Shown here one piece after another: positions 1 to 64,000 of a stretch of 64,000 bases of DNA. A program made the position numbers and the translations under genes. The notes beneath the pieces were generated by a model. That model was not told the DNA's origin and did no database searches. It was given only the letters and a program-made list of their open reading frames with translations. Each line of letters begins with the position of its first letter. Position 1 is the first letter of the stretch. Where the stretch lies: positions 496,001 to 560,000 of the forward strand of contig NZ_BHXQ01000003.1 of the NCBI RefSeq assembly GCF_003990915.1, read 5' to 3'. The stretch is from Chryseotalea sanaruensis. Lineage in GTDB: Bacteria > Bacteroidota > Bacteroidia > Cytophagales > Cyclobacteriaceae.

Positions 1-431
1 GCATCCCCGTAGAGCAATTCGTGATTAAAAACTTCAAGTACTTCAGGATCTGCAAAATAACCACTAACAGGTATGTTAATATCGTGGCCAGGCTCCAACT
101 CCATCCAGCTATTACCAAAACCGCGCATAAGTCTTACCGCTTTTTCAACACCCGTATATTTGGTAAGCAACTCCTCCTTTAAAGGCAAAGTTGTAGTAGC
201 TGTTTCATTACCTGGTAGATTACCCTCCTCTCTATAATAAGGAATAGAGTTAATTCTATAAATTCTTTCCGCTAACGGATTATGTCTGTCAACCATCATC
301 TGATCGGCTACCAGCATAATAATGCCCATGCAAATAGACATGGCTACGGCCAATCCGAAAATATTGATAAAGGAAAAGGTGCGATGTTTACCAATGGTAC
401 GTAAGGCGATCAGAATGTAGTTCTTTAACAT
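1..431 (-). CDS. FtsX-type ABC transporter permease, N-terminal part (cut by window edge)
   Basis: The frame opens with ATG at 431 and runs off the left edge, giving about 143 residues. It begins MLKNYILIALRTIGKHRTF, followed by one strongly hydrophobic helix (about residues 20-42) and then a soluble, periplasmic-type segment. This is the MacB_PCD/FtsX arrangement found in Bacteroidota ABC permeases, and the N-terminus closely resembles that of the next permease at 589-2994. It lies downstream of that gene on the same strand, so the two probably belong to one export locus. Identity as a permease is confident; the substrate is unknown. The C-terminal FtsX helices lie outside the window. Confidence 0.85.
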   Translation of the reverse strand, partial: MLKNYILIALRTIGKHRTFSFINIFGLAVAMSICMGIIMLVADQMMVDRHNPLAERIYRINSIPYYREEGNLPGNETATTTLPLKEELLTKYTGVEKAVRLMRGFGNSWMELEPGHDINIPVSGYFADPEVLEVFNHELLYGD

Positions 432-588
432 ATGAAGTTCGTTTAAGAGTCTTTTACATTCCTTGGACGCTTAGTTTTCATTCGATGTTACACGATTCTA
501 TAAATAAAAATTGACTTCATCCACACGCTACTTAGTCAATTGTCAATTATTAACTGTCAATTCACCGAAGCTAATACTATTAAGATGC
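432..588. repeat. Intergenic spacer with repeated GTCAATT units
   Basis: Between two co-oriented permease genes the spacer carries GTCAATT at least three times in about 30 bases (roughly 534-563), including a self-complementary AATTGTCAATT core. Similar GTCAATT/GTCAATGG runs occur at about 22790-22835, 23174-23225 and 23500-23537, so this is a dispersed low-complexity spacer type. No promoter or gene is evident. Confidence 0.5.
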
Positions 589-2994
589 TTACTCATCCCG
601 TAGTGTTTTAGTCGGGTTTAACATCGCTGTAGAGATTGTCTTATAACCAACAGCCAATAGAGCAACAACCACCATTACACTTACCGATACAATCAGAGAA
701 ATATAATTTAGGTGTAAATAGTATTCCCAAATGGAATCCATCAATGCATTGGCTGCAAAGAAACCTAAAGCCCCTCCAAGCAGCGTTGCAACACCCAGAT
801 TGACAATAAATTCAAAATTAATTACGCCTGCAATATTACTAACTGAAGCACCTAATACCTTACGCACACCAATTTCCTTCATACGCTTCACAATATTTAG
901 CGATACCAATGTATACAGTCCAATACCAGTCATCAATGCAGCAAAGAAACCAAGGAAACCAAACATAGTTGTAACATTGGCATTAATCTCATTTGTTTCC
1001 TGTAATTCCTGATCAATCATTTGACCTGTATAGAGTGAGTTAGGAAAAACCTCCTTCCATTTTTGCTCCATGTATTCATTTACAGCAGTTGTTTTTCCAG
1101 GTGCTGACTTAACAACAAGCTGTTGAAATTTAGTCGGTGAAGCATAGCGAATCATCGTAGGTTCTATTGGCTCCCATAATGCGCGACTATAAATATTTTT
1201 TACAACGCCCACTACGTATAATTGAACAGTATCCATCCATACTAATCTTTTACCGATAGCATCATCCTTCCAATCAAAGGTTTTAAGAAACTCTTCGGTA
1301 ACAATTACCGATTCCTTCATATCTGTTTCAGAATCTTTGATGAATTTTCTTCCTGCTACTAATGTCATATCCATCGCATCAAAATAATCATCTCCTACAT
1401 CCAGAATATCCACTTCGCGCTCCAGCGATTCATATTTAACAGGATCGTTATAAAAACCGTTTGCCACATGATGTAATGTGCCAGCAATGGCTACGATATC
1501 AGGATTTGAAGCAAGTGCGTCTCTGTATGTATTAAAGCCTGCTTCATTACCTACCCATGCAGAAATAACTCCGGAGGTAGCAAAACCTAAATCATAATTT
1601 TTTTGGTACACACCATTATTATAGAAAGCTACCCCCATAATGATGGATAGCAGCGATATCACAAATTGTCCGCCCAATAATATTCTTGTAAACCAATTGG
1701 TGCCACCAAACTTTGCTTTGCCTTTTAAAATACTAACCGGCTCAAAAGCCGTAATGTAAAAAGCTGGGTAGCTTCCGGCAATCAGCGCAGTAATGATCAG
1801 CAGTAACACAAGAAATAATAAGAAGCCAATATTTTCTGTATAACTCAGGTTTAAATCTAACCATGGCCATAGTGAATCATAGGCTGGCACTAACCATTCT
1901 GCTAATAATAATCCAGCTATCAAACCTAATAAGCATAGGATTAGATTTTCTCCCAAAAACTGAACTACCAATTGGAGTCGCAATCCACCCATTACTTTTC
2001 TGATACCAATTTCTTTTAAACGTCTGCTTGAAATGGCTATAGAAGTATTGGTAAAATTAAAACATGCTAATAATAAAAGCATAACAGACATAATAGCCGG
2101 CACTACAACGGCTTCATCTGGAATACCACCATTCATCCAATCGCTGTTCAATCTTGGATTGGCGCGATTAGCAGCCATCATACCTACAAAAGGTTGTAAG
2201 TAGTAAGAAGTTACTTTAAAATCTTCTCGTGCCTTATTCTGTGGTTCAACATAACTTTGTAATTGCGCTGTAACACTTTTCAATAGCGAAGGGTCATTAA
2301 TTTTCAAAAACAAAGCGCCCGTCCAACGCTTCCAGCTTGTTTCGCTCATTTCAGGATCGCGATTTACATCCCAGAAATTATCAAATAAGGTAATCACTTC
2401 AAACCCGAAGCTTATGTTAGAAGGCTTCTTTTCGAAAACACCACCAATAATAAATTCTTTAGGATTTCTTACGCCATTTTTATCCAAAATAATTTGTGTA
2501 AGCATTTCGCCTACCACATCTTCTTTATTATAATACTTTCTGGCTGTTTCGTCACTGATAAAAATCTGGCTTTTGTCATAGAAGTTATCAAAAGAACCAT
2601 ACTTAAGCTTATAGTCGAAAAAAGAAAAGAAAGAAGAATCGGCAAAAGCCATCTGAGTACCAAATATTTCTTCTCCAATACGCATGTCACTATAGGTAGT
2701 GTGATAGCGCGTAACTGCCGCTACGTCTTTGATGTTTTGCTTTACATAACCGGCTACAGGCATGGGAATAATTCCATAGCGTTGATTATCTCCTTGAAAC
2801 TCACGCCAAAATTGAACGCGGTAAATATTTTCCGTATTCGAAAAACTGGCATCCCACTTATCTGAATACTCCCAGTTAAGGTAGGCTACTATGCAACAAG
2901 CAATGGCCACCCCCATACCAAATACATTGATAAAGATGAAAAGCTTATTCTTTAATAAATTTCTAAGCGTAATGAGAAGGTAATTTTTGAACAT
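589..2994 (-). CDS. FtsX/MacB-type ABC transporter permease (801 aa)
   Basis: A large two-module permease. One helix lies at about residues 20-41, followed by a long periplasmic MacB_PCD-like domain. Several helices lie between about 285 and 460, then a second periplasmic segment, then three C-terminal helices (about 675-795). Each FtsX module carries the cytoplasmic signature: RLKEIGIRKVMGG near 320-333 and RMKEIGVRKVLGA near 700. Such proteins work with a LolD/MacB-type ATPase to couple ATP hydrolysis to periplasmic work such as lipoprotein, peptide or drug extrusion. The ATPase at 3232-3921 lies just upstream on the same strand and is the obvious partner. A terminator between them suggests this gene also has its own promoter. 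Substrate unknown. Confidence 0.92.
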   Translation of the reverse strand: MFKNYLLITLRNLLKNKLFIFINVFGMGVAIACCIVAYLNWEYSDKWDASFSNTENIYRVQFWREFQGDNQRYGIIPMPVAGYVKQNIKDVAAVTRYHTTYSDMRIGEEIFGTQMAFADSSFFSFFDYKLKYGSFDNFYDKSQIFISDETARKYYNKEDVVGEMLTQIILDKNGVRNPKEFIIGGVFEKKPSNISFGFEVITLFDNFWDVNRDPEMSETSWKRWTGALFLKINDPSLLKSVTAQLQSYVEPQNKAREDFKVTSYYLQPFVGMMAANRANPRLNSDWMNGGIPDEAVVVPAIMSVMLLLLACFNFTNTSIAISSRRLKEIGIRKVMGGLRLQLVVQFLGENLILCLLGLIAGLLLAEWLVPAYDSLWPWLDLNLSYTENIGFLLFLVLLLIITALIAGSYPAFYITAFEPVSILKGKAKFGGTNWFTRILLGGQFVISLLSIIMGVAFYNNGVYQKNYDLGFATSGVISAWVGNEAGFNTYRDALASNPDIVAIAGTLHHVANGFYNDPVKYESLEREVDILDVGDDYFDAMDMTLVAGRKFIKDSETDMKESVIVTEEFLKTFDWKDDAIGKRLVWMDTVQLYVVGVVKNIYSRALWEPIEPTMIRYASPTKFQQLVVKSAPGKTTAVNEYMEQKWKEVFPNSLYTGQMIDQELQETNEINANVTTMFGFLGFFAALMTGIGLYTLVSLNIVKRMKEIGVRKVLGASVSNIAGVINFEFIVNLGVATLLGGALGFFAANALMDSIWEYYLHLNYISLIVSVSVMVVVALLAVGYKTISTAMLNPTKTLRDE

Positions 2995-3181
2995 GGTTGA
3001 GCTTTTTGGTTACAGCTAAAGACAAGCTTTAGAAGTAAAAGGTTGCACAGTGTTACCAGCAAATCCATTTATATGCCAAAAATTGAAAAGGGTAATGAGG
3101 GCTAAAAGCGAAGAACACTGTTCTGGCATTGTTCAAATACGTACAGTACGGTGTTCGGATATTATAAGACTCAAAAACAAA

Positions 3182-3208
3182 AAGCCGTCCGATTTGATCG
3201 GACGGCTT
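3182..3208 (-). terminator. Rho-independent terminator after the ABC ATPase gene
   Basis: A perfect 12-bp inverted repeat (AAGCCGTCCGAT / ATCGGACGGCTT) with a TTG loop. On the minus strand it is followed by a T-rich run (complement of the A-rich 3172-3183). It lies 24 bases after the stop of the ATPase gene, so it should end that transcript and separate it from the 801-residue permease gene. Confidence 0.85.
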
Positions 3209-3231
3209 CTTTTAAAAGTTGCTATTAGTTA

Positions 3232-3921
3232 TTAAATATGAAATTGCTCTTTCACATTTTCTGTGATCACCTTACCATCAAATAAGTTGATAACGCGGTG
3301 AGCATAGTTTGCATCATACGGAGAGTGAGTAACCATGATAATGGTTGTTCCTTCTTCATTCAATTGTGAAAGAAGTTTCATTACTTCTTCACCATTTGTT
3401 GAATCGAGGTTACCAGTAGGTTCATCGGCAAGTATCACTTTAGGTTTTGCTACAATGGCACGGCTGATCGCCACACGTTGCTGCTGACCACCCGATAGCT
3501 GCTGAGGGAAGTGATTTCTTCTGTGCATAATGTTCATGCGCTCCAATACTTCTTCAACACGCTTCTTGCGCTCGTCAGCAGGCACTTTCATGTACAATAA
3601 TGGAAGTTCCACATTTTCGTAAACTGTTAATTCGTCAATTAAGTTAAAGCTCTGGAATACAAAACCGATTGAGCCTTTACGCAGTTGTGCACGCTGGCGT
3701 TCAGAGTATCTGGCAACTTCATGTTCACCAAAATGATATTCTCCATTGGAAGGATTATCTAACAATCCTAAAATGTTCAACAAGGTTGATTTACCGCAAC
3801 CTGAAGGGCCCATTATCGCAACAAACTCACCATCCTTTATTTCAAGGTTGATGTTGTTAAGTGCTGTTGTTTCTACTTCTTCAGTCTGGTAGACCTTCTC
3901 AAGATTTTTAAGTTTTATCAT
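3232..3921 (-). CDS. ABC transporter ATP-binding protein (LolD/MacB class)
   Basis: 229 residues, the normal length for the LolD/FtsE/MacB-type ATPase family. Walker A GPSGCGKST at residues 38-46, signature LSGGQQQR near 141, Walker B VILADEPTGNLD near 161 and an H-loop THS near 195 are all intact. The DEPTGNLDS extension is typical of ATPases that drive FtsX-type permeases rather than importers. It sits between the membrane-fusion adaptor (4084-5331) and the permeases (589-2994 and 1-431), all on the minus strand. This supports a tripartite export machine. Function as the energising subunit is confident; what is exported is not visible. Confidence 0.95.
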   Translation of the reverse strand: MIKLKNLEKVYQTEEVETTALNNINLEIKDGEFVAIMGPSGCGKSTLLNILGLLDNPSNGEYHFGEHEVARYSERQRAQLRKGSIGFVFQSFNLIDELTVYENVELPLLYMKVPADERKKRVEEVLERMNIMHRRNHFPQQLSGGQQQRVAISRAIVAKPKVILADEPTGNLDSTNGEEVMKLLSQLNEEGTTIIMVTHSPYDANYAHRVINLFDGKVITENVKEQFHI

Positions 3922-4083
3922 GGCTTTAATTCAAAGTTTTAAGTTCTGGTTTAATATATTCAGTAGGATGATGCTTATTCATTAAAAGTTTTACTTCACT
4001 ATATGACTCAGCTTTGTGCTAATGGTTACAATTTAATTTACATTTATTTTATAACTCACCCTAAGGTTGTATCTCTATTTCTA

Positions 4084-5331
4084 TCAATTTAAGATCAAAA
4101 CCTCATTATTACCAAAGTTCTCGTATGAAGAGGTGATCACTTTATCACCTGGCTGCAAGCCTTCCAATACTTCGAAGTTCTCGGTGTTTTTACGGCCAAG
4201 TCGTATATTTCGTTTCACGGCTTTATCCTCACCATCTAAAACATACACCCAATTACCGCCTGTGTCTTTATAAAATCCACCTACAGGCAAGAGCAATTCT
4301 TCTGAAGATTGGCCTAATTCTATTCGCAAACGTAAGGACTGCCCTCTTCGAATACCGTCAGGTGTTTCTCCAACAAAATTCATATCGACCTGAAAACGAC
4401 CTCCGGCAATTGTCGGATAAATATAGGTGATCTGAAGTTCGTAATCTCTGTTATTGAAACTTGTTGTCGCATGCAGTCCTTGAGAAATACGTGGTAAATA
4501 TAATTCATCAATTTGTACACTTACTTTATAACTACCAACAACATCAATCTGTCCAATACGCTGACCTTGGTTTACGGCTTGGCCTACTTCTAATTGTGGT
4601 CTTGATAATTGCCCTTCTATGGGAGCACGAATTATCAGGTTATCAAGAATTCTTCCCACACCAACTAAACTCTCTGTCATTTTCGCTTCACGGAAACTTA
4701 ATTCACGCAACTGTCTTATTCTTTCCACCGAATCATTCTTATACACTTCATAGGTTATTCGTCTTCGATCCACGTTGTATTTATAATCCGCTTCGGTTCT
4801 CTCGAACTCTTGCTTAGAGATGAGTTTTTTCTCAAATAGTTGCTTCTGCCTATGATATTGTGGACCAAGAATCGCTAACTGATTGTCAATCAGGGCCAGT
4901 GTTTGACGTTGCTCCAAATCATTTCGGGTAATGGCTAATCGTGTGTCGCGTTGACGAGTGATACTTTCATTTAATTGTGCTTCTTGCTGCAATACAGTCA
5001 ACTCACGATTAAGGTTACTGAGTTCCATAATCACATCACCCTTCTTCAACATTGCGCCACTCTCTGCCACAACACGTTTAATGTTACCACCTTCAATAGC
5101 ATCTAGAAATACTGTACGGCTTGGTTCAACTGTTCCTGTTTGTGGTATAAATTCTTGGAATACACCACGTTTTACCGTAGCAATCGTGATTTTATCTTTT
5201 TCAACTTTCAGTTTAGAACGTCTGTCAGCAAAAATTAATTGGTAAGCTATCAAAATAACTAACAATCCGCCACCGCCAAAAGTAGCTATACGCTTAAGTG
5301 TCCAGGTCTTCTTTTTAATCTGCTTATCCAT
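4084..5331 (-). CDS. Membrane-fusion (HlyD/RND-type) periplasmic adaptor
   Basis: 415 residues with a single N-terminal membrane anchor (about 15-34) and a lipoyl/barrel-sandwich half. A long charged coiled-coil hairpin follows (about 105-225, many Q/E/R heptads), then the second lipoyl half near 240, a beta-barrel region and a C-terminal membrane-proximal domain. Such adaptors bridge an inner-membrane ABC permease to an outer-membrane TolC channel. The ATPase gene follows after 162 bases on the same strand, so the two probably act together. No TolC gene is adjacent here; the TolC at 52200-53663 belongs to another operon. The sensor/regulator pair at 5705-8517 is divergent and may control this gene. 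Confidence 0.9.
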   Translation of the reverse strand: MDKQIKKKTWTLKRIATFGGGGLLVILIAYQLIFADRRSKLKVEKDKITIATVKRGVFQEFIPQTGTVEPSRTVFLDAIEGGNIKRVVAESGAMLKKGDVIMELSNLNRELTVLQQEAQLNESITRQRDTRLAITRNDLEQRQTLALIDNQLAILGPQYHRQKQLFEKKLISKQEFERTEADYKYNVDRRRITYEVYKNDSVERIRQLRELSFREAKMTESLVGVGRILDNLIIRAPIEGQLSRPQLEVGQAVNQGQRIGQIDVVGSYKVSVQIDELYLPRISQGLHATTSFNNRDYELQITYIYPTIAGGRFQVDMNFVGETPDGIRRGQSLRLRIELGQSSEELLLPVGGFYKDTGGNWVYVLDGEDKAVKRNIRLGRKNTENFEVLEGLQPGDKVITSSYENFGNNEVLILN

Positions 5332-5704
5332 TATAAAATTGTTGATGGTTGGTGGTTAGTCTTCGCTATTAAAAACTGATGGTATAAGATCCGACAGCTA
5401 TCAATTCACAAAATCAACTATGCCTCTATTGCCAACAAATGTGCCAAGCAGTAATCAGCGAAAAAAGCATCAAAAACCCTGAAAAGCGTTCGTTCTTAAG
5501 TTCAGAACTGGACGTACCTGTCCGATTGCGAACAAATTTTTCTGAATAATTACCTTTAAAAATGCATTTTTGAGCGGCATTTAAGGCTTGCATGCTTCGG
5601 TATGCCCTTTGTGACAAAGCCATTAGCATAGTGAACGTGTTCTACTTACCACTTAGTAAAATGATGGCAAAGTGAAGCATAGCGAAATATGAAAAAACTG
5701 ATTT
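5332..5704. promoter_or_regulatory. Divergent control region between efflux genes and the two-component genes
   Basis: 373 bases without a credible gene, separating the leftward adaptor gene from the rightward NtrC-like regulator. On the minus strand, 5430-5446 reads TGGCACATTTGTTGGCA: a perfect -24-like TGGCAC with TTGG where TTGC is expected in a sigma54 promoter. It lies about 100 bases before the adaptor start. A sigma54-dependent activator is encoded next door, so this is a reasonable but unproven target promoter. A GTTGATGGTTGGTGG stretch sits at about 5340-5358 and belongs to a dispersed spacer repeat type. Confidence 0.35.
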
Positions 5705-7090
5705 ATGACTGAAGTAAAGCACGGAAAAATATTAATTGTTGATGATAACGAAGACTTGTTGAAAGCAGCTAAAATGTTTTTAAAAAGATATTTTGCACAA
5801 GTGGACATTGAAAAAAATCCCGAAGCTATACCGGGTTTGCTCAACCAGGAAGACTATGATGTTATTCTGCTTGACATGAACTTCACAAAAGATGTAGTAA
5901 GTGGGCACGAAGGATATATGTGGTTGGAGCGAATACTTCAGATCGATCCCTCGGCTGTGGTGGTACTGATTACTGCTTATGGCGATGTGCAAATGGCTGT
6001 AAAAGCAATTAAGGCAGGTGCCACTGATTTTGTGTTAAAGCCTTGGGAAAACGAAAAATTACTGGCCACACTTTATGCTGCCATGCGATTGCGCGAAACC
6101 CGCGATGAAGTAGAAACTTTAAAAGTAAAAAATCAGGAAATCAACCGTGAGATCAATCACCGTTACAGTGAAATCATTGGACAAAGCAGCGTCATGCAAA
6201 AAATATTTGCAACGATTGATCGTGTTGCTAAGACAGATGCTAATGTATTAATCCTTGGAGAAAATGGAACCGGTAAAGAATTGATTGCCCGAGCCATTCA
6301 TAAAAACTCTGTAAGACAAAATCAGAACTTTGTCAGCGTAGATCTCGGATCAATTACTGAAACACTTTTTGAAAGCGAACTCTTTGGTCATAAAAAAGGA
6401 TCCTTCACTGATGCCAAAGAAGATCGTGCTGGTCGTTTTGAGTTAGCCAATGGTGGCACTTTATTTTTAGATGAAATCGGTAATCTCTCTATGCCATTGC
6501 AAGCTAAACTACTTACGGTTATTCAGAACAGGCGTGTAAGCCGGGTTGGTGCAAACAAAGAGACTAATATTGACATACGATTGATTTGCGCCACCAATAT
6601 GCCCTTGTACGAAATGGTGAAAGAAAACAGATTCAGGCAAGATTTAGTGTATAGAATTAATACCATCGAAATACAACTCCCTTCATTGAGAGAGCGATTT
6701 GAAGACATTCCTTTACTAGCTAATTTTTTCTTGAAACAATACGCTGAAAAATACAGTAAGAATATCAGCAAGATAAGTGACTCAGCATTGACCCGCATGC
6801 ACAAGCATACCTGGCCAGGCAACATCCGTGAACTTCAACATGCTGTTGAGCGTGCTGTTATATTAAGTAATGCCAGTGTACTTCAACCAGAAGATTTTAA
6901 CTTTAATGCAACTGCACCTAAAGAAGAAAACCCACAATTAAGTCTGGATCAATACAACTTGGATGAAGTAGAAAAACTTTTAATCAGAAAAGTATTAAAA
7001 AAATACAATGGTAATATTACCCAAGCGGCTAGTGAGTTAGGCCTAACGCGTTCTTCACTTTATAGAAGATTGGAAAAGCATGGACTCTAA
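5705..7090 (+). CDS. Sigma54-dependent response regulator (NtrC family)
   Basis: 461 residues in the full three-domain order. The receiver domain has acidic pocket DDNED at 13-17 and likely phospho-acceptor D57, followed by an unusually long FTKDVVSGHEG insertion. The AAA+ domain has Walker A GENGTGKE 185-192 and Walker B TLFLDEIG 252-259. A C-terminal Fis-type helix-turn-helix follows (about 430-458, ITQAASELGLTRSSLYRRL). The sigma54-contacting loop reads GSFTDA (232-237) instead of canonical GAFTGA. The histidine kinase gene follows after 83 bases and is its probable partner. It should activate sigma54 promoters when phosphorylated; the divergent efflux genes are the natural candidate targets, by inference. 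Confidence 0.93.
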   Translation: MTEVKHGKILIVDDNEDLLKAAKMFLKRYFAQVDIEKNPEAIPGLLNQEDYDVILLDMNFTKDVVSGHEGYMWLERILQIDPSAVVVLITAYGDVQMAVKAIKAGATDFVLKPWENEKLLATLYAAMRLRETRDEVETLKVKNQEINREINHRYSEIIGQSSVMQKIFATIDRVAKTDANVLILGENGTGKELIARAIHKNSVRQNQNFVSVDLGSITETLFESELFGHKKGSFTDAKEDRAGRFELANGGTLFLDEIGNLSMPLQAKLLTVIQNRRVSRVGANKETNIDIRLICATNMPLYEMVKENRFRQDLVYRINTIEIQLPSLRERFEDIPLLANFFLKQYAEKYSKNISKISDSALTRMHKHTWPGNIRELQHAVERAVILSNASVLQPEDFNFNATAPKEENPQLSLDQYNLDEVEKLLIRKVLKKYNGNITQAASELGLTRSSLYRRLEKHGL

Positions 7091-7102
7091 TTTTGATATG
7101 CT

Positions 7103-7145
7103 GATGTGTTGATCTGATAATGTGCTGATGAACAATCAACACATC
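7103..7145. repeat. 11-bp perfect inverted repeat between regulator and kinase
   Basis: GATGTGTTGAT (7103-7113) is matched by ATCAACACATC (7135-7145) around a 21-base loop that itself contains TGTGCTGATGA. There is no T-run, so it is not an obvious terminator. It resembles the GTTGATG-type spacer repeats seen elsewhere in the window and may only modulate readthrough or RNA stability within the operon. Confidence 0.55.
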
Positions 7146-7173
7146 ACCGAATCAACTAATAAACGAATTAATA

Positions 7174-8517
7174 ATGTTAAAAGACTTCCGTTCCCGTGCT
7201 TTATTAAGAACCCTGCTGCTAGGTACAAGCATGGCGTTACTCATGTATATGGTGAGTAAACCCAATATGCTTTTTGCTTCAGTATTGGTGGGCTTTGTAA
7301 TTATTGCACAGTTAGCAGAAATTTTCAGATTCGTAAGCCAGACCAACCGTAAGCTTACCCGCTTTTTGGAGTCAATTAAGTACTCAGATTTTATTTCGGG
7401 TTTTGCTGCTGACCATAAACTGGGTAATAGTTTTAAAGATTTGAATATTGCCTTTAATGAGGTAATGGAAGCCTTCAGAAAAGCCAGAAGTGAAAAAGAA
7501 GAAAGTTGGCAATACTTAAATACAGTTGTACAGCAGGTTCGTACCGGTATTATTTCATTTGATAGTGAAGGCAACATTCAATTGATTAACAACAATGCTA
7601 AACGTTACATAGGCACAAATACCATTAAAAATATTCGGGAGTTAATCGACTCAAACCCAAAACTTTATCACAATATTAACTCTGTTGAAGCTGGCAAAAG
7701 TGAATTATACAAAGCCAGTAACGATTTGCAACTGACCATACAATGCACAGAGTTGAGGATACGAGGTGTTGATGTTAAACTGTTAACCTTGCAAAACATT
7801 CAAGGGGAATTGCAAAAGCAAGAAGCCGAAGCGTGGCAAAACCTGACAAGGGTGTTAAGACATGAGATCATGAACTCCATCACACCTATTTCTTCTTTAA
7901 CCTCCACATTACGCGAGATACTAGAACATGATATCAAAAAAGTAGATGACCATTTTGAAATAAATGACGAAACCGCTACCGACTTAAAAGATGGTCTGTC
8001 AACCATTGAAAACAGAAGCAAAGGACTTATCAAGTTTATTGATGCGTATAGAGAATATACTTCCTTACCGAAACCGGTTTTCAAAAGTGTAAGATTAAAA
8101 GATCTTGTCGATAAGGTTTCTACTTTAATGAAAGAAGAACTCAAACGTACCAACATAAAATTTGAAGTGAGTTGTGCCTCTGAGTATATTACTATACAAG
8201 CAGATGAGGAGATGATTGAACAAGTACTTATCAACTTACTTAAAAATGCAAAAGAAGCTTTAGCAGAAACGAAAGATGCCAGCCTTATATTAAAAGCATA
8301 CCTCCAGGATAATGCAGTAAAAATTGATATCACCGATAATGGTCCTGGTATTATTAGAGAAGCCATTGAAAATATCTTTGTGCCTTTTTACACCACCAAG
8401 CGCAGTGGTTCTGGTATAGGCTTAAGTTTATCAAGACAAATTATGCAATTGCATAATGGCTCAATTACAGTAGTTTCAGAACCTGATGTTAAAACAGTTT
8501 TTACGCTGAAATTTTAA
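7174..8517 (+). CDS. Membrane sensor histidine kinase
   Basis: 447 residues. Two N-terminal helices (about 10-27 and 31-50) are separated by only a few residues, so there is almost no external sensor domain. A HAMP/PAS-like linker and PAS region follows (about 110-215). The H-box LRHEIMNSITPI gives H230 as the phosphorylated histidine. The ATPase domain has N-box NLLKNAKEAL, G1 DNGPGI and G2 GSGIGLSL. This is the NtrB/NtrY-like layout usually paired with sigma54 regulators, consistent with the NtrC-like gene immediately upstream. The signal is probably sensed within or close to the membrane or cytoplasm. The trigger is not evident. Confidence 0.92.
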   Translation: MLKDFRSRALLRTLLLGTSMALLMYMVSKPNMLFASVLVGFVIIAQLAEIFRFVSQTNRKLTRFLESIKYSDFISGFAADHKLGNSFKDLNIAFNEVMEAFRKARSEKEESWQYLNTVVQQVRTGIISFDSEGNIQLINNNAKRYIGTNTIKNIRELIDSNPKLYHNINSVEAGKSELYKASNDLQLTIQCTELRIRGVDVKLLTLQNIQGELQKQEAEAWQNLTRVLRHEIMNSITPISSLTSTLREILEHDIKKVDDHFEINDETATDLKDGLSTIENRSKGLIKFIDAYREYTSLPKPVFKSVRLKDLVDKVSTLMKEELKRTNIKFEVSCASEYITIQADEEMIEQVLINLLKNAKEALAETKDASLILKAYLQDNAVKIDITDNGPGIIREAIENIFVPFYTTKRSGSGIGLSLSRQIMQLHNGSITVVSEPDVKTVFTLKF

Positions 8518-8647
8518 ATCGAAGTTCGAGATTGTAGACTAGAGGTCAGAGTTTAGAAATTTTGATTTTTTTCACTGGTCAATTTTTAAGCAGTAAATCC
8601 TATTAATTGAAAAGATTAGTGTGTGGTTATTATAAAATTCAAAATTC

Positions 8648-9076
8648 TTAAATCTTTTCCAACTTCTGCTGATAATCTGCCATTTCAACAGCTGCCTTCA
8701 ACATACCAATCATACCAATTCCAACGGAAATCAATCCAAAAGCGAGTTCGCTGAAGGCATTCTTTTCTGACATAAAAAATGCTGCTAGTCCCGCCAAACA
8801 GAAAAAGAGTACCATCCCTGACATAATCAAAATAAAAATTTTTGTTGAACGGGGATTCTGATATATGCGTTTTGAGAAATTATTCTGAACTTTTTTTGTG
8901 TCCTGGAGGGTAGAGAAACTTATGCCCAAACCCAAAAATACAAGAGCCTTATTCATTTCAACAAATAGGGTTGATATATCTGTGAACAGAGGCCGGTAAC
9001 AATAGAACACTCCGAAAACCATTAACGGATATTGAAGATAGCTGATGCGGTTAAATATGTTTTTATAACGATCCAC
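8648..9076 (-). CDS. Small integral membrane protein of unknown function
   Basis: 142 residues. The hydrophobic stretches suggest four helices: about 15-32, 42-58, 78-100 and 108-128. The C-terminus is short and charged (DYQQKLEKI). I do not recognise a named family. It stands alone between the convergent kinase gene and the divergent FKBP gene. Its coding character is reasonable because it is long, uses the hydrophobic code consistently and fills the space between neighbours. No function is inferred. Confidence 0.7.
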   Translation of the reverse strand: MDRYKNIFNRISYLQYPLMVFGVFYCYRPLFTDISTLFVEMNKALVFLGLGISFSTLQDTKKVQNNFSKRIYQNPRSTKIFILIMSGMVLFFCLAGLAAFFMSEKNAFSELAFGLISVGIGMIGMLKAAVEMADYQQKLEKI

Positions 9077-9243
9077 AGGATATATTTTGTGTCAAGATAA
9101 CTACAGGAAAACAATTTTTAGCAACCGTGCCAAGTATATTCTTATTGCTAAACCTAAATTATCGGTAGGTAAGCCTTGTTTTGAAAGTGACACTATGCCA
9201 TAAACTTCTTTTTAACTTTATTTGCAGTCCAAACAAGAAAAAC

Positions 9244-9975
9244 ATGAGAACGCTAATCTTCATTCTAACATTTACTATCAGTACCAGCATACTGGCACAA
9301 TCCAAAAAAGAAATGCAAACCGAGATTGAAAAGTTAAAATCAGAAATAACCGAACTAAAAAAGCCTAGAGTTTTAGACATGAATGACCCTATGGTTAAAA
9401 TCAGTTATTCCCTGGGCACGCTGATGGCTTCTAATGTAAAAGCACAAGGAGCAGATTCACTTGATCTTGAAGCATTATCTGCTGGTCTAAAAGATGTACT
9501 GGAAGGCAAAACACTTTTAGTAGATCAAAATGAAGCCATGGGACTTGTGCAAAATTACATGCAACAAGCCATGATGAGAAAGGCTGAGAAAGCAAAAGAA
9601 GCAGGTCAGCAATTTTTAGCCGACAATAAAACGAAAGAGGGTGTAATCACAACGGCCAGCGGCCTGCAATACAAAGTGCTGCAACAGGGCAGCGGTAAAC
9701 AACCCACTGCGCAAGACCGTGTAACGGTTCATTATGCTGGTACGCTAATAGACGGAACACCGTTTGATAGTTCAATAAAAAGAGGTCAACCAGCAACTTT
9801 TGGTGTAAATGGTGTTATTCGCGGCTGGACAGAAGCTTTACAATTGATGAAAGAAGGCGACAAGTGGATGTTGTACATTCCTTACGACCTCGCTTATGGC
9901 GAGCGTGGCAGTGGCGCTCAGATTCCACCTTACTCAACGTTGTTATTTGAAATTGAATTAATTAAGGTGAACTAA
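9244..9975 (+). CDS. FKBP-type peptidyl-prolyl isomerase, exported
   Basis: An ATG at 9244 is chosen over the in-frame ATG at 9181. It gives a clean signal peptide (MRTLIFILTFTISTSILAQ) and a 243-residue protein. After a short coiled coil (about 20-40) comes the Fkbp_N dimerisation domain (about 45-130, VKISYSLGTLMASN). The FKBP catalytic domain is C-terminal (about 140-243, VHYAGTLIDGTPFDSS and the LAYGERGSGAQIPP loop). It is the FkpA/Mip-like periplasmic proline isomerase that assists folding of envelope proteins. A hairpin terminator follows immediately. Confident. Confidence 0.95.
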   Translation: MRTLIFILTFTISTSILAQSKKEMQTEIEKLKSEITELKKPRVLDMNDPMVKISYSLGTLMASNVKAQGADSLDLEALSAGLKDVLEGKTLLVDQNEAMGLVQNYMQQAMMRKAEKAKEAGQQFLADNKTKEGVITTASGLQYKVLQQGSGKQPTAQDRVTVHYAGTLIDGTPFDSSIKRGQPATFGVNGVIRGWTEALQLMKEGDKWMLYIPYDLAYGERGSGAQIPPYSTLLFEIELIKVN

Positions 9976-9984
9976 AGTGCTAAA

Positions 9985-10023
9985 GTGCAGCTGGGTTTTG
10001 AATAATCTAGCTGCACATTTTTT
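9985..10023 (+). terminator. Terminator after the FKBP gene
   Basis: GTGCAGCT (9985-9992) pairs with AGCTGCAC (10009-10016), followed on the plus strand by ATTTTTT. It lies 10 bases after the FKBP stop and overlaps the end of the convergent lipoprotein gene. Confidence 0.8.
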
Positions 10024-10636
10024 CAATAGATGAAAATTCCTTTTCGAAGTTTTTTACACGCTCCACAAACTTAAATTCTACCTCCTCACCCACTCGCTTT
10101 ACTCTGTATTTAATTTCTCTGTCATTAAATACCCATCGTAACTCATAGTTATCCAGTGCAGGTTCTATTATCACCCCATGATAAGATTTCTTCAGTATAG
10201 ATCTGGCTTTAATCAGCTGCTTGTTCTTATCATCAAATCCTGCAATTTTAAAGTTACCATAGGAGCGAATAAGGTCTCCGCTAATATCATCCTTCAATAA
10301 ATACTTTGTTTGTCGAAGTGCTCCGTCAATATAGAAAAGGGTAATAGAGGATGCTTCCTTTGAATAAAATGTATTGGCAGGCTCATCTATAACATAAAAA
10401 GAAGCTCTGTCGCAAAAGAAATCTCCGAAGTGATGGTTTTCAAGTTGAAAAGCATCTTCAACTTGATTTGTATTTAGCTGAAGTAAGCTATCTGAAAAAA
10501 CGCGCCTTTTAATTTCTGTGGATTTCTCTTCAATTAATAATGTCTCAATAGGCACCATTTCTTTTTCTGGTGGTGCTGTGCAGGCGATAGTGATGGTGAG
10601 CAAAGGAGTCAAAATGAATAAGTTGCTTTTTTTCAT
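10007..10636 (-). CDS. Hypothetical lipoprotein
   Basis: 209 residues with a lipoprotein signal: MKKSNLFILTPLLTITIAC, with C19 as the probable lipidated cysteine. The rest is a soluble, charged domain with beta character and a single FYVIDEPANTFYSKEASSITLFYIDG-like core. No family recognised. It is convergent with the FKBP gene and lies 34 bases downstream of a small antitoxin-like gene on the same strand. It may be co-transcribed with that gene, but no functional link is visible. Confidence 0.75.
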   Translation of the reverse strand: MKKSNLFILTPLLTITIACTAPPEKEMVPIETLLIEEKSTEIKRRVFSDSLLQLNTNQVEDAFQLENHHFGDFFCDRASFYVIDEPANTFYSKEASSITLFYIDGALRQTKYLLKDDISGDLIRSYGNFKIAGFDDKNKQLIKARSILKKSYHGVIIEPALDNYELRWVFNDREIKYRVKRVGEEVEFKFVERVKNFEKEFSSIEKMCS

Positions 10637-10670
10637 ATTTAAGTATTAAATATTTATTAAAAAGACATGA

Positions 10671-10907
10671 TCACTTTTTTAACCATTCGTCAATCTCATT
10701 GTCTACTTGTTCCTTAGTAAAAAAGTGCCCGTTTTTAATTTGCTCCCTAGCCTCATTTACCGCCATTATTTGACCTTCATTTAGCGTGTAAATTTCAATG
10801 TCTTCCGTCTCAATTTCCAGAAGCCTAAACATTTCTTCAAGGATTCGCTTGTCTTCGGTTTTTTCGATTTTATCTATTAATCGCTTTCTTAATTCCACAG
10901 TCGACAT
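10671..10907 (-). CDS. Antitoxin-like small protein without an adjacent toxin
   Basis: 78 residues, highly charged and helical: MSTVELRKRLIDKIEKTEDK at the start and NEIDEWLKK at the end. This pattern recalls the small Bacteroidota antitoxins that precede RelE/ParE-type toxins (an N-terminal helix with 'LIDKI.KT.D' and a terminal 'EIDEWL'). In a normal module a toxin of about 95-100 residues would follow; here the next gene on the strand is a lipoprotein and nothing toxin-like is found on either side. Family assignment is from remembered pattern, not a search. Could be a solitary regulator or a relic. Confidence 0.6.
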   Translation of the reverse strand: MSTVELRKRLIDKIEKTEDKRILEEMFRLLEIETEDIEIYTLNEGQIMAVNEAREQIKNGHFFTKEQVDNEIDEWLKK

Positions 10908-11029
10908 AAGCTTAATTGTTTATTACAAGTTAATCAATTTTATCTGTTCAACTTTGTCTAAGTTTCGTTAACGATAGTTTATTCGAGTCTAATACATAAT
11001 TGAGACTTTTGTTTAGAGCAACCCTTTAC

Positions 11030-11260
11030 CTACTCCCTCCCCATTGCTAACCCCACCAACGTAAGCTCTACCACAATCAAATTCTTATTGAAATTGGAAT
11101 ACAGTAACTTTACATAATCAAGGTTCTGAATGTCTAAGGCAATCGCAAAACCTTCATCGAAACGACTAACATCCCATTTCAAAGCTTCCATCACATTGCC
11201 GGTGCCACCTTTAGCAACAGCATGTTTCAAAATTATCTGGTGATGTTCCGGTGTATTCAT
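11030..11260 (-). CDS. Small hypothetical protein directly downstream of fabF
   Basis: 76 residues, starting 17 bases after the stop of the upstream fabF on the same strand, so translational or transcriptional coupling is likely. It contains AVAKGGTGNVMEALKWDV and ends in a hydrophobic LIVVELTLVGLAMGRE. No domain recognised and no signal peptide. It could be a small fatty-acid-synthesis accessory or an unrelated gene. The close spacing is the only contextual evidence. Confidence 0.5.
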   Translation of the reverse strand: MNTPEHHQIILKHAVAKGGTGNVMEALKWDVSRFDEGFAIALDIQNLDYVKLLYSNFNKNLIVVELTLVGLAMGRE

Positions 11261-11277
11261 TCAATAGTCACTTGTAA

Positions 11278-12522
11278 TTAAACTTTTTTGAACACTGCTG
11301 TAGCATTATGTCCCCCAAAACCAAAAGTATTACTCATTGCCACACTCACTTCTTTCTTTAATGCATTTCCCGTTAGTATATTTAAACCTTGTGGTAAAGC
11401 CGGATCGATGTTTTGTGTATTAATGGTTGCAGGAATAATACCTTCTTGTATTGCCTTAATACAAATAATGGCTTCAACCGCACCTGCAGCACCCAACAAA
11501 TGCCCAATGGATGATTTTGTTGCGCTGATATGCATTTTATGATTATCGGCAAACAATTGCTTCGTGGCTTTCATCTCGCTTAAATCACCAACCGGTGTTG
11601 AAGTGGCATGCGGATTTAAATAATCAACATCATTGACACTTAATCCTGCATCATCTAACGCCCACTGCATGCCCAACATGGCACCTTTACCTTCTGGATG
11701 TGTGGCGGTTAAATGATATGCATCAGCTGACATACCCCCACCGGCAACCTCTGCATAAATTTTTGCACCACGTTTTATAGCATGTTCATATTCCTCTAAT
11801 ACCAAACTACCTGCACCTTCACCCATCACAAAACCATCACGGTCTATATCAAAAGGCCGGGAAGCATGACCAGGATCATCATTACGTGTTGATAAAGCTT
11901 TTAAAGCATTGAAGCCTCCTATCCCTGCTTCGTTAATAGCAGCTTCTGAACCGCCAGTAATGATGATATCGGCCTTATTCCAACGCACATAGTTCATGGC
12001 CTCGATAATAGAAGTTGTTGAAGTGGCACATGCCGACACCGTTGTAAAATTCGGCCCCATAAAACCATACTTCATGCTAATCCAGCCTGAAGCGATATCA
12101 ACAATAACTTTGGGGATAAAGTAAGGGTTGATACGTGGTGTTCCATCGCCTTTGGCAAACTCAATAATCTCGTTTTGAAAAGTTTGAAAACCACCATTAC
12201 CAGAACCCCAGATAACACCAACTCTGGTCTTGTCGATAGCCTCCAGGTTTAACTCTGAATCTTGTATCGCTTCGGCTGTGGCCGCCATTGCATATTGCGA
12301 AAAGGGGTCCATCTTTTTCACTTCAGATTTTTCAAAATAGTTAAGTGGATCAAAGCCTTTTAGTTCGCAGGCAAACTTTGTCTTAAACTTGGTTGTATCA
12401 AAATGGGTAATGGCTGCTGCTCCGCTCTTACCGGCAATCAGGTTTTTCCAGAAATCGTTTACGGTGTTACCAAGGGGGGTTAAGGCACCAATACCAGTCA
12501 CTACCACTCTTCTTTGTTTCAT
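11278..12522 (-). CDS. fabF: Beta-ketoacyl-ACP synthase II (first copy)
   Basis: 414 residues, full length for FabF/KASII, which condenses malonyl-ACP with acyl-ACP in fatty-acid elongation. The catalytic triad is intact: C165 in SACATSTTS, H305 in NPHATSTP and H341 in GHLLGAAG, with K336 nearby. The first His motif reads NPHATSTPVGD where the second FabF of this window (25786-27039) has the usual NTHGTSTPLGD. It is separated from acpP and probably serves a specialised role, such as long-chain or unusual substrates. A 76-residue gene follows closely. Confidence 0.95.
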   Translation of the reverse strand: MKQRRVVVTGIGALTPLGNTVNDFWKNLIAGKSGAAAITHFDTTKFKTKFACELKGFDPLNYFEKSEVKKMDPFSQYAMAATAEAIQDSELNLEAIDKTRVGVIWGSGNGGFQTFQNEIIEFAKGDGTPRINPYFIPKVIVDIASGWISMKYGFMGPNFTTVSACATSTTSIIEAMNYVRWNKADIIITGGSEAAINEAGIGGFNALKALSTRNDDPGHASRPFDIDRDGFVMGEGAGSLVLEEYEHAIKRGAKIYAEVAGGGMSADAYHLTATHPEGKGAMLGMQWALDDAGLSVNDVDYLNPHATSTPVGDLSEMKATKQLFADNHKMHISATKSSIGHLLGAAGAVEAIICIKAIQEGIIPATINTQNIDPALPQGLNILTGNALKKEVSVAMSNTFGFGGHNATAVFKKV

Positions 12523-12724
12523 ATGCTGAGGCTTTAATCTATATACTACAAATTGGTCATCACAGGAGTTCCTCTAAAGAAAGAGGGCTCGCTAATGACC
12601 TGACATTCAAGCTTGCAAAATCAATGTCGTTAGTTAATCTTCTATATTCATCCTCTCCTTTAGTAAGGATTGGACGTGCGACTCAAAAAAAATTAACTAA
12701 AAAACATTAGTTCGCAAAATAGCT

Positions 12725-13814
<1,090 letters not shown>

Positions 13815-13838
13815 GTAATAAGCACTTTTAGATAATTA

Positions 13839-13863
13839 GAAAGCCCCGCAAATGGGGCTTTCT
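13839..13863 (+). terminator. Terminator after gap
   Basis: AGAAAGCCCC / GGGGCTTTCT inverted repeat around a short GCAAAT loop, beginning about 25 bases after the gap stop and followed by TTGTTT. The A/T flanks make it work in either direction. Confidence 0.85.
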
Positions 13864-13988
13864 TGTTTATAAACACACGCTGATTTACTTCCATCCGCAC
13901 GGCTTTTGTTTATCTACTCTTACCTGCTTACAAAAAGATTGAGCATCGTATAAACGAATAAGCTATCTTAGACGTTAATAGGTCGGAC

Positions 13989-15188
13989 ATGGCAGATTAC
14001 TACCAGCTTCTGGGCATTAAACAAAATGCCTCCTCAACAGAGATCCGAACAGCTTATAAAAAGCTGGCCATGCTCTATCACCCTGATCGTAACCCTGGAA
14101 ACAAAGAAGCCGAAGAATTATTTAAACTTATCAATGAAGCTTATCACGTATTAGCTGACCCACAAAAAAGGCAGATTTATGATTTAGGCATCTCCTATCC
14201 CCAACAAACTTATCATAGTTCTGCTCATGACACTTCGGCTTACTGGCGGCAATATCACAGGCAACGTTACGAGCAATGGAGACAAACACAACAAAGCACG
14301 TATAAATTTGATAAACGCTATTTTAAAATACAAGGCTTAGCCATTGGCGTGTTTTTATTGATAGCAGGATTTTGTTTTGGCGTGATCAACATTATTGAAT
14401 ATGTGCATAACAAGAAACAAACAGAAACATACCAACAAAATCTGGCCTTAATCCAACAGGTCAATGTCCTTTTCTTTAGCGGTAAACAAGAAGAAGCATT
14501 TACAAGAATACGACAGCTCCAAAGAGAAGAGCCACTGGAATACCTTTTCTCTTTTGCTGAAGATAGCTTAATACTTTCTCTAAGAAAACAAGCAGAAGTT
14601 GAATTTGGTGAAGCTAAATTTGAAGATGCCAAGCGAAAATTTAAATTACTTGAGCAATATGAAAGACCAGTTCGTGTACAAACCTATCAGCGCATAGCAG
14701 AATGCGAATACTATACTGGGCAGTATGCAGAATCCCTCAACATTTTGCAATTACTTCTTCAAAAACAACCAGGCAACATCGAATTAATACATCGTATTGC
14801 GCTAATCTATCAGGACGATGTAAAAGACTTACCCCAAGCGCTTAACTATTTGAGCATGGGTCGTAAAAATTTTAAAACGTATATGACCAATCTGTATGGT
14901 GAAGCTTTTGAGTTAATGATGAATCCCGATTACGTACATGATATATACTTTGATATTTTCAGAAGAAGAGCAACTGTTAACGTGGCTTTACAAAAATTAG
15001 ATGACGCAGAAAAAGACTGTAGTTGGGCCATTATACTCCGCCCTCACTTGCCAGATGCCTATTATGATCGCGCGCAGGTAGAACTGAAACTTCGAAAGTA
15101 TGATCGTGCCTGCGAAGATTTAAGTAAAGCCGAAAGTCTTGGTCACGCTAAAGCTAAAGCAGAAAGGAAAAAAAGATGTGCTGTTTAA
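13989..15188 (+). CDS. J-domain protein with membrane helix and TPR-like repeats
   Basis: 399 residues. An N-terminal J-domain (about 1-65) has the intact HPD motif ([12 protein letters not shown]) and the terminal [10 protein letters not shown] basic, Q/R-rich stretch follows, then one helix (about 115-137, [20 protein letters not shown]). Several tetratricopeptide-type units follow (about 145-395, e.g. [25 protein letters not shown]). The J-domain would stimulate DnaK on the cytoplasmic side. The TPR part, if on the other side of the membrane, would be periplasmic; topology is inferred. No DnaK/GrpE neighbour, and it is not a canonical DnaJ (no zinc-finger region). Confidence 0.88.
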
Positions 15189-15219
15189 TCTGTCTTCACA
15201 TAACCGCCATTGCCAATTG

Positions 15220-16059
15220 CTAATGTTTTAGATAAATCCCTAATCCTATATTAGGCGATGCCAGAATATTTCTACCAGCCAAAGCAAAACCAGCCGATGT
15301 ACTAATGCCCCAGCTTTGGTTAACTGCATAAGCAAATTCTACAGAGGGTGAGACATACTCGGTGTTATTGGAGAAAATACCATTGTCTGCAACTGAGGTG
15401 CTCCCATTAAAAAACGACTGCACAACATCGAGCTTAAGTATAGCTACAAATTTATTTTTAAAGGTATACCCCATTTCTGCTCCAGTTCGAAAATCATCAG
15501 AAAAACTTTTAGTGCGATTATTAATACCGACATAAGTTGAGACATACAATGGTTTCGGGTAGAAGGAGTGACTTGCATCTACACGAATCATTTGATTGAA
15601 TTCACCGTCACCTGATTGTAAAATACCACTGGTACCACCACGGGTTTCACCCAAGGGTACGCCAAACAATACCGTTGCGCTTACTACAATTGGTTTATCC
15701 TTTATCAAACTGTATTTAAAACTGATATCAGTATCGCCAATCGCATTAAGTGTCTCACTCTTATCAACTCTTCCACTTTGTCTGTATTGGACTTCATTAA
15801 GTGTGGCTCGAACAAAAAAGGGTAAGTACAAAATAGTAGTCAGGCGATTACCTAGACCATACTCTGCATACAAAGAGGTAGTGAACAAACTTGTGGTGCG
15901 TATGTCCACAATTTCACCGCTTGGTGAATAGTAAAACGGAGAGACAATGGCATTTTGTCCCAACTTAACATAAGTCTTCTTTTTCCCTACAGGCCATCCA
16001 CCACCTGCAAATGTTTCAACACTTGTTAAAAGAAAGATTAATAGTAATATCTTTTTCAT
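15220..16059 (-). CDS. Outer-membrane beta-barrel protein of unknown function
   Basis: 279 residues with a signal peptide (MKKILLLIFLLTSVETFAGG). Many alternating amphipathic strands end in aromatic residues (e.g. FVAILKLDVVQSFF, VEFAYAVNQSWGISTSAGFAL), with terminal GLGIYLKH. This is a typical Bacteroidota outer-membrane barrel. It follows an Ig-like lipoprotein gene by only two bases on the same strand, so the two are almost certainly co-transcribed and may act together at the cell surface. Exact family not recognised. Confidence 0.75.
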   Translation of the reverse strand: MKKILLLIFLLTSVETFAGGGWPVGKKKTYVKLGQNAIVSPFYYSPSGEIVDIRTTSLFTTSLYAEYGLGNRLTTILYLPFFVRATLNEVQYRQSGRVDKSETLNAIGDTDISFKYSLIKDKPIVVSATVLFGVPLGETRGGTSGILQSGDGEFNQMIRVDASHSFYPKPLYVSTYVGINNRTKSFSDDFRTGAEMGYTFKNKFVAILKLDVVQSFFNGSTSVADNGIFSNNTEYVSPSVEFAYAVNQSWGISTSAGFALAGRNILASPNIGLGIYLKH

Positions 16060-16061
16060 TT

Positions 16062-17003
16062 CTAATTCATTTCAGCATAACCAAACGTAACCGATGCAGG
16101 CTTACAGAGTATAATCACATATTTATACTGATCAATTGTAATGGATGCATTCAAATCGGATATATTAAATGTTTTTGCACCATTGGTAGTAATCTGTGCT
16201 ACTTCAAAACCACCTGCTTTTACCTGCGAACCCGAAGTTGAATTAGCCAGATAAATATAAGTGCCCAACGCAAAGCTGGTCTGAAAATCATCGCTCAACT
16301 TTAAGATAAGCTTACCATCTATATTACTAAGTGTTGCACTACCCTTTGCCTGATAACCTCCGGCTGGTACAAAACTACCCAGACGTTCATTTGAACTGCC
16401 TATGGTAAAAATGATGCTATTACTTTTTACGCCTTCAGATTTTGCATGGACTTCTACCACGCCATTTGCAACAGCTTTTACTAAACCTGTTGAAGAAACA
16501 GTAGCTATAGCTGCATTTTCTGTAAACCACTCTATCGTTTTATCTGGTAGCGTCTCGCCATCTATGTTCCTGACATTTGCAGCTAACTGCACTTCTTCTA
16601 ATAAATTTAACGATATACTCGATGGTGTTTCAATAATTACCGAAGCCACCTCAAAAGCATTATTTACTACAGTGACTTGTAAAGCACTTGAAGCATCCAA
16701 ATAGCTTACAACTACAGTTGTGCTCCCCCCCTCTTTTCCTTCTACCTTTCCATCATTCGCGGTAGCGATACTTTCATCCTCACTTTGCCAGATAAGTGTG
16801 TAGTCTCTTTGTATACCATATTGATCAAAATACACAGCTTCGACCTCAAAAGACTCACCTGTTCGCAATGCCAACATGTTGCTCTCTGTATTGAGGAATA
16901 CTATTGTATTACCCTTTAACAGATCAATGGGGTCGTCTAAAACATCAACACCAGCACATGAAAAATTGAACAAAAGAAAAATTATAACCGTTGATCGCCT
17001 CAT
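16062..17003 (-). CDS. Ig-like (Big_2) domain lipoprotein
   Basis: 313 residues with a lipoprotein signal (MRRSTVIIFLLFNFSCAG, C16). At least two bacterial Ig-like domains follow: about 40-110 (WQSEDESIATANDGKVEGKEGGSTTVVV) and about 115-200 (WFTENAAIATVSSTGLVKAV). Both show the ATVSS-G-V-A-G/N-G pattern of Big_2 domains. The C-terminal third is beta-rich and unrecognised. It is probably surface- or periplasm-facing. It is the first gene of a two-gene unit with the beta-barrel at 15220-16059. Confidence 0.85.
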   Translation of the reverse strand: MRRSTVIIFLLFNFSCAGVDVLDDPIDLLKGNTIVFLNTESNMLALRTGESFEVEAVYFDQYGIQRDYTLIWQSEDESIATANDGKVEGKEGGSTTVVVSYLDASSALQVTVVNNAFEVASVIIETPSSISLNLLEEVQLAANVRNIDGETLPDKTIEWFTENAAIATVSSTGLVKAVANGVVEVHAKSEGVKSNSIIFTIGSSNERLGSFVPAGGYQAKGSATLSNIDGKLILKLSDDFQTSFALGTYIYLANSTSGSQVKAGGFEVAQITTNGAKTFNISDLNASITIDQYKYVIILCKPASVTFGYAEMN

Positions 17004-17077
17004 ACCCGATTTTTTTTACGAAATTCAACAAGTGATTTGACATTTAGAGTCGCCTTAGCGACATAAGACCTTAGCCC

Positions 17078-17515
17078 ATGAATACAGAACTTAGTCACGA
17101 ACAGCTCATTAGTATCAAGAAAAGCTATTTAAACATGCTCGCACTTTTTCTTGAGAAAGAACAAGTAAGAAGTGCCTACTTACGCTGTTTATTAAAATGG
17201 GGCTTTCAGTTGCACCTTTCTCCTGCAGATCTTTATCACATTAATGTGGATGTTTCTGAACTGGCCTATAAAGATCCAGACAGTAAAGTGGAGAAGCTTG
17301 AGTCCATCTATCACCTTGTTTACATGATTTACCTTGATCAGGTGGTAGAAGACATGGAACTGGAAGTGGCCTCCCTATATGCTGTTAAACTTGGCTTTAA
17401 AGAAAATCTTGTAAGTGAATTATTTAAATCGATCGCCACGGCTGTCTATGATGATAGTGTGAAACGTGACGTTCGCCAAGAGGTGCTGGATTTCCTGAAA
17501 GTGTACGAAGTCTAA
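17078..17515 (+). CDS. TerB-like helical protein (hypothetical)
   Basis: 145 residues, acidic and all-helical with no signal peptide. The pattern of an early helical pair, a conserved KVEKLESIYHLVYMIYLDQVVEDMELEVA segment and a C-terminal hydrophobic helix recalls TerB-fold proteins, in which a 'D..(V)...E' stretch binds metal. Assignment is only by fold resemblance. It diverges from the Ig-like lipoprotein gene and precedes the OmpA-like gene by 73 bases. Confidence 0.6.
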   Translation: MNTELSHEQLISIKKSYLNMLALFLEKEQVRSAYLRCLLKWGFQLHLSPADLYHINVDVSELAYKDPDSKVEKLESIYHLVYMIYLDQVVEDMELEVASLYAVKLGFKENLVSELFKSIATAVYDDSVKRDVRQEVLDFLKVYEV

Positions 17516-17588
17516 CCGACAGCAACAAAGCAAAGCTGTCGTTTTTAACACTTTACCAAAAAAATGGCTTTCTTTGTAATGATTCCAT

Positions 17589-18437
17589 ATGTCCTCTCTA
17601 AACTCATACCGGTCAATCAGCTTAACAGGCATTCAAAAGAGCTATGCTATATTGCTTTTTGCTGTCCTTTGCCTTCCGTGGGGTTTATCGGCTCAAAACT
17701 TTCATAAAAACAAGCATAAGTATTATAAAAGCGTATACAGAAAGGGCAATTCCTCTGTGGCTCGGGCTTGTGATATCGTTAAAAAAAATAAAAAATCAGG
17801 TAAAAACAGGCAGGTGCCATCCCTGGCTGCCCGAAAAAGCAAACCTAAGCCTATGGCTGAAGTAGGACCTCCCGTGTCTGCTTCCTCTAAAAGTACTCCC
17901 TCCATTGCTCCTAGACCCATACCAAAGATTACCACCGGTAAACCGACTTTCTCACCTACCCCTACTGTTCCCAAAACCTTGCTCGATGAACTTCATGAAA
18001 AGGAAGACAAGGTGTTGGAATTCAATCATTTGCCTAAGCCCACCTCTGAAAAACATGAAGAAATAAGAAGATTGGTATCTAATACCATTGGCAAAAAAAC
18101 AGATAATGAGCCTATCGAGCTGGAACCTCTTTATTTTACTTTCGATGAAGATGAATTTGCAGTGGTTGACATGGATCCCTTTCTGATTGCAGTAGAATTT
18201 GCCTTGCAAGGCAAGCATATCTTAATTGAAGGCCATACCGACCACCAAGGCAATGATGATTACAATGTACAATTATCTATAAAGCGTGTTCAGAAAATAC
18301 GCCAGCTCATGCTAGACATGGGTGTGCATGACGATCAGATTTCTGTTGTCGGATATGGTGAAGAGGTTACAGACCACACAGATAAAACTGAAGAGGGTAA
18401 ACAACAAAACAGAAGGGTTGATTTTAAAGCTTTCTAA
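17589..18437 (+). CDS. OmpA-family peptidoglycan-binding protein
   Basis: 282 residues. An N-terminal hydrophobic segment (about 17-33, ending at LSAQ) acts as an export signal. Next is a Lys-rich stretch (HKYYKSVYRKGNSSVARACD) and a low-complexity Pro/Ser/Lys linker (about 80-130). The C-terminal OmpA domain is at about 175-282, with EGHTDHQGNDDYNVQLSIKR and terminal QNRRVDF. The domain binds peptidoglycan and tethers the envelope. No barrel is present, so it is either soluble periplasmic or attached by other means. The N-terminal basic/Cys segment recurs in the small protein at 18787-19050. Confidence 0.85.
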   Translation: MSSLNSYRSISLTGIQKSYAILLFAVLCLPWGLSAQNFHKNKHKYYKSVYRKGNSSVARACDIVKKNKKSGKNRQVPSLAARKSKPKPMAEVGPPVSASSKSTPSIAPRPIPKITTGKPTFSPTPTVPKTLLDELHEKEDKVLEFNHLPKPTSEKHEEIRRLVSNTIGKKTDNEPIELEPLYFTFDEDEFAVVDMDPFLIAVEFALQGKHILIEGHTDHQGNDDYNVQLSIKRVQKIRQLMLDMGVHDDQISVVGYGEEVTDHTDKTEEGKQQNRRVDFKAF

Positions 18438-18786
18438 TAGCTTATCCCTTCATTACCTCTTACTACCAAGTGCTATATTTTCATTCTTTAATTTTTGAGC
18501 TGTAATGGACATGCAAGTTTTTAACTAAAACGAAGCAATACCTCTACTTTTTAGCGCCTTAAAAATGATACAGTAAACATACTTGGCATTGGGTCATTTT
18601 TGAAAATATATGTTTTTAGCTCAAAAAAGTCGTTTTTTAGCGCATCCCTAACAATTTATTTAATTGGTTCACTCACTAGCGGTAAAGCTACTGATGTAGG
18701 GTGTAAGGATTATTTCGCAGAAGATAGCCATGTTGATGCGCGACATTTGTATCAACAAAACCCACAACACCATGATCTCATCAAGC
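18438..18786. other. Intergenic region before the small basic protein
   Basis: About 350 bases. It holds an AT-rich stretch and a TTG-initiated frame (18600-18797) that begins like an export signal but overlaps the next gene and is not convincing. No terminator or clear promoter was identified; transcription of the following gene probably starts in this stretch. Confidence 0.35.
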
Positions 18787-19050
18787 ATGAAAGGTAATTC
18801 GAAGGAAGTAGGGAACGTAAACGTTTCAGGCCGCTTAAAGCAGATTTTTGTTTTGATACTTGCCATTTTAATTGGGATGATAATCTCTGCTACCACTGCT
18901 GATGCTAAAGATTACAAGCGGGAGGGACAAAGAAAAACTTACAGAAAGCAAGTAAACCTTATGGCAAATGCTTGTCAGCTGTTAAGTGCTAAACGCACCA
19001 ATACAACTAACTTCGTTGTAAAAGATAGAAGCAAATTGAAATACAGATAA
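18787..19050 (+). CDS. Small exported basic protein sharing a motif with the OmpA-like neighbour
   Basis: ATG at 18787 gives 87 residues. It was chosen because in-frame upstream ATGs (18730, 18772) only add a polar tail that hides the export signal. A hydrophobic helix (IFVLILAILIGMIISATTADA) is followed by a basic region, KDYKREGQRKTYRKQVNLMANACQLL. This region matches the OmpA-like protein's HKYYKSVYRKGNSSVARACDIV in spacing of Tyr/Lys/Arg and the A-x-C pair. The rest is short and polar. The gene is followed by a terminator. Likely a periplasmic partner or truncated relative of the OmpA-like protein; function unknown. Confidence 0.6.
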   Translation: MKGNSKEVGNVNVSGRLKQIFVLILAILIGMIISATTADAKDYKREGQRKTYRKQVNLMANACQLLSAKRTNTTNFVVKDRSKLKYR

Positions 19051-19072
19051 TTTTTAGATTGATTTAGTTTTA

Positions 19073-19098
19073 GAAAAAGCGTCTTCGGACGCTTTTTC
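19073..19098. terminator. Bidirectional terminator between convergent genes
   Basis: GAAAAAGCGTC / GACGCTTTTTC around a TTCG tetraloop, a very stable hairpin with A- and T-rich flanks. It ends the small basic gene rightward and miaA leftward; its last bases overlap the miaA stop codon. Confidence 0.88.
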
Positions 19099-20068
19099 AT
19101 TTTATACCCATGATGGTGTGTAGCAGATTTTCGACTTCCATGTTAGCTTCAAGCCAATGCACATTCTGATCACGTTTAAACCAGGTCATCTGTCTTTTGG
19201 CATAGTGCCGGGAGTGCTGTTTAAGCAAACGCACCGCCTCTGCCCTATCATACTTTCCATCCAAGTAATCAAAAACCTCCTGATAACCAACTGTTTGCAG
19301 GGCATTTAATTGTCTTAGCGGGAATAACCTTTCAGCCTCCTCAAATAGACCTTCTTCAATCATTTTATCCATACGCAGGTTAATGCGGTCGTATAACTGC
19401 TGTCGTTCCATCTCAAGACCTATTTTTATCAACTTAAAAGCATGTTCTCTTTTCACCTTACCTCTAAAATGCTGTATAGATTTTCCGGTGAAAGTGCATA
19501 CCTCTAAAGCCCTGATCAGACGATGTGGATTCTGTTTATCAATTGTATGATACAACTCTGGGTCTAGTCTTGCCAATGCTGATTGCAGCCAAACAATACC
19601 CTTTTCAGAATACTGCTCTTCAATTGATGTTCTTATTGATTCTGGAACTTCGGGTATTTCGTCAAAGCCATCAATTACAGCCTTTATGTACAAACCACTT
19701 CCTCCCACCATTACAACATGATCATGTGTTTTAAAAAGCGATTGCAAAAGAGGATATGCCTCCCGCTCGTACTGCCCTGCATTGAAATCCTGATGAATGG
19801 AATGGGAATTAATAAAATGGTGCCTGACTTCGTTTAACTCCTCAGAACTTGGCTTAGCCGTTCCTATTTCCATTTCCTTGTATACCTGACGAGAATCCGC
19901 AGAAACGATTTCTGTGCCTAATTGCTTGGCTAGGGCAATGGCCAAAGCCGTTTTACCCACAGCAGTTGGCCCGGAAATCACAAAAAGCCTTTTTTGGAGA
20001 ATTGACACACTCAAAGGTACAAACCCTGCTCTATTTACTGCAAAGCGGGCGCAGAAGTGCCTTACCAA
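19097..20068 (-). CDS. miaA: tRNA dimethylallyltransferase
   Basis: 323 residues from the ATG at 20068. Walker-type P-loop SGPTAVGKTALAIALAK, the DSRQVYKEMEIGTAKP motif, GGSGLYIKAVIDG and the C-terminal RYAKRQMTWFKRD signature of MiaA are all present. It adds a dimethylallyl group to A37 of tRNAs reading UNN codons. The first ~28 residues before the P-loop core are longer than usual and lack a motif, so a downstream GTG start (VSILQKRLFVISG) is possible. Convergent with the small basic gene through the shared terminator. Confidence 0.96.
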   Translation of the reverse strand: MVRHFCARFAVNRAGFVPLSVSILQKRLFVISGPTAVGKTALAIALAKQLGTEIVSADSRQVYKEMEIGTAKPSSEELNEVRHHFINSHSIHQDFNAGQYEREAYPLLQSLFKTHDHVVMVGGSGLYIKAVIDGFDEIPEVPESIRTSIEEQYSEKGIVWLQSALARLDPELYHTIDKQNPHRLIRALEVCTFTGKSIQHFRGKVKREHAFKLIKIGLEMERQQLYDRINLRMDKMIEEGLFEEAERLFPLRQLNALQTVGYQEVFDYLDGKYDRAEAVRLLKQHSRHYAKRQMTWFKRDQNVHWLEANMEVENLLHTIMGIK

Positions 20069-20125
20069 CCTTACTTACTTTAATGCTATTTGCCTATCTT
20101 GCAGGCGCAGAAAAGTAGAGAAACG

Positions 20126-20398
20126 ATGATTAAGTACACAACACAATTCCTGTTAAAGATCGAAGAAATGATCGGTGAATCTGACTACATGTTGCGCTAT
20201 GAAAAAGGCAACTTTAAGTCAGGGTATTGCGTGCTAAAAGATCAAAAAATAATGATCGTTAATAAATTCTACACCACAGAGGGCAAGATTAATGCCTTGC
20301 TGGACATTCTTAAAGGCACAGAATTGGACACTTCTAAATTCAGCGAAAAAAGCCAGAAGCTTTTTGATGAATTAATGCAAACGCCTGTTAACAATTGA
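20126..20398 (+). CDS. Small conserved-looking hypothetical protein
   Basis: 90 residues from ATG at 20126 (an upstream in-frame ATG at 20090 lies within the likely promoter region of this divergent pair). Mixed alpha/beta, no signal peptide: MIKYTTQFLLKIEEMIGESDYMLRYEKGNF-like start and a C-terminal helical EKSQKLFDELMQTP. Its stop overlaps the start of the metallo-hydrolase gene (TTGA), so the two are translationally coupled. No family named. Confidence 0.75.
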   Translation: MIKYTTQFLLKIEEMIGESDYMLRYEKGNFKSGYCVLKDQKIMIVNKFYTTEGKINALLDILKGTELDTSKFSEKSQKLFDELMQTPVNN

Positions 20399-21156
20399 TT
20401 GTTACTTTTTTAGGAACCGGCACTTCTCAGGGTGTACCTGTAATCGGGTGTACTTGTCATATCTGTACGTCATTAGACTACCGCGATAAAAGGCTCAGAA
20501 CTTCTGTTCACATTATTGTTGACGACCAAAGCTTTGTTATTGATACAGGCCCTGATTTCCGTCAACAAATGCTGCGCGAAAAAATACAACGTCTGGATGC
20601 TGTATTTTTTACACATGCACACCGCGATCACACAGCAGGGTTGGATGATGTGCGTGCCTACAACTTCATGCAGTCTATGGATATGCCTGTTTACGGCACT
20701 GCAGAAGTGCTGGCACAGCTAAAAATAGAGTATGCCTACGCCTTCGCTGACATAAAATACCCAGGCATTCCCAGATTGTTATTGAATGAAATAGACAAGA
20801 GGCCATTTACAGTAAACAAAATAAACATTACACCCCTGCCAGTCATGCATATGAAGTTGCCTGTACTGGGATTCAGGATAAATAATTTCAGCTACATCAC
20901 AGATGCCAACTTTATTCCTGACACAACTTTTGAATTGTTAAAAGGCACAGAAGTACTGGTGTTAAATGCTTTACAAGTAGAACCACACATTTCGCATTTC
21001 AATCTGGAGCAGGCTATTGCAACTGTTGAAAAGATAAAACCGGCAAAAACTTATTTTACCCACATCAGTCACAAGCTCGACCTCCACAGCGTTATAGAAA
21101 GAAAACTACCTCATAACATATCGCTTGCCTATGATGGCTTGCAGGTAAATATTTAG
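20395..21156 (+). CDS. MBL-fold metal-dependent hydrolase, PhnP-like
   Basis: 253 residues beginning at TTG 20395, which overlaps the stop of the preceding gene by four bases. The start is supported by FLGTGTSQGVPVIGCTCHICTS running right from it. The metal-binding THAHRDHTAGLDD motif, the cysteine-containing GCTCHICTS loop and later HMKLPVLG and THISHKLD histidines match phosphoribosyl cyclic-phosphate hydrolases (PhnP-like) of the metallo-beta-lactamase superfamily. No phosphonate genes are nearby, so the substrate could be another cyclic phosphodiester. Confidence 0.88.
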   Translation: MIVTFLGTGTSQGVPVIGCTCHICTSLDYRDKRLRTSVHIIVDDQSFVIDTGPDFRQQMLREKIQRLDAVFFTHAHRDHTAGLDDVRAYNFMQSMDMPVYGTAEVLAQLKIEYAYAFADIKYPGIPRLLLNEIDKRPFTVNKINITPLPVMHMKLPVLGFRINNFSYITDANFIPDTTFELLKGTEVLVLNALQVEPHISHFNLEQAIATVEKIKPAKTYFTHISHKLDLHSVIERKLPHNISLAYDGLQVNI

Positions 21157-21241
21157 ATATAGGCTGATCGTTGTTAGTTGGTCATAAGACCTGTAAGGAC
21201 GAACAACGAATAACGAATAAAAAACAACCAACAACCATCTC

Positions 21242-22801
21242 GTGCACAACAACTATTATACACTTAAACAACTCACACGAGAACTCGAGCCTTTACTCAG
21301 CAGGAGTGTTGTTTCCGAGTGTTATAGTCAGAACAAAGAAGAATTAATCATTCGCTTTGAAATCAAAAACCAGTCATTCTACATCAAAGCTAATCTTCAG
21401 CCCAGTTTTTCCTGTTTGTCTTTTCCAGAAGTATTTCACCGGGCCAGAAAAAACTCTGTAGATCTGTTTCCTGATTGCATAGGGCTAACGGTTGAAAGTA
21501 TCCGACAATTCAATGACGAAAGAAGTTTTGCCATTGCACTCAGCCACAACTTTTCTCTTCTTTTTAAAATGCACGGCAACAGATCTAATGTAGTTTTATT
21601 TGAAGGCGATCAGGTGCATACCATCTTCCGTAACAACCTTGAGGCAGATGAAAATATTGCAATGGCTGATCTTGACAAAAATATTGACTGGCGTATAGAG
21701 GCAATGCCAGATTTTGCCGAAGGCATTCGCAAACATTTTTTTACGCTGGGCAAATTGGTTTGGCGGTTACTGGAAAAAGAATCCTTTTTTACTCAAGCCC
21801 GGGAAATGCAGTGGAAAAGATTGCTTGAAATAAAATTACAACTTGAGTCTCCTGCATTCTACATAACAGAAAGTGAAGGCAGCATCTTGCTATCCTTGCT
21901 ACCAACAGGTAATATCATTCTTCAGGAGGGCAAAGTCATTCTTGCGTTAACACAATTTTATAATCATTATCAACAGTTTAATGCGTTTGAACAGGAGAAG
22001 GCAAAAGCACTGCAGGCCATTGGTGCCACACTCAAGAGTACCAATGCCTACCTCAGTAAAACAAGGGCCAAGCTTAACGAGGTTACACATGATCAGCACT
22101 ACAAAATCTGGGCAGATGTGTTAATGGCCAACATGCATGCCATAAAACCTGGTGCTACACAAGTAAGCCTGCCTGATTTTTACAACAACAACCAACTGAT
22201 TGAGATCAAACTCAAGCAAGAACTAAGTCCACAAAAAAACGCTGAAGTCTTTTACAGAAAATCTAAAAATCAGCAGCAAGAAATTGAACGCCTGCAAAAA
22301 GCGCTTGATGAGAAAGAAACAGAGAAGCAGAAAAGCGAGGCTTTGCAAACACAACTGAGCAACATTACTTCGCTGAAAGAACTTAGAGCATTGCTGCAAA
22401 CAACGCATCCGTCAACCAACAAGAAAGAAAAAGTAATTACACTCCCCTTCCATGAGTTTGTATATAAAGACTATATAATCTGGGTTGGCAAAAATGCACA
22501 AGCAAACGATTTGCTTACCCTTAAGCACAGTCGTAAAGAAGACTTATGGTTACACGCCAAAGATGTAGCAGGTTCGCACGTAATCATAAAACAGAAATCT
22601 GGAAAAGCTTTCCCTAAAGATGTTATCGAGCGCGCAGCACAACTTGCTGCCTATAATTCAAAAAGAAAATCGGAAGGCCTGGTACCTGTTGCTTACACAC
22701 CAAAGAAATTCGTCAGAAAAAGAAAAGGCGACCCAGCTGGCCTGGTAGTGGTTGAGCGCGAAGAGGTTATTTTAGTAGAACCCAGGTTAATTGACAGTTG
22801 A
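21242..22801 (+). CDS. rqcH: NFACT protein, RqcH/Rqc2-like ribosome quality-control factor
   Basis: 519 residues from GTG at 21242, chosen because MHNNYYTLKQLTREL aligns with the family start. The order is NFACT-N domain (about 1-180), a coiled-coil and middle region (about 235-380) and a C-terminal NFACT-R domain (about 400-500) with the characteristic WLHAKDVAGSHVIIK. RqcH-type proteins bind stalled large ribosomal subunits and recruit alanyl-tRNA for tailing. The last eight codons lie inside a 97-bp direct repeat that recurs 386 bases downstream. Confidence 0.92.
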   Translation: MHNNYYTLKQLTRELEPLLSRSVVSECYSQNKEELIIRFEIKNQSFYIKANLQPSFSCLSFPEVFHRARKNSVDLFPDCIGLTVESIRQFNDERSFAIALSHNFSLLFKMHGNRSNVVLFEGDQVHTIFRNNLEADENIAMADLDKNIDWRIEAMPDFAEGIRKHFFTLGKLVWRLLEKESFFTQAREMQWKRLLEIKLQLESPAFYITESEGSILLSLLPTGNIILQEGKVILALTQFYNHYQQFNAFEQEKAKALQAIGATLKSTNAYLSKTRAKLNEVTHDQHYKIWADVLMANMHAIKPGATQVSLPDFYNNNQLIEIKLKQELSPQKNAEVFYRKSKNQQQEIERLQKALDEKETEKQKSEALQTQLSNITSLKELRALLQTTHPSTNKKEKVITLPFHEFVYKDYIIWVGKNAQANDLLTLKHSRKEDLWLHAKDVAGSHVIIKQKSGKAFPKDVIERAAQLAAYNSKRKSEGLVPVAYTPKKFVRKRKGDPAGLVVVEREEVILVEPRLIDS

Positions 22802-22872
22802 CAATGGTCAATGGACGATAGTCAATGGTGGGTGTACGTGTCTATTTATCTCCTCTTCTGGTTCTTAAAAAA
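22776..22872. repeat. 97-bp direct repeat, copy 1
   Basis: Identical, as far as I can read, to 23162-23258. It starts inside the rqcH 3' end and holds that gene's stop codon. It then contains GTCAATGG-type short repeats and ends with the C-terminal codons of the minus-strand gene seen intact at 23228-23437. After its last A the sequence changes to CCCC and the palindromic element begins. Confidence 0.95.
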
Positions 22873-22876
22873 CCCC

Positions 22877-23157
22877 GCTGTTCGACATGTTAGCGCAGCG
22901 CATGTCGAACTTTTAATAAAACGGATTTTTAATCCGTATACTTTTAATGGTGTTGCGTATGCCTAGCCAAGAGATTACACCAATAACAATTAAACTATCA
23001 CCTATTAAATTTATTTCAAATTGATGGTTGCTTTGTTAGTGATGCCACCTTACCAAGATTGGGCGCAACACCAAGAAAGACAAGGCTTTTCAAAACGGGA
23101 TTAAAAATCCCGCAACATCAAGCGTTCGACATGCGCTGCGCTAACATGTCGAACAGC
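22877..23157. mobile_element. REP/BIME-like element with 34-bp terminal inverted repeats
   Basis: The left end (22877-22910) and right end (23124-23157) are perfect reverse complements over 34 bases. Each contains a GTTCGACATG / CATGTCGAAC hairpin. Just inside are two smaller hairpins, ACGGATT/AATCCGT near 22920 and CGGGATT/AATCCCG near 23096. The roughly 210-base core encodes nothing recognisable. The double-hairpin inverted layout is like a REP pair (BIME) mobilised by RAYT-type transposases, one of which is encoded at 32834-33388. Whether that enzyme recognises these hairpins is unknown. Confidence 0.75.
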
Positions 23158-23161
23158 TTGT

Positions 23162-23258
23162 TAGAACCCAGGTTAATTGACAGTTGACAATGGTCAATGG
23201 ACGATAGTCAATGGTGGGTGTACGTGTCTATTTATCTCCTCTTCTGGTTCTTAAAAAA
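23162..23258. repeat. 97-bp direct repeat, copy 2
   Basis: Second copy of 22776-22872, offset by exactly 386 bases. Here the right-hand end continues into the intact 69-residue minus-strand gene, so this copy keeps the original rqcH-to-gene junction on its right side while copy 1 keeps it on its left. Confidence 0.95.
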
Positions 23259-23437
23259 GCAATAACTAAGCTTAGAATAGCCCAGTTAATAATCCTGATT
23301 TTGGGAATAGTATATTGTGAAAAAGACGAACCTGATTTAATGTGCTCCCAGTTATAAAAAATCAAATTAATTAGTATTCCTAGAATTAGAATAATTAGAA
23401 AGCTGACAACAAACTGTTTTAACTTAAAGTTGTTCAT
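23228..23437 (-). CDS. Small membrane protein, two helices
   Basis: ATG at 23437 gives 69 residues. It was preferred over the ATG at 23512 because MNNFKLKQFVVSFLIILILGILINLIF starts right before the first helix. A second helix follows at about 48-62 (IINWAILSLVIAFL) with a basic tail RTRRGDK. The last ten codons plus stop lie in the 97-bp repeat, so a detached copy of this tail sits at 22842-22872. No family recognised. Confidence 0.6.
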   Translation of the reverse strand: MNNFKLKQFVVSFLIILILGILINLIFYNWEHIKSGSSFSQYTIPKIRIINWAILSLVIAFLRTRRGDK

Positions 23438-23540
23438 TGTCAGCTCTCTTTTAAATTTATTTCGACATGCCTGAAGAAATTTCAAGCCATCCAAAGCACT
23501 ATTAATTGTCAATTAACCATTATCAACAGTCAATTAATTT

Positions 23541-24971
23541 TTACTTCACTACATTCACCTTAATCGTATTGGTTCTGTTACGCTCGTGAATCGGCATGCT
23601 CGCCAACACAATAAAAGTATCGCCAGTTTTTACGTGTCCATCGCGCTTCAAAACATTTTCCACATCATCCATAGTTTGGTCGGTAGAAAACATTTTATCA
23701 TAGAAGTAAGTGCGAGCACCCCAAACTAAACTCATCGTGTTTAGAATAGTTGTATTGGCAGTAAACACAAAAATATTGGTATTTGGTCTGTGTGAAGCCG
23801 CTCGGAAAGCAGTGTGACCTGAATATGTCATACCTACTATTGCTTTAGCACCGATATCTTTAGCCAGTTTACAAGCCGATAATACTAAACTATCGTTTGT
23901 GTAAGATTCGTTGGTCGGATCTAACTCGCGATAGCGATAATAAATCTTATTATTCTTTTCAACAGAGGAAATGGTACGTCCCATACTGCGGATTACTTCA
24001 ATAGGGTATTTACCAGCGGCAGTTTCTGCAGAAAGCATTAAGGCATCTGCCCCATCCATTACGGCATTGGCAACGTCATTGGTTTCTGCGCGTGTAGGGC
24101 GAGGATTTTCGATCATGCTCTCCATCATCTGGGTAGCAACAATCACAGGCTTGCTGGCTTTATTACATTTTTCCACCAACATTTTTTGTACCATAGGCAC
24201 TTCTTCCATCCAAATCTCCACACCCAAATCACCACGGGCAACCATAACGGCATCAGTTAATTCAATGATTTCGTCAATGTTACTTAGTGCTTCTGGCTTT
24301 TCAATCTTGGCTATGATCTTAGCATTAGATTTATTCTGATCGATGATGTTGCGCAACACAGTAATGTCATGTGCTTTACGCACAAAGGATAATGCTATCC
24401 ATTCAACATTATGCTTTATACCAAATTCAAGGTCTTTTAAATCTTTATCCGTTAATGAGGGCGCTGAAACTTTGGTGTTCGGTAGATTAATTCCTTTTTT
24501 CGATTTTAAAGGCCCACCATAAATTACTTCTGACACTACATCAATGTCTCTAACCTCTTTTACTTTAAGTTCTATTTTGCCGTCATCAATCAAAATAGAG
24601 TCTCCCTCTTTAACATCATTAGGCAAAGCCTTGTAAGAAGTACTAGCAATCTCGCGGTTACCGACTAATTCGCGAGTAGTGATAATAAATTCCTGGCCTC
24701 GCTCAAGAACAACATCCGGTTGCATATCCTGCACCCTTATTTTAGGACCCTGCAAGTCTTGAAGTAAGCACACATGTGTGCCCATCTCTTCGTTTAACTC
24801 ACGTACAGCTTTTATAACCTTCAAATGATCGTCATGTGTACCATGCGAAAAGTTGAGGCGAAAAACATCAACACCCTCTTTAATAAGGGCTCTCAGCATT
24901 TCTTTATTGTTGGAAGCGGGGCCGACCGTGGCGACTATCTTGGTCTTGTTGTACGAAACTTTCTCGAACAT
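23541..24971 (-). CDS. pyk: Pyruvate kinase
   Basis: 476 residues, usual length. The N-terminus TKIVATVGPASNN with RLNFSHGTHDDH, the catalytic region around KIEKPEALSNIDEI and MVARGDLGVEI, and MMESMIENPRPTRAETNDVANAVMDG are all present. It transfers phosphate from phosphoenolpyruvate to ADP. It follows the IPExxxVDY gene by 5 bases on the same strand, an arrangement seen repeatedly in Bacteroidota, so the two form an operon. Confidence 0.98.
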   Translation of the reverse strand: MFEKVSYNKTKIVATVGPASNNKEMLRALIKEGVDVFRLNFSHGTHDDHLKVIKAVRELNEEMGTHVCLLQDLQGPKIRVQDMQPDVVLERGQEFIITTRELVGNREIASTSYKALPNDVKEGDSILIDDGKIELKVKEVRDIDVVSEVIYGGPLKSKKGINLPNTKVSAPSLTDKDLKDLEFGIKHNVEWIALSFVRKAHDITVLRNIIDQNKSNAKIIAKIEKPEALSNIDEIIELTDAVMVARGDLGVEIWMEEVPMVQKMLVEKCNKASKPVIVATQMMESMIENPRPTRAETNDVANAVMDGADALMLSAETAAGKYPIEVIRSMGRTISSVEKNNKIYYRYRELDPTNESYTNDSLVLSACKLAKDIGAKAIVGMTYSGHTAFRAASHRPNTNIFVFTANTTILNTMSLVWGARTYFYDKMFSTDQTMDDVENVLKRDGHVKTGDTFIVLASMPIHERNRTNTIKVNVVK

Positions 24972-24976
24972 AAAAT

Positions 24977-25399
24977 TTAGAAAATAAAATTCTCTTTTGA
25001 TTTAAGAGTATCCAAAGGTATAAAAGCAGCCAGTTCTACCGAAGGAATTTGACGAACGGCATCTAATAAATTTTCTGCAAACGATTGTTCGCCAGCCTGT
25101 ACCACTAGCAAATAATCAAAATGTGGATATTCGGGAGCCAAAAAGTATTTTCCACCATCCGTTTCCTGCGGTTTGTTGCGTATGAGACGGATAAAACGAG
25201 TATTCGTTTGGTGTACATGGCAGGAAAAACTGCGCTCTATATTCCCCTTAAAACCCATTAAAATATCCTCTTTTTTTACGAGGTGCAGACCCAGACTCTT
25301 ATTTAGTTCCCAAGCCAGCTTGTATCCTTTAAAACTACTGGCAAGGCCCAACAGCACAAAATCATAATCATAATCAACAACCAGCTTAGTTTTTTTCAT
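24977..25399 (-). CDS. IPExxxVDY family protein
   Basis: 140 residues. It begins [19 protein letters not shown] and has [21 protein letters not shown] near the end, the pattern that defines this small Bacteroidota family of unknown function. Soluble, no signal peptide. It is directly upstream of pyk and diverges from acpP, the conserved neighbourhood of the family. Likely role in central metabolism or growth by association only. Confidence 0.82.
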
Positions 25400-25443
25400 A
25401 CAAAAAGGGGCTCCGCAACAATTTTACAGTTAAAATATTCAGA

Positions 25444-25475
25444 TTTGACAATTATGAGGTAAATCTCTTTCTTTG
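25444..25475 (+). promoter_or_regulatory. Bacteroidota-type promoter for acpP
   Basis: TTTG at 25444-25447 (-33 position) and TTTCTTTG at 25468-25475 (-7 position, near TAnnTTTG) are separated by 20 bases. This spacing matches the primary sigma factor promoters of Bacteroidota. The acpP start lies 31 bases after the -7 element. Confidence 0.6.
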
Positions 25476-25506
25476 CACAGATTTTAAAATCCAAAACCTT
25501 ACAAAC

Positions 25507-25746
25507 ATGTCTGAAATTGCACAAAAAGTAAAGCAGATCATTATCGAAAAGCTTGGCGTAGAAGAATCTGAAGTTACTCCTGAGGCTAGCTTCACTAACG
25601 ATCTTGGCGCTGACTCTCTTGACACTGTTGAATTAATCATGGAATTTGAGAAAGAATTCAACATTTCTATTCCAGATGATCAAGCAGAAAACATCGCTAC
25701 CGTAGGTCAGGCTATCTCTTACCTAGAGCAAAACGCAAAGAAATAA
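25507..25746 (+). CDS. acpP: Acyl carrier protein
   Basis: 79 residues, small and very acidic. The phosphopantetheine attachment serine is S37 in [11 protein letters not shown], and the helical pattern [23 protein letters not shown] is diagnostic. It carries growing acyl chains during fatty-acid synthesis. fabF follows after 39 bases and rnc after that, the classical acpP-fabF-rnc order. Confidence 0.98.
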
Positions 25747-25785
25747 TTTTTCAAGCCCAGGCTTGACCATTTCATCCCGCAAACC

Positions 25786-27039
25786 ATGACATTTAAACGA
25801 GTTGTAGTTACAGGACTAGGTGCGCTTACCCCAATCGGCAATACTTACCAGGAATACTGGAAAGGTCTGAAGGAGGGGAAAAGTGGCGCTGCGCCCATTA
25901 CTAAATTTGATACAACACTGTTTAAAACAAAATTTGCCTGCGAGGTTAAAAACTTCGAAATAGGCAATTTCATGGACCGTAAAGAGGCGCGTAAACTCGA
26001 CCTTTTTGCGCAGTATGCGATGGTTTCTGCCGATGAGGCCGTTAAAGACTCAAACCTTCCGCTGCAAGAACTCAACCCCGACCGTGTTGGGGTAATTTGG
26101 GGCTCTGGCATCGGAGGGTTGATTACTTTTTCTGAAGAAGTTAAATCTTTTGCGAAGGGAGACGGTACGCCCCGTTTCAATCCTTTCTTTATTCCTAAAA
26201 TGATTGCCGACTTAAGTGCCGGCCACATTTCTATCAAGTATGGCTTCCGTGGTCCAAACTTCTCTACGGTTTCTGCCTGTGCTTCTTCTACCAATGCCAT
26301 TTATGATGCCTTCACCTACATTCGTTTGGGTAAGGCTGATGTTATGGTAACGGGTGGTTCGGAAGCTGCAGTAGCGGAAGCAGGTGTGGGTGGTTTTAAT
26401 GCCATGAAAGCATTATCTGAAAGAAATGATTCTCCGGAAACAGCCTCCCGCCCTTACGACAAAGACCGCGATGGTTTCGTATTGGGTGAAGGTGCCGGGG
26501 CCCTCATTCTAGAAGAGTACGAGCACGCAAAAAAACGCGGTGCTAAAATTTATGCAGAGGTAGTAGGTGGAGGCATGACTGCCGATGCTTACCATATTAC
26601 TGCGCCACATCCGGAAGGTTTAGGCATTACACGTGTTATGCAAATTGCTTTGGAAGAAGCAGGGCTTACCGTGGCTGATGTCGATTACATAAACACGCAC
26701 GGAACCTCTACACCACTTGGTGATATAGGTGAAATCAAAGCCATTCAGCGTGTATTCGGTGAACATGCCTACAAGGTAAATATCAGTTCTACCAAATCCA
26801 TGACAGGTCATTTACTTGGAGCCGCAGGAGCAATTGAAGCCCTGGCTTGTATTATGGCTATTAACGATTCCGTAATTCCACCTACCATTAATCATTTTAC
26901 GGATGACGATGGGCTTGATCCAAATCTGAATTTAACCTTTAACATTGCCCAAAAACGCGAAGTGAATGTTGCCTTAAGCAACACCTTCGGCTTTGGAGGA
27001 CACAACTTCTCAATTATCCTTAAGAAGTACAAAGGTTAA
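25786..27039 (+). CDS. fabF: Beta-ketoacyl-ACP synthase II (acpP-linked copy)
   Basis: 417 residues. Nucleophile C165 in SACASSTNA, H305 in NTHGTSTPLGD and the third-site His in GHLLGAAG are all intact. Position immediately after acpP marks it as the housekeeping elongation condensing enzyme. It is clearly homologous over full length to the copy at 11278-12522, with a different residue context around the catalytic sites. Confidence 0.97.
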   Translation: MTFKRVVVTGLGALTPIGNTYQEYWKGLKEGKSGAAPITKFDTTLFKTKFACEVKNFEIGNFMDRKEARKLDLFAQYAMVSADEAVKDSNLPLQELNPDRVGVIWGSGIGGLITFSEEVKSFAKGDGTPRFNPFFIPKMIADLSAGHISIKYGFRGPNFSTVSACASSTNAIYDAFTYIRLGKADVMVTGGSEAAVAEAGVGGFNAMKALSERNDSPETASRPYDKDRDGFVLGEGAGALILEEYEHAKKRGAKIYAEVVGGGMTADAYHITAPHPEGLGITRVMQIALEEAGLTVADVDYINTHGTSTPLGDIGEIKAIQRVFGEHAYKVNISSTKSMTGHLLGAAGAIEALACIMAINDSVIPPTINHFTDDDGLDPNLNLTFNIAQKREVNVALSNTFGFGGHNFSIILKKYKG

Positions 27040-27127
27040 GCAGTCCTCAAAATCACATTTTTACCGTTCAAATCCTTTGTGTAAGTTTATGACTTGGCAA
27101 AAGATGTTTTACCTAATGCATTAGTGT

Positions 27128-27856
27128 TTGGTCTGGAAAATTCTCAGAAGTAAATCGGAATCAGATACAAAGCTTATAGCTGCTATCCGGAATTTTGCAG
27201 GTTTTACACCTTCTAATTTAGAGCTATACCGACTAGCAACTTTGCATAGCTCAATTGCAAAGCCAAACAGCAAAGGATTAAAAGACTCTAATGAACGTTT
27301 AGAATACCTGGGCGATGCTATTTTAGGTGCTGCTGTTGCCGATTACCTTTTCAAAAAATTTCCTTACAAAGATGAAGGCTTCTTAACAGAGATACGATCG
27401 CGTATTGTTAACAGAGAAGCACTTAACTTACTGGCACGTAAAATTGGCATTGGTAACATTGTGCAATTCGACAATAAAAACCTGCATCTGCAACAAGTAA
27501 TTTTGGGTAATACCCTTGAAGCCATTGTCGGGGCTGTTTATCTGGATAAGGGCTATCTGCGTTGCAAAAAATTTGTAATAGATAAACTGATTGCGCCTAA
27601 TTACGATTTGGATGAAATAGTCAACTCCAACTCAAACCATAAGAGCAAGCTCATAGAATGGTCGCAACGGGAGGGGAAAATCATTCGCTTTGAAATTGTT
27701 GAGGTGAAAAAGTCTAAAAACCGAAAAGAGTTTACCGCCCAGGTAATGATTGATAATGAGGCAAAAGGAACCGGCTATGGCAATAACAAAAAGAAAGCCG
27801 AACAAGACGCAGCCTTTAAAACCATCGAGTTGCTGCAAATCCAAAACACTGAGTAG
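27128..27856 (+). CDS. rnc: Ribonuclease III
   Basis: 242 residues from TTG at 27128; a stop codon lies two codons upstream, so no longer start exists. The RNase III signature NERLEYLGDAILGAAVADYLF (about 56-76) carries the metal-binding acidic residues. The C-terminal double-stranded-RNA-binding domain (about 165-240) ends in GYGNNKKKAEQDAAFKTIELL. It cleaves double-stranded RNA in rRNA and mRNA maturation. Third gene of the acpP-fabF-rnc group. Confidence 0.96.
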   Translation: MVWKILRSKSESDTKLIAAIRNFAGFTPSNLELYRLATLHSSIAKPNSKGLKDSNERLEYLGDAILGAAVADYLFKKFPYKDEGFLTEIRSRIVNREALNLLARKIGIGNIVQFDNKNLHLQQVILGNTLEAIVGAVYLDKGYLRCKKFVIDKLIAPNYDLDEIVNSNSNHKSKLIEWSQREGKIIRFEIVEVKKSKNRKEFTAQVMIDNEAKGTGYGNNKKKAEQDAAFKTIELLQIQNTE

Positions 27857-27946
27857 TACTTTGTCATTGATTGTCAATATTTTTTTATCGGACTTAAGTA
27901 TCTTCACTAGAATTATTGTTTTTTTACTGTCCAATAAACCAATACG

Positions 27947-29599
27947 ATGCTTAAGCATCTTACCATAAAGAATTACGCCCTTATTAAAGAACTAGAGTTA
28001 AAACCTTCAGATTCTTTATCAGTTGTTACCGGTGAAACCGGTGCAGGTAAATCTATTATGCTGGGTGCACTAGGTTTGCTCATGGGCAATCGTGCCGACA
28101 CCAAAGTGCTTTGGAATGCCGATGAGAAATGTGTCACTGAGGCTATCTTCGATATCAAGGGTTACAAGTTAAAGGATGTATTCAAATCAGAAGATCTTGA
28201 TTACGATAATAACACGGTGATCAGACGCGAGATTAGTCCCGGTGGTAAGTCGAGGGCCTTTATCAACGATACTCCGGTTACACTGGAGGTGATGAAGAAA
28301 ATCAGCAGCCTCTTGCTGGATGTTCACTCACAGCACGAAACCTTATTGCTCGGGCAACAATCTTTTCAGCTGGCTTTGGTAGATGCCTTTGCAGAGAATG
28401 AAAATTTACGCATTGAGTATGCCCTTGCCTGGAAGACCTATCTGGCGACCAAAAAAGAATACGAAACTCTAAAAGCAGAAGCTGAAACACTGAAGGCCGA
28501 ATCGGACTATATCCGCTTTCAGTTAGATGAATTGGTGAAGGCTGATTTGCATGACCTGGACCAGGCCAAGTTGGAATCGGAAGCAAAAATAATGGAGCAT
28601 GCTGAAGAGATAAAGCAACGCTTTCGCGCATCGCTTGCCATTTTGCAGGATGGTGAATATGCTTCTCGTAACTCCATCAGCGAAGCACGCAGCCTTATAC
28701 AACAGGTAAATGCTTATGCTGAAAAGTATAATACACTTTTCACACGTGTGGATAGTCTTCTGATTGAGCTGGATGACATTATTGACGAATTAGAGCGTGA
28801 AGAATCTTCCATTGATTTTGATGCTGAACGTGCAGAATTTGTAAAAGAGCGTATCAACGTATTATATCGCCTGCTTAAAAAACACAGACTGAATGATGTT
28901 GCTGCTTTAATTGCCCTACAGGAAGAACTGCAGGAAAAAGCAAACATCACTGACAATGTAGATGAAGCACTCGCCAATCGGAAAAAAGCATACGAACAGG
29001 CAGAGAAAGAATTAAAAGCCCTTGCTAAAAAACTAAGCGACTCAAGACATAAAGTTTTTACTGCACTGGCTAAAGAAATTACAAGTCCCTTAAAGGAATT
29101 GGGCATACCCACTGCGGTAATAGAATTTGAAAGTACCAGCATAGCCCCTGGCGCCACTGGTACCGATAAAATTGATATATTATTTAGTGCCAATAAAGGG
29201 ATTAGTCCAAGACCCTTGGCACAAGTTGCGTCTGGTGGTGAATTTGCACGCCTCATGTTTTGCATTAAGCAAGTAATGGCGGAAAAACAAGCTATGCCTA
29301 CTTTGGTGCTTGACGAAATTGATACCGGTGTTTCCGGTGAGATTGCCTTGAAGTTGGGTGACATGATGAAGAAGATGGCCAAAAAACATCAGCTCATTAC
29401 CATCAGTCACCTACCACAAATTGCCGCGAAAGGTGATGCACACTTTTATGTGTATAAGGATAATTCATCTTCAAAAACAATCAGTATCATTAAAGAACTC
29501 GATGAAAAAGAACGCATCGAAAAAATTGCTGAAATGATTGGCGGTGCCAAGCCTTCTAAAACTGCATTGGACAGCGCGAAAGAGTTGATGAAGCTTTAA
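27947..29599 (+). CDS. recN: DNA repair ATPase RecN
   Basis: 550 residues, SMC-like. Walker A GETGAGKS lies at about 28-35 and is followed by the long coiled-coil arms (about 150-380). The C-terminal ATPase half has the signature VASGGEFARLMFCIK, Walker B TLVLDEIDTGVSGE and terminal ITISHLPQIAAKGD. RecN acts early in double-strand break repair by tethering DNA ends. It is 90 bases after rnc and may share its transcript. Confidence 0.97.
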   Translation: MLKHLTIKNYALIKELELKPSDSLSVVTGETGAGKSIMLGALGLLMGNRADTKVLWNADEKCVTEAIFDIKGYKLKDVFKSEDLDYDNNTVIRREISPGGKSRAFINDTPVTLEVMKKISSLLLDVHSQHETLLLGQQSFQLALVDAFAENENLRIEYALAWKTYLATKKEYETLKAEAETLKAESDYIRFQLDELVKADLHDLDQAKLESEAKIMEHAEEIKQRFRASLAILQDGEYASRNSISEARSLIQQVNAYAEKYNTLFTRVDSLLIELDDIIDELEREESSIDFDAERAEFVKERINVLYRLLKKHRLNDVAALIALQEELQEKANITDNVDEALANRKKAYEQAEKELKALAKKLSDSRHKVFTALAKEITSPLKELGIPTAVIEFESTSIAPGATGTDKIDILFSANKGISPRPLAQVASGGEFARLMFCIKQVMAEKQAMPTLVLDEIDTGVSGEIALKLGDMMKKMAKKHQLITISHLPQIAAKGDAHFYVYKDNSSSKTISIIKELDEKERIEKIAEMIGGAKPSKTALDSAKELMKL

Positions 29600-29616
29600 A
29601 TGTTATTAACGAGGCT

Positions 29617-29660
29617 GGAAGTTAGAAGCTCGATGCTAGAAGTTAGAGGTTAGAAGCTAA
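29617..29660. repeat. Degenerate heptad spacer repeat (GAAGTTAGA type)
   Basis: Right after recN the sequence repeats variants of AGAAGTTAGAGGTTAGAAGCT. Similar tracts lie at 8515-8559 and 36624-36660, each just beyond a gene end. The unit is about seven bases and degenerate, unlike the longer palindromic REP elements nearby. Confidence 0.6.
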
Positions 29661-29689
29661 AATCCTATTCACCAAAAGCTAACTACGCA

Positions 29690-29740
29690 CTCCTCGTCCT
29701 CGTGTGCAACGAGGATGCCTGAGGTTAGCACTTTCAGTGC
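29690..29740. repeat. REP palindrome pair, copy next to the decayed transposase
   Basis: A first hairpin (29695-29717; CGTCCTCG/CGAGGATG arms) is followed by CTGAGGTTA and a second hairpin (29728-29740; GCACTTTCAGTGC). The same order and spacing recurs at 32780-32826, directly beyond the 3' end of the intact RAYT. Confidence 0.8.
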
Positions 29741-29745
29741 CATCT

Positions 29746-29836
29746 TGTCTATAATGCAATTACTGCTAAAAGTCCTTGCCTTTTCTTAAATAATTCAATG
29801 CACTGCTATAAACAAATTCTCTGCCCGATAAACAAA
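29746..29836 (-). pseudogene. Decayed 3' end of a REP-associated tyrosine transposase
   Basis: On the minus strand this stretch encodes VYRAEN and, after a one-base loss, YSSALNYLRKGKDF. The intact RAYT at 32834-33388 ends VYRAEDYVYSSALDYSRKGKG. The alignment, the shared downstream REP hairpins and the frameshift identify it as the remnant of a second RAYT copy; the 5' portion is gone. About 150 bases to 29983 hold only AT-rich spacer, including a TCAGGATGGTCAGGAT-type short repeat near 29850. Confidence 0.8.
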
Positions 29837-29983
29837 ATTGTCCGTATCAGGATGGTCAGGATCTGAGGATTAACAAGATTATAATTTTTGATACTCAATA
29901 AATGTTAAGCCTATCACTTGTCCACCTTGTTGTAGCTGGTGCGTTAGTTGTCGTTTAAAAAATTGCCTTAGGGTCATTTATCA

Positions 29984-31189
29984 TTACTTGATTGAAGACA
30001 ATTCCAATTTAACAAATTTCTCAATTTCTGTTGTTAAATTTGTTTCGTAGAAGTCATATCCTATCCCATTCGAAATCCAGCACACTTTCATATTTGTCCG
30101 ACTGAAAACAAACTCGAGTTTGTTAATTACTGGTTTAGATTGATTAAAAAAATCCGGAAATGGCAAATTGTTTTTAGGGCCATTCTTTATCAATACTAAG
30201 CTTATGTAGTTGTTGGAATTGTCTTCGTAGTTAACAATTTTCTCAAAATTTAGACGTACTAGTTCATGGTTGCCTTTTAGAAATTCAAGATTTGAAAGAC
30301 TAATCGTACCACCTCCGGCAATTTGCCTAGTGTCATTGCCCACGAAAAATCTAAAAGAAACAGAATCAGTTTTATTCAAAAAATCCCCAATATCGCCCTC
30401 CAAGTTGTACTCTTGTTTAAAACGCTTATCTAGTAATTCAATATTATAAAGTTTCCATTTCCCATTAATTTTTTCAAGTATGATTTGAACTTCAAAGCAC
30501 AATGGATTAAAAAACAGTTGAGACGTATGCTTACCGAAAAAATTAGGTATAAGATTATAAATCTTTTGATGCCTTTCAATTAATGTTCCATCCTTTAATG
30601 TAGAAGAATTACTTGAGCCTTTTGCCAAATTATCCAACCTTTTAATTCTGTTATTTCCAAGAAAATCTTCAACGAATTCTATTTTATTTTTGAAATCAAT
30701 TTTGTCAACTAAATTTGAATCAATTTTTAACATTCCTAGCAAATCTTTAGTATTCCTTGATTGAATCAAAGATTCAACTCGAGATATAACAGATTTTAAA
30801 GAAAAATTTTCAGAATTTTGTCTAGCCTTCACAATAATGTCTTTCCATTGTGATGACCCGTGAAGATTATAAAGATCTTGGTCCTTTTCCAAATGATCGG
30901 AATTACTCCAACCAAGAGATAATGATGTATCGAGAAAATTAAACGCCACACTCTTTTTGCCAGCTAATGAGGCGCTACAGGCAGCATTATAGAAATCAGA
31001 GGCATTGTCTCTTTTTATGCTAAATGCGGATTGATAAGCTTGTAATGATTTTTTGTAATCACCTTCTTTATAGTATTTACTAGCGGTATTAACTAATGTA
31101 TAATAACTTTGAAGCTTGTCCTGCGCAAAAGATATCGTAATGAACGAGAGACAAAAAATTATGATACTTAGTTTTCTTATTTTTCTCAT
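29984..31189 (-). CDS. Exported TPR-like hypothetical protein
   Basis: 401 residues with a signal peptide (MRKIRKLSIIIFCLSFITISFAQ). A tetratricopeptide-like part follows at about 28-110 (YYKEGDYKKSLQAYQSAFSI, AGKKSVAFNFLDTSLSLGW). The larger C-terminal part (about 130-401) is beta-rich and unrecognised. Probably periplasmic or surface. It begins the accessory region with REP repeats on both sides. It lies between REP pairs and has no identifiable operon partner. Confidence 0.72.
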   Translation of the reverse strand: MRKIRKLSIIIFCLSFITISFAQDKLQSYYTLVNTASKYYKEGDYKKSLQAYQSAFSIKRDNASDFYNAACSASLAGKKSVAFNFLDTSLSLGWSNSDHLEKDQDLYNLHGSSQWKDIIVKARQNSENFSLKSVISRVESLIQSRNTKDLLGMLKIDSNLVDKIDFKNKIEFVEDFLGNNRIKRLDNLAKGSSNSSTLKDGTLIERHQKIYNLIPNFFGKHTSQLFFNPLCFEVQIILEKINGKWKLYNIELLDKRFKQEYNLEGDIGDFLNKTDSVSFRFFVGNDTRQIAGGGTISLSNLEFLKGNHELVRLNFEKIVNYEDNSNNYISLVLIKNGPKNNLPFPDFFNQSKPVINKLEFVFSRTNMKVCWISNGIGYDFYETNLTTEIEKFVKLELSSIK

Positions 31190-31240
31190 AAGTCAAAGAG
31201 TTTTTTCTATGATCTAGATGTGTTCACAGTCGAGTCACCC

Positions 31241-31281
31241 GAGGGAGTTTCCCTCACTGGTCGTAGCGTCTCGCTACGACC
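31241..31281. repeat. REP hairpin pair (GTCGTAGC type), left copy
   Basis: GAGGGAGTTTCCCTC (31241-31255) and GGTCGTAGCGTCTCGCTACGACC (31259-31281) are two adjacent near-perfect hairpins. A related pair in inverted orientation lies at 31535-31584. Confidence 0.8.
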
Positions 31282-31534
31282 TTTTCCATGTTTATACAAA
31301 CACCAATTCACTTTCGTTCTTTCTACTTCCATAATAAACACCTGCACAATTGCGTAGTTATTCTTTATTTGTCGTACAGAACGCCTTTGCATTCTTCCCG
31401 AATAAAAGCCTTGATCTAAGGAATGACGATAAATGTTATAAAATAAAGCTACTGATTATCATGAACAAATACTATCTGACCATGTCTTCTAAATTCCACA
31501 CATAAAAATAATAATTTAGGCTAGCCTTTTCAAG

Positions 31535-31584
31535 GGTCGTAGCGAGACGCCACGACCAGGGGGCGAACTCTGAGCGCCTCCCCT
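31535..31584. repeat. REP hairpin pair (GTCGTAGC type), right inverted copy
   Basis: GGTCGTAGCGAGACGCCACGACC (31535-31557) is the near reverse complement of the left hairpin, and is followed by a GC-rich imperfect hairpin up to 31584. With the left copy this forms a BIME-like unit of about 340 bases. The interior (31282-31534) contains no convincing gene. Confidence 0.75.
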
Positions 31585-31644
31585 CGTAAAGTTATTCCTG
31601 TTTAGTCACTGTGTAAGCAATCTAAAGACCAGTATAAACCTTAC

Positions 31645-32715
31645 TTACTGCTGTCCTAATTTTTTTAAATATTTATAATGAGAAAATATAGCGTCAATTA
31701 AACTCATCTCATTATACGGTAATCTATATTTTATGGCTAGTGATTTAATTGTTGGTGAAATTAAGTTATACGTAGTATGTGGCAATTTCGGGAATAAATG
31801 ATGCGCAGCATGAGAGTTAAATCCGCCAAAAATCCAGTTAGCTAATTTACTCCCTGGATGGTAATCCAGGGAAACTGCAAGTTGGTGTTCATAGTAATCA
31901 TAAGGTAAAAACCCATGCCTATCTGTTTTAGGAAATTCAGTTTCTGTTGTTAAGTGTGAAATGATCAAGGTGAGCACAAAAAATATTGAAATAACAAAAT
32001 GCATCAACAGAAATGCAGTGATGATCGTAATCAAGGGAATGTCCGACAGTAAATATGGAATAACGATTAAATAAGATAAATAAAAAACTTTCAACAGTAT
32101 CAATTCAACAATAAAGGAAAAGGAATAGGTTTGATTTTTAAGGTTTGCTAATTCACTTTTTGATAAATAAATAATGTCCTTCACAAAGATCCAATGCAAA
32201 GTGTATAAACAATAAAGGACTGTTGCGTAAATGTGTTGATATTTGTGTAACACCTTTTTTTCATGACTTTCCGATAATCGAATAAATGGATTATTATCTA
32301 TATCTGCATCACAGCCGTCTACATTTGGAAATATGTGATGTGACGCAATATGTCGCTTTTTCCAAAGCCTGGAATTAACCCCTTGAAGGTTAAAAGTAAC
32401 GTAATAAATGAGTTGATTTAGCCTTTTATTATTGGAGAAAGTGTGATGGACACAATCATGAGAACTATTAAATGCCAATAAAATACCAAATAGCCCTAAA
32501 AAGATATAATTGAGATAAATCAATGCCCAATGCTGAATAATTAGTGCGTTGAATAGGTTAATGTATAAGGCAATAAACACCAGAAAATAAAACACAAATT
32601 TAAATTGAAGCAGCCATTTAGCTTTTTTTAATTCCGTTTCCGTTAATATAGAATTAGTTTCCATAATCAACTCCTGATAGAATTCCGAGGATTTCTTTTT
32701 GAATTTTATCTTCAT
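31645..32715 (-). CDS. Membrane fatty acid desaturase
   Basis: 356 residues. The start at 32715 (MKIKFKKKSSEFYQEL) is kept because the basic lead-in resembles the front end of Bacteroidota acyl-desaturases; ATG 32664 is the alternative. All three histidine boxes are present: HDCVHH (86-91), HIASHH (122-127) and NSHAAHHLFP (about 300-309), which bind the diiron centre. Four or more membrane helices surround them. It introduces a double bond into membrane acyl chains, probably helping adaptation to cold. It stands alone amid REP-rich DNA. Confidence 0.93.
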   Translation of the reverse strand: MKIKFKKKSSEFYQELIMETNSILTETELKKAKWLLQFKFVFYFLVFIALYINLFNALIIQHWALIYLNYIFLGLFGILLAFNSSHDCVHHTFSNNKRLNQLIYYVTFNLQGVNSRLWKKRHIASHHIFPNVDGCDADIDNNPFIRLSESHEKKVLHKYQHIYATVLYCLYTLHWIFVKDIIYLSKSELANLKNQTYSFSFIVELILLKVFYLSYLIVIPYLLSDIPLITIITAFLLMHFVISIFFVLTLIISHLTTETEFPKTDRHGFLPYDYYEHQLAVSLDYHPGSKLANWIFGGFNSHAAHHLFPKLPHTTYNLISPTIKSLAIKYRLPYNEMSLIDAIFSHYKYLKKLGQQ

Positions 32716-32779
32716 GTCTTCCTTGAATTTTAATTGTATTCAGGTTAACAAAAATGATGCCCGGCTTATGAGCTCTACT

Positions 32780-32826
32780 CGTCCTCGTTTGCAACGAGGA
32801 CGCCTGAGGTTGGCACTTGCAGTGCC
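32780..32826. repeat. REP hairpin pair 3' of the intact RAYT
   Basis: CGTCCTCGTT TGC AACGAGGACG (32780-32802, ten-base arms) followed by GGCACTTGCAGTGCC (32812-32826). It lies 8 bases beyond the RAYT stop and matches the pair beside the decayed copy. Confidence 0.85.
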
Positions 32827-32833
32827 ATTTCGC

Positions 32834-33388
32834 CTATAGTACGGTTACTTTTAAAAGCCCCTTCCCTTTTCTCGAATAATCTAATGCACTACTATAAACA
32901 TAATCCTCTGCTCGATAAACAAGCCCCGCTTCAACAGGATTATTGTGAACATAATCTATTTTATTCAGCATATCAATCTTCATTTGATCTAAATCAATGG
33001 CATGATTATCGTCTGTCCATATTTTAAAATCTTTAGCTCTCTGTGTACGCCTGGCTTCAAAAGCAAATTTATCTAACAACCATTCCCTTCTGCTTTCATT
33101 AATTTCTTCCATAACACTTATTATCTTCTTTGAAGTGAATTTCTTAAAATCCCTTAGAAAATCAGACATGCGGTGTGGCATGTGACAAGCCGCAACTAAA
33201 TGAACATGATTAGACATTATAACCCAGGAGTAAATCTCAAGGCCTTTGGCAGCCTGGCAATATTTTAAAGAATCGACAAGTACATCTCGATATTCTTTTC
33301 TTGTAAAAAGATCAATCCAATGAATAACTGTGAGTGTAAGAAAATATCGCGAATGCTGGTCGTTAACAAAGTATCTATCGCCTGACAT
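32834..33388 (-). CDS. REP-associated tyrosine transposase (RAYT)
   Basis: 184 residues of the Y1/IS200-like HUH family. The HUH metal motif is SNHVHLVA (H61, H63). It is followed by the RAYT-specific helix with YVHNNPVEAGLVYRAEDYVYSSA near the C-terminus. RAYTs cleave and join single-stranded DNA at REP hairpins and are usually domesticated, single-copy genes. It is flanked by palindromes on both sides (32780-32826 and 33485-33530), and a second decayed RAYT lies at 29746-29836. No inverted terminal repeats of a full insertion sequence were seen. Confidence 0.93.
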   Translation of the reverse strand: MSGDRYFVNDQHSRYFLTLTVIHWIDLFTRKEYRDVLVDSLKYCQAAKGLEIYSWVIMSNHVHLVAACHMPHRMSDFLRDFKKFTSKKIISVMEEINESRREWLLDKFAFEARRTQRAKDFKIWTDDNHAIDLDQMKIDMLNKIDYVHNNPVEAGLVYRAEDYVYSSALDYSRKGKGLLKVTVL

Positions 33389-33484
33389 TTATAATTCAAT
33401 ATCTGGATTTTTCCCACAACAAGACAACTGGTAAATCAATGGCTAAGGCTTATTAAACTTTTAAGAAGATTAATTGAGCTTTAA

Positions 33485-33530
33485 GTGCGATGCAATCGCA
33501 CACCTCGCACACCCTCGTTACAAACGAGGG
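33485..33530. repeat. REP hairpin pair 5' of the RAYT gene
   Basis: GTGCGATTGCATCGCAC-type hairpin (33485-33501) followed by CCCTCGTTACAAACGAGGG (33512-33530). A close copy is at 35040-35083, and partial ones at about 33568 and 34318. These sequences differ from the pair at the gene's other end, so two REP subtypes surround one transposase. Confidence 0.8.
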
Positions 33531-33605
33531 CGAGTGGGGGGCACGATGAGCTATTAAATTTTACTAGGTTAACATCCGTTACAAGGAAAGGCGAGTGGGG
33601 TGTGA

Positions 33606-34274
33606 TTAGAAATCACCCCACATTTTTGGGAATATATTATCTTCAATCTGTTTTTTAAAAAAATCTTTATACTCGATTATATCTTTAAGCCTCCGTTTGA
33701 CTTTCTTATTTGTCATTGACAATCTTTGGTAATACTCCATTCTATGCATATCTGGATTTATTGAGTCTGAAATAAAGTTTAACAAATCTAAAGTCTTACG
33801 CGAATTCTGTGACTTGTCAGTTAAAGGTCCATAAAGGCTAAAAATTCTATACTCTTCTTTTGATGAAAATTCAATCAATATTCGGTGGCCATCGTGTATT
33901 TCTGAAACAGCTTTATTATCAATACGACTTTTTGCGTCCCTCCATTTATCTAGCTTTAAACTATCAAAATGATTTAACAGTAGTTTGGGATTAATATCCA
34001 GACTTATATTTTCTACATTTTCAACAACACTTTGTTTCTTTTTCTTATCGTAATTAGTGATGTACAAAGTCAAAATCACATTATTTCCAATTTCTATTAT
34101 TAAGTCTGGCTCAATCCAAATTCTATAAATTATGTCATTGGATTCATTTTCCAGGTTATGAAGCTTTCTCGAAATAATCTCTGATTCGCTAATTATGTAG
34201 TCCTTCGTTATTATTCTTTCCTGAGCCATTGCTGGCAGGTTTATCAGGGATAATATAATAATCAATCTCTTCAT
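33606..34274 (-). CDS. Exported hypothetical protein
   Basis: 222 residues with a signal peptide (MKRLIIILSLINLPAMAQ). A predicted alpha/beta domain follows with a central SEKEYRIFSLYGP-like strand and a very charged C-terminus (KVKRRLKDIIEYKDFFKKQ). No family recognised. It lies among REP palindromes in the accessory region with no obvious operon partner. Confidence 0.65.
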   Translation of the reverse strand: MKRLIIILSLINLPAMAQERIITKDYIISESEIISRKLHNLENESNDIIYRIWIEPDLIIEIGNNVILTLYITNYDKKKKQSVVENVENISLDINPKLLLNHFDSLKLDKWRDAKSRIDNKAVSEIHDGHRILIEFSSKEEYRIFSLYGPLTDKSQNSRKTLDLLNFISDSINPDMHRMEYYQRLSMTNKKVKRRLKDIIEYKDFFKKQIEDNIFPKMWGDF

Positions 34275-34387
34275 TATCTGTCGCTAAATGCACGCTATCG
34301 CTTCTACTCGTACCTCTCTCACCCTCGTTGCAAACCAGGGCAAGTTGGAGTAGTCGTACTATAATAATTTATTTTGCCTTAGTCGCT

Positions 34388-34945
34388 CTAACGCCTGAAT
34401 TCTTCCAATGTAATTAATTCTTCTTCTACCCTTTTCTTCCATGTCATCAGTGCACTAACGTCAGCACCCATTTTGGTCTCACGTCTGAACTGGTTGAACT
34501 CATTAGCCAAATTGGTCATTGAATTATTATACTTTTCTTGAAATAAAGGTGTTGGGTCATAGCCAAACTTACTTGTGGCTAAATCTCTTCTCAAGCTTCG
34601 TGCATGTACCTCGTAAATATTGAACATTACTAGAAAATAAATTAGTCCTGTTTCTGTCCTTGCATTACTATCAATCCAGGATTTTGTTCTGTCAAATATT
34701 GCCACCACCTTGAATTTTGTTTTCTGAAAGGCATTAGGTCTTTCGAAATTTGCAAGATTCATACAAAATATTTCTCCTGCTAGTCCCAGTCCTTCCATTG
34801 GCTCGCCCTTAAAGTCGTCCCATGTTATGGGCCGAGATTCTCTCCATTGAAGAGTATCATTTGAAACAATCGTCTGTCCTTGGCCTGTTAAGAAGGAGAA
34901 ACTAAAAAAAATAGTCAAAACGTATCTCATAAATTTAAAGTACAA
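34388..34945 (-). CDS. DUF922-like exported protein lacking the expected metal site
   Basis: 185 residues with an export signal (about 7-23). WRESRPITWDDFKGEP near residue 32, an F....KSWID strand (about 85-93) and a helical FNIYEVHARSLRRDLA follow the layout of DUF922 zinc-protease-like proteins. In those proteins a HEQGHFDI-type segment precedes the helix, whereas here the matching position reads YFLVMFNI, so the catalytic His/Glu are absent. Assignment is from memory of the family. It might be a non-enzymatic relative. Confidence 0.5.
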   Translation of the reverse strand: MYFKFMRYVLTIFFSFSFLTGQGQTIVSNDTLQWRESRPITWDDFKGEPMEGLGLAGEIFCMNLANFERPNAFQKTKFKVVAIFDRTKSWIDSNARTETGLIYFLVMFNIYEVHARSLRRDLATSKFGYDPTPLFQEKYNNSMTNLANEFNQFRRETKMGADVSALMTWKKRVEEELITLEEFRR

Positions 34946-35039
34946 TTGTGCCCAGCACTCATCCTAGTTTGCAATGAGAAGTACGAATTTAGCACTTTTA
35001 GTGCATTACTGTTTTCACAGCTGCAATGCGAAATCAAAA

Positions 35040-35083
35040 GCGATGCAATCGCATATCTCGATCACCCTCGTTACAGACGAGGG
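35040..35083. repeat. REP hairpin pair between accessory genes
   Basis: GCGATGCAATCGC (35040-35052) followed by CCCTCGTTACAGACGAGGG (35065-35083), the same order as at 33485-33530. A degenerate copy of the other subtype, with TTAGCACTTTTAGTGC, precedes it at about 34957-35005. Confidence 0.8.
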
Positions 35084-35129
35084 CGAGATAGAGAAAGCAA
35101 TAGTGCATACACCTAGTTAGTAATAGGCA

Positions 35130-35594
35130 TTATTTGTTCTTGTATATTACGATTGAGCCACTTACTATATCATGAATTGCTCTTTTTTGCTTACTACTTG
35201 TTACTGTCAAGAATGAAATCCATCCTAAGAAAAGTTTTAGAAAAAATCTTAACAATGCTTTTCCTAATGAAATTTTCAAATCATGGTTATTGTATTTACG
35301 AACTGTTAAGCTCATAATTCGATGTCCTAAAGTTGCTCCAAAAAAGGATGTGAGCAATGGATCATACAAATAAAACATAAATATCAAGATAAAACCCTTT
35401 AGGAAGCTTGGTATATCACCTAGTAAGTTTATTAAAACTGACACTATTGAAAATACAAAAAGTATTACTAATGAATCTAAAATTAACGCTTTTACTCTTG
35501 ATAATAGTGAGGGAAATTGAAGTAATTCCACATTAATTTCTTTGTTCGAATTATGAATTACTTCGTAATCAATGACATCATTCTGATTTTGCAT
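35130..35594 (-). CDS. RDD family membrane protein
   Basis: 154 residues. The pattern SRVKALILDSLVILFVF with a central DPLLTSFFGATLGHRIM and a C-terminal KRAIHDIVSGSIVIY matches RDD proteins, whose conserved Arg-Asp-Asp contacts lie in the membrane. Three helices are visible (about 33-55, 65-83 and 112-128). Some relatives take part in ion or solute transport, but most are uncharacterised. It is isolated among REP repeats. Confidence 0.82.
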   Translation of the reverse strand: MQNQNDVIDYEVIHNSNKEINVELLQFPSLLSRVKALILDSLVILFVFSIVSVLINLLGDIPSFLKGFILIFMFYLYDPLLTSFFGATLGHRIMSLTVRKYNNHDLKISLGKALLRFFLKLFLGWISFLTVTSSKQKRAIHDIVSGSIVIYKNK

Positions 35595-35718
35595 TTTTAT
35601 TATTTTATGGCTTAGTTAATGCTTACGATAACGCTTGGCTCTGAATCGTTACTTTTATCCTTAAAAAATAGTTAAACAAAAGCAATGCTTTATAGCCGCT
35701 GTTGGCTCCCTTGCTGTT

Positions 35719-36501
35719 CTACACCAACACCTTTATATGAAAGTGTCTTTCTATGTCCCCTATTGATATTTTAAATCTACTTGCAATTATTTTTTCTAAT
35801 TCGTTCTTTTGTCCGTCATTCTCAACAACAAACAACTTGATGTCGTCCAACTCGAATTCAAGTTTATATTTCTCCAGTTCTTTATTATGTTCTTTCATTT
35901 TTTGTCCATCTTGAAAGTCCTCGTGGGGAATCAAGACAGGGGGAAGTCCCGATTTGTCAACTGGAACAAATCTCCATTCTCGTTCATCATAAAATCGCCC
36001 TATGTCAATAGCCTGTCCTCGTTTATTTAAGAATATACTTTCACTATTGTTCTCATATTGCTTAACGTAAGTCGAAAGATGAATAAAACCTTTCATTGCT
36101 TGAGAGATCATTGAAACAACCTCCGTGTTACTTTCAAGGCACTTCACTTTCGATGAATGGTAATTTGAAAAACTATTAATAAGCGCTCCAATTGCGTCAC
36201 CTAATGCCGAATTATCTGAAATATAAATTACCGGATTCAAGCCTCTCTTATAACCCCAGTTCTTAGAAAGTCCAATTGCACATGGAGAATACTTTTGCGA
36301 GTGCTTTTCAGTCAAGTTAATTGGAAGGTCACAGAAGCAAACCATTGGAATTAGCGAAACAGTTGCCGGTCTTGGAAAAAGGTCACTCAATGTTGTGTGT
36401 TCAAATCTGTATCTCGGATAAAAGCCATTCTCAGCAATCCCAAGTAGGTGTTCAAATTTTGTGAAGTGAAAAAGTTCGTCAGATGTAATTAGGTTGTCCA
36501 T
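35719..36501 (-). CDS. AbiGi-like protein of an abortive-infection type, no partner gene
   Basis: 260 residues, cytosolic. ELFHFTKFEHLLGIAENGFYPRYRFE near the start, followed by PMVCFCDLPI and YSPCAIGLSKNWGYKRGLNPVIYI, is the pattern I associate with the AbiGi family, the antitoxin half of the AbiG phage-exclusion module. The partner AbiGii (a nucleotidyltransferase-like toxin) is not found within the neighbouring genes: recQ lies on one side and the RDD protein on the other. Assignment is recall of motif layout rather than a search. It may be a solitary relative with another function. Confidence 0.6.
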   Translation of the reverse strand: MDNLITSDELFHFTKFEHLLGIAENGFYPRYRFEHTTLSDLFPRPATVSLIPMVCFCDLPINLTEKHSQKYSPCAIGLSKNWGYKRGLNPVIYISDNSALGDAIGALINSFSNYHSSKVKCLESNTEVVSMISQAMKGFIHLSTYVKQYENNSESIFLNKRGQAIDIGRFYDEREWRFVPVDKSGLPPVLIPHEDFQDGQKMKEHNKELEKYKLEFELDDIKLFVVENDGQKNELEKIIASRFKISIGDIERHFHIKVLV

Positions 36502-36623
36502 ATTTTTTTGAACCGTATGGCAGCCAACGCATGCCTATATAATACCCCGAGCCCATACTGTTGTATTAGTCTCTAATATCGGCTGGTTTTGTACATATCT
36601 GCAAGAAAAATGATCAAATATAA

Positions 36624-36660
36624 CTCGATGCTCGAGGTTAGAGGCTCGTAGCTAGCAACT
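36624..36660. repeat. Degenerate spacer repeat (CTCGAGGTTAGAGG type)
   Basis: CTCGATGCTCGAGGTTAGAGGCTCGTAGC lies beyond the recQ stop and resembles the tract at 29617-29660. Low-complexity spacer, no coding content. Confidence 0.55.
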
Positions 36661-36685
36661 AAAACAGCTTTTCCTTATACACTAA

Positions 36686-38599
36686 TTATACTTTCCCCGG
36701 CACCAACCTCCAAACCTCATCATACTTTATCCTCCCCTCCTCCACCAGTTCACGTACTACCTCAACAAATAATTCAGTATCCGCTGGGGCTATTCTTGTC
36801 TCAAGTTCATCAACAGTAAAAAGTTGATTTTTTACTAGTCGTATAATTTCTTCTCTTAGCTCAACAACAGATTGTGTATTTTCTTTTTTGCGTTTATCAA
36901 CACACACATCGCATAAACTACATTGATCAAAAGTTTCTTCACCAAAATATTCCTGAATTACCTGCATACGGCAACGGTGATCTTGTGAAGCGTAGTTGAG
37001 CATGGCTTGCATCTTACCGATAATCAAATCACGTCTTTCTTTAAGTAGTTTTTTATCTACCGGTAGGTACTGGCTGTCTTGTCGTGGTAATACAAAAGTG
37101 AGTTGCGGTTGCTCTTTCAGTGGTAGATAAGCAAGTACCTGTAATTTATCAAGATGGGTAAGTTGTTCTTTAATTACTTTAGCAGAAGTCTTTAAGCCTT
37201 CTGCTAAATACGATTCGGCAATTGATGTAAAATCTGCAAACACTTCACCACCATACAAACGCAAAATCATTTTAATCAGCGGATCAAATTTTTCATTAGC
37301 TACCTGAAACTGATAAAGAGCCCCTTTATCCATACTCATATGAATGCGGGAGGGTGCATAAAAACTTTCATTAAAAGTTATTAGGCCTGATTCCTCCAGT
37401 TTACGCAAAGCATGGTAAACTTCACCGGGGAAAAACTGAAAGCGGTCACAGAAATGTTGTAAGTCAAAATCGTAACTCTCTCCCCCACTGCTGCCCATTG
37501 CCAATTGAAAGTGATTACATAAGGCCTGATATATTTTTTGCAAAAATTCAAAAGCTGGCTGCGATTGCTCAACCTTTGTTTGCAAATCCTGTGCATCAGC
37601 CTCCTGAAAAAGTATAGCGGCAAAGGAACGAATACCGTCACGTCCCGCGCGACCCGCTTCCTGATAATAAGCTTCCAGGTTTTCTGGTAAATCCAGGTGC
37701 ACTACTACACGCACATCCGGTTTATCTATGCCCATACCAAAAGCATTGGTTGCCACAATTACCCTTACTTTGTTGGCAATCCAATCGTCTTGCAGTTTAC
37801 TCCGCACGGCATGCGAGAGCCCTGCATGGTAATAAGTTGAAGCAATACCACTTCTGTTAAGCATGTTGGATACCGCTTCGGTGGCTTTCCGCGAACGAAC
37901 ATATACAATGGCTGTGCCTTTTACTTTTGTTAAAATTTCTAATAATTTTCTCTCCTTGCTTTCATTTTTTCGCACTACAAAAGAAAGATTTTCCCTTGCG
38001 AAACTCTTTTGAAATATTTTATGACTTGGTTGAAAAGATAGCTTCTGGATAATGTCTGTGCACACCTGTGGTGTTGCTGAAGCTGTTAATGCAATGATCG
38101 GTACCTTAGGATGCCAGGTGCGCAATTCAGCAATCTGTAAATACGGAGGCCTGAAATCGTAACCCCATTGTGAAATACAATGTGCTTCGTCAACAGCTAT
38201 CAGCGCGACTTTCATTTGCTTAAAGCGTTCAATGAAGATATCAGTTTGCAGACGCTCAGGTGAAACGTAAAGGAATTTCATTCCACCATACAAGGCATTG
38301 TTCAGGTGTAAATCTATTTCATAACGATTCATGCCCGAATGAACAGCTACAGCAAGAATGTCGCGTTTCTTTAGCTGCTCTACCTGATCTTTCATCAAGG
38401 CAATCAGCGGGGAGATAACAATGCAAACGCCTTCCATCATTAATGCCGGCACCTGAAAGCAAATGGATTTACCACCACCCGTTGGTAAGAGGGCTAAAGT
38501 GTCGTGGCCATTCACAACAGCATCAATAATATCCTGCTGCAAAGGTCGAAACTGACTATGCTTCCAATACTGCTGTAATATGGATAAGGCTGTTGACAC
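36686..38599 (-). CDS. recQ: ATP-dependent DNA helicase RecQ
   Basis: 637 residues. Superfamily 2 helicase motifs are intact: Walker A LLPTGGGKS, DEAH box VDEAHCISQWG, motif III ALTASATP and the motif VI segment QEAGRAGRDG. A RecQ C-terminal zinc-binding segment with Cys residues follows (HRCRMQVIQ and CSLCDVCVDK), then a winged-helix part. No HRDC domain is visible at the end, as in many Bacteroidota RecQ proteins. It unwinds recombination intermediates during fork repair. Confidence 0.96.
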   Translation of the reverse strand: MSTALSILQQYWKHSQFRPLQQDIIDAVVNGHDTLALLPTGGGKSICFQVPALMMEGVCIVISPLIALMKDQVEQLKKRDILAVAVHSGMNRYEIDLHLNNALYGGMKFLYVSPERLQTDIFIERFKQMKVALIAVDEAHCISQWGYDFRPPYLQIAELRTWHPKVPIIALTASATPQVCTDIIQKLSFQPSHKIFQKSFARENLSFVVRKNESKERKLLEILTKVKGTAIVYVRSRKATEAVSNMLNRSGIASTYYHAGLSHAVRSKLQDDWIANKVRVIVATNAFGMGIDKPDVRVVVHLDLPENLEAYYQEAGRAGRDGIRSFAAILFQEADAQDLQTKVEQSQPAFEFLQKIYQALCNHFQLAMGSSGGESYDFDLQHFCDRFQFFPGEVYHALRKLEESGLITFNESFYAPSRIHMSMDKGALYQFQVANEKFDPLIKMILRLYGGEVFADFTSIAESYLAEGLKTSAKVIKEQLTHLDKLQVLAYLPLKEQPQLTFVLPRQDSQYLPVDKKLLKERRDLIIGKMQAMLNYASQDHRCRMQVIQEYFGEETFDQCSLCDVCVDKRKKENTQSVVELREEIIRLVKNQLFTVDELETRIAPADTELFVEVVRELVEEGRIKYDEVWRLVPGKV

Positions 38600-39051
38600 G
38601 CAATGGGAAAGCGACTAAGATACAACGAGAATTGCTAGAAAATAAAAGAATGTAATGTTCGTTGATTAAACTGAAAAAGAGAATATTTTCAAAGTACTTC
38701 GAATAAGTAGCAACCATTGTGATTCGCTCTCAGGCCGCTGGGCCTCGCATACTCATTCAAGGCTGTATGCTATCCCTGCCTACCGGCAGGCAGGCGCACA
38801 TACCCTGCCAGACCAAAGATAGCATAATGCCTTGTCTGAGCATGCTGTAAGTAAGCACAAGAAAATCGCATTCTATTCAGGGTGGCTATTTTTAAAAGAA
38901 TTATTACTAAGATTTTATCTGTCAAGTATCGTCTCCCGGTTGGGGACGATACGCTTTTAAAGACTTATTACGTTAAAAAATTACCATACGCAACCTTCAA
39001 CGTGAGGTAACCTCATCGTCCCTTCGGAGAAGATGAGTGGAAGAGAAAAAA
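38600..39051. other. Gene-free stretch with palindromes
   Basis: About 450 bases without a credible gene. TATGCTATC (38766-38774) pairs with GATAGCATA (38818-38826) and encloses CCTGCC TACC GGCAGG (38775-38790). A second hairpin GTATCGTC/GACGATAC spans 38926-38952. A TCATCGTCCCTTCGGAGAAGATGA-like third hairpin is near 39014. These look like further REP-type or structural palindromes. No RNA gene was recognised. Confidence 0.5.
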
Positions 39052-39103
39052 AACATCCGTCAGACCGCTGAATGCGAAAGCAAACAGCGATCTGACGGAT
39101 GTT
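39052..39103 (-). terminator. Terminator after the solute-binding protein gene
   Basis: AACATCCGTCAGACCGCT pairs with AGCGATCTGACGGATGTT across a loop. An uninterrupted A-run on the plus strand (39046-39053) becomes a T-run on the minus strand. It lies 46 bases after the stop of the minus-strand gene at 39149-40006. Confidence 0.88.
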
Positions 39104-39148
39104 AGGTAAAGACGCGCATTAGCAGTTTTTACAATTGTAATTCAATTA

Positions 39149-40006
39149 CTACTTGGCGCTTTGTAATAGTTTAACACCGGTTTCGCCCAGATGCTTGACT
39201 AAAATTTTTCTGTATTGCGCTGAGTTTAAATAACCACCACCTGAATTAAAAAACTCCTCAAGAACAGGATACCAGTCGCTATTTAGTGGCAGCACAAAAC
39301 CAAATTGTTCTGCAGCTTTATCAGCAATTGGATGTCGCTTTATGCTTTTTTTCATATTAACAGCTTCCAGGTAAAATCCCAGATCCAAATAAGCAAAACC
39401 ATTGGGATCAGCCATTACCTTCTCAAGCGTTTCCTGGCTAGTGGCAGTGTACGCAATCTTCATCGCTGGAAAGTATGTTTTCTTTAGTTCCAGAATTCTC
39501 TTTTCATTTAATGTGCCTTTTGCGGTGTAACCTGTTAGTTTACCAAAAGTGTTTGGCAAGTCTTCAAATTTGGCCAAGGTAGGCACACTGTTTTGCGTAA
39601 TTAAAATGGCAAAATTGGTAATGAAAGGCGGACTGAATTTAACTTCTTTCTTACGTTCATCTGTAATGGTGATATTACCTAAACCAAACACACCACCAAC
39701 AGAAGCTTTTGTTTTGTCGTACATGCCGCGGAAGCTACTGCCATCACCAACAAATTTTGAAGTAAGACTAACTTTTTTATTCTCACTTGTCCATTTTACA
39801 AAGTCCGTCATAATATCTACACAGATACCGGTAAGTTTTCCGCTGGCATCTTTATATACAAAACTGGGGGTCTCAACATAGGCCATACTAACTGTGCCTT
39901 TGCCCGTAGCTTTCACCTGAGCCCACGTATCACCCGTATAACCCTGGGCAAACAGGCCAACCGTACTAATCAAAAATAAGAGGGGAATAAGTTTAATTGT
40001 TTTCAT
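39149..40006 (-). CDS. Periplasmic solute-binding protein (SBP_bac_3 type)
   Basis: 285 residues with a signal peptide (about 1-20, ending AQ). KLTGICVDIMTDF, the strand FGLGNITITDERKK and RKILVKHLGETG match the amino-acid-type binding-protein fold. It is the sister of the gene at 47271-48110: GLGNITIT.ERKK and other blocks are shared. No permease or ATPase adjoins either gene. Either the binding protein serves a distant transporter or it has been recruited to sensing or a lytic-transglycosylase-like role. A strong terminator follows. Confidence 0.88.
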   Translation of the reverse strand: MKTIKLIPLLFLISTVGLFAQGYTGDTWAQVKATGKGTVSMAYVETPSFVYKDASGKLTGICVDIMTDFVKWTSENKKVSLTSKFVGDGSSFRGMYDKTKASVGGVFGLGNITITDERKKEVKFSPPFITNFAILITQNSVPTLAKFEDLPNTFGKLTGYTAKGTLNEKRILELKKTYFPAMKIAYTATSQETLEKVMADPNGFAYLDLGFYLEAVNMKKSIKRHPIADKAAEQFGFVLPLNSDWYPVLEEFFNSGGGYLNSAQYRKILVKHLGETGVKLLQSAK

Positions 40007-40094
40007 TGGTCAATCGTTAATCATTTAATATTAAAGGATTAACCCCAATTATTCGGCCAAAAAGTAATATTGAAGTACTTTTTATGTAAGATTT

Positions 40095-40868
40095 CTACCA
40101 AATCAGCTTTTCTTTATTTAAAAAGGCCGCAATTCCTCTTTGACAATCTTCGCTACCTCTTGCCTTGGCGTTCATCGATGAAGCATAATTGAGGGCTTCT
40201 GTTAGAGGCATAGATTGTACTGCTGCAACCATCTGCTTGGTGGCAGCCATCGATTGAGCTGAGTTAGAACGAATTAATTTATTGGCAAAATCTAATACAT
40301 CTTGTTCCAGACTTTCAACTGTGCTTAAGTAATTAACTAGTCCAAGGTTACACGCTTCTTCTGCGCTGATCAAATCGCCACTCAACAAAAGTTGCTTACT
40401 TTTTCCCTCTCCAATTCTTCTTAACAAAAACACCATTACTATGGCTGGTATAAAACCAATTCTTACTTCGGTATAACCAAACTTTGCTTCAGGTACTGTA
40501 AAAGAAAAATCACAAACTGCTGCTAGTCCGCATCCGCCTGCCAAAGCATGACCTTGTATCTGTGCGATTACAACTTTATTAAGTGTGTATATTTTTAAAA
40601 ACAGATCCTTTAAATGATTAGAATCAGCAACATTCTCTTCGTAAGAAAACGACTGCAGTTTTTGTAAATAAGCTAAATCTGCTCCTGCACAAAAGGCCTC
40701 TCCTTCAGCGCACAATACCACAATTTTTGCTGCTTCGTCAATTGAGGCAGCATCAAAAGCCTCCATGAGTTCTGATACCAATTCATGGCTTAATGCATTT
40801 CGTTTCTCCGGCCTATTAAGTGTAATAAAGGCAATTCTGTTGATTACCTCGTACTTTAAATAATTCAT
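40095..40868 (-). CDS. Enoyl-CoA hydratase/isomerase family protein
   Basis: 257 residues, crotonase fold. The oxyanion-hole segments AFCAGADLAYL and QGHALAGGCGLAAVCDF and a catalytic-region Glu in GYTEVRIGFIPA are intact. It hydrates or isomerises enoyl-CoA thioesters, likely in fatty-acid or branched-chain amino-acid breakdown (methylglutaconyl-CoA hydratase-type is possible). Its start overlaps the comEC stop by four bases, so it is translationally coupled to that gene. Confidence 0.9.
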   Translation of the reverse strand: MNYLKYEVINRIAFITLNRPEKRNALSHELVSELMEAFDAASIDEAAKIVVLCAEGEAFCAGADLAYLQKLQSFSYEENVADSNHLKDLFLKIYTLNKVVIAQIQGHALAGGCGLAAVCDFSFTVPEAKFGYTEVRIGFIPAIVMVFLLRRIGEGKSKQLLLSGDLISAEEACNLGLVNYLSTVESLEQDVLDFANKLIRSNSAQSMAATKQMVAAVQSMPLTEALNYASSMNAKARGSEDCQRGIAAFLNKEKLIW

Positions 40869-42949
40869 ATCGTATGTTTAAAATATCCGGTATGCAAAAC
40901 TGAAAATGCATTTCTATTCAATTGCGTAGCTTCAGCAAGCATTCGTTCGGCAAAGTAAAAAGAGTTACTGCTATCTAGTATCACCTGATCGAAATTAATC
41001 TTCTCTACCAGCTTTTCTATTGTTATAGCATTATGACTAATCACCACAAAATCTACCGACATCTCAGGTAGGTTAGTAACGTTTTCGTTAATTATTAAAA
41101 CACGTTTATTTCGAAACTGAAGCAATTTACAACCATTTACAGAATCATCACCACTTACTATAGCCACCGTCTCAACCTCCTTTACTTCATTGATTAAACG
41201 ATTAGGTCGAATATGAAATCGAATTCTTGCAGCATCGTTTAACAAAGCCGAATCTGCCACAAAGATGGAGCGACCACTACTGATAAAATCCATAGCCGAG
41301 GATCCTGGCACTTTATAAACAATCCATTCATGTTTGTTTACCGCCTCATGATAATGATACCACATACTGACAGCAAGCAACAACACAAAACCAAAAGCAA
41401 CTTTAAGATATGCGAATTGTTTATACTGAAAGAGCAACAGCAATGAACCCAGGCTAAACATGATAAGCCATGATTGCGTGGTGGTGATGTACAAATTATC
41501 TAATAAACTAAAAGGAAGACTTTCTACCAAAAGCACTGAACCATTCATGGCCTGAATACATTTTGTTAACAGCCACCCTGCTAAAGATGCCAATGGAGTT
41601 AACCAACTAAGTGCCAATACTGCCAAGCCCAAAACGAGTACGGCAAAAGAAATAGGTATTACAAAAAGATTGGAGAAAAGAAAATAAACCGGAAACTGAT
41701 GAAAGTACAGTAAACCTAAAGAAACTGTAGATAGCTGTGCTGCTAAGGATACCGTTGAAATCTGCCACACCTTATCAGCCCAATAGCCAGGAGCATACCA
41801 CAGTAAATAGATAGGGCGTTGCAAATACACAATACCCAAAACAGCAGAGTAGGAAAGCTGAAAGCCTACAGACATAATCAGAAAAGGATCTTGCAGCAAT
41901 AAACAAAAAGCTGAAGCAGCTAAAGTATTGTAAATATTAGTGGACCAACCCAAGGGCCTGGCAAATGCTACAAATGAAAACATAGTAACTGCCCGTAAAA
42001 CAGAGGGTGACAACCCAGTAACCAAAGCGTAAATCCATAACACTATTAAACCAACTACAGCGATTACCCATTTACCACCAGGTCTTTTACTAAAAGGCTT
42101 TAGCATTAAAAGAAGAATGCTATAAATAATACCCACATGTAAACCTGATACAGCTAATACATGCAAAGCGCCTGAAGCAGAATAAGCATGCATGATATCA
42201 TTATCAAGTCCATCGGTTATCCCAAGCACCAAAGCTGTAGCAATGGCTTGCTCCTGATCGCCTCTGACATGTTGCTTTAATGATTTTTCTGCCCAGTCTC
42301 TAATCTTAATAGAATAAGCCAGTATGCGCGATTCGGGTTCATGATTAATTTGGTAAACATTATTTGCTCTTATAAAAACCTGATGATGAATATTTTTAAA
42401 GCTGAGAAATCGCTTGTAATCAAATTCTCCTGGATTGGCCGGTGCCGTTAGCAATTGTGGACTTCCTTCTATCAACAGTACATCGCCATACTGAAAAGCT
42501 TCTGTGAAATATTCTTTAGAGAAATACAATAGTACTTTTCCTTGTACAGTCAACCATTGCTTGTTAGTGTTTACTTTTTGAATACGAGCTTCCATCTTCC
42601 ACGACTTCGCTTTGTCCTGCGCATGACTGATTACTACTACCTTGAAGTGTGAAATCGTATCTTTAAAATGGATTAGATGCTGATTATTCCTGGTTTCAGT
42701 CTTTTGCAACACAAGCAAATAGCCAGCAAAAAAGATAATGACAAGACCAACAAAGCCAGTATTAAACTTTACATTTCTAATTAATGCTATAGCATAAAGA
42801 AAAAAATAGCAAAAGATTGCACTGAATAACAGCCAGAAGGTGAAGTTTTCATTAATACTATCAGGCAAATAAATAGCCAGCAGTATGCCAGCCATAAAGA
42901 AAATTGCAAACCTTACAAACACATAAGGAACCCATCTGAACATGGGCAC
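40865..42949 (-). CDS. comEC: ComEC/Rec2-family DNA-uptake channel
   Basis: 694 residues. An N-terminal helix set precedes an OB-fold-like extracellular part (about 90-180). The competence core of many helices (about 215-520) has ALHVLAVSGLHVGIIYSILL and TGLSPSVLRAVTMFSFVA. The C-terminal part (about 525-694) is beta-rich but lacks the HxHxDH nuclease-like motif found in the C-terminal domain of Gram-positive ComEC. It would conduct single-stranded DNA into the cytoplasm in natural transformation. Confidence 0.9.
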   Translation of the reverse strand: MPMFRWVPYVFVRFAIFFMAGILLAIYLPDSINENFTFWLLFSAIFCYFFLYAIALIRNVKFNTGFVGLVIIFFAGYLLVLQKTETRNNQHLIHFKDTISHFKVVVISHAQDKAKSWKMEARIQKVNTNKQWLTVQGKVLLYFSKEYFTEAFQYGDVLLIEGSPQLLTAPANPGEFDYKRFLSFKNIHHQVFIRANNVYQINHEPESRILAYSIKIRDWAEKSLKQHVRGDQEQAIATALVLGITDGLDNDIMHAYSASGALHVLAVSGLHVGIIYSILLLMLKPFSKRPGGKWVIAVVGLIVLWIYALVTGLSPSVLRAVTMFSFVAFARPLGWSTNIYNTLAASAFCLLLQDPFLIMSVGFQLSYSAVLGIVYLQRPIYLLWYAPGYWADKVWQISTVSLAAQLSTVSLGLLYFHQFPVYFLFSNLFVIPISFAVLVLGLAVLALSWLTPLASLAGWLLTKCIQAMNGSVLLVESLPFSLLDNLYITTTQSWLIMFSLGSLLLLFQYKQFAYLKVAFGFVLLLAVSMWYHYHEAVNKHEWIVYKVPGSSAMDFISSGRSIFVADSALLNDAARIRFHIRPNRLINEVKEVETVAIVSGDDSVNGCKLLQFRNKRVLIINENVTNLPEMSVDFVVISHNAITIEKLVEKINFDQVILDSSNSFYFAERMLAEATQLNRNAFSVLHTGYFKHTI

Positions 42950-43026
42950 AATTACAATTTGCTGGATCTAATCCGCAATAAAACTCAGGCCTAAAATCAT
43001 TCTATAAAGATCAACAGGATACAAGC

Positions 43027-43093
43027 GCCACAGATATCACAGATTTCCACAGAAGTAGTGAATCTATCTGTGTTGATTTGTGATCTCTGTGGC
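43027..43093. repeat. Inverted repeat of CACAGAT units
   Basis: GCCACAGATATCACAGAT (43027-43044) pairs with ATTTGTGATCTCTGTGGC (43076-43093) with two mismatches. A related arrangement is at 60296-60361. It sits downstream of phoH, which reads leftward and ends at 43141. It resembles a hairpin spacer repeat rather than a terminator with T-run, although AAAAAAAA follows at 43094. Confidence 0.7.
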
Positions 43094-43140
43094 AAAAAAA
43101 ACTTGGTGTCAATACCAACCTTGGCAAGTAAAAATTTCAA

Positions 43141-44094
43141 CTAAACAGATTTCTGGTAAGCCTCAATGATATCGCGAACAAGTTTGTGCCTTACTACATC
43201 TTTTTCATTCAGCTCAACAAAACCAATACCCTTAACACCTTCTAAAATTCTTGACGCTTCTTTTAACCCCGACTTTTGATTATGCGGTAAGTCAATTTGA
43301 GAAGCATCGCCCGTCACCACCATTTTAGATTCAGGCCCCATGCGTGTTAAAAACATTTTCATTTGCATGGGTGTAGTGTTTTGCGCTTCATCTAATAAAA
43401 TAAACGCGTTGTTGAGTGTGCGACCGCGCATGTAAGCGAGTGGTGCGATCTCAATTACTTCACGTTCCATATAGTAACGCAGCTTTTCAAAAGGGATCAT
43501 ATCATTAAGCGCATCATAAATGGGGCGCAAATACGGATCGATTTTCTCTTTCAAATCGCCCGGCAGAAAGCCAAGGTTCTCTCCTGCCTCTACAGCCGGT
43601 CGCGTTATAATGATTTTTTTTACGACCTTATCTTTAAGCGCTTTAACCGCCATAGCCACAGATATATAAGTTTTACCCGTTCCTGCAGGCCCTAGTGCAA
43701 ATACAAGGTCGTTCTCGCGAACCATCTGCACTAGTTTTAACTGGTTAACTGTTTTGGGTTTAATCGGATTTCCCCTCGTTCCGAAAAGGAGCACATCATC
43801 GCCAATTGGAGGTGTTGGCCCATCCGGCAAAAAACCTTCTTCCTCTCTGCCAATCCTTGATTTTACATTTTCCTGAGTAACCCTGCCAAATTCATGGTAA
43901 TGATCAATCAGTTCATTCAAAATTTCTTCAATTTGATCTACTTCCGAAGCGCTGCCCTTAATTATAATCTGGTCACCACGGGAAACTAGTCTGGCTTTTG
44001 GAAAGGCTTCTGCCAGCGTGTGGATGTTTTTATTCTCCTCTCCCAGAAAATCCACCAACGATACTATGTCGAGATCTACGATTCTTTCTATCAA
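43141..44094 (-). CDS. PhoH-family ATPase
   Basis: 317 residues, PhoH-like (PhoH/PhoL) P-loop ATPase. Walker A GPAGTGKT, Walker B FILLDEAQNTTPMQMKMFLTRMG and the ITRPAVEAGENLGFLPGDL motif are intact. The N-terminal part (about 1-90) has a KH-like RNA-binding flavour. The family is linked to RNA processing and phosphate limitation. Start ATG at 44094. Confidence 0.94.
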   Translation of the reverse strand: MIERIVDLDIVSLVDFLGEENKNIHTLAEAFPKARLVSRGDQIIIKGSASEVDQIEEILNELIDHYHEFGRVTQENVKSRIGREEEGFLPDGPTPPIGDDVLLFGTRGNPIKPKTVNQLKLVQMVRENDLVFALGPAGTGKTYISVAMAVKALKDKVVKKIIITRPAVEAGENLGFLPGDLKEKIDPYLRPIYDALNDMIPFEKLRYYMEREVIEIAPLAYMRGRTLNNAFILLDEAQNTTPMQMKMFLTRMGPESKMVVTGDASQIDLPHNQKSGLKEASRILEGVKGIGFVELNEKDVVRHKLVRDIIEAYQKSV

Positions 44095-44183
44095 GTGTAT
44101 ATGATTTATATCTTAAACAATCTGCGTTAAAAATGTTTACTTTGCTTCGCCAAAAGTAAAGAATATCACTGGCAGCGTCAACC

Positions 44184-44957
44184 ATGGCCATCGTCACCTT
44201 GCTAACAGATTCGGGCGAACAAGATCACTACGTAGCAGCCATTAAAGCTAAGATACTCAGCACGAATCCGAGCATAAAAATCGTAGACATTAGTCATAAA
44301 ATAGCATCCTGCGATATCGGGCATGCTGCTTTTGTTTTAAAATCAGTGTTTCGCGACTTCCCCAAAGGCACCATACATCTTGTTGCAGTAGACGCCATCG
44401 GCAAAAAGGGCGATGCTCCCATAGCTATGCAGCTGGAAGATCATTATTTTATAGGTGTAGATAATGGTTTATTCGGGCTTATTACCGAAAAACCGCATCA
44501 ACAGATCGCAGAACTCAATACGATTAATCCAATAAATACCACTTTTCCCGAAAAGGATATTTTCGCTCCTGCCGCAGCAAAATTAGCCAGCGGTGTTTCA
44601 CTCACCGACTTGGGCAAACCATTAGGCACTTTTAAGCGAATGATCGATCGCCAGGTTAAGGCCACCAAAAGACAAATTACCGGTAGTGTGGTGCGAGTGG
44701 ATTCTTATGGAAACCTTATCACAAATATTCCAAAAGAAGCATTTGATATTCTAAGTAAGGGGAAAGTTTTTACAATACAATTTGGCGGGGAAAAATTCAG
44801 ACGCATCAACACTACCTATCAGGAAGTAGAAGAAGGTGATTGTTTTATTCTTTTTAATAGTTTGGGATTATTAGAAATTGGCGTTAATCGCGGCAACGCT
44901 TCCGAACTATTCGGCCTTGAATATGACAGTGTGGTAAGCATACTTTTTGATGAATAG
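44184..44957 (+). CDS. SAM hydroxide adenosyltransferase (DUF62)
   Basis: 257 residues. The family's N-terminal IVTLLTDSGEQDHYVAAIKAKI, HLVAVDAIGK and the C-terminal barrel with VRVDSYGNLITNIP match DUF62/SAM hydroxide adenosyltransferases, which hydrolyse S-adenosylmethionine to adenosine and methionine. It diverges from phoH and is followed by spacer repeats. The asparagine- and aspartate-rich core is intact. Confidence 0.92.
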   Translation: MAIVTLLTDSGEQDHYVAAIKAKILSTNPSIKIVDISHKIASCDIGHAAFVLKSVFRDFPKGTIHLVAVDAIGKKGDAPIAMQLEDHYFIGVDNGLFGLITEKPHQQIAELNTINPINTTFPEKDIFAPAAAKLASGVSLTDLGKPLGTFKRMIDRQVKATKRQITGSVVRVDSYGNLITNIPKEAFDILSKGKVFTIQFGGEKFRRINTTYQEVEEGDCFILFNSLGLLEIGVNRGNASELFGLEYDSVVSILFDE

Positions 44958-44963
44958 GGATAC

Positions 44964-45125
44964 TGGTTGTTGGTTGATGGTTAGGCTTACATACTTTTCT
45001 TTAAACAGAGACAAATAGAAGGCTCAACCAAATTACTTTGGTATAGTATTATGTTACCTTAACACTTATAAAACAAATAACCATCAACCCACAACGAACA
45101 ACGAACAACCATCAACCAACAACCA
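44964..45125. repeat. 19-bp perfect inverted repeat of TGGTTG/CAACCA units
   Basis: TGGTTGTTGGTTGATGGTT (44964-44982) is the exact reverse complement of 45107-45125, with about 124 bases between. Around it are further ACAACGAACAACGAACAACC units. It lies between two plus-strand genes. Confidence 0.85.
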
Positions 45126-45158
45126 ACAACCAATAATAGCCAACTAACACCCAAACCT

Positions 45159-45452
45159 ATGTTAATCCGAGTTGTACGTATGCATTTTACAGAAGCTGGT
45201 GTACACGAGTTTCTGGAAATATTTAATAATAATAAAGAAGACATCCGCAATTTTGAAGGCTGCAGCCATTTACAACTTTTGCGCGATGCTAATGAGCCCA
45301 ATACTTTTGCAACCCTAAGCCATTGGCAAAATGAAGCATGCCTGAATAATTATAGAAAATCAGAACTTTTTGGTACTGTGTGGGGGCAGGTAAAAACCTT
45401 ATTTTCTGAAAGATCGCAGGCATTTTCGCTGGAAAAATACATTGAACTATAA
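45159..45452 (+). CDS. Antibiotic biosynthesis monooxygenase (ABM) domain protein
   Basis: 97 residues. The ferredoxin-like ABM fold is visible: VVRMHFTEAGVHEFLEIFNNNKEDIRN at the start and FEGCSHLQLLRDANEPNTFATLSHWQNEACLNNY next. Small dimeric enzymes of this fold oxidise or isomerise small metabolites, or simply bind them. The ACMSD-like gene follows after about 90 bases on the same strand, so they may be transcribed together. Substrate unknown. Confidence 0.85.
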   Translation: MLIRVVRMHFTEAGVHEFLEIFNNNKEDIRNFEGCSHLQLLRDANEPNTFATLSHWQNEACLNNYRKSELFGTVWGQVKTLFSERSQAFSLEKYIEL

Positions 45453-45541
45453 TGCATGTACACCAACAGCAGTTGCCTTGTGAAACTGCATTTTACTTAC
45501 TCATGTAAAACAACGATATTTCGGGATTGCCATTTTCCGAA

Positions 45542-46549
45542 ATGCTTAAAATAGACTCGCATACCCATATTATTCCTAAAGACCTGCCGAACTGGAGTGA
45601 AAAGTTTGGCTATGGAGATTTTATTTACCTGCAACACCATAAAGCAGGATATGCTAAAATGATGCGTGGCAACCAATTCTTTAGAGAAATAAAAGATAAC
45701 TGCTGGGATCCAGACATACGGATTGAAGAATACGCAAATTTTAACACGCAGGTACAAGTTGTCTGCACCATTCCTGTAATGTTTTCATATTGGGCCAAAC
45801 CCAATGATTGTCTGGAGGTTTCAAAATTTCTTAACGATCATATTGCTGAACTTGTAGCGAAGTATCCTAAAAATTATATAGGGCTCGCAACGGTACCCAT
45901 GCAGGATGCAGATCTTGCCATTCAGGAATTAGAACGTTGTAAAAAAATTGGCTTGGTTGGAATTCAAATAGGCTCCAACATTAACGATGAGAATTTAAAT
46001 GAAGACCGCTTCTTTCCGATTTTTGAAGCATGTCAGCGATTAAATATGGCTGTACTTGTTCATCCGTGGAATATGATGGGGCAAAAAGATATGCAGCGCT
46101 ATTGGCTTCCGTGGTTGGTAGGCATGCCCGCAGAAACTTCGCGTGCAGTTTGCTCCATGATTTTTGGTGGCATCTTCGAGCGTCTTCCTAAATTAAGAGT
46201 AAACTTTGCGCACGCTGGTGGTTCATTTTTACCAACTATTGGACGTATACAACACGGCTTTGAGTGTCGCCCCGATCTGGTTGCCATTGATAATCCGATA
46301 GCACCAAAAAAATATATAGGTCAATTTTGGGTGGATAGTATAACACACGATGCGCCTATGCTTGAGTATGTTTTAAAAATGGTAGGGTCAAAAAAAATAA
46401 CTTTGGGTTCGGATTATCCTTTTCCGCTTGGTGATTTAGAAATTGGCAAGTTTATTGAAGACATGCCACTGGATAAATCGGTGAAAGAAGATATTTTTCA
46501 CAACTCAACGTTAGCGTGGCTTGATTTACCAAAAGAAAGATTTTTGTGA
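45542..46549 (+). CDS. ACMSD-like amidohydrolase (decarboxylase)
   Basis: 335 residues from ATG 45542 (the in-frame TTG at 45527 adds five residues). Metal-ligand motifs are intact: DSHTHIIP near residue 5, FPIFEACQRLNMAVLVHPWNM near 160, FAHAGGSFLPTIGR near 225 and GSDYPFPLG near 295. Like 2-amino-3-carboxymuconate-6-semialdehyde decarboxylase, it belongs to the metal-dependent amidohydrolase-2 group and probably acts in tryptophan/kynurenine breakdown. No other kynurenine gene is in the window. Confidence 0.93.
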   Translation: MLKIDSHTHIIPKDLPNWSEKFGYGDFIYLQHHKAGYAKMMRGNQFFREIKDNCWDPDIRIEEYANFNTQVQVVCTIPVMFSYWAKPNDCLEVSKFLNDHIAELVAKYPKNYIGLATVPMQDADLAIQELERCKKIGLVGIQIGSNINDENLNEDRFFPIFEACQRLNMAVLVHPWNMMGQKDMQRYWLPWLVGMPAETSRAVCSMIFGGIFERLPKLRVNFAHAGGSFLPTIGRIQHGFECRPDLVAIDNPIAPKKYIGQFWVDSITHDAPMLEYVLKMVGSKKITLGSDYPFPLGDLEIGKFIEDMPLDKSVKEDIFHNSTLAWLDLPKERFL

Positions 46550-46551
46550 GT

Positions 46552-47169
46552 ATGAAGTATTGTCTTATTCTATTCAGTTTTATTTACTTACCCTGCATTT
46601 TGTTGGCTCAAACACCTTCAGAAAAAGCAAGGGAATACCAAATACAAGAAGAGCAATACCGTAAAACAATATTATTGAGAGAAATCGATTCAGGTAAATA
46701 CTATATGGAAATCGGTGAATACGAACTAGCCGACAAAAAATTAAAGTATGCGCTTGACAACATAAAAAGTGTTCCTTCAGAGCTTGCGTATTTCTTTGGG
46801 AAAAATTCTTACTTCATTGGCAAATACAAGCAAAGTGTTGACTGGCTAACCAAGTACGTACAACTAAAGGGTACATCAGGTCAATATTATCAAGATGCCA
46901 TTGCAGTGCTTCAAAAAGCAGAAAATGACTTAATGGCGCAACGAAAAACAGAAACAGCACAACTTGAAGAAGTATTCTCACAAAACTATGATATTGATTG
47001 TGGGCCAAGTGGCAAAGTAATATGTCCGGTTTGCAAGGGCACCACTGTAATTGTTAAAGCAGGTATCTTTGGTAACTCCTACAAAACCTGTAATTTCTGC
47101 GACAAGCATGGTTTGCTAACATGCGAAAACTACAATAAACTAATCAGAGGTGAGTTGGCTGAACAATAA
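46552..47169 (+). CDS. Exported TPR protein with a Cys-rich zinc-finger-like end
   Basis: 205 residues from ATG 46552 (a GTG lies two codons upstream, overlapping the ACMSD stop). A signal peptide (about 1-20, ending LAQ) is followed by TPR-like helices (IGEYELADKKLKYALDNI; YFIGKYKQSVDWLTKYVQL). The C-terminal end has a CxxC-x-CxxC-type cluster: CPVCKGTTVIV...KTCNFCDKHG, resembling DnaJ-type zinc fingers. Such fingers are rare in exported proteins. Function unknown. Confidence 0.72.
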   Translation: MKYCLILFSFIYLPCILLAQTPSEKAREYQIQEEQYRKTILLREIDSGKYYMEIGEYELADKKLKYALDNIKSVPSELAYFFGKNSYFIGKYKQSVDWLTKYVQLKGTSGQYYQDAIAVLQKAENDLMAQRKTETAQLEEVFSQNYDIDCGPSGKVICPVCKGTTVIVKAGIFGNSYKTCNFCDKHGLLTCENYNKLIRGELAEQ

Positions 47170-47270
47170 GGAACTCTATGAGCTAAATTAGGTATTCATT
47201 AGGCTATTTAAAGCATTTCTTTTGCGTTCTACTTAGCTAATTGCTATTCAAGCAAATACTAAGTGAAAAA

Positions 47271-48110
47271 ATGAAAAAGTCAATTCTGCTACTTGTAAGC
47301 ACATTGCTTACTATTTTATCATCAGAAGCCGTATGTCAGGAAAGTTGGAGCGAGGTACTTAAAAAAGAAGAAGGAACACTTGGCATTATCTATTATCAAC
47401 AGCCAGGATTAATTCAGAAAGACAATACAGGGGAACTCAGTGGCTTATGTATTGCCATTCTTAACGACTTTGCTGACTTTGTTCATAAAAAATACGGCAA
47501 GAAAATAACCATTAAATACGTTGCCGAAGAGCCTGTTTTTAGTTCGTTTCTGGAAAAAATCAAAACCACACCAAACATTGTTGGCCTAGGTAACATTACT
47601 ATTACTCCAGAAAGAAAAAAGTTTATTCAGTTTACAGAGTCTTACCTGACTAATCCTGTTATTTTACTCAGTCACAAAAGCGCTCCTGACATTACAGCAC
47701 TAGATCAGTGTTCAGAAAAGTTTAAGGATTATACCGCATTGGTTATTGGCCAAAGTACACATGAACTGTATATGGCTTCCATTAAAAAAAAATATTTCCC
47801 AACCTTAGCTGTAAAAAAAATCAGTTCTGGTTTAGAGGTAATGGATGAGATGACTAAAAACCCAAAATCGTTTGGAATAATTGATCTGACTGAATATATC
47901 TATGCTGTACGTTCAAAATTACCGCTTAAAAGACATGCTGTTAAGATCACTGAAAAAAATGAGGAGCTAGGCTTCGCTATGCAGCTAAATAACGACTGGC
48001 AAATGCCCTGGAAAGAATTTCTTACACCAGAATACAAACAATCTATAAAATACCGAAAGCACATAGTTAATAACCTGGGTTCGAGTTTTCTATCGTTAGT
48101 AGAGATGTAA
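47271..48110 (+). CDS. Periplasmic solute-binding protein, sister of 39149-40006
   Basis: 279 residues from ATG 47271 (an upstream start at 47241 adds ten non-signal residues). Signal peptide MKKSILLLVSTLLTILSSEA, then SGLCIAILNDFADF and GLGNITITPERKKFIQF align with the sister gene over its full length. No permease or ATPase is next to it. Identity to the sister is modest but clear. The two genes are 7 kb apart on opposite strands, so this is probably old duplication. Confidence 0.85.
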   Translation: MKKSILLLVSTLLTILSSEAVCQESWSEVLKKEEGTLGIIYYQQPGLIQKDNTGELSGLCIAILNDFADFVHKKYGKKITIKYVAEEPVFSSFLEKIKTTPNIVGLGNITITPERKKFIQFTESYLTNPVILLSHKSAPDITALDQCSEKFKDYTALVIGQSTHELYMASIKKKYFPTLAVKKISSGLEVMDEMTKNPKSFGIIDLTEYIYAVRSKLPLKRHAVKITEKNEELGFAMQLNNDWQMPWKEFLTPEYKQSIKYRKHIVNNLGSSFLSLVEM

Positions 48111-48152
48111 TGTGTCTTTAATCTGTACTTCAAATAATTAGTAATTAGATTT

Positions 48153-48605
48153 ATGCGAGTCCCGATAGTCAAGTCAAGCCTTCAAATAATTATTTCACTA
48201 TTTACTATTGGTTGCACCCAACTACCCAAACAAATACCCGAAGACTTTCAAGTGCTAATAGAGAATTCACCCATTCAGCCAGGGGGAGGCGGAAATTACT
48301 CCTTGATGATCAGGCAAACAGCAAGTAAAGGTCAATTTGAACTTATTCGAAATTACGACAACACAATTCGTAAACTTACCCTAAGCACTTATGGCGTACA
48401 AAGGTTGTATGATGCAGTACGTGACGCCAAAATATTCAGGCTTAAAGATAATTATGCAGATATGAATGTGTTAGATGGTTCAAATATTACCTTAACCATC
48501 AAAGTTAATGGTAAAGTAAAAGTTATAAACATGCGTAACAAGCAACCTGACGAATTGAAAAGTGTGTCGTCCATTTTAAGAAAGTTCGAATTAGAGATTA
48601 GATAG
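48153..48605 (+). CDS. Hypothetical lipoprotein
   Basis: 150 residues. LQIIISLFTIGCT near the start is a lipobox-like signal (C at about 23). A beta-rich C-terminal part follows (KVKVINMRNKQPDELKSVSSIL). No family recognised. It follows the second solute-binding gene by about 40 bases. Confidence 0.6.
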   Translation: MRVPIVKSSLQIIISLFTIGCTQLPKQIPEDFQVLIENSPIQPGGGGNYSLMIRQTASKGQFELIRNYDNTIRKLTLSTYGVQRLYDAVRDAKIFRLKDNYADMNVLDGSNITLTIKVNGKVKVINMRNKQPDELKSVSSILRKFELEIR

Positions 48606-48618
48606 AGAAGTTGATAAC

Positions 48619-48726
48619 ATGCATATAATAGAATTTATAATTGAGGCAATCATGGCATTCTTTGCAAATAGTGTTGTAATGAAACTCTTCAAAAAGAAGC
48701 ACAAGAACTTTTCGCGCAATAAGTAA
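48619..48726 (+). CDS. Possible 35-residue membrane microprotein
   Basis: ATG 48619 to TAA 48724-48726. An N-terminal hydrophobic helix (IIEFIIEAIMAFFANSVVM) is followed by a basic tail KLFKKKHKNFSRNK, a layout typical of small membrane-associated peptides. Neither Shine-Dalgarno nor promoter can be shown. It lies 13 bases after the preceding lipoprotein gene and so could be co-transcribed. Confidence 0.4.
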   Translation: MHIIEFIIEAIMAFFANSVVMKLFKKKHKNFSRNK

Positions 48727-48828
48727 ACAGACAGGGAACACCTGAAGGCTCATGGGAATTAAGTAACGCTGGAAAAATCGAGCGTAAAAACTAAAAACAC
48801 TAAAACAATAAGTTAAACTACTACAATA

Positions 48829-49170
48829 ATGAGTCATATTTTATTTCAGACACTCAATTGGAGTACCATTCCTAAAATAGAATACCCAGGCGAACATGGA
48901 ACATCATTTGCCCAGACTATGCAATTTGAAGGACTAAGATTGAGAATTGTAGCGTATAAAAAGGGTTACTTAGCAGATCATTGGTGCGAGAAGGGCCATA
49001 TCGTGCATTGCTTGCAGGGAGAATTTATAATAGAGTTAGGGAATATGGAGAAAATAACTTTCAGTCAAGGTATGAGTTTTGTAGTATCTGATGACCTAAG
49101 CTCACACCGGGCATTTTCCGAAAATGGCGCAAAACTTTTCATCGTTGATGGCGATTTCTTAAAAAGTTAA
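48829..49170 (+). CDS. DHCW-motif cupin protein
   Basis: 113 residues, small cupin. YLADHWCEKGHIVHCLQGEFIIELGN is close to the pattern of the 'DHCW motif cupin' family, with histidine and cysteine residues of a cupin-type metal site (H..H near 49/56). A second cupin half follows (MSFVVSDDLSSHRAFSENGAKLFIVDG). Function unknown; these proteins probably bind a metal. It has its own spacer upstream. Confidence 0.82.
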   Translation: MSHILFQTLNWSTIPKIEYPGEHGTSFAQTMQFEGLRLRIVAYKKGYLADHWCEKGHIVHCLQGEFIIELGNMEKITFSQGMSFVVSDDLSSHRAFSENGAKLFIVDGDFLKS

Positions 49171-49503
49171 AACACTGTTAATTAAAAGTTGGTAAATAAT
49201 TGAACGCTTTAAAAAAGTCAATTATGTCAACTATTCTTTCCCACGACTTATTGGCTGTTAAACTGTAAAAAAGTGTAAAACCCTTGGTGATGATATATCA
49301 AAATCCTATGAAGTTCGTTAAGCTTGCAGTGTAAACTCAACAAACATTAACTTTACTCAGGTATACACAAAATATTAAGAGTAACACTAAAACTATTTTG
49401 TGGGTAACTTAATCTAAAGAATTGTGTCTTTTTTGTAACCTATTGAATTAAGATTGGTAAGCATAACTAAAAACCGTCAATATAAACCTACCTCTACCGC
49501 AGC
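49171..49503. promoter_or_regulatory. Leader region of the second efflux operon
   Basis: About 333 AT-rich bases between the cupin gene and the adaptor gene. No credible gene or RNA was recognised. It probably carries the operon promoter; only a weak TTTTTTG stretch at about 49430 resembles the -7 element. No regulatory palindrome could be defended. Confidence 0.35.
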
Positions 49504-50826
49504 ATGAAACGGAAAATCCTCATTGGCTCATCAGTGGCTCTCGTATCAATTTTAGTCTATTTCTTTATAATAAAGAGCAACGATGGCGAAACAGCCTCCA
49601 TTTTGTCATCTGTTAATAAGGGCGAATTCCGCATAGAGATTGAGACAACAGGCGAATTAGAAGCTAAAAACTCTGTAAAGATTATGGGGCCTCAATCGCT
49701 CCGAAACTTTCAGATTTGGCAGGTTACCATCCAGGACATTATAAATGAAGGAACTGTTGTAAAAAAGGGTGACTGGATTGCCACCTTAGACCGATCAGAG
49801 TTTCAAAATAAATATACCGCCAAGCAGATTGAGCTGGACAAGGCCACCTCCAAGTTTAACCAAACACAGCTAGACACGACACTTACGATGCGTCAATCCC
49901 GCGATGAACTCATCAACCTTGCCTACTCGGTAGATGAATCCCGGATTGTATTAGAACAATCCAAATTTGAACCACCTGCCAGCATTAAGCAAGCAGAAAT
50001 CAATCTCGATAAATCCAAACGCGCATATGAACAAGCTGTAGAAAACAATAAGATCAAAAAGAAGCAGAACATTGAAAAGATGCGTGAAGTGGCGGCCGAA
50101 CTTCGCAAAGTGCAGGCGGAGTTTGACGGCATGATAAAAGTAATGGAGTCGTTCAATGTATTAGCGCCAGAAGACGGAATGGTAATTTATGAAAAAGGCT
50201 GGGACGGTAAACCTATTAAAGCCGGATCACAGATACAAATGTGGGAGCCTACTGTTGCTACGTTACCCGACCTTACTAAAATGATGTCGAAGACCTACGT
50301 AAACGAAGTAGACGTCCGCAAGGTAAAAGCAGGGCAAGTGGTAGAAGTAGGATTAGACGCATATCCTGACAAGAAACTTACTGGGGTTGTAACAAATGTT
50401 GCGAACGTAGGCGAACAACGTCCCAATTCAGATGCTAAAGTATTTGAAGTAAATGTTGAAATAAACGGAACAGACCCCACCTTGCGCCCATCTATGACCA
50501 CCAGTAATAAAATTATTGCTAACGTTATTAATGATGCCATTTTTGTTCCCCTCGAAAGCCTGCATAGCCAATCTGACACCATTACATATGTGTTCTTAAA
50601 AAAAGGATTAGACATTATTAAGAAAGAAGTAGTCGTAGGTGAGACTAATGCCAATGACGCCATTATCACCAGTGGCTTAACTACCGATGATAAACTTTAT
50701 CTTTCTGTACCCTCAGGTTTGGAAAATAAATCTGTTGAGCTATTGCCCGAGATGAATGGCAAGCGAAGTAAAGACAAGGAAGATGCTCAAGTTACCGCCA
50801 GTTTAGTTAAATCCGTAAACCAGTAA
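49504..50826 (+). CDS. Membrane-fusion periplasmic adaptor of the second efflux operon
   Basis: 440 residues with an N-terminal membrane anchor (about 4-23). A lipoyl half (about 38-80), a long coiled coil (about 85-225, Q/E/K/R-rich) and then AP-E-GMVIYE with DLTKMMSKTYVNEVDV beta-barrel strands follow, as in MacA/HlyD adaptors. The MacB-like permease gene follows after one base and TolC after that. The operon has no ATP-binding subunit, so an ATPase must come from elsewhere or from the permease partner. Confidence 0.92.
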   Translation: MKRKILIGSSVALVSILVYFFIIKSNDGETASILSSVNKGEFRIEIETTGELEAKNSVKIMGPQSLRNFQIWQVTIQDIINEGTVVKKGDWIATLDRSEFQNKYTAKQIELDKATSKFNQTQLDTTLTMRQSRDELINLAYSVDESRIVLEQSKFEPPASIKQAEINLDKSKRAYEQAVENNKIKKKQNIEKMREVAAELRKVQAEFDGMIKVMESFNVLAPEDGMVIYEKGWDGKPIKAGSQIQMWEPTVATLPDLTKMMSKTYVNEVDVRKVKAGQVVEVGLDAYPDKKLTGVVTNVANVGEQRPNSDAKVFEVNVEINGTDPTLRPSMTTSNKIIANVINDAIFVPLESLHSQSDTITYVFLKKGLDIIKKEVVVGETNANDAIITSGLTTDDKLYLSVPSGLENKSVELLPEMNGKRSKDKEDAQVTASLVKSVNQ

Positions 50827-50827
50827 C

Positions 50828-52207
50828 GTGAAGTTCTTGTCTGCTTTTTTCTCTCCCCGCTTGCTGGCAAACCTGCTATTGGCCATTGATGCCGTGCTTG
50901 CAAATAAAGTTCGTTCGCTACTCACTGCGCTTGGTATCATTTTCGGAGTGGCCGCTGTTATTGCCATGCTGGCCATTGGCAACGGTGCACAGCAGGAAAT
51001 CCTAAATCAAATCAAGCTGGTGGGCGTCAATAACATTGTTATCAAGCCCATCATTGAGCAGAAGGAAGAAAAACTAGAAGAGACTGGTGGAAAAACTGAT
51101 AAGAAAAAATTTTCACCTGGACTAACAGTACGCGATGTTACCAGTATTCAATCCACCATTCCAGGTCTTACTACGGTCAGTCCTGAGATTTTATTGAACA
51201 CCAATATAATCCGAAATGGTATAAGGCGCTCCGCTAAACTGGTGGGTGTAGAACCAACCTACTTCGAGATCTATGATTTTCAACTTTTTGAAGGGCAAAT
51301 GTTTAATGATGAGCAAAGAAAACTTGGTGCCGCTGTTTGTGTTATTGGTTACGGAATTAAAAGCCGCTTCTTCCCTACAGAGAATCCTATCGGGAAAAGT
51401 ATTAAAGTAGGTAGTCACTGGCTAACCATTATAGGTGTACTGCGTGAGCGAACCGTGTCGCAAGCCAGTATCAGTAAACTCGGTATCCGCGACTTTAACA
51501 TGGATGTTTATGCACCCTTGCAAAGCGTTTTGATACGCTATGAAAATAGAGATCTTATAACAGCTGAAGCCTTACGTAAAGCAGCCATGCGCAGTAGAGG
51601 AATGGTGTTTATTGATGGGAACAGTAATCAAGAAGAAGATACCGATAGTAAGAACTATCATCAGCTCGACAGACTCGTTATACAAGTATCAGAAACAGAA
51701 AAACTTCAATCAACTGCCGAAATTCTATCAAGATTATTAGCACGTAAACACTACGATGTAATTGACTTTGAAATTGAAATCCCCGAACTCCTTTTAAAAC
51801 AACAACAACGAACTAACGATATTTTTAATTATGTGTTGGGCGCTATTGCCGGAATCTCTCTGCTGGTAGGTGGTATTGGTATTATGAACATCATGCTTGC
51901 TTCGGTACTGGAGCGCATCAAAGAAATCGGACTCAGACTTGCCATTGGTGCACAAAAAACAGACGTAATACAGCAGTTTCTTTTCGAAGCCATGATGATC
52001 AGCATCGGTGGTGGCTTGATTGGAGTAATCCTTGGTGTCTCACTAGCATTCATTGTGTCGGCTGTAGCTGGCATTCCTACCATAATAACCTTCACTTCAA
52101 TTTTACTATCCTTTGGTGTTGCTGCTACTGTAGGGCTTATCTTCGGAATTGCCCCTGCCAGAAGAGCTGCAAGTCAGGATCCAATAGCCTCATTACGTTA
52201 TGAATAA
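50828..52207 (+). CDS. MacB-like ABC transporter permease, FtsX type
   Basis: 459 residues from GTG 50828. A first helix lies near residues 21-45 (NKVRSLLTALGIIFGVAAVIAML). The periplasmic MacB_PCD part follows, then three C-terminal helices (about 335-360, 385-410 and 425-445). The LERIKEIGLRLAIGAQK motif at about 365-380 marks the FtsX fold. It lacks an ATP-binding domain, unlike E. coli MacB, which carries both. It is coupled to the adaptor upstream and overlaps the TolC gene by eight bases. Confidence 0.92.
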   Translation: MKFLSAFFSPRLLANLLLAIDAVLANKVRSLLTALGIIFGVAAVIAMLAIGNGAQQEILNQIKLVGVNNIVIKPIIEQKEEKLEETGGKTDKKKFSPGLTVRDVTSIQSTIPGLTTVSPEILLNTNIIRNGIRRSAKLVGVEPTYFEIYDFQLFEGQMFNDEQRKLGAAVCVIGYGIKSRFFPTENPIGKSIKVGSHWLTIIGVLRERTVSQASISKLGIRDFNMDVYAPLQSVLIRYENRDLITAEALRKAAMRSRGMVFIDGNSNQEEDTDSKNYHQLDRLVIQVSETEKLQSTAEILSRLLARKHYDVIDFEIEIPELLLKQQQRTNDIFNYVLGAIAGISLLVGGIGIMNIMLASVLERIKEIGLRLAIGAQKTDVIQQFLFEAMMISIGGGLIGVILGVSLAFIVSAVAGIPTIITFTSILLSFGVAATVGLIFGIAPARRAASQDPIASLRYE

Positions 52208-53663
52208 AAAAATTATGTGTGGGATGGCCTTCATCCTGATCTCGCTGACTAGCTTCGGACAAACAACCCTTACCATTGATGAACTGATTGCCAGATCAAA
52301 ATCGCAGTCACCCGCGTCCAAACAGGCAGAGACTCGAAAAGAAAATAGGTATTGGCAGTATAGATTTTATAAAAGCGATTATAACCCTCAATTAAGATTG
52401 AGCGGAAACCTGCCATACAATAAAATAGTTTCACCCATAGAACAAAATGATGGAACGTTTGTGAACACAGGCATTAATCAGCTGAACAGCAATATGGGGC
52501 TTTCATTATCACAACCCATCCCCTGGACTAACGGCTCATTGTCTGTTAATTCTTTATTAGGCTACATTAACAACTACAATAATCTCAATCCTGGTACCCC
52601 CAATGAACAATGGCGTGGCACCATGGTAAACGTACAACTCAGTCAGCCTCTATTCGCTTTTAATCCACTACGCTGGAATAAAAAAACTGAACCTATTCGC
52701 TACGAGGAATCGAGACGTGAGTATGTAGAACAGATGGAAGCCATCTCACAAGAATCGGTTGGCTTGTTCTTTAATGTACTGGAAGCACAAATCAACCAGC
52801 AGATCGCTAACTTCAATATTGCCAATAATGATACCATTTATAAGATTGAGCAGGGACGGTACAACATCGGTACGACTTCTCAAGACAAATTACTACAGGT
52901 TGAGTTGCAGCTACTTCGTTCCAGACAAGATGTGGCACAGGCACGTTTAAATCTGCAAACAGCCAGTCTTCAGTTGCGCTCTTACATTGGGTTGCAACAG
53001 AATGAAGCACTCCAACTAGTATTACCAGAATCAATACCCTCCTTTGAAATATCAATTGATGACGCACTGTTACATGCCCGTAATAACCGGGCTGATTATC
53101 TCGCTTTCGAGCGCAGGCGTACAGAAGCAGAGCGAGAGGTAGCACAAGCGCGCGGACAACGCTTTCAAAGTAACCTGGTAGCCTCGTTTGGTCTCAATAA
53201 TGACGGAACAGTTATTAATGAAGTGTATCAAAATCCACAACTGCCCCAACAGCAATTTAACCTATCGCTAAGTGTACCGATAATCGATTGGGGCCGTAAC
53301 AAATCGCGCATGCAAACAGCCATTGCCAATAAAAAATTGAACGATTATGTGATAGCGCAAGATGAAGTAAACTTCGAGCAAGAAATTATTACCAAGGTGA
53401 GTCAATTCGAAATGCTTCGCTTACAAATTGAGATCACTAAAAAAGCAGACGAGGTAGCACAAGAACGATACAAGGTTGCTCAAAATCGCTATCTGATTGG
53501 TAAAATTGACATTACCAATCTTAACATTGCACTTACTGAGAAAGACAATGCCAAAAGAAGTTACGTGCAGGCGCTCAAATCATTCTGGACTTCATTCTAT
53601 GAGTTGAGAAGATTAACCCTTTACGATTTCGTAGTGAAGCAATTGTTGTATACCGCAGAGTAA
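52200..53663 (+). CDS. TolC-family outer-membrane efflux protein
   Basis: 487 residues with a signal peptide (about 1-20, ending FGQ). Two TolC/OEP repeats of long helices follow (e.g. EQGRYNIGTTSQDKLLQVELQLL near 210-235 and AQERYKVAQNRYLIGKIDITNLNI near 430-455). The periodic pattern and length match the outer-membrane channel of tripartite pumps. It overlaps the permease gene by eight bases, so the three genes form one operon: adaptor, permease, channel. Confidence 0.93.
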   Translation: MNKKIMCGMAFILISLTSFGQTTLTIDELIARSKSQSPASKQAETRKENRYWQYRFYKSDYNPQLRLSGNLPYNKIVSPIEQNDGTFVNTGINQLNSNMGLSLSQPIPWTNGSLSVNSLLGYINNYNNLNPGTPNEQWRGTMVNVQLSQPLFAFNPLRWNKKTEPIRYEESRREYVEQMEAISQESVGLFFNVLEAQINQQIANFNIANNDTIYKIEQGRYNIGTTSQDKLLQVELQLLRSRQDVAQARLNLQTASLQLRSYIGLQQNEALQLVLPESIPSFEISIDDALLHARNNRADYLAFERRRTEAEREVAQARGQRFQSNLVASFGLNNDGTVINEVYQNPQLPQQQFNLSLSVPIIDWGRNKSRMQTAIANKKLNDYVIAQDEVNFEQEIITKVSQFEMLRLQIEITKKADEVAQERYKVAQNRYLIGKIDITNLNIALTEKDNAKRSYVQALKSFWTSFYELRRLTLYDFVVKQLLYTAE

Positions 53664-53830
53664 AACGCTTTTCAGTTATAAACGGAAGAGAATGGTCTCT
53701 TGATTTATTGTTGAAGGCAGACTCCTTTACAATGTCTACTCTTTTATCATGACAATTATCGGTGATTAGTACTACATATAAATCAATCGAGCATATTGAG
53801 AAAATTATTTACAATTGTCAAATGTGCTCC
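53664..53830. other. AT-rich spacer after the efflux operon
   Basis: About 170 bases from the tolC stop to the decayed TonB-receptor segment. It contains no coding frame that I would defend and no clear terminator hairpin. Confidence 0.4.
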
Positions 53831-54064
53831 TTATACTTTGGCTAAGAAAAGAGATTGCCTTGGTTCTGTAAATTTTCTTGTAAGAATGTTAATAACACCT
53901 GTCACAGCATTAGGGCCAAACAGCGGTACGGAGAGGCCACGAACAATTTCAATAAGTCTTCAATGAATAAGTCGTAGAGTCCTTCAAGTTGAACATGCTC
54001 TTCTTGAGCATTCACAAGCATTGTACTACCAAACATCAAGAAAAATAAACAGGGCGTTTTTCAT
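53831..54064 (-). pseudogene. Decayed N-terminus of a TonB-dependent outer-membrane receptor
   Basis: Read on the minus strand, ATG 54064 begins MKNALFIFL. After a frameshift it continues FFLMFGSTMLVNAQEEHVQLEG (a signal-peptide end). After another shift it reads IEIVRGLSVPLFGPNAVTGV followed by INILTRKF, the TonB-receptor plug motif 'IEIVRGP.S.LYG.NAV.GVINI'. The carboxy-terminal barrel is missing. Two shifts and large deletions make it non-functional. It is a relic of an outer-membrane nutrient receptor. Confidence 0.8.
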
Positions 54065-54318
54065 TGCACAATTTTATCTTAGATATGACTACCAATTTTC
54101 TATTGGTATTGTATTCCTTTTCAAAGCAATGTTTACGAATACTCATAGCATCAATTTTTCAATGAATTGGTAGCGCTAAAGTCTCTTAAAGCCAAAGATT
54201 AAACTGTGCAATGACTTTCGTTCGAAATTCCATGATTCTAGTCGGCAAAAAAATGACTTTACAATAAATTGTGATTGTTGACCCCGGTTAATGATTCGGT
54301 ATTTCCAGGCTTTTTTCT

Positions 54319-54326
54319 TATCTTTG
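54319..54326 (+). promoter_or_regulatory. -7 promoter element upstream of trhO
   Basis: TATCTTTG matches the TAnnTTTG -7 consensus of Bacteroidota promoters and lies 27 bases before the trhO ATG. No convincing -33 TTG was found at the normal spacing. Confidence 0.55.
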
Positions 54327-54352
54327 TGGGTTGATTTTCAAGTACATAGACC

Positions 54353-55408
54353 ATGGCCCTGCACAATAGAATCGATAAGCGGATTTTAAAAGAAAAGATG
54401 CAACACTCCAGTGAAGAGCGCATCACGATCTCCTTTTACAAATACCACCAGCTTGCCGAGCCCAAAGCTTTTCGCGATGAGTTATACACGCTGCTCGATC
54501 AGCTAGGTGTAATGGGTAGAATTTACGTAGCCCATGAAGGTATCAATGCACAAATAAGTGCGCCCAAAGCCAACCTGGACATCTTCAGAGAAAAATTATA
54601 CTCCATCGATTTTCTCAATGGTGTGCGTCTGAATATTGCAGTGGATGATAATGGAAAATCGTTTTTTAAATTAAAAATATTAGTTCGTAAAAAAATAGTA
54701 GCCGATGGCTTGGATGATACATCATTCGATGTAACGCAGACCGGCCAACACGTTAACGCAGCTGATTTCAACAAACTGGCGGAAAATCCCAACACTATCA
54801 TCATCGACATGCGCAATCATTATGAGAGTGAAGTCGGACATTTCAAAGGTGCTGTACTGCCTGATGTTGATACCTTCCGTGAGGAACTTCAAATTGCTGA
54901 AGACCTTCTTAAAGATAATAAAGACAAGAACTTATTAATGTATTGCACCGGGGGTATACGCTGCGAAAAAGCAAGTGCATGGATGCGTCATAAGGGTTTC
55001 AACAATGTATTTCAATTGAATGGTGGCATAATTGAATACACCAGACAAGTAAAAAACGAAGGTCTTGAAAACAAATTTATTGGCAAAAACTTTGTGTTTG
55101 ACGAACGCCTTGGTGAACGCATTTCTGAAGATATAGTAAGTGTTTGCCATCAGTGTGGCAAAGCTTGTGACACACATACCAATTGCAAAAATGATGGCTG
55201 TCATTTACTGTTTATACAATGTGAAGAATGCGCTGGACACTTTAACGGATGCTGCTCTGACGAATGCAAGGAAATTATAGCAATGCCTGCTGAAGCTCAG
55301 AAAGAATTAAGGAAGGGTATTAATAAAGGGCGTCAGGTTTTTAGAAAAGGACGTTCAGAAAAAATTGCTTTTAGAAAAGTTAATCATCAATCATCCACAA
55401 TACTGTAA
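54353..55408 (+). CDS. trhO: tRNA uridine(34) hydroxylase TrhO (rhodanese family)
   Basis: 351 residues. A UPF0176 N-terminal part (about 20-120) precedes the rhodanese domain (about 125-225) with active-site CTGGIRCEKA. The C-terminal Cys-rich region (CHQCGKACDTHTNCKNDGCH, then CEECAGHFNGCCSDEC) resembles a zinc-binding cluster. TrhO hydroxylates U34 in tRNAs, needing the catalytic Cys of the rhodanese loop, which is present. M23 peptidase gene follows after 18 bases. Confidence 0.93.
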   Translation: MALHNRIDKRILKEKMQHSSEERITISFYKYHQLAEPKAFRDELYTLLDQLGVMGRIYVAHEGINAQISAPKANLDIFREKLYSIDFLNGVRLNIAVDDNGKSFFKLKILVRKKIVADGLDDTSFDVTQTGQHVNAADFNKLAENPNTIIIDMRNHYESEVGHFKGAVLPDVDTFREELQIAEDLLKDNKDKNLLMYCTGGIRCEKASAWMRHKGFNNVFQLNGGIIEYTRQVKNEGLENKFIGKNFVFDERLGERISEDIVSVCHQCGKACDTHTNCKNDGCHLLFIQCEECAGHFNGCCSDECKEIIAMPAEAQKELRKGINKGRQVFRKGRSEKIAFRKVNHQSSTIL

Positions 55409-55426
55409 AGAAATTTAGTCCACAAC

Positions 55427-56407
55427 ATGGCACGCATAAAATACTATTACGACACAGAAACTTGTAAGTACGAAAGGGTAAGAACCAAGAACAGTGATAT
55501 TGTTTTAAATACGCTTGGTATCGTATCACTTACGCTTTCTCTTGCCGTTGGCTTGCTCATTTTGTATAGCAATTACTTTGCATCCCCCAAGGAGGTAATG
55601 CTGAAAAATCAGGTGCAAGAACTTGAGTTCTATTATAACAACTTAAATGTGGAAGTTGAGCAACTTCGAAAAATTCTGGGAAATATAGAACACAGAGACG
55701 ATAACATTTACCGTGTAGTGCTGGGTGCTGAACCTATTGATAAATCGGTAAGAGATGCGGGTGTCGGTGGTGCAGACCGTTATACCGATATTAAAGAGAA
55801 GAACATTGTTCAAAAAGACTTAATCCTTGAGCTGCATGAAAAAGTAGATATGCTGCGCAGAAAGCTTTACATAGAATCAAAGTCGCAAGACGAAGTAGTG
55901 AATCTTGCAGAAAATAAAGAAAAGCAATTAGCCGCAGTACCTGCTATACAACCTGTTGCCAACAAACAGTTGATTGCTTTAGCTTCTGGTTTTGGACCAC
56001 GTGTGCATCCTATTTATAAAGTAAAGAAAATGCACACCGGCATTGACTTTGCTGCTTCTATCGGCACACCTATTTATGCAACTGCTGATGGTAAAGTGGT
56101 TGAGGTTAGTGTACGATTTAGCGGTTATGGCAAAATGGTGGAAATCGATCATGGCTTCGGTTACCGTACGCGGTATGCGCACATGCATGGTTTCGCTGTT
56201 CGCCAAGGGCAAAACGTAAAACGAGGAGATTTAATCGGTTATGTAGGAAATACTGGCTTATCTACTGCCCCGCATTTACACTATGAAGTAATGCTTAATG
56301 GCTCACACATCAATCCAGTGCATTATTTCTTTAACGACTTGTCTGCCGCAGAGTACGAGAAGATTATTGAATTAGCGTCTGTAGAGAATCAATCGCTAGG
56401 AATGTAA
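55427..56407 (+). CDS. M23 family (LytM) metallopeptidase, membrane-anchored
   Basis: 326 residues. A single helix near residues 29-47 anchors it with a short cytoplasmic N-terminus. A coiled coil follows (about 60-170, QVQELEFYYNNLNVEVEQLRKIL and DLILELHEKVDMLRRKLY). The C-terminal M23 domain (about 185-300) has HTGIDFAA, a central HG-type GFGYRTRYAHMHGF and HLHYEVMLNG, with the metal-binding His residues present. It either cleaves peptidoglycan peptides or activates amidases as EnvC does. Co-transcribed with trhO, by 18-base spacing. Confidence 0.92.
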   Translation: MARIKYYYDTETCKYERVRTKNSDIVLNTLGIVSLTLSLAVGLLILYSNYFASPKEVMLKNQVQELEFYYNNLNVEVEQLRKILGNIEHRDDNIYRVVLGAEPIDKSVRDAGVGGADRYTDIKEKNIVQKDLILELHEKVDMLRRKLYIESKSQDEVVNLAENKEKQLAAVPAIQPVANKQLIALASGFGPRVHPIYKVKKMHTGIDFAASIGTPIYATADGKVVEVSVRFSGYGKMVEIDHGFGYRTRYAHMHGFAVRQGQNVKRGDLIGYVGNTGLSTAPHLHYEVMLNGSHINPVHYFFNDLSAAEYEKIIELASVENQSLGM

Positions 56408-56442
56408 ATTATAAGGAGACATTATTAACAAACAGATGACTA

Positions 56443-56463
56443 TTGACCATTATACATGGTCAA
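56443..56463. repeat. Perfect 8-bp hairpin of TTGACCAT
   Basis: TTGACCAT / ATGGTCAA around a 5-base loop, between the M23 gene and the beta-barrel gene. It is related to the GTCAATGG-type spacer repeats at 22790-22835 and 23176-23221. No T-run follows. Confidence 0.6.
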
Positions 56464-56552
56464 TTGAAGGCTAAAAGTCTTTTTATAGCTCCTCATTTAA
56501 TCCAAATCGTAGTCTCCAATATCTTCTATTAAGATAGATTCCATTTTTCTTA

Positions 56553-56560
56553 TAAATTTG
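56553..56560 (+). promoter_or_regulatory. -7 promoter element before the beta-barrel gene
   Basis: TAAATTTG fits TAnnTTTG and lies 18 bases before the ATG at 56579, so the transcript would have a very short leader. Confidence 0.55.
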
Positions 56561-56578
56561 GTAAGCTAAATCCCCAAT

Positions 56579-57526
56579 ATGTGCACTACCCGATTTTTAC
56601 TACCTGTTTTTCTTTTGCTCGTCATTATAGAGGGTAATGCCCAAGGTTGCAGCGATGCTGGCTTTTGTACCATGGGTGCCATGAAACCAGATCAACCCTT
56701 TAATAAAAAATTAAAGGTAAGACTTAGGTCAATGGAAATCAGTTTCTACAGAGGCACTACCACTGCCACACCCATTGTTTACGTTGCCAATGCCGATATG
56801 AGCTTTAGCCTAAACAGTAAAAATTCTTTTCAAATTAAATTACCTTATCAGACGGTTCAGAGTGGCACTTTCGACCAAACTGGTGGCTTGGGCGATATCT
56901 CGCTTTGCTTAACAAGAAGTCTTTTTACCTCCGAGCGTTTTGATATAAATCTTTCTATTGGCACCAAAATACCTAGCAATGATTCAAACTTAAAGGCCAA
57001 GGGAAGATTTGAAGGCAAACCTTTACCCATGTACTATCAAACAAGTCTGGGTACTTACGATGCAATCTCTGGTATTTCTGTACTAACAAAAAACTGGTTG
57101 TTTGCTACAGGTATTCAAATTCCTTTAAACCAAAACAACAATCAATTTTTGTGGGAAGAATGGAACGACTACCCTGACCAGTCTTATTTAGAAAAATATA
57201 GCCAAGCAAGAGAATTAAGACGTGGTATTGATGTTATGTTGCGCGCTGAAAGGAATTTCAGATTCTCGCAATTCAATTTTTCTGCAGGATTACTACCCAT
57301 TTACAGAATTACAAACGATGAAATTACAGATGCTAACGGCACACGAGTAAAACCAGAAGGTGCAAGAGGATTAGCTTTATCTGGAATTGTTACCGCGGGC
57401 TATAATCTAAATGTTAGAAACTCAATTAGATTATTAGTCGGTCATAAAATTGTGCAACGCGATCGCAACCCTGACGGATTAACAAGAGTGATGGTGACAA
57501 CTTTTAGTTACAATTACAGATTCTAA
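56579..57526 (+). CDS. Outer-membrane beta-barrel protein, paired with a TPR-CHAT gene
   Basis: 315 residues, signal peptide (about 1-21, ending NAQ). Amphipathic strands run throughout (e.g. LRSMEISFYRG, FDINLSIGTKIP, FSAGLLPIYRIT) with aromatic strand ends, and the protein ends VTTFSYNYRF, the terminal aromatic typical of outer-membrane barrels. A small cysteine-rich start (GCSDAGFCTM) precedes the first strand. The TPR-CHAT gene begins two bases after its stop, so it is tightly coupled. Function unknown. Confidence 0.75.
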   Translation: MCTTRFLLPVFLLLVIIEGNAQGCSDAGFCTMGAMKPDQPFNKKLKVRLRSMEISFYRGTTTATPIVYVANADMSFSLNSKNSFQIKLPYQTVQSGTFDQTGGLGDISLCLTRSLFTSERFDINLSIGTKIPSNDSNLKAKGRFEGKPLPMYYQTSLGTYDAISGISVLTKNWLFATGIQIPLNQNNNQFLWEEWNDYPDQSYLEKYSQARELRRGIDVMLRAERNFRFSQFNFSAGLLPIYRITNDEITDANGTRVKPEGARGLALSGIVTAGYNLNVRNSIRLLVGHKIVQRDRNPDGLTRVMVTTFSYNYRF

Positions 57527-57528
57527 CC

Positions 57529-60204
57529 ATGAGACTCGTCACACTTCTTCTATTAGTAATAAATCATTTTGCGCTGGCACAAGGTAGCCTCACCAAAGTT
57601 GATTCGCTCTTGTTGGATGGCAAAGGTGAAGAAGCTATTAAACTGCTTAATGAAACCTTACCTGCAGCAAGCATTAACGATAAGCCCTATCTGCAGCTCA
57701 AGATGGCAGAGTCATGGTTATCGCTTCAGCAATACGATAAAGCACAAGCATTAATTGAACTTGTTAAGCAAGACGGTGCAACAGGATTACTGTCGGCTGA
57801 ATTAAAATCAATGGAAGGATACCTCCTACTCTACCAGGGAAAGAATGAACAAGCTGAAAAAGTTTTAGTGGAAGCAGAACAAATATTGACTAAGGAAGGG
57901 CAGGCATCAGGTTTAGCCATGGCAAAAATATTAACAGGACTAGGACTAGCCTATTATAACGATGCCAAATTAAAACAAGCCGAAGAGCACTTGCTTATGG
58001 CATTATCGATCCGCTCAAAAATACTTCCCCAAAATCATGAACTAATTGCTGCTTCGTATAACGACCTTGGTTTGGTTTACAGTCAAAGCGATCCTGACAA
58101 GGCATTAACATACTATGAAAAAGCATTACCAATCTATTTAGCATTGCATGGAAAAGAACATGCGAAAATTGCTATCAACAATACCAACACAGGTGTTATT
58201 TACAGTAACCTTGAATTATATGGTGACGCCATAAATAATTTAGAAGAAGCACTTAATGTCTGGAATACGCTTATAAAAATACCTAGCCCAAGAAAGGCCT
58301 TTGTTCTTTTTCAGCTTGGCTACACTTATCAGCAAATGAAAAACAATGAAAATGCTGAGGTCTATTATTTGAAAGCACTAGAAGAGTACAGAAGAAGTTA
58401 TGGCGAAAAACATCCGGATATCGCATCTGTATTAAATGCATTGGGTAATCTTGAACGACTGAAAGACAATTACCCGCAAGCACTTACTTACTTTCATGGT
58501 GCGTTAATCAGTAATTTAAAAAACTATTCAAATCCTGACGTAAACAACATTCCTAAAGCAGTAGAATTCTATAATGGAAAATACCTGCTATACTCTATGA
58601 TGTACAAAGCGCAGACTTTTGAAGCGCGTTATTTTGGTAAGACTTTAAAATTTTCAGATCTACGTACAGGACTTCAATACCTCATGGCGTGTGATTCGCT
58701 GATAGATGAGCTGCGCCAGCAAAGTAATAATGAAGCAGATAAAATTACACTTGGTGCGGTAGCCAACGAAGTTTATGCTGATGCTGTGCGTATTGCGGTA
58801 ACCATGAGCGATGTGGCTTTTGGTGATCGCGATGATTATAGAGAAAAAGCATTTTACTTTTCAGAAAAAAGTAAGTCTGCAGTATTGCTGGAAGCCATCT
58901 CCGATGTAAACGCAAAATCATTTGCAGGAATACCGGCTAATCTCCTTGAGGATGAAGAAAATATTAAATCTGCCATAACACTTTGCACACAAAAACTAGC
59001 ACAAAAGCCAACTGCCGAAGAAGAAGTGTATTTGCGTGAGTCACTTTATGCATTAAATAAGCAGTACCTTGAATTCACTAAGTCCCTGGAACAACAATAT
59101 CCAGATTACTATAACCTGAAGTTTAATACAAAGACACCATCTGGTAGCGATCTGCAAAAAATTACTGATCATGAGACTGCACTGTTGAGTTATTTTATTG
59201 ATGATAGTAAAGTAAACAGCTCTAAACGTCTCTACATTTTCGTAATTACACAAAAGAAATTAAGCATTGTAACACATACACTAGATGCTACCTTCGATAA
59301 ATACCTGACTGGATTCAGAAACGCGCTTTATTACAACGAAAATAGAACCCTTAATACCGTAGCTCATAAACTATACAAACTGCTCGTTCCGGCTCTGCCA
59401 AAAAATATAAACAGCCTGGTCATTTTTCCTACAGGTCGTTTAGGTGTTATACCATTCGAAGCACTTATTAGTAAGCCTGTAAAAGATGAGACTTCAAGTC
59501 CTTCTTATCTTATTAAGCAATATGCAGTTCGCTATGAATTCTCGGCATCATTAGCGTTACAAAAACATGGTGCTGATAAAAAAGCGATTCAATCCATTTT
59601 ACTTTGTGCGCCAATAACATTTAATGAAATCGATAACCTTACTTCACTTCCGGGAACTAATGAAGAGGTGAAAAATATAGGTACACTATTTAATCAGGCA
59701 TTGGCTAAGGCCACAATTGCAACCAATGAACAAGCCAGTGAGGGAAGGATAAAATCTGATGAACTTGAAAAATTTGATATCGTTCATTTGGCTACCCATG
59801 GTATTGTGGATGAATTAAATCCTGAGCTATCCAAAATATTTTTAAAGGCAAGTAATGGTGAAGATGGCTATTTGTACAGTGGAGAAATTTATAACCTTAA
59901 ACTTAATGCTCAATTAGTAACGCTTTCTGCCTGCCAAACCGGTTTAGGAAAAATAGCTAAAGGCGAAGGTGTAATTGGTTTATCAAGAGCATTGATATAC
60001 GCTGGCGCAAAAAATATAATGGTGTCGTTCTGGAGTGTTGCAGATGAGTCTACTGCCTTACTAATGGAAGATTTTTACACGAACAAACTACAAACAAAGA
60101 GCACATTCACACAATCGCTGCAACAGGTTAAAATAAAAATGCTTAACAGTAAGGTATACAACTCACCATACTACTGGGCACCTTTTGTTTTAATTGGGTT
60201 TTAA
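57529..60204 (+). CDS. Exported tetratricopeptide protein with C-terminal CHAT protease domain
   Basis: 891 residues. A signal peptide (MRLVTLLLLVINHFALAQ) precedes about ten TPR-like units (about 20-330, e.g. YNDLGLVYSQSDPDKALTYYEKAL). A helical linker follows and then a CHAT domain (about 590-890). The caspase-like catalytic dyad is intact: H757 in HLATHG and C802 in LSACQTGLG. CHAT proteins are caspase-related peptidases, often activated through TPR sensors. The pairing with a beta-barrel and the export signal suggest an envelope-located protease. Substrate unknown. Confidence 0.88.
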   Translation: MRLVTLLLLVINHFALAQGSLTKVDSLLLDGKGEEAIKLLNETLPAASINDKPYLQLKMAESWLSLQQYDKAQALIELVKQDGATGLLSAELKSMEGYLLLYQGKNEQAEKVLVEAEQILTKEGQASGLAMAKILTGLGLAYYNDAKLKQAEEHLLMALSIRSKILPQNHELIAASYNDLGLVYSQSDPDKALTYYEKALPIYLALHGKEHAKIAINNTNTGVIYSNLELYGDAINNLEEALNVWNTLIKIPSPRKAFVLFQLGYTYQQMKNNENAEVYYLKALEEYRRSYGEKHPDIASVLNALGNLERLKDNYPQALTYFHGALISNLKNYSNPDVNNIPKAVEFYNGKYLLYSMMYKAQTFEARYFGKTLKFSDLRTGLQYLMACDSLIDELRQQSNNEADKITLGAVANEVYADAVRIAVTMSDVAFGDRDDYREKAFYFSEKSKSAVLLEAISDVNAKSFAGIPANLLEDEENIKSAITLCTQKLAQKPTAEEEVYLRESLYALNKQYLEFTKSLEQQYPDYYNLKFNTKTPSGSDLQKITDHETALLSYFIDDSKVNSSKRLYIFVITQKKLSIVTHTLDATFDKYLTGFRNALYYNENRTLNTVAHKLYKLLVPALPKNINSLVIFPTGRLGVIPFEALISKPVKDETSSPSYLIKQYAVRYEFSASLALQKHGADKKAIQSILLCAPITFNEIDNLTSLPGTNEEVKNIGTLFNQALAKATIATNEQASEGRIKSDELEKFDIVHLATHGIVDELNPELSKIFLKASNGEDGYLYSGEIYNLKLNAQLVTLSACQTGLGKIAKGEGVIGLSRALIYAGAKNIMVSFWSVADESTALLMEDFYTNKLQTKSTFTQSLQQVKIKMLNSKVYNSPYYWAPFVLIGF

Positions 60205-60295
60205 TGGATGTCTTATGCTTCATTTTAGCATACTCAGGCAAGGCACTATGATATTCTTTGGTCTGGCAGGACTTACGTTATAAAAAGTTATTTAC

Positions 60296-60361
60296 CACAG
60301 ATTTCACAAACGTTCACAGATAACTCGCATTAATTCTGTGCAAATCTGCGTAATCTGTGGC
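60296..60361. repeat. Inverted repeat of CACAGAT units, second copy
   Basis: CCACAGATTTCACA at the left end and a near-complementary AAATCTGCGTAATCTGTGG at the right end, separated by TTCACAGATAAC...ATTCTGTGC. Similar to 43027-43093. It lies just before the NTF2-like gene and overlaps the longest frame upstream of its likely start. Confidence 0.65.
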
Positions 60362-60389
60362 AGTTAGTGATTACCTAAATATACGGTAT

Positions 60390-60806
60390 ATGAAAATTGT
60401 AATACTCTTCCTTTTCTCTTACTCATTTCTTGCTGCACAAGATCAAGACTTTACCGCCATACGTAAGGTCTTGGCACAACAGCAGCAAGATTGGAATAGT
60501 GGTAAGCTCGAATCATTCATGCAGGGTTATTGGAAATCTGATAGTTTAAAATTTATCAGCAGCCGAGGTATCAATTATGGCTGGCAAGCTACGCTTGATG
60601 GCTACAAAAAAGGCTACCCAACAACGGAAGCAATGGGTAAACTTACCTTTACCATCATCAGCATAGAAAAACTTTCGGATGAATCGGCCATGGTAATAGG
60701 CAAATGGCATTTACTAAGAACTAAAGACGAGCCACAAGGACATTTTACACTCCTCTGGAAGAAAATAGATGGTCGATGGGTTATTGTGGCTGATCATACG
60801 AGTTGA
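60390..60806 (+). CDS. NTF2-like (DUF4440/SnoaL-type) exported protein
   Basis: 138 residues from ATG 60390. Signal MKIVILFLFSYSFLAAQ, then IRKVLAQQQQDWNSGKLESFMQGYWKSD and a C-terminal FTLLWKKIDGRWVIVADHTS, matching the DUF4440 subgroup of NTF2-like proteins. They often bind small hydrophobic molecules, but activity here is unknown. An upstream start at 60357 would add 11 residues and is rejected because it precedes the signal peptide without reason. The RNase P RNA gene follows. Confidence 0.85.
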   Translation: MKIVILFLFSYSFLAAQDQDFTAIRKVLAQQQQDWNSGKLESFMQGYWKSDSLKFISSRGINYGWQATLDGYKKGYPTTEAMGKLTFTIISIEKLSDESAMVIGKWHLLRTKDEPQGHFTLLWKKIDGRWVIVADHTS

Positions 60807-60815
60807 TTTTATGTT

Positions 60816-60823
60816 TACCTTTG
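60816..60823 (+). promoter_or_regulatory. -7 promoter element of the RNase P RNA gene
   Basis: TACCTTTG fits TAnnTTTG and lies a few bases before the expected start of rnpB at about 60827-60830. No -33 TTG was found at the normal spacing. Confidence 0.65.
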
Positions 60824-60826
60824 TGT

Positions 60827-61206
60827 CGCAAGTTGTTCTACCGCTGTCTCGATTTATCGGGAGGGAGGAAAGTCCGGGCAACTAAGAGCACCGCACCCTT
60901 TGAAAGGAGGGGATTCCGCTAACACGGAAGCCAGACAGTGCCACAGAAAACAAACTACCCCAACTCGACTTGTCGAGATCAGGGAAAAGGTGAAAAGGTG
61001 GGGTAAGAGCCCACCGTGCTTGATGGTAACATCGGCTGCATGGCAAACCTTGCGGGTTGTAAGATCAAATAAGTTCCGATTTTGGGTGCTTGAACCAACC
61101 TTCGACTTGTCGAAGTATCGGAATGGGTAGATCGCTTAGATAAATGGTAGAAGTCCCCTGACTGATCGGTCGGGGGATACAGAACCTGGCTTATAGACTT
61201 GCATTT
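60827..61206 (+). ncRNA. rnpB: RNase P RNA, bacterial class A
   Basis: About 380 bases. The core regions are recognisable: the CTGTCTCGATT-type start with GGGAGGGAGGAAAGTCCGGGC (20-base core at about 60860-60880), GCCAGACAGTGCCACAGAAA, the CCGGGTAAGGGTGAAA-equivalent GGGAAAAGGTGAAAAGGTG, GGTAAGAGCCCACCG, and at the 3' end ACAGAACCTGGCTTATAG. It is the catalytic RNA that matures tRNA 5' ends. Two hairpins carry the same TCGACTTGTCGA core (60964-60977 and 61100-61115), as peripheral stems. A terminator follows. Exact ends are estimated. Confidence 0.95.
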
Positions 61207-61213
61207 TTAAACA

Positions 61214-61247
61214 TAAAGCCGCTGAACCGAACAGGTAAGCGGCTTTA
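61214..61247 (+). terminator. Terminator after rnpB
   Basis: TAAAGCCGCT pairs with AGCGGCTTTA, with an intervening loop GAACCGAACAGGTA. It lies just past the RNase P RNA and before the sigma54 activator gene; T-rich bases follow (CTCATTTTATT). Confidence 0.85.
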
Positions 61248-61286
61248 CTCATTTTATTCCTATCATTACAGTTCAATTCTTTTACC

Positions 61287-62438
61287 ATGGCTAAAATTCT
61301 GATCATTGAAGACGATCAAAAAATTCGAAACAGTTTAAAAGAAATCCTGGCAGAGAAAGGACATCAGGTTGATGAAGCGCCTGATGGTGTTGAAGGATAT
61401 AAAAAACTAGAAACTGGAGAATATCAGCTTTGCCTCAGCGATATTAAAATGCCAAAGATGGATGGCATGGAAGTACTGAGCAAAGCCATGAACAATGGTA
61501 TCCCTACTAACTTTATTATCATCTCTGCTCACGGCACCATTGATGTGGCTGTTGAGGCAGTTAAAAAAGGCGCCTTTGATTTTCTTTCCAAACCTTTTGA
61601 TCTGAGTCGCCTCGAGATCACCGTTCGAAATGCTTTAGAAAGAACCACGCTTGTGGAAGAAACTAAAGTGCTTCGCAAAAAAGTACAAAAGCGAACTGAA
61701 ATTGTAGGTGAGAGTGCTGCCATACAGGCCGTAAAAGAAATGATTGAGAAAGTGGCGCCTACTGATGCTCGTGTATTAATTACAGGCCCCAATGGTTCGG
61801 GTAAGGAATTAGTAGCGCGTCAATTACATGAGCTAAGCAAGCGGTCTGGTGGCCCTTTAATAGAAGTAAACTGTGCAGCCATACCCTCAGAGTTAATCGA
61901 GAGTGAATTGTTTGGTCATGAGAAAGGTGCATTCACTTCTGCCATCAAACAAAGGCTTGGCAAATTCGAACTGGCAGAAGCGGGAACACTTTTTCTGGAT
62001 GAAATCGGGGACATGAGTTTGTCGGCTCAGGCTAAAGTACTCAGAGCCCTACAGGAAAATAAAATAACAAGGGTAGGTGGCGATAAAGAAATACCGGTGA
62101 AAGTAAGGGTTGTGGCTGCTACCAATAAAGACTTAAAAAAAGAGATCGAGGAGAATCGCTTTCGCGAAGATTTGTATCACCGATTGAGCGTTATTCTTAT
62201 AAAAGTACCTGCTCTGGATGAAAGGAAGGAAGACATCAGTTTACTGGTGCCGAAATTCTTGAATGATATAGCGGAAGACTACGGAACTAAGGCTAAAGCT
62301 ATTGACAAAACTGCCTTAGGCCTATTAAAGACGCATTCCTGGACAGGAAATATACGTGAGTTAAGAAATGTTGTGGAGCGACTGGTAATAATGGCCGATG
62401 AGACCATTACAGCAGAGGATGTAAAAAAATACCTTTAA
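61287..62438 (+). CDS. Sigma54 activator-type response regulator without DNA-binding domain
   Basis: 383 residues. Receiver with acidic pair EDDQ (8-11) and D52 in LSDIKMPKMDG, then a full AAA+ domain (Walker A GPNGSGKE 167-174, Walker B GTLFLDEIGDM). The sigma54-contacting loop reads GAFTSA (214-219), a mild variant of GAFTGA. It ends at VVERLVIMADETITAEDVKKYL, directly after the AAA+ lid, so the Fis-like helix-turn-helix found at the end of the 5705-7090 regulator is absent. It may activate from solution, act on another process, or be a truncation. No kinase gene adjoins. Confidence 0.9.
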   Translation: MAKILIIEDDQKIRNSLKEILAEKGHQVDEAPDGVEGYKKLETGEYQLCLSDIKMPKMDGMEVLSKAMNNGIPTNFIIISAHGTIDVAVEAVKKGAFDFLSKPFDLSRLEITVRNALERTTLVEETKVLRKKVQKRTEIVGESAAIQAVKEMIEKVAPTDARVLITGPNGSGKELVARQLHELSKRSGGPLIEVNCAAIPSELIESELFGHEKGAFTSAIKQRLGKFELAEAGTLFLDEIGDMSLSAQAKVLRALQENKITRVGGDKEIPVKVRVVAATNKDLKKEIEENRFREDLYHRLSVILIKVPALDERKEDISLLVPKFLNDIAEDYGTKAKAIDKTALGLLKTHSWTGNIRELRNVVERLVIMADETITAEDVKKYL

Positions 62439-62446
62439 AGAGGTAA

Positions 62447-62563
62447 TTAGATCTTATTCTCTACTTTTTTAGGTGCCGGAGCCTTGCTGTAAGTAGGGCA
62501 AGTGTACTGGCTACAAGAAGCTAAAAAGATAACTGCTACGATAACTACAACTAATTTCTTCAT
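62447..62563 (-). CDS. Tiny lipoprotein, 38 residues
   Basis: ATG 62563 to stop 62447. MKKLVVVIVAVIFLASC is a perfect lipoprotein signal (LASC, C17 lipidated), followed by a short, Lys/Pro/Tyr-rich mature part (SQYTCPTYSKAPAPKKVENK). Its stop lies eight bases beyond the convergent regulator stop. It is too short for a family search by eye, but this signal plus charged tail is seen repeatedly in Bacteroidota. Confidence 0.7.
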   Translation of the reverse strand: MKKLVVVIVAVIFLASCSQYTCPTYSKAPAPKKVENKI

Positions 62564-62653
62564 TCTAGTGGTTTTTAGGGAAGAACAAATTTAAACTTAA
62601 GCTTCTATAAAACAAATTCAAGGCCAGATAATTCATCTTAACGTAAAATACGA

Positions 62654-63643
62654 CTACTCAACCATTAGGTTACAACCACGCACATCACTGTTATCAGAAC
62701 GGCCCAAAACCTCGAAATTCCCGTATTTATTGACTTTTCCTAAATCTTCCGTCTCAATAAAAGCCAAAGAGTAAATATTAGCCAAGTCTATCACATTAAT
62801 TCCACCGGTTTCATCAATCAGCCCCTTTCTGAACGGATCCGTGATTTCACGAATAATTACTTTCATACTGTGGGACGGGTAGAAAAGGTGAGCTCCTTGT
62901 GTATAAGCCTGACTAAGCAATTCGGTCATGCCATATTCAGAATAAACTTTATCCAACTTCAGGTTGGCCTTCAATTGATAGTGCAATTCATCGCGCGTAA
63001 TTTCTCTTCTGCGTCCCTTCATTCCTCCTGTTTCAAATACCAATACATCCCGCCAGTCAGGTTTGTATAAATCTGCAACATCCAGTAATGCATAGGTAAC
63101 ACCCCACACAATTATTTTTTTTGATGATGCCTTGAGTCGAGCAACATCTTCAACCAGTTTTTCATAATTATTGCGGTAGAAACCTGAGTGATCCGAGCCT
63201 GTTTTTTTTATGAAATGATCGATCATGGCAACCAAAGACGAATTACCCTTTTCAAAATAAGAAGGTAACAATGCCAGTAGATGATAGTTAGTTAGTGAAC
63301 CAAAGTTTTTCTCGAAAATATGTTCAGCATGACTCAAGTAGTCTTCAATATTTTTAATACTGTGTCTACTGGTTTGGATGCCTGTTGTACCGCTACTTTC
63401 GAAAAACAGCTTTTCAGTCCAATTTCCCGTTTTTATTGTCTGGTCTTTAAAAAAACGAATGGGTAAAAATGGTATATCCTCAATCCTATCAATTTTATTA
63501 GGATTAACACGCAAAGCTTCTAAATATCGGCTGTAAACAAGATTTTCACTGGCCTGAAACCTAAACAAGCGCAAGGCAATTTCATCCAAACTTTGTGCGT
63601 TTAGAGAAGATAGAAGCAATTCAAAACTTTTAAAAGTATCCAA
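62654..63643 (-). CDS. LuxE-like acyl-protein synthetase family protein
   Basis: 329 residues from TTG 63643; no ATG occurs nearby in frame. LFFESSGTTGIQTSRH is the AMP/substrate-binding loop of the LuxE/adenylate-forming superfamily, with VYSEYGMTELLSQAYTQGAHLF near 235-256 and a C-terminal LGRSDNSDVRGCNLMVE. LuxE ligates fatty acids to a carrier protein through acyl-AMP. No LuxC reductase or LuxD thioesterase gene is in the window. Its role in Bacteroidota is probably acyl activation in an unidentified pathway. Confidence 0.85.
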   Translation of the reverse strand: MDTFKSFELLLSSLNAQSLDEIALRLFRFQASENLVYSRYLEALRVNPNKIDRIEDIPFLPIRFFKDQTIKTGNWTEKLFFESSGTTGIQTSRHSIKNIEDYLSHAEHIFEKNFGSLTNYHLLALLPSYFEKGNSSLVAMIDHFIKKTGSDHSGFYRNNYEKLVEDVARLKASSKKIIVWGVTYALLDVADLYKPDWRDVLVFETGGMKGRRREITRDELHYQLKANLKLDKVYSEYGMTELLSQAYTQGAHLFYPSHSMKVIIREITDPFRKGLIDETGGINVIDLANIYSLAFIETEDLGKVNKYGNFEVLGRSDNSDVRGCNLMVE

Positions 63644-63676
63644 GCGTTCTGTATCTTAACCGTTTAATAATAGCCC

Positions 63677-64000
63677 GTGAAATTAGCTCATAAATTTTTA
63701 GGTAGCATACTCATAATTTCTGCCACTAGCAGTTGTTTTGATCCTCCTGTGTTTCCTGAGACACCTACGATCGAATTTGAGAGCCTTGAATTTGTAGAAT
63801 TTGGTGGCTTTTCTGACCCTGACTCCCTGATTTTGAAAATCAGGTTCAAAGATGGTGACGGAGATTTAGGTATAGGTACTATTGTTACTCCAGGGGGTGA
63901 TTTCATTACCAATGTTGATGATCCCTTCCATGACACAAACTTTTATTTGTCTGAGGGTGGAGAATTAGAAAAAGAAGTTGGAACTGTTACTTTCTACACC
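63677..64000 (+). CDS. Lipoprotein, N-terminal part (cut by window edge)
   Basis: From GTG 63677, an export helix ends in a lipobox ATSSC (C near residue 22), followed by DPPVFPETPTIEFESLEFVEF and an Asp/Gly-rich ILKIRFKDGDGDLGIG segment that looks like a calcium-type loop. The reading continues through the right edge. It resembles other Bacteroidota surface lipoproteins. Divergent from the LuxE-like gene, with 33 bases between starts. Confidence 0.75.
   Translation, partial: MKLAHKFLGSILIISATSSCFDPPVFPETPTIEFESLEFVEFGGFSDPDSLILKIRFKDGDGDLGIGTIVTPGGDFITNVDDPFHDTNFYLSEGGELEKEVGTVTFYT

Follow-up and report, generated by a model that had tools for sequence, protein, structure and literature searches.

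Two direct copies of a 97-nt sequence, identical at every base and 386 nt apart from start to start, lie where the end of rqcH faces the convergent pyruvate kinase gene of Chryseotalea sanaruensis, in the 64,000-nucleotide stretch analysed here (contig NZ_BHXQ01000003.1, positions 496,001 to 560,000; hereafter the window, whose numbering is used throughout). The 289 bp between the copies carry 34-nt inverted arms that are perfect reverse complements of each other, and measure 281 bp from foot to foot (Table 1). An earlier note on this DNA had described the perfect 97-bp repeats and 34-bp inverted ends; their coordinates and identity were all reproduced, and the bracketed structure at rqcH is real. 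The note had called the arms terminal inverted repeats, but although the inversion is perfect, they are not mere terminal repeats: each is a complete palindromic REP hairpin. Four nucleotides lie beyond each REP foot at the joints (CCCC on the left, TTGT on the right). An inner inverted pair of 13 bp lies further inside the element, and a single long stem (-122.9 kcal/mol) is the predicted fold of the 289 bp as one strand under RNA parameters. When the window was compared with itself by BLAST (E<=1e-5, offsets below 6 kb), just two further direct repeats appeared, one with copies 1.5 kb apart and 90% alike, the other with copies 3.1 kb apart and 83% alike.

Table 1. Features of the rqcH-pyruvate kinase interval, in window coordinates
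Feature	Position	Strand	Basis or remark
rqcH (NFACT family)	21242-22801	+	Pfam NFACT_N, NFACT-R_1; spans left edge of copy 1
Target copy 1 (T): rqcH 3' end and 71 bp downstream	22776-22872	+	sequence
Inserted element (E)	22873-23161	.	289 bp; predicted single long stem
Left end common to C8 RAYT region	22873-22936	+	64 bp, 96.9%
Left REP hairpin, foot GCTG	22877-22910	+	sequence, pattern search
Inner 13-bp inverted repeat, left arm	22923-22935	+	right arm 23098-23110
Middle of element	22937-23083	.	no further copy found in own genome
Right end common to C8 RAYT region	23084-23157	+	75 bp aligned, 88%
Right REP hairpin, foot CAGC	23124-23157	-	perfect reverse complement of left hairpin
Target copy 2 (T)	23162-23258	+	identical to copy 1
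Orphan ORF, 94 aa	23228-23512	-	spans right edge of copy 2
Pyruvate kinase, convergent neighbour	23541-24971	-	ORF and Pfam

Copy 1 contains the stop codon of rqcH, and copy 2 contains the stop and last nine codons of the minus-strand ORF. The repeat had been taken to hold the ends of both rqcH and a small gene; the rqcH end stands, but the view of the ORF as an established gene is not supported. The ORF gave no Pfam or NCBIfam match, and its 69-aa form had matches in none of 38 other genomes. When the rqcH/pyruvate kinase junction of a congener (G002) was read by eye, neither the element nor the minus-strand ORF was seen; the order there is rqcH, then a short palindrome, then pyruvate kinase. 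The RqcH proteins of congeners are 48-68% identical to that of the window, and the locus offers no alignable empty allele. In another genome, a separate fragment resembling the last 56 RqcH residues (L028 492-659; G001:C22:116675-116842; 71% to the window protein) adjoins a full rqcH that is only 48% identical, and may be the relic of a replaced gene.

The Chryseotalea genome (G000; 4.71 Mb, 38 contigs) was searched with 483 bp of the window locus. Fifty matches were obtained, with 40 of 52 candidates scored: the query's matches to itself, direct and inverted, account for the element, three are short parts of the target (29-34 bp), and the remainder fall on the REP ends. The middle of the element had no match of its own among these 40 scored candidates, and only weak matches of 21-23 bp in the fetched loci. 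The exact hairpin pattern occurs at 22 places in the genome and at none in a control, and a relaxed pattern identified 23 REP sites in the fetched own-genome loci. Thus the 34-bp ends, for which the earlier note had suggested a genome-wide search, do recur throughout the genome, including around a putative transposase gene. A 175-aa ORF on contig C8 (L009:6798-7325, minus strand), flanked on either side by REPs of this kind, matches Pfam Y1_Tnp and, at 124.1 bits against a cut-off of 80, the NCBIfam model for REP-associated tyrosine transposases, or RAYTs (NF047646). This ORF also matches the TnpA-REP structure PDB 4er8 weakly (E 5.5e-4), and scores 26.8 bits against NF033573 (IS200/IS605), below the 55-bit cut-off. 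The left-end match of the window element in Table 1 is to the outer left REP of the C8 region; the inner left REP matches over 62 bp at 95.2%. Judged by its sequence, the window element is a non-autonomous REP doublet, without a gene, of an atypical Bacteroidota RAYT family. The proposal of a REP/BIME-type element is borne out by the palindromic, multi-copy REPs and their inverted orientation, and an ordinary insertion sequence or MITE was ruled out by the kinship of the ends with the RAYT/REP family.

Described REPINs and BIMEs (PMC3116915, PMC2817692) resemble the window element in being short, intergenic, multi-copy inverted pairs of palindromic REPs, in genomes where the same REPs flank a RAYT gene. 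They differ in the foot, which is GTAG/GTGG in those elements and GCTG/CAGC here. Tandem REPIN clusters that include flanks are already known (PMC3116915, PMC3733652), the latter paper describing several REPs with GTAG or CGTC tags, whereas the window holds one doublet between two long, perfect target copies. The C8 RAYT is close to TnpA subclass 2.6, described in PMC6006769 as mostly from Bacteroidetes, ~179 aa long, with motifs NH[LIV]H, WQ and YIH[QN]NP, without a GT[AG]G consensus and with atypical flanking structures. It shares with that subclass its origin in Bacteroidota, a length of about 175-180 aa, the NHIH and WQ motifs and atypical flanking hairpins that are copied elsewhere, and differs in its Y motif (YIHMNP); compared by motifs, the fit is close but unproven.

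Hairpins are copied together with their flanks elsewhere in this genome. Next to the C8 RAYT, a REP together with the tail of the RAYT gene forms a tandem duplication (205 bp, 97.6%). A second Y1 gene (L013:2457-3005, minus strand; Y1_Tnp match, 49% identical) is accompanied by three copies of another hairpin and tail, 95-97% alike, and a tandem unit at L342 (centre G000:C1:814391; offset 189, 89.5% alike) is closed by a hairpin of that gene's family. The window itself contains a second RAYT gene (32846-33382, minus strand; NF047646, 91.6 bits) with its own hairpins, which constitute a third family, and a one-ended copy (82.8%) of its left hairpins and tail is found at 29687-29835. Two other regions (L349 and L350, G000:C2:758276 and 753213) contain both ends of this RAYT and 66-75 bp of its gene start without the rest. 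They resemble internally deleted copies, a hint that RAYT units themselves move in this genome. Window positions 31251-31347 match the hairpin and tail of a RAYT gene on contig C7 at 76%, with a further hairpin match at 31535-31563.

A second bracketed site in the same genome (L018, G000:C2:66115) consists of a REP doublet, 104 bp from foot to foot, between perfect 77-bp repeats (1536-1612 and 1724-1800). An open frame of at least 521 codons enters copy 1 and stops there at 1567, and the stem of a terminator-like hairpin, AATGGCTTGTG-AAAT-CACAAGCCATT, is by eye completed only beyond copy 2. Since the frame crosses the left edge and the terminator is completed on the far side, both outer joints are original and the ancestor had one T. 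The bases beyond the feet are TCC and GTAG, which puts all joints of the two sites 3-4 nt beyond the feet; inspection by eye of the bases outside REP feet revealed no clear motif. Because the T pairs are identical at both sites, the two structures look recent.

A more complex version is present in Aquirufa ecclesiirivi (L147), where 427-bp copies, 94.8% alike, flank two REPs. A search of the genus gave any match in 6 of 31 genomes, and in the three relatives whose sequence spans T (L227 of A. beregesia, L228 and, in part, L229) the segment is single, with one place in each to which both L147 copies align. L227 carries part of the left flank ~84 bp from T, without an element between them, and has REP copies farther upstream; the left flank is not recognisable in L228 and is located elsewhere in L229. 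The relatives with one copy argue that such structures grow from a single copy. By analogy with L018, with its gene and terminator, and with the three single-copy Aquirufa relatives, the window locus most likely began with a single copy of the 97 bp, in agreement with the earlier note. Of the two observations that the note had named as refuting, neither was seen: single-nucleotide differences, the mark of old and independent copies, are absent, and no relative with both copies but without the element was encountered. In an uncultured Bacteroidetes MAG (L172 4729-5178), a gene end with a terminator-like hairpin is repeated over 104 bp at 98.1%, and the copy starts immediately beyond a REP foot; the relative G077 shows a single copy within the 2.8 kb compared. 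We do not count this locus as a third bracketed site, since what follows copy 1 may be the original right flank, as it is in G077.

Long bracketing is a minority outcome. When one rule was applied to all REP sites in the fetched loci, 2 of the 23 own sites were bracketed on both sides, 3 had the REP inside a repeat and 18 showed neither. None of the 162 foreign sites was strictly bracketed: two were one-sided (L172 and L130), one was composite (L147), 114 showed neither, and 45 had the REP inside a repeat, a "tandem" class that also includes REP copies merely neighbouring. L130 was not counted as a bracketed case; its repeat is 37 bp, with one copy 889 bp away. Most insertions of this REP family leave no long duplication, or have since lost it. 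As a background, 20 other stretches of the same genome (393,001 bases), two of which contain REPs, had no direct repeats of at least 40 bp and at least 90% identity at offsets of 30-800.

The hairpin pattern was found in at least 110 stretches, and 80 foreign loci were among the matches listed, 79 of them Bacteroidota by name and one Lachnospiraceae. In these 80 loci (626,455 bases), 35 of the 54 short-range direct repeats span a REP, compared with 9.2 on average and at most 21 over 500 random placements, a count that takes overlapping pairs within one array separately and overstates their independence. Direct repeats abutting 92 element spans in the same loci gave 83 raw scores of 9 or below, and no common short target duplication. 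With 59 loci from further searches added (139 foreign loci in total), all 11 non-redundant true tandem units that hold a REP have an edge within 12 nt of its foot, where 3.2 were expected and none of 10,000 simulations reached this count; the units come from seven genomes, four from one of them, and each needs just one new joint. The earlier note had preferred REP-mediated copying or slippage to ordinary transposition. Since the edges of the duplications fall at the REP foot, copying linked to REPs is a better fit than slippage at arbitrary places. Such edges would be expected of a nuclease acting on hairpin bases or of an enzyme cutting at the foot.

On balance, and with somewhat better than even confidence, we favor an origin in which a REP doublet entered the rqcH-pyruvate kinase gap and duplicated 97 bp of its target in the same event, converting L-T-R to L-T-E-T-R. 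Joining at the REP feet, with duplication of 77-97 bp of target, is the best reading of the structures. We infer a single event, a RAYT as the maker of the joints, and the manner in which T was doubled. The two ends of a single-stranded element would be joined to two target strands of the same polarity that overlap by T. At a replication gap, for example, one nascent fragment could supply its end and the following fragment its displaced 5' flap, a model that makes use of the behavior of Okazaki flaps, and the length of T would correspond to the strand overlap, here 77 and 97 nt. RAYTs have been reported to process single-stranded REP in vitro (PMC8266576). Counted in support of this origin are the ends shared between the element and the C8 RAYT region, L018, the joints 3-4 nt outside the feet, the foot-edged tandem units, the excess of short-range repeats that span REPs, the empty background and Aquirufa; weighed against it are the strict bracketing of just 2 of 23 own and 0 of 162 foreign sites, and a window locus without an alignable empty allele.

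The same T-E-T arrangement could arise in two steps, if E inserted beside T, T-E was duplicated in tandem, and one E was then precisely excised. Tandem REP-plus-flank units are common here, as the 11 true units illustrate, and such units have been described in Pseudomonas, where REPIN excision was seen in reads (PMC3116915). However, this route demands three events including a scarless excision, twice in one genome and with the T pairs still identical, and a T-E-T-E intermediate was seen at neither the window locus nor L018; we regard this route as unlikely. A process without any transposase, in which replication stalls at the REP hairpin or the hairpin is cut at its base and the flank is copied again by template switching or break repair, is in our view slightly less likely again. 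SbcCD is a hairpin nuclease that could make such a cut, edges at the hairpin base suit a base-cutting nuclease as well as a RAYT, and three hairpin families of this genome have hairpin-plus-flank copies. Nevertheless, this process explains tandem units better than the clean insertion of E with both ends exact, and it does not alone bring E to a new site. An assembly artefact, conceivable in a draft of 38 contigs, is very improbable given that two independent loci within large contigs share the structure but not the target, and that comparable cases occur in other assemblies. An ordinary MITE of a DDE transposon, or a chance arrival of E at the junction of an old direct repeat, is scarcely credible: the inverted ends look MITE-like, but they belong to the RAYT/REP family, DDE-type MITEs give target duplications of 2-14 bp and not 97 bp, and the repeats are identical, abut E and occur in two cases in one genome.

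Joining at the REP feet with duplication of the target would also set this system apart from IS200/IS605 elements, with which the C8 RAYT system shares an HUH/Y1 transposase and hairpin ends; those elements are reported (PMC2817692) not to produce larger target duplications, in contrast to the 97 and 77 bp observed here. In the literature searched, which excluded supplements and most subscription papers, a single REP doublet between long perfect target copies was not found described, and no published role of a RAYT in making long duplications was found. More tentatively, and with considerable doubt, we extend the favored origin to the family: its REP doublets might integrate via a RAYT that joins their feet to overlapping nascent strands at replication gaps, duplicating ~80-100 bp, and the tandem REP-plus-flank arrays of other bacteria might be one-ended products of the same process. 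Long target duplications with joints just outside the REP foot would mark this mechanism with a footprint that any genome can be searched for and that is also testable at the bench. Such insertions may explain doubled gene tails and terminators next to REPs, and the unusual length of the duplication may hint at how common bacterial REP repeats spread. If true, the replication-gap route would be the missing step in the dissemination of REP elements.
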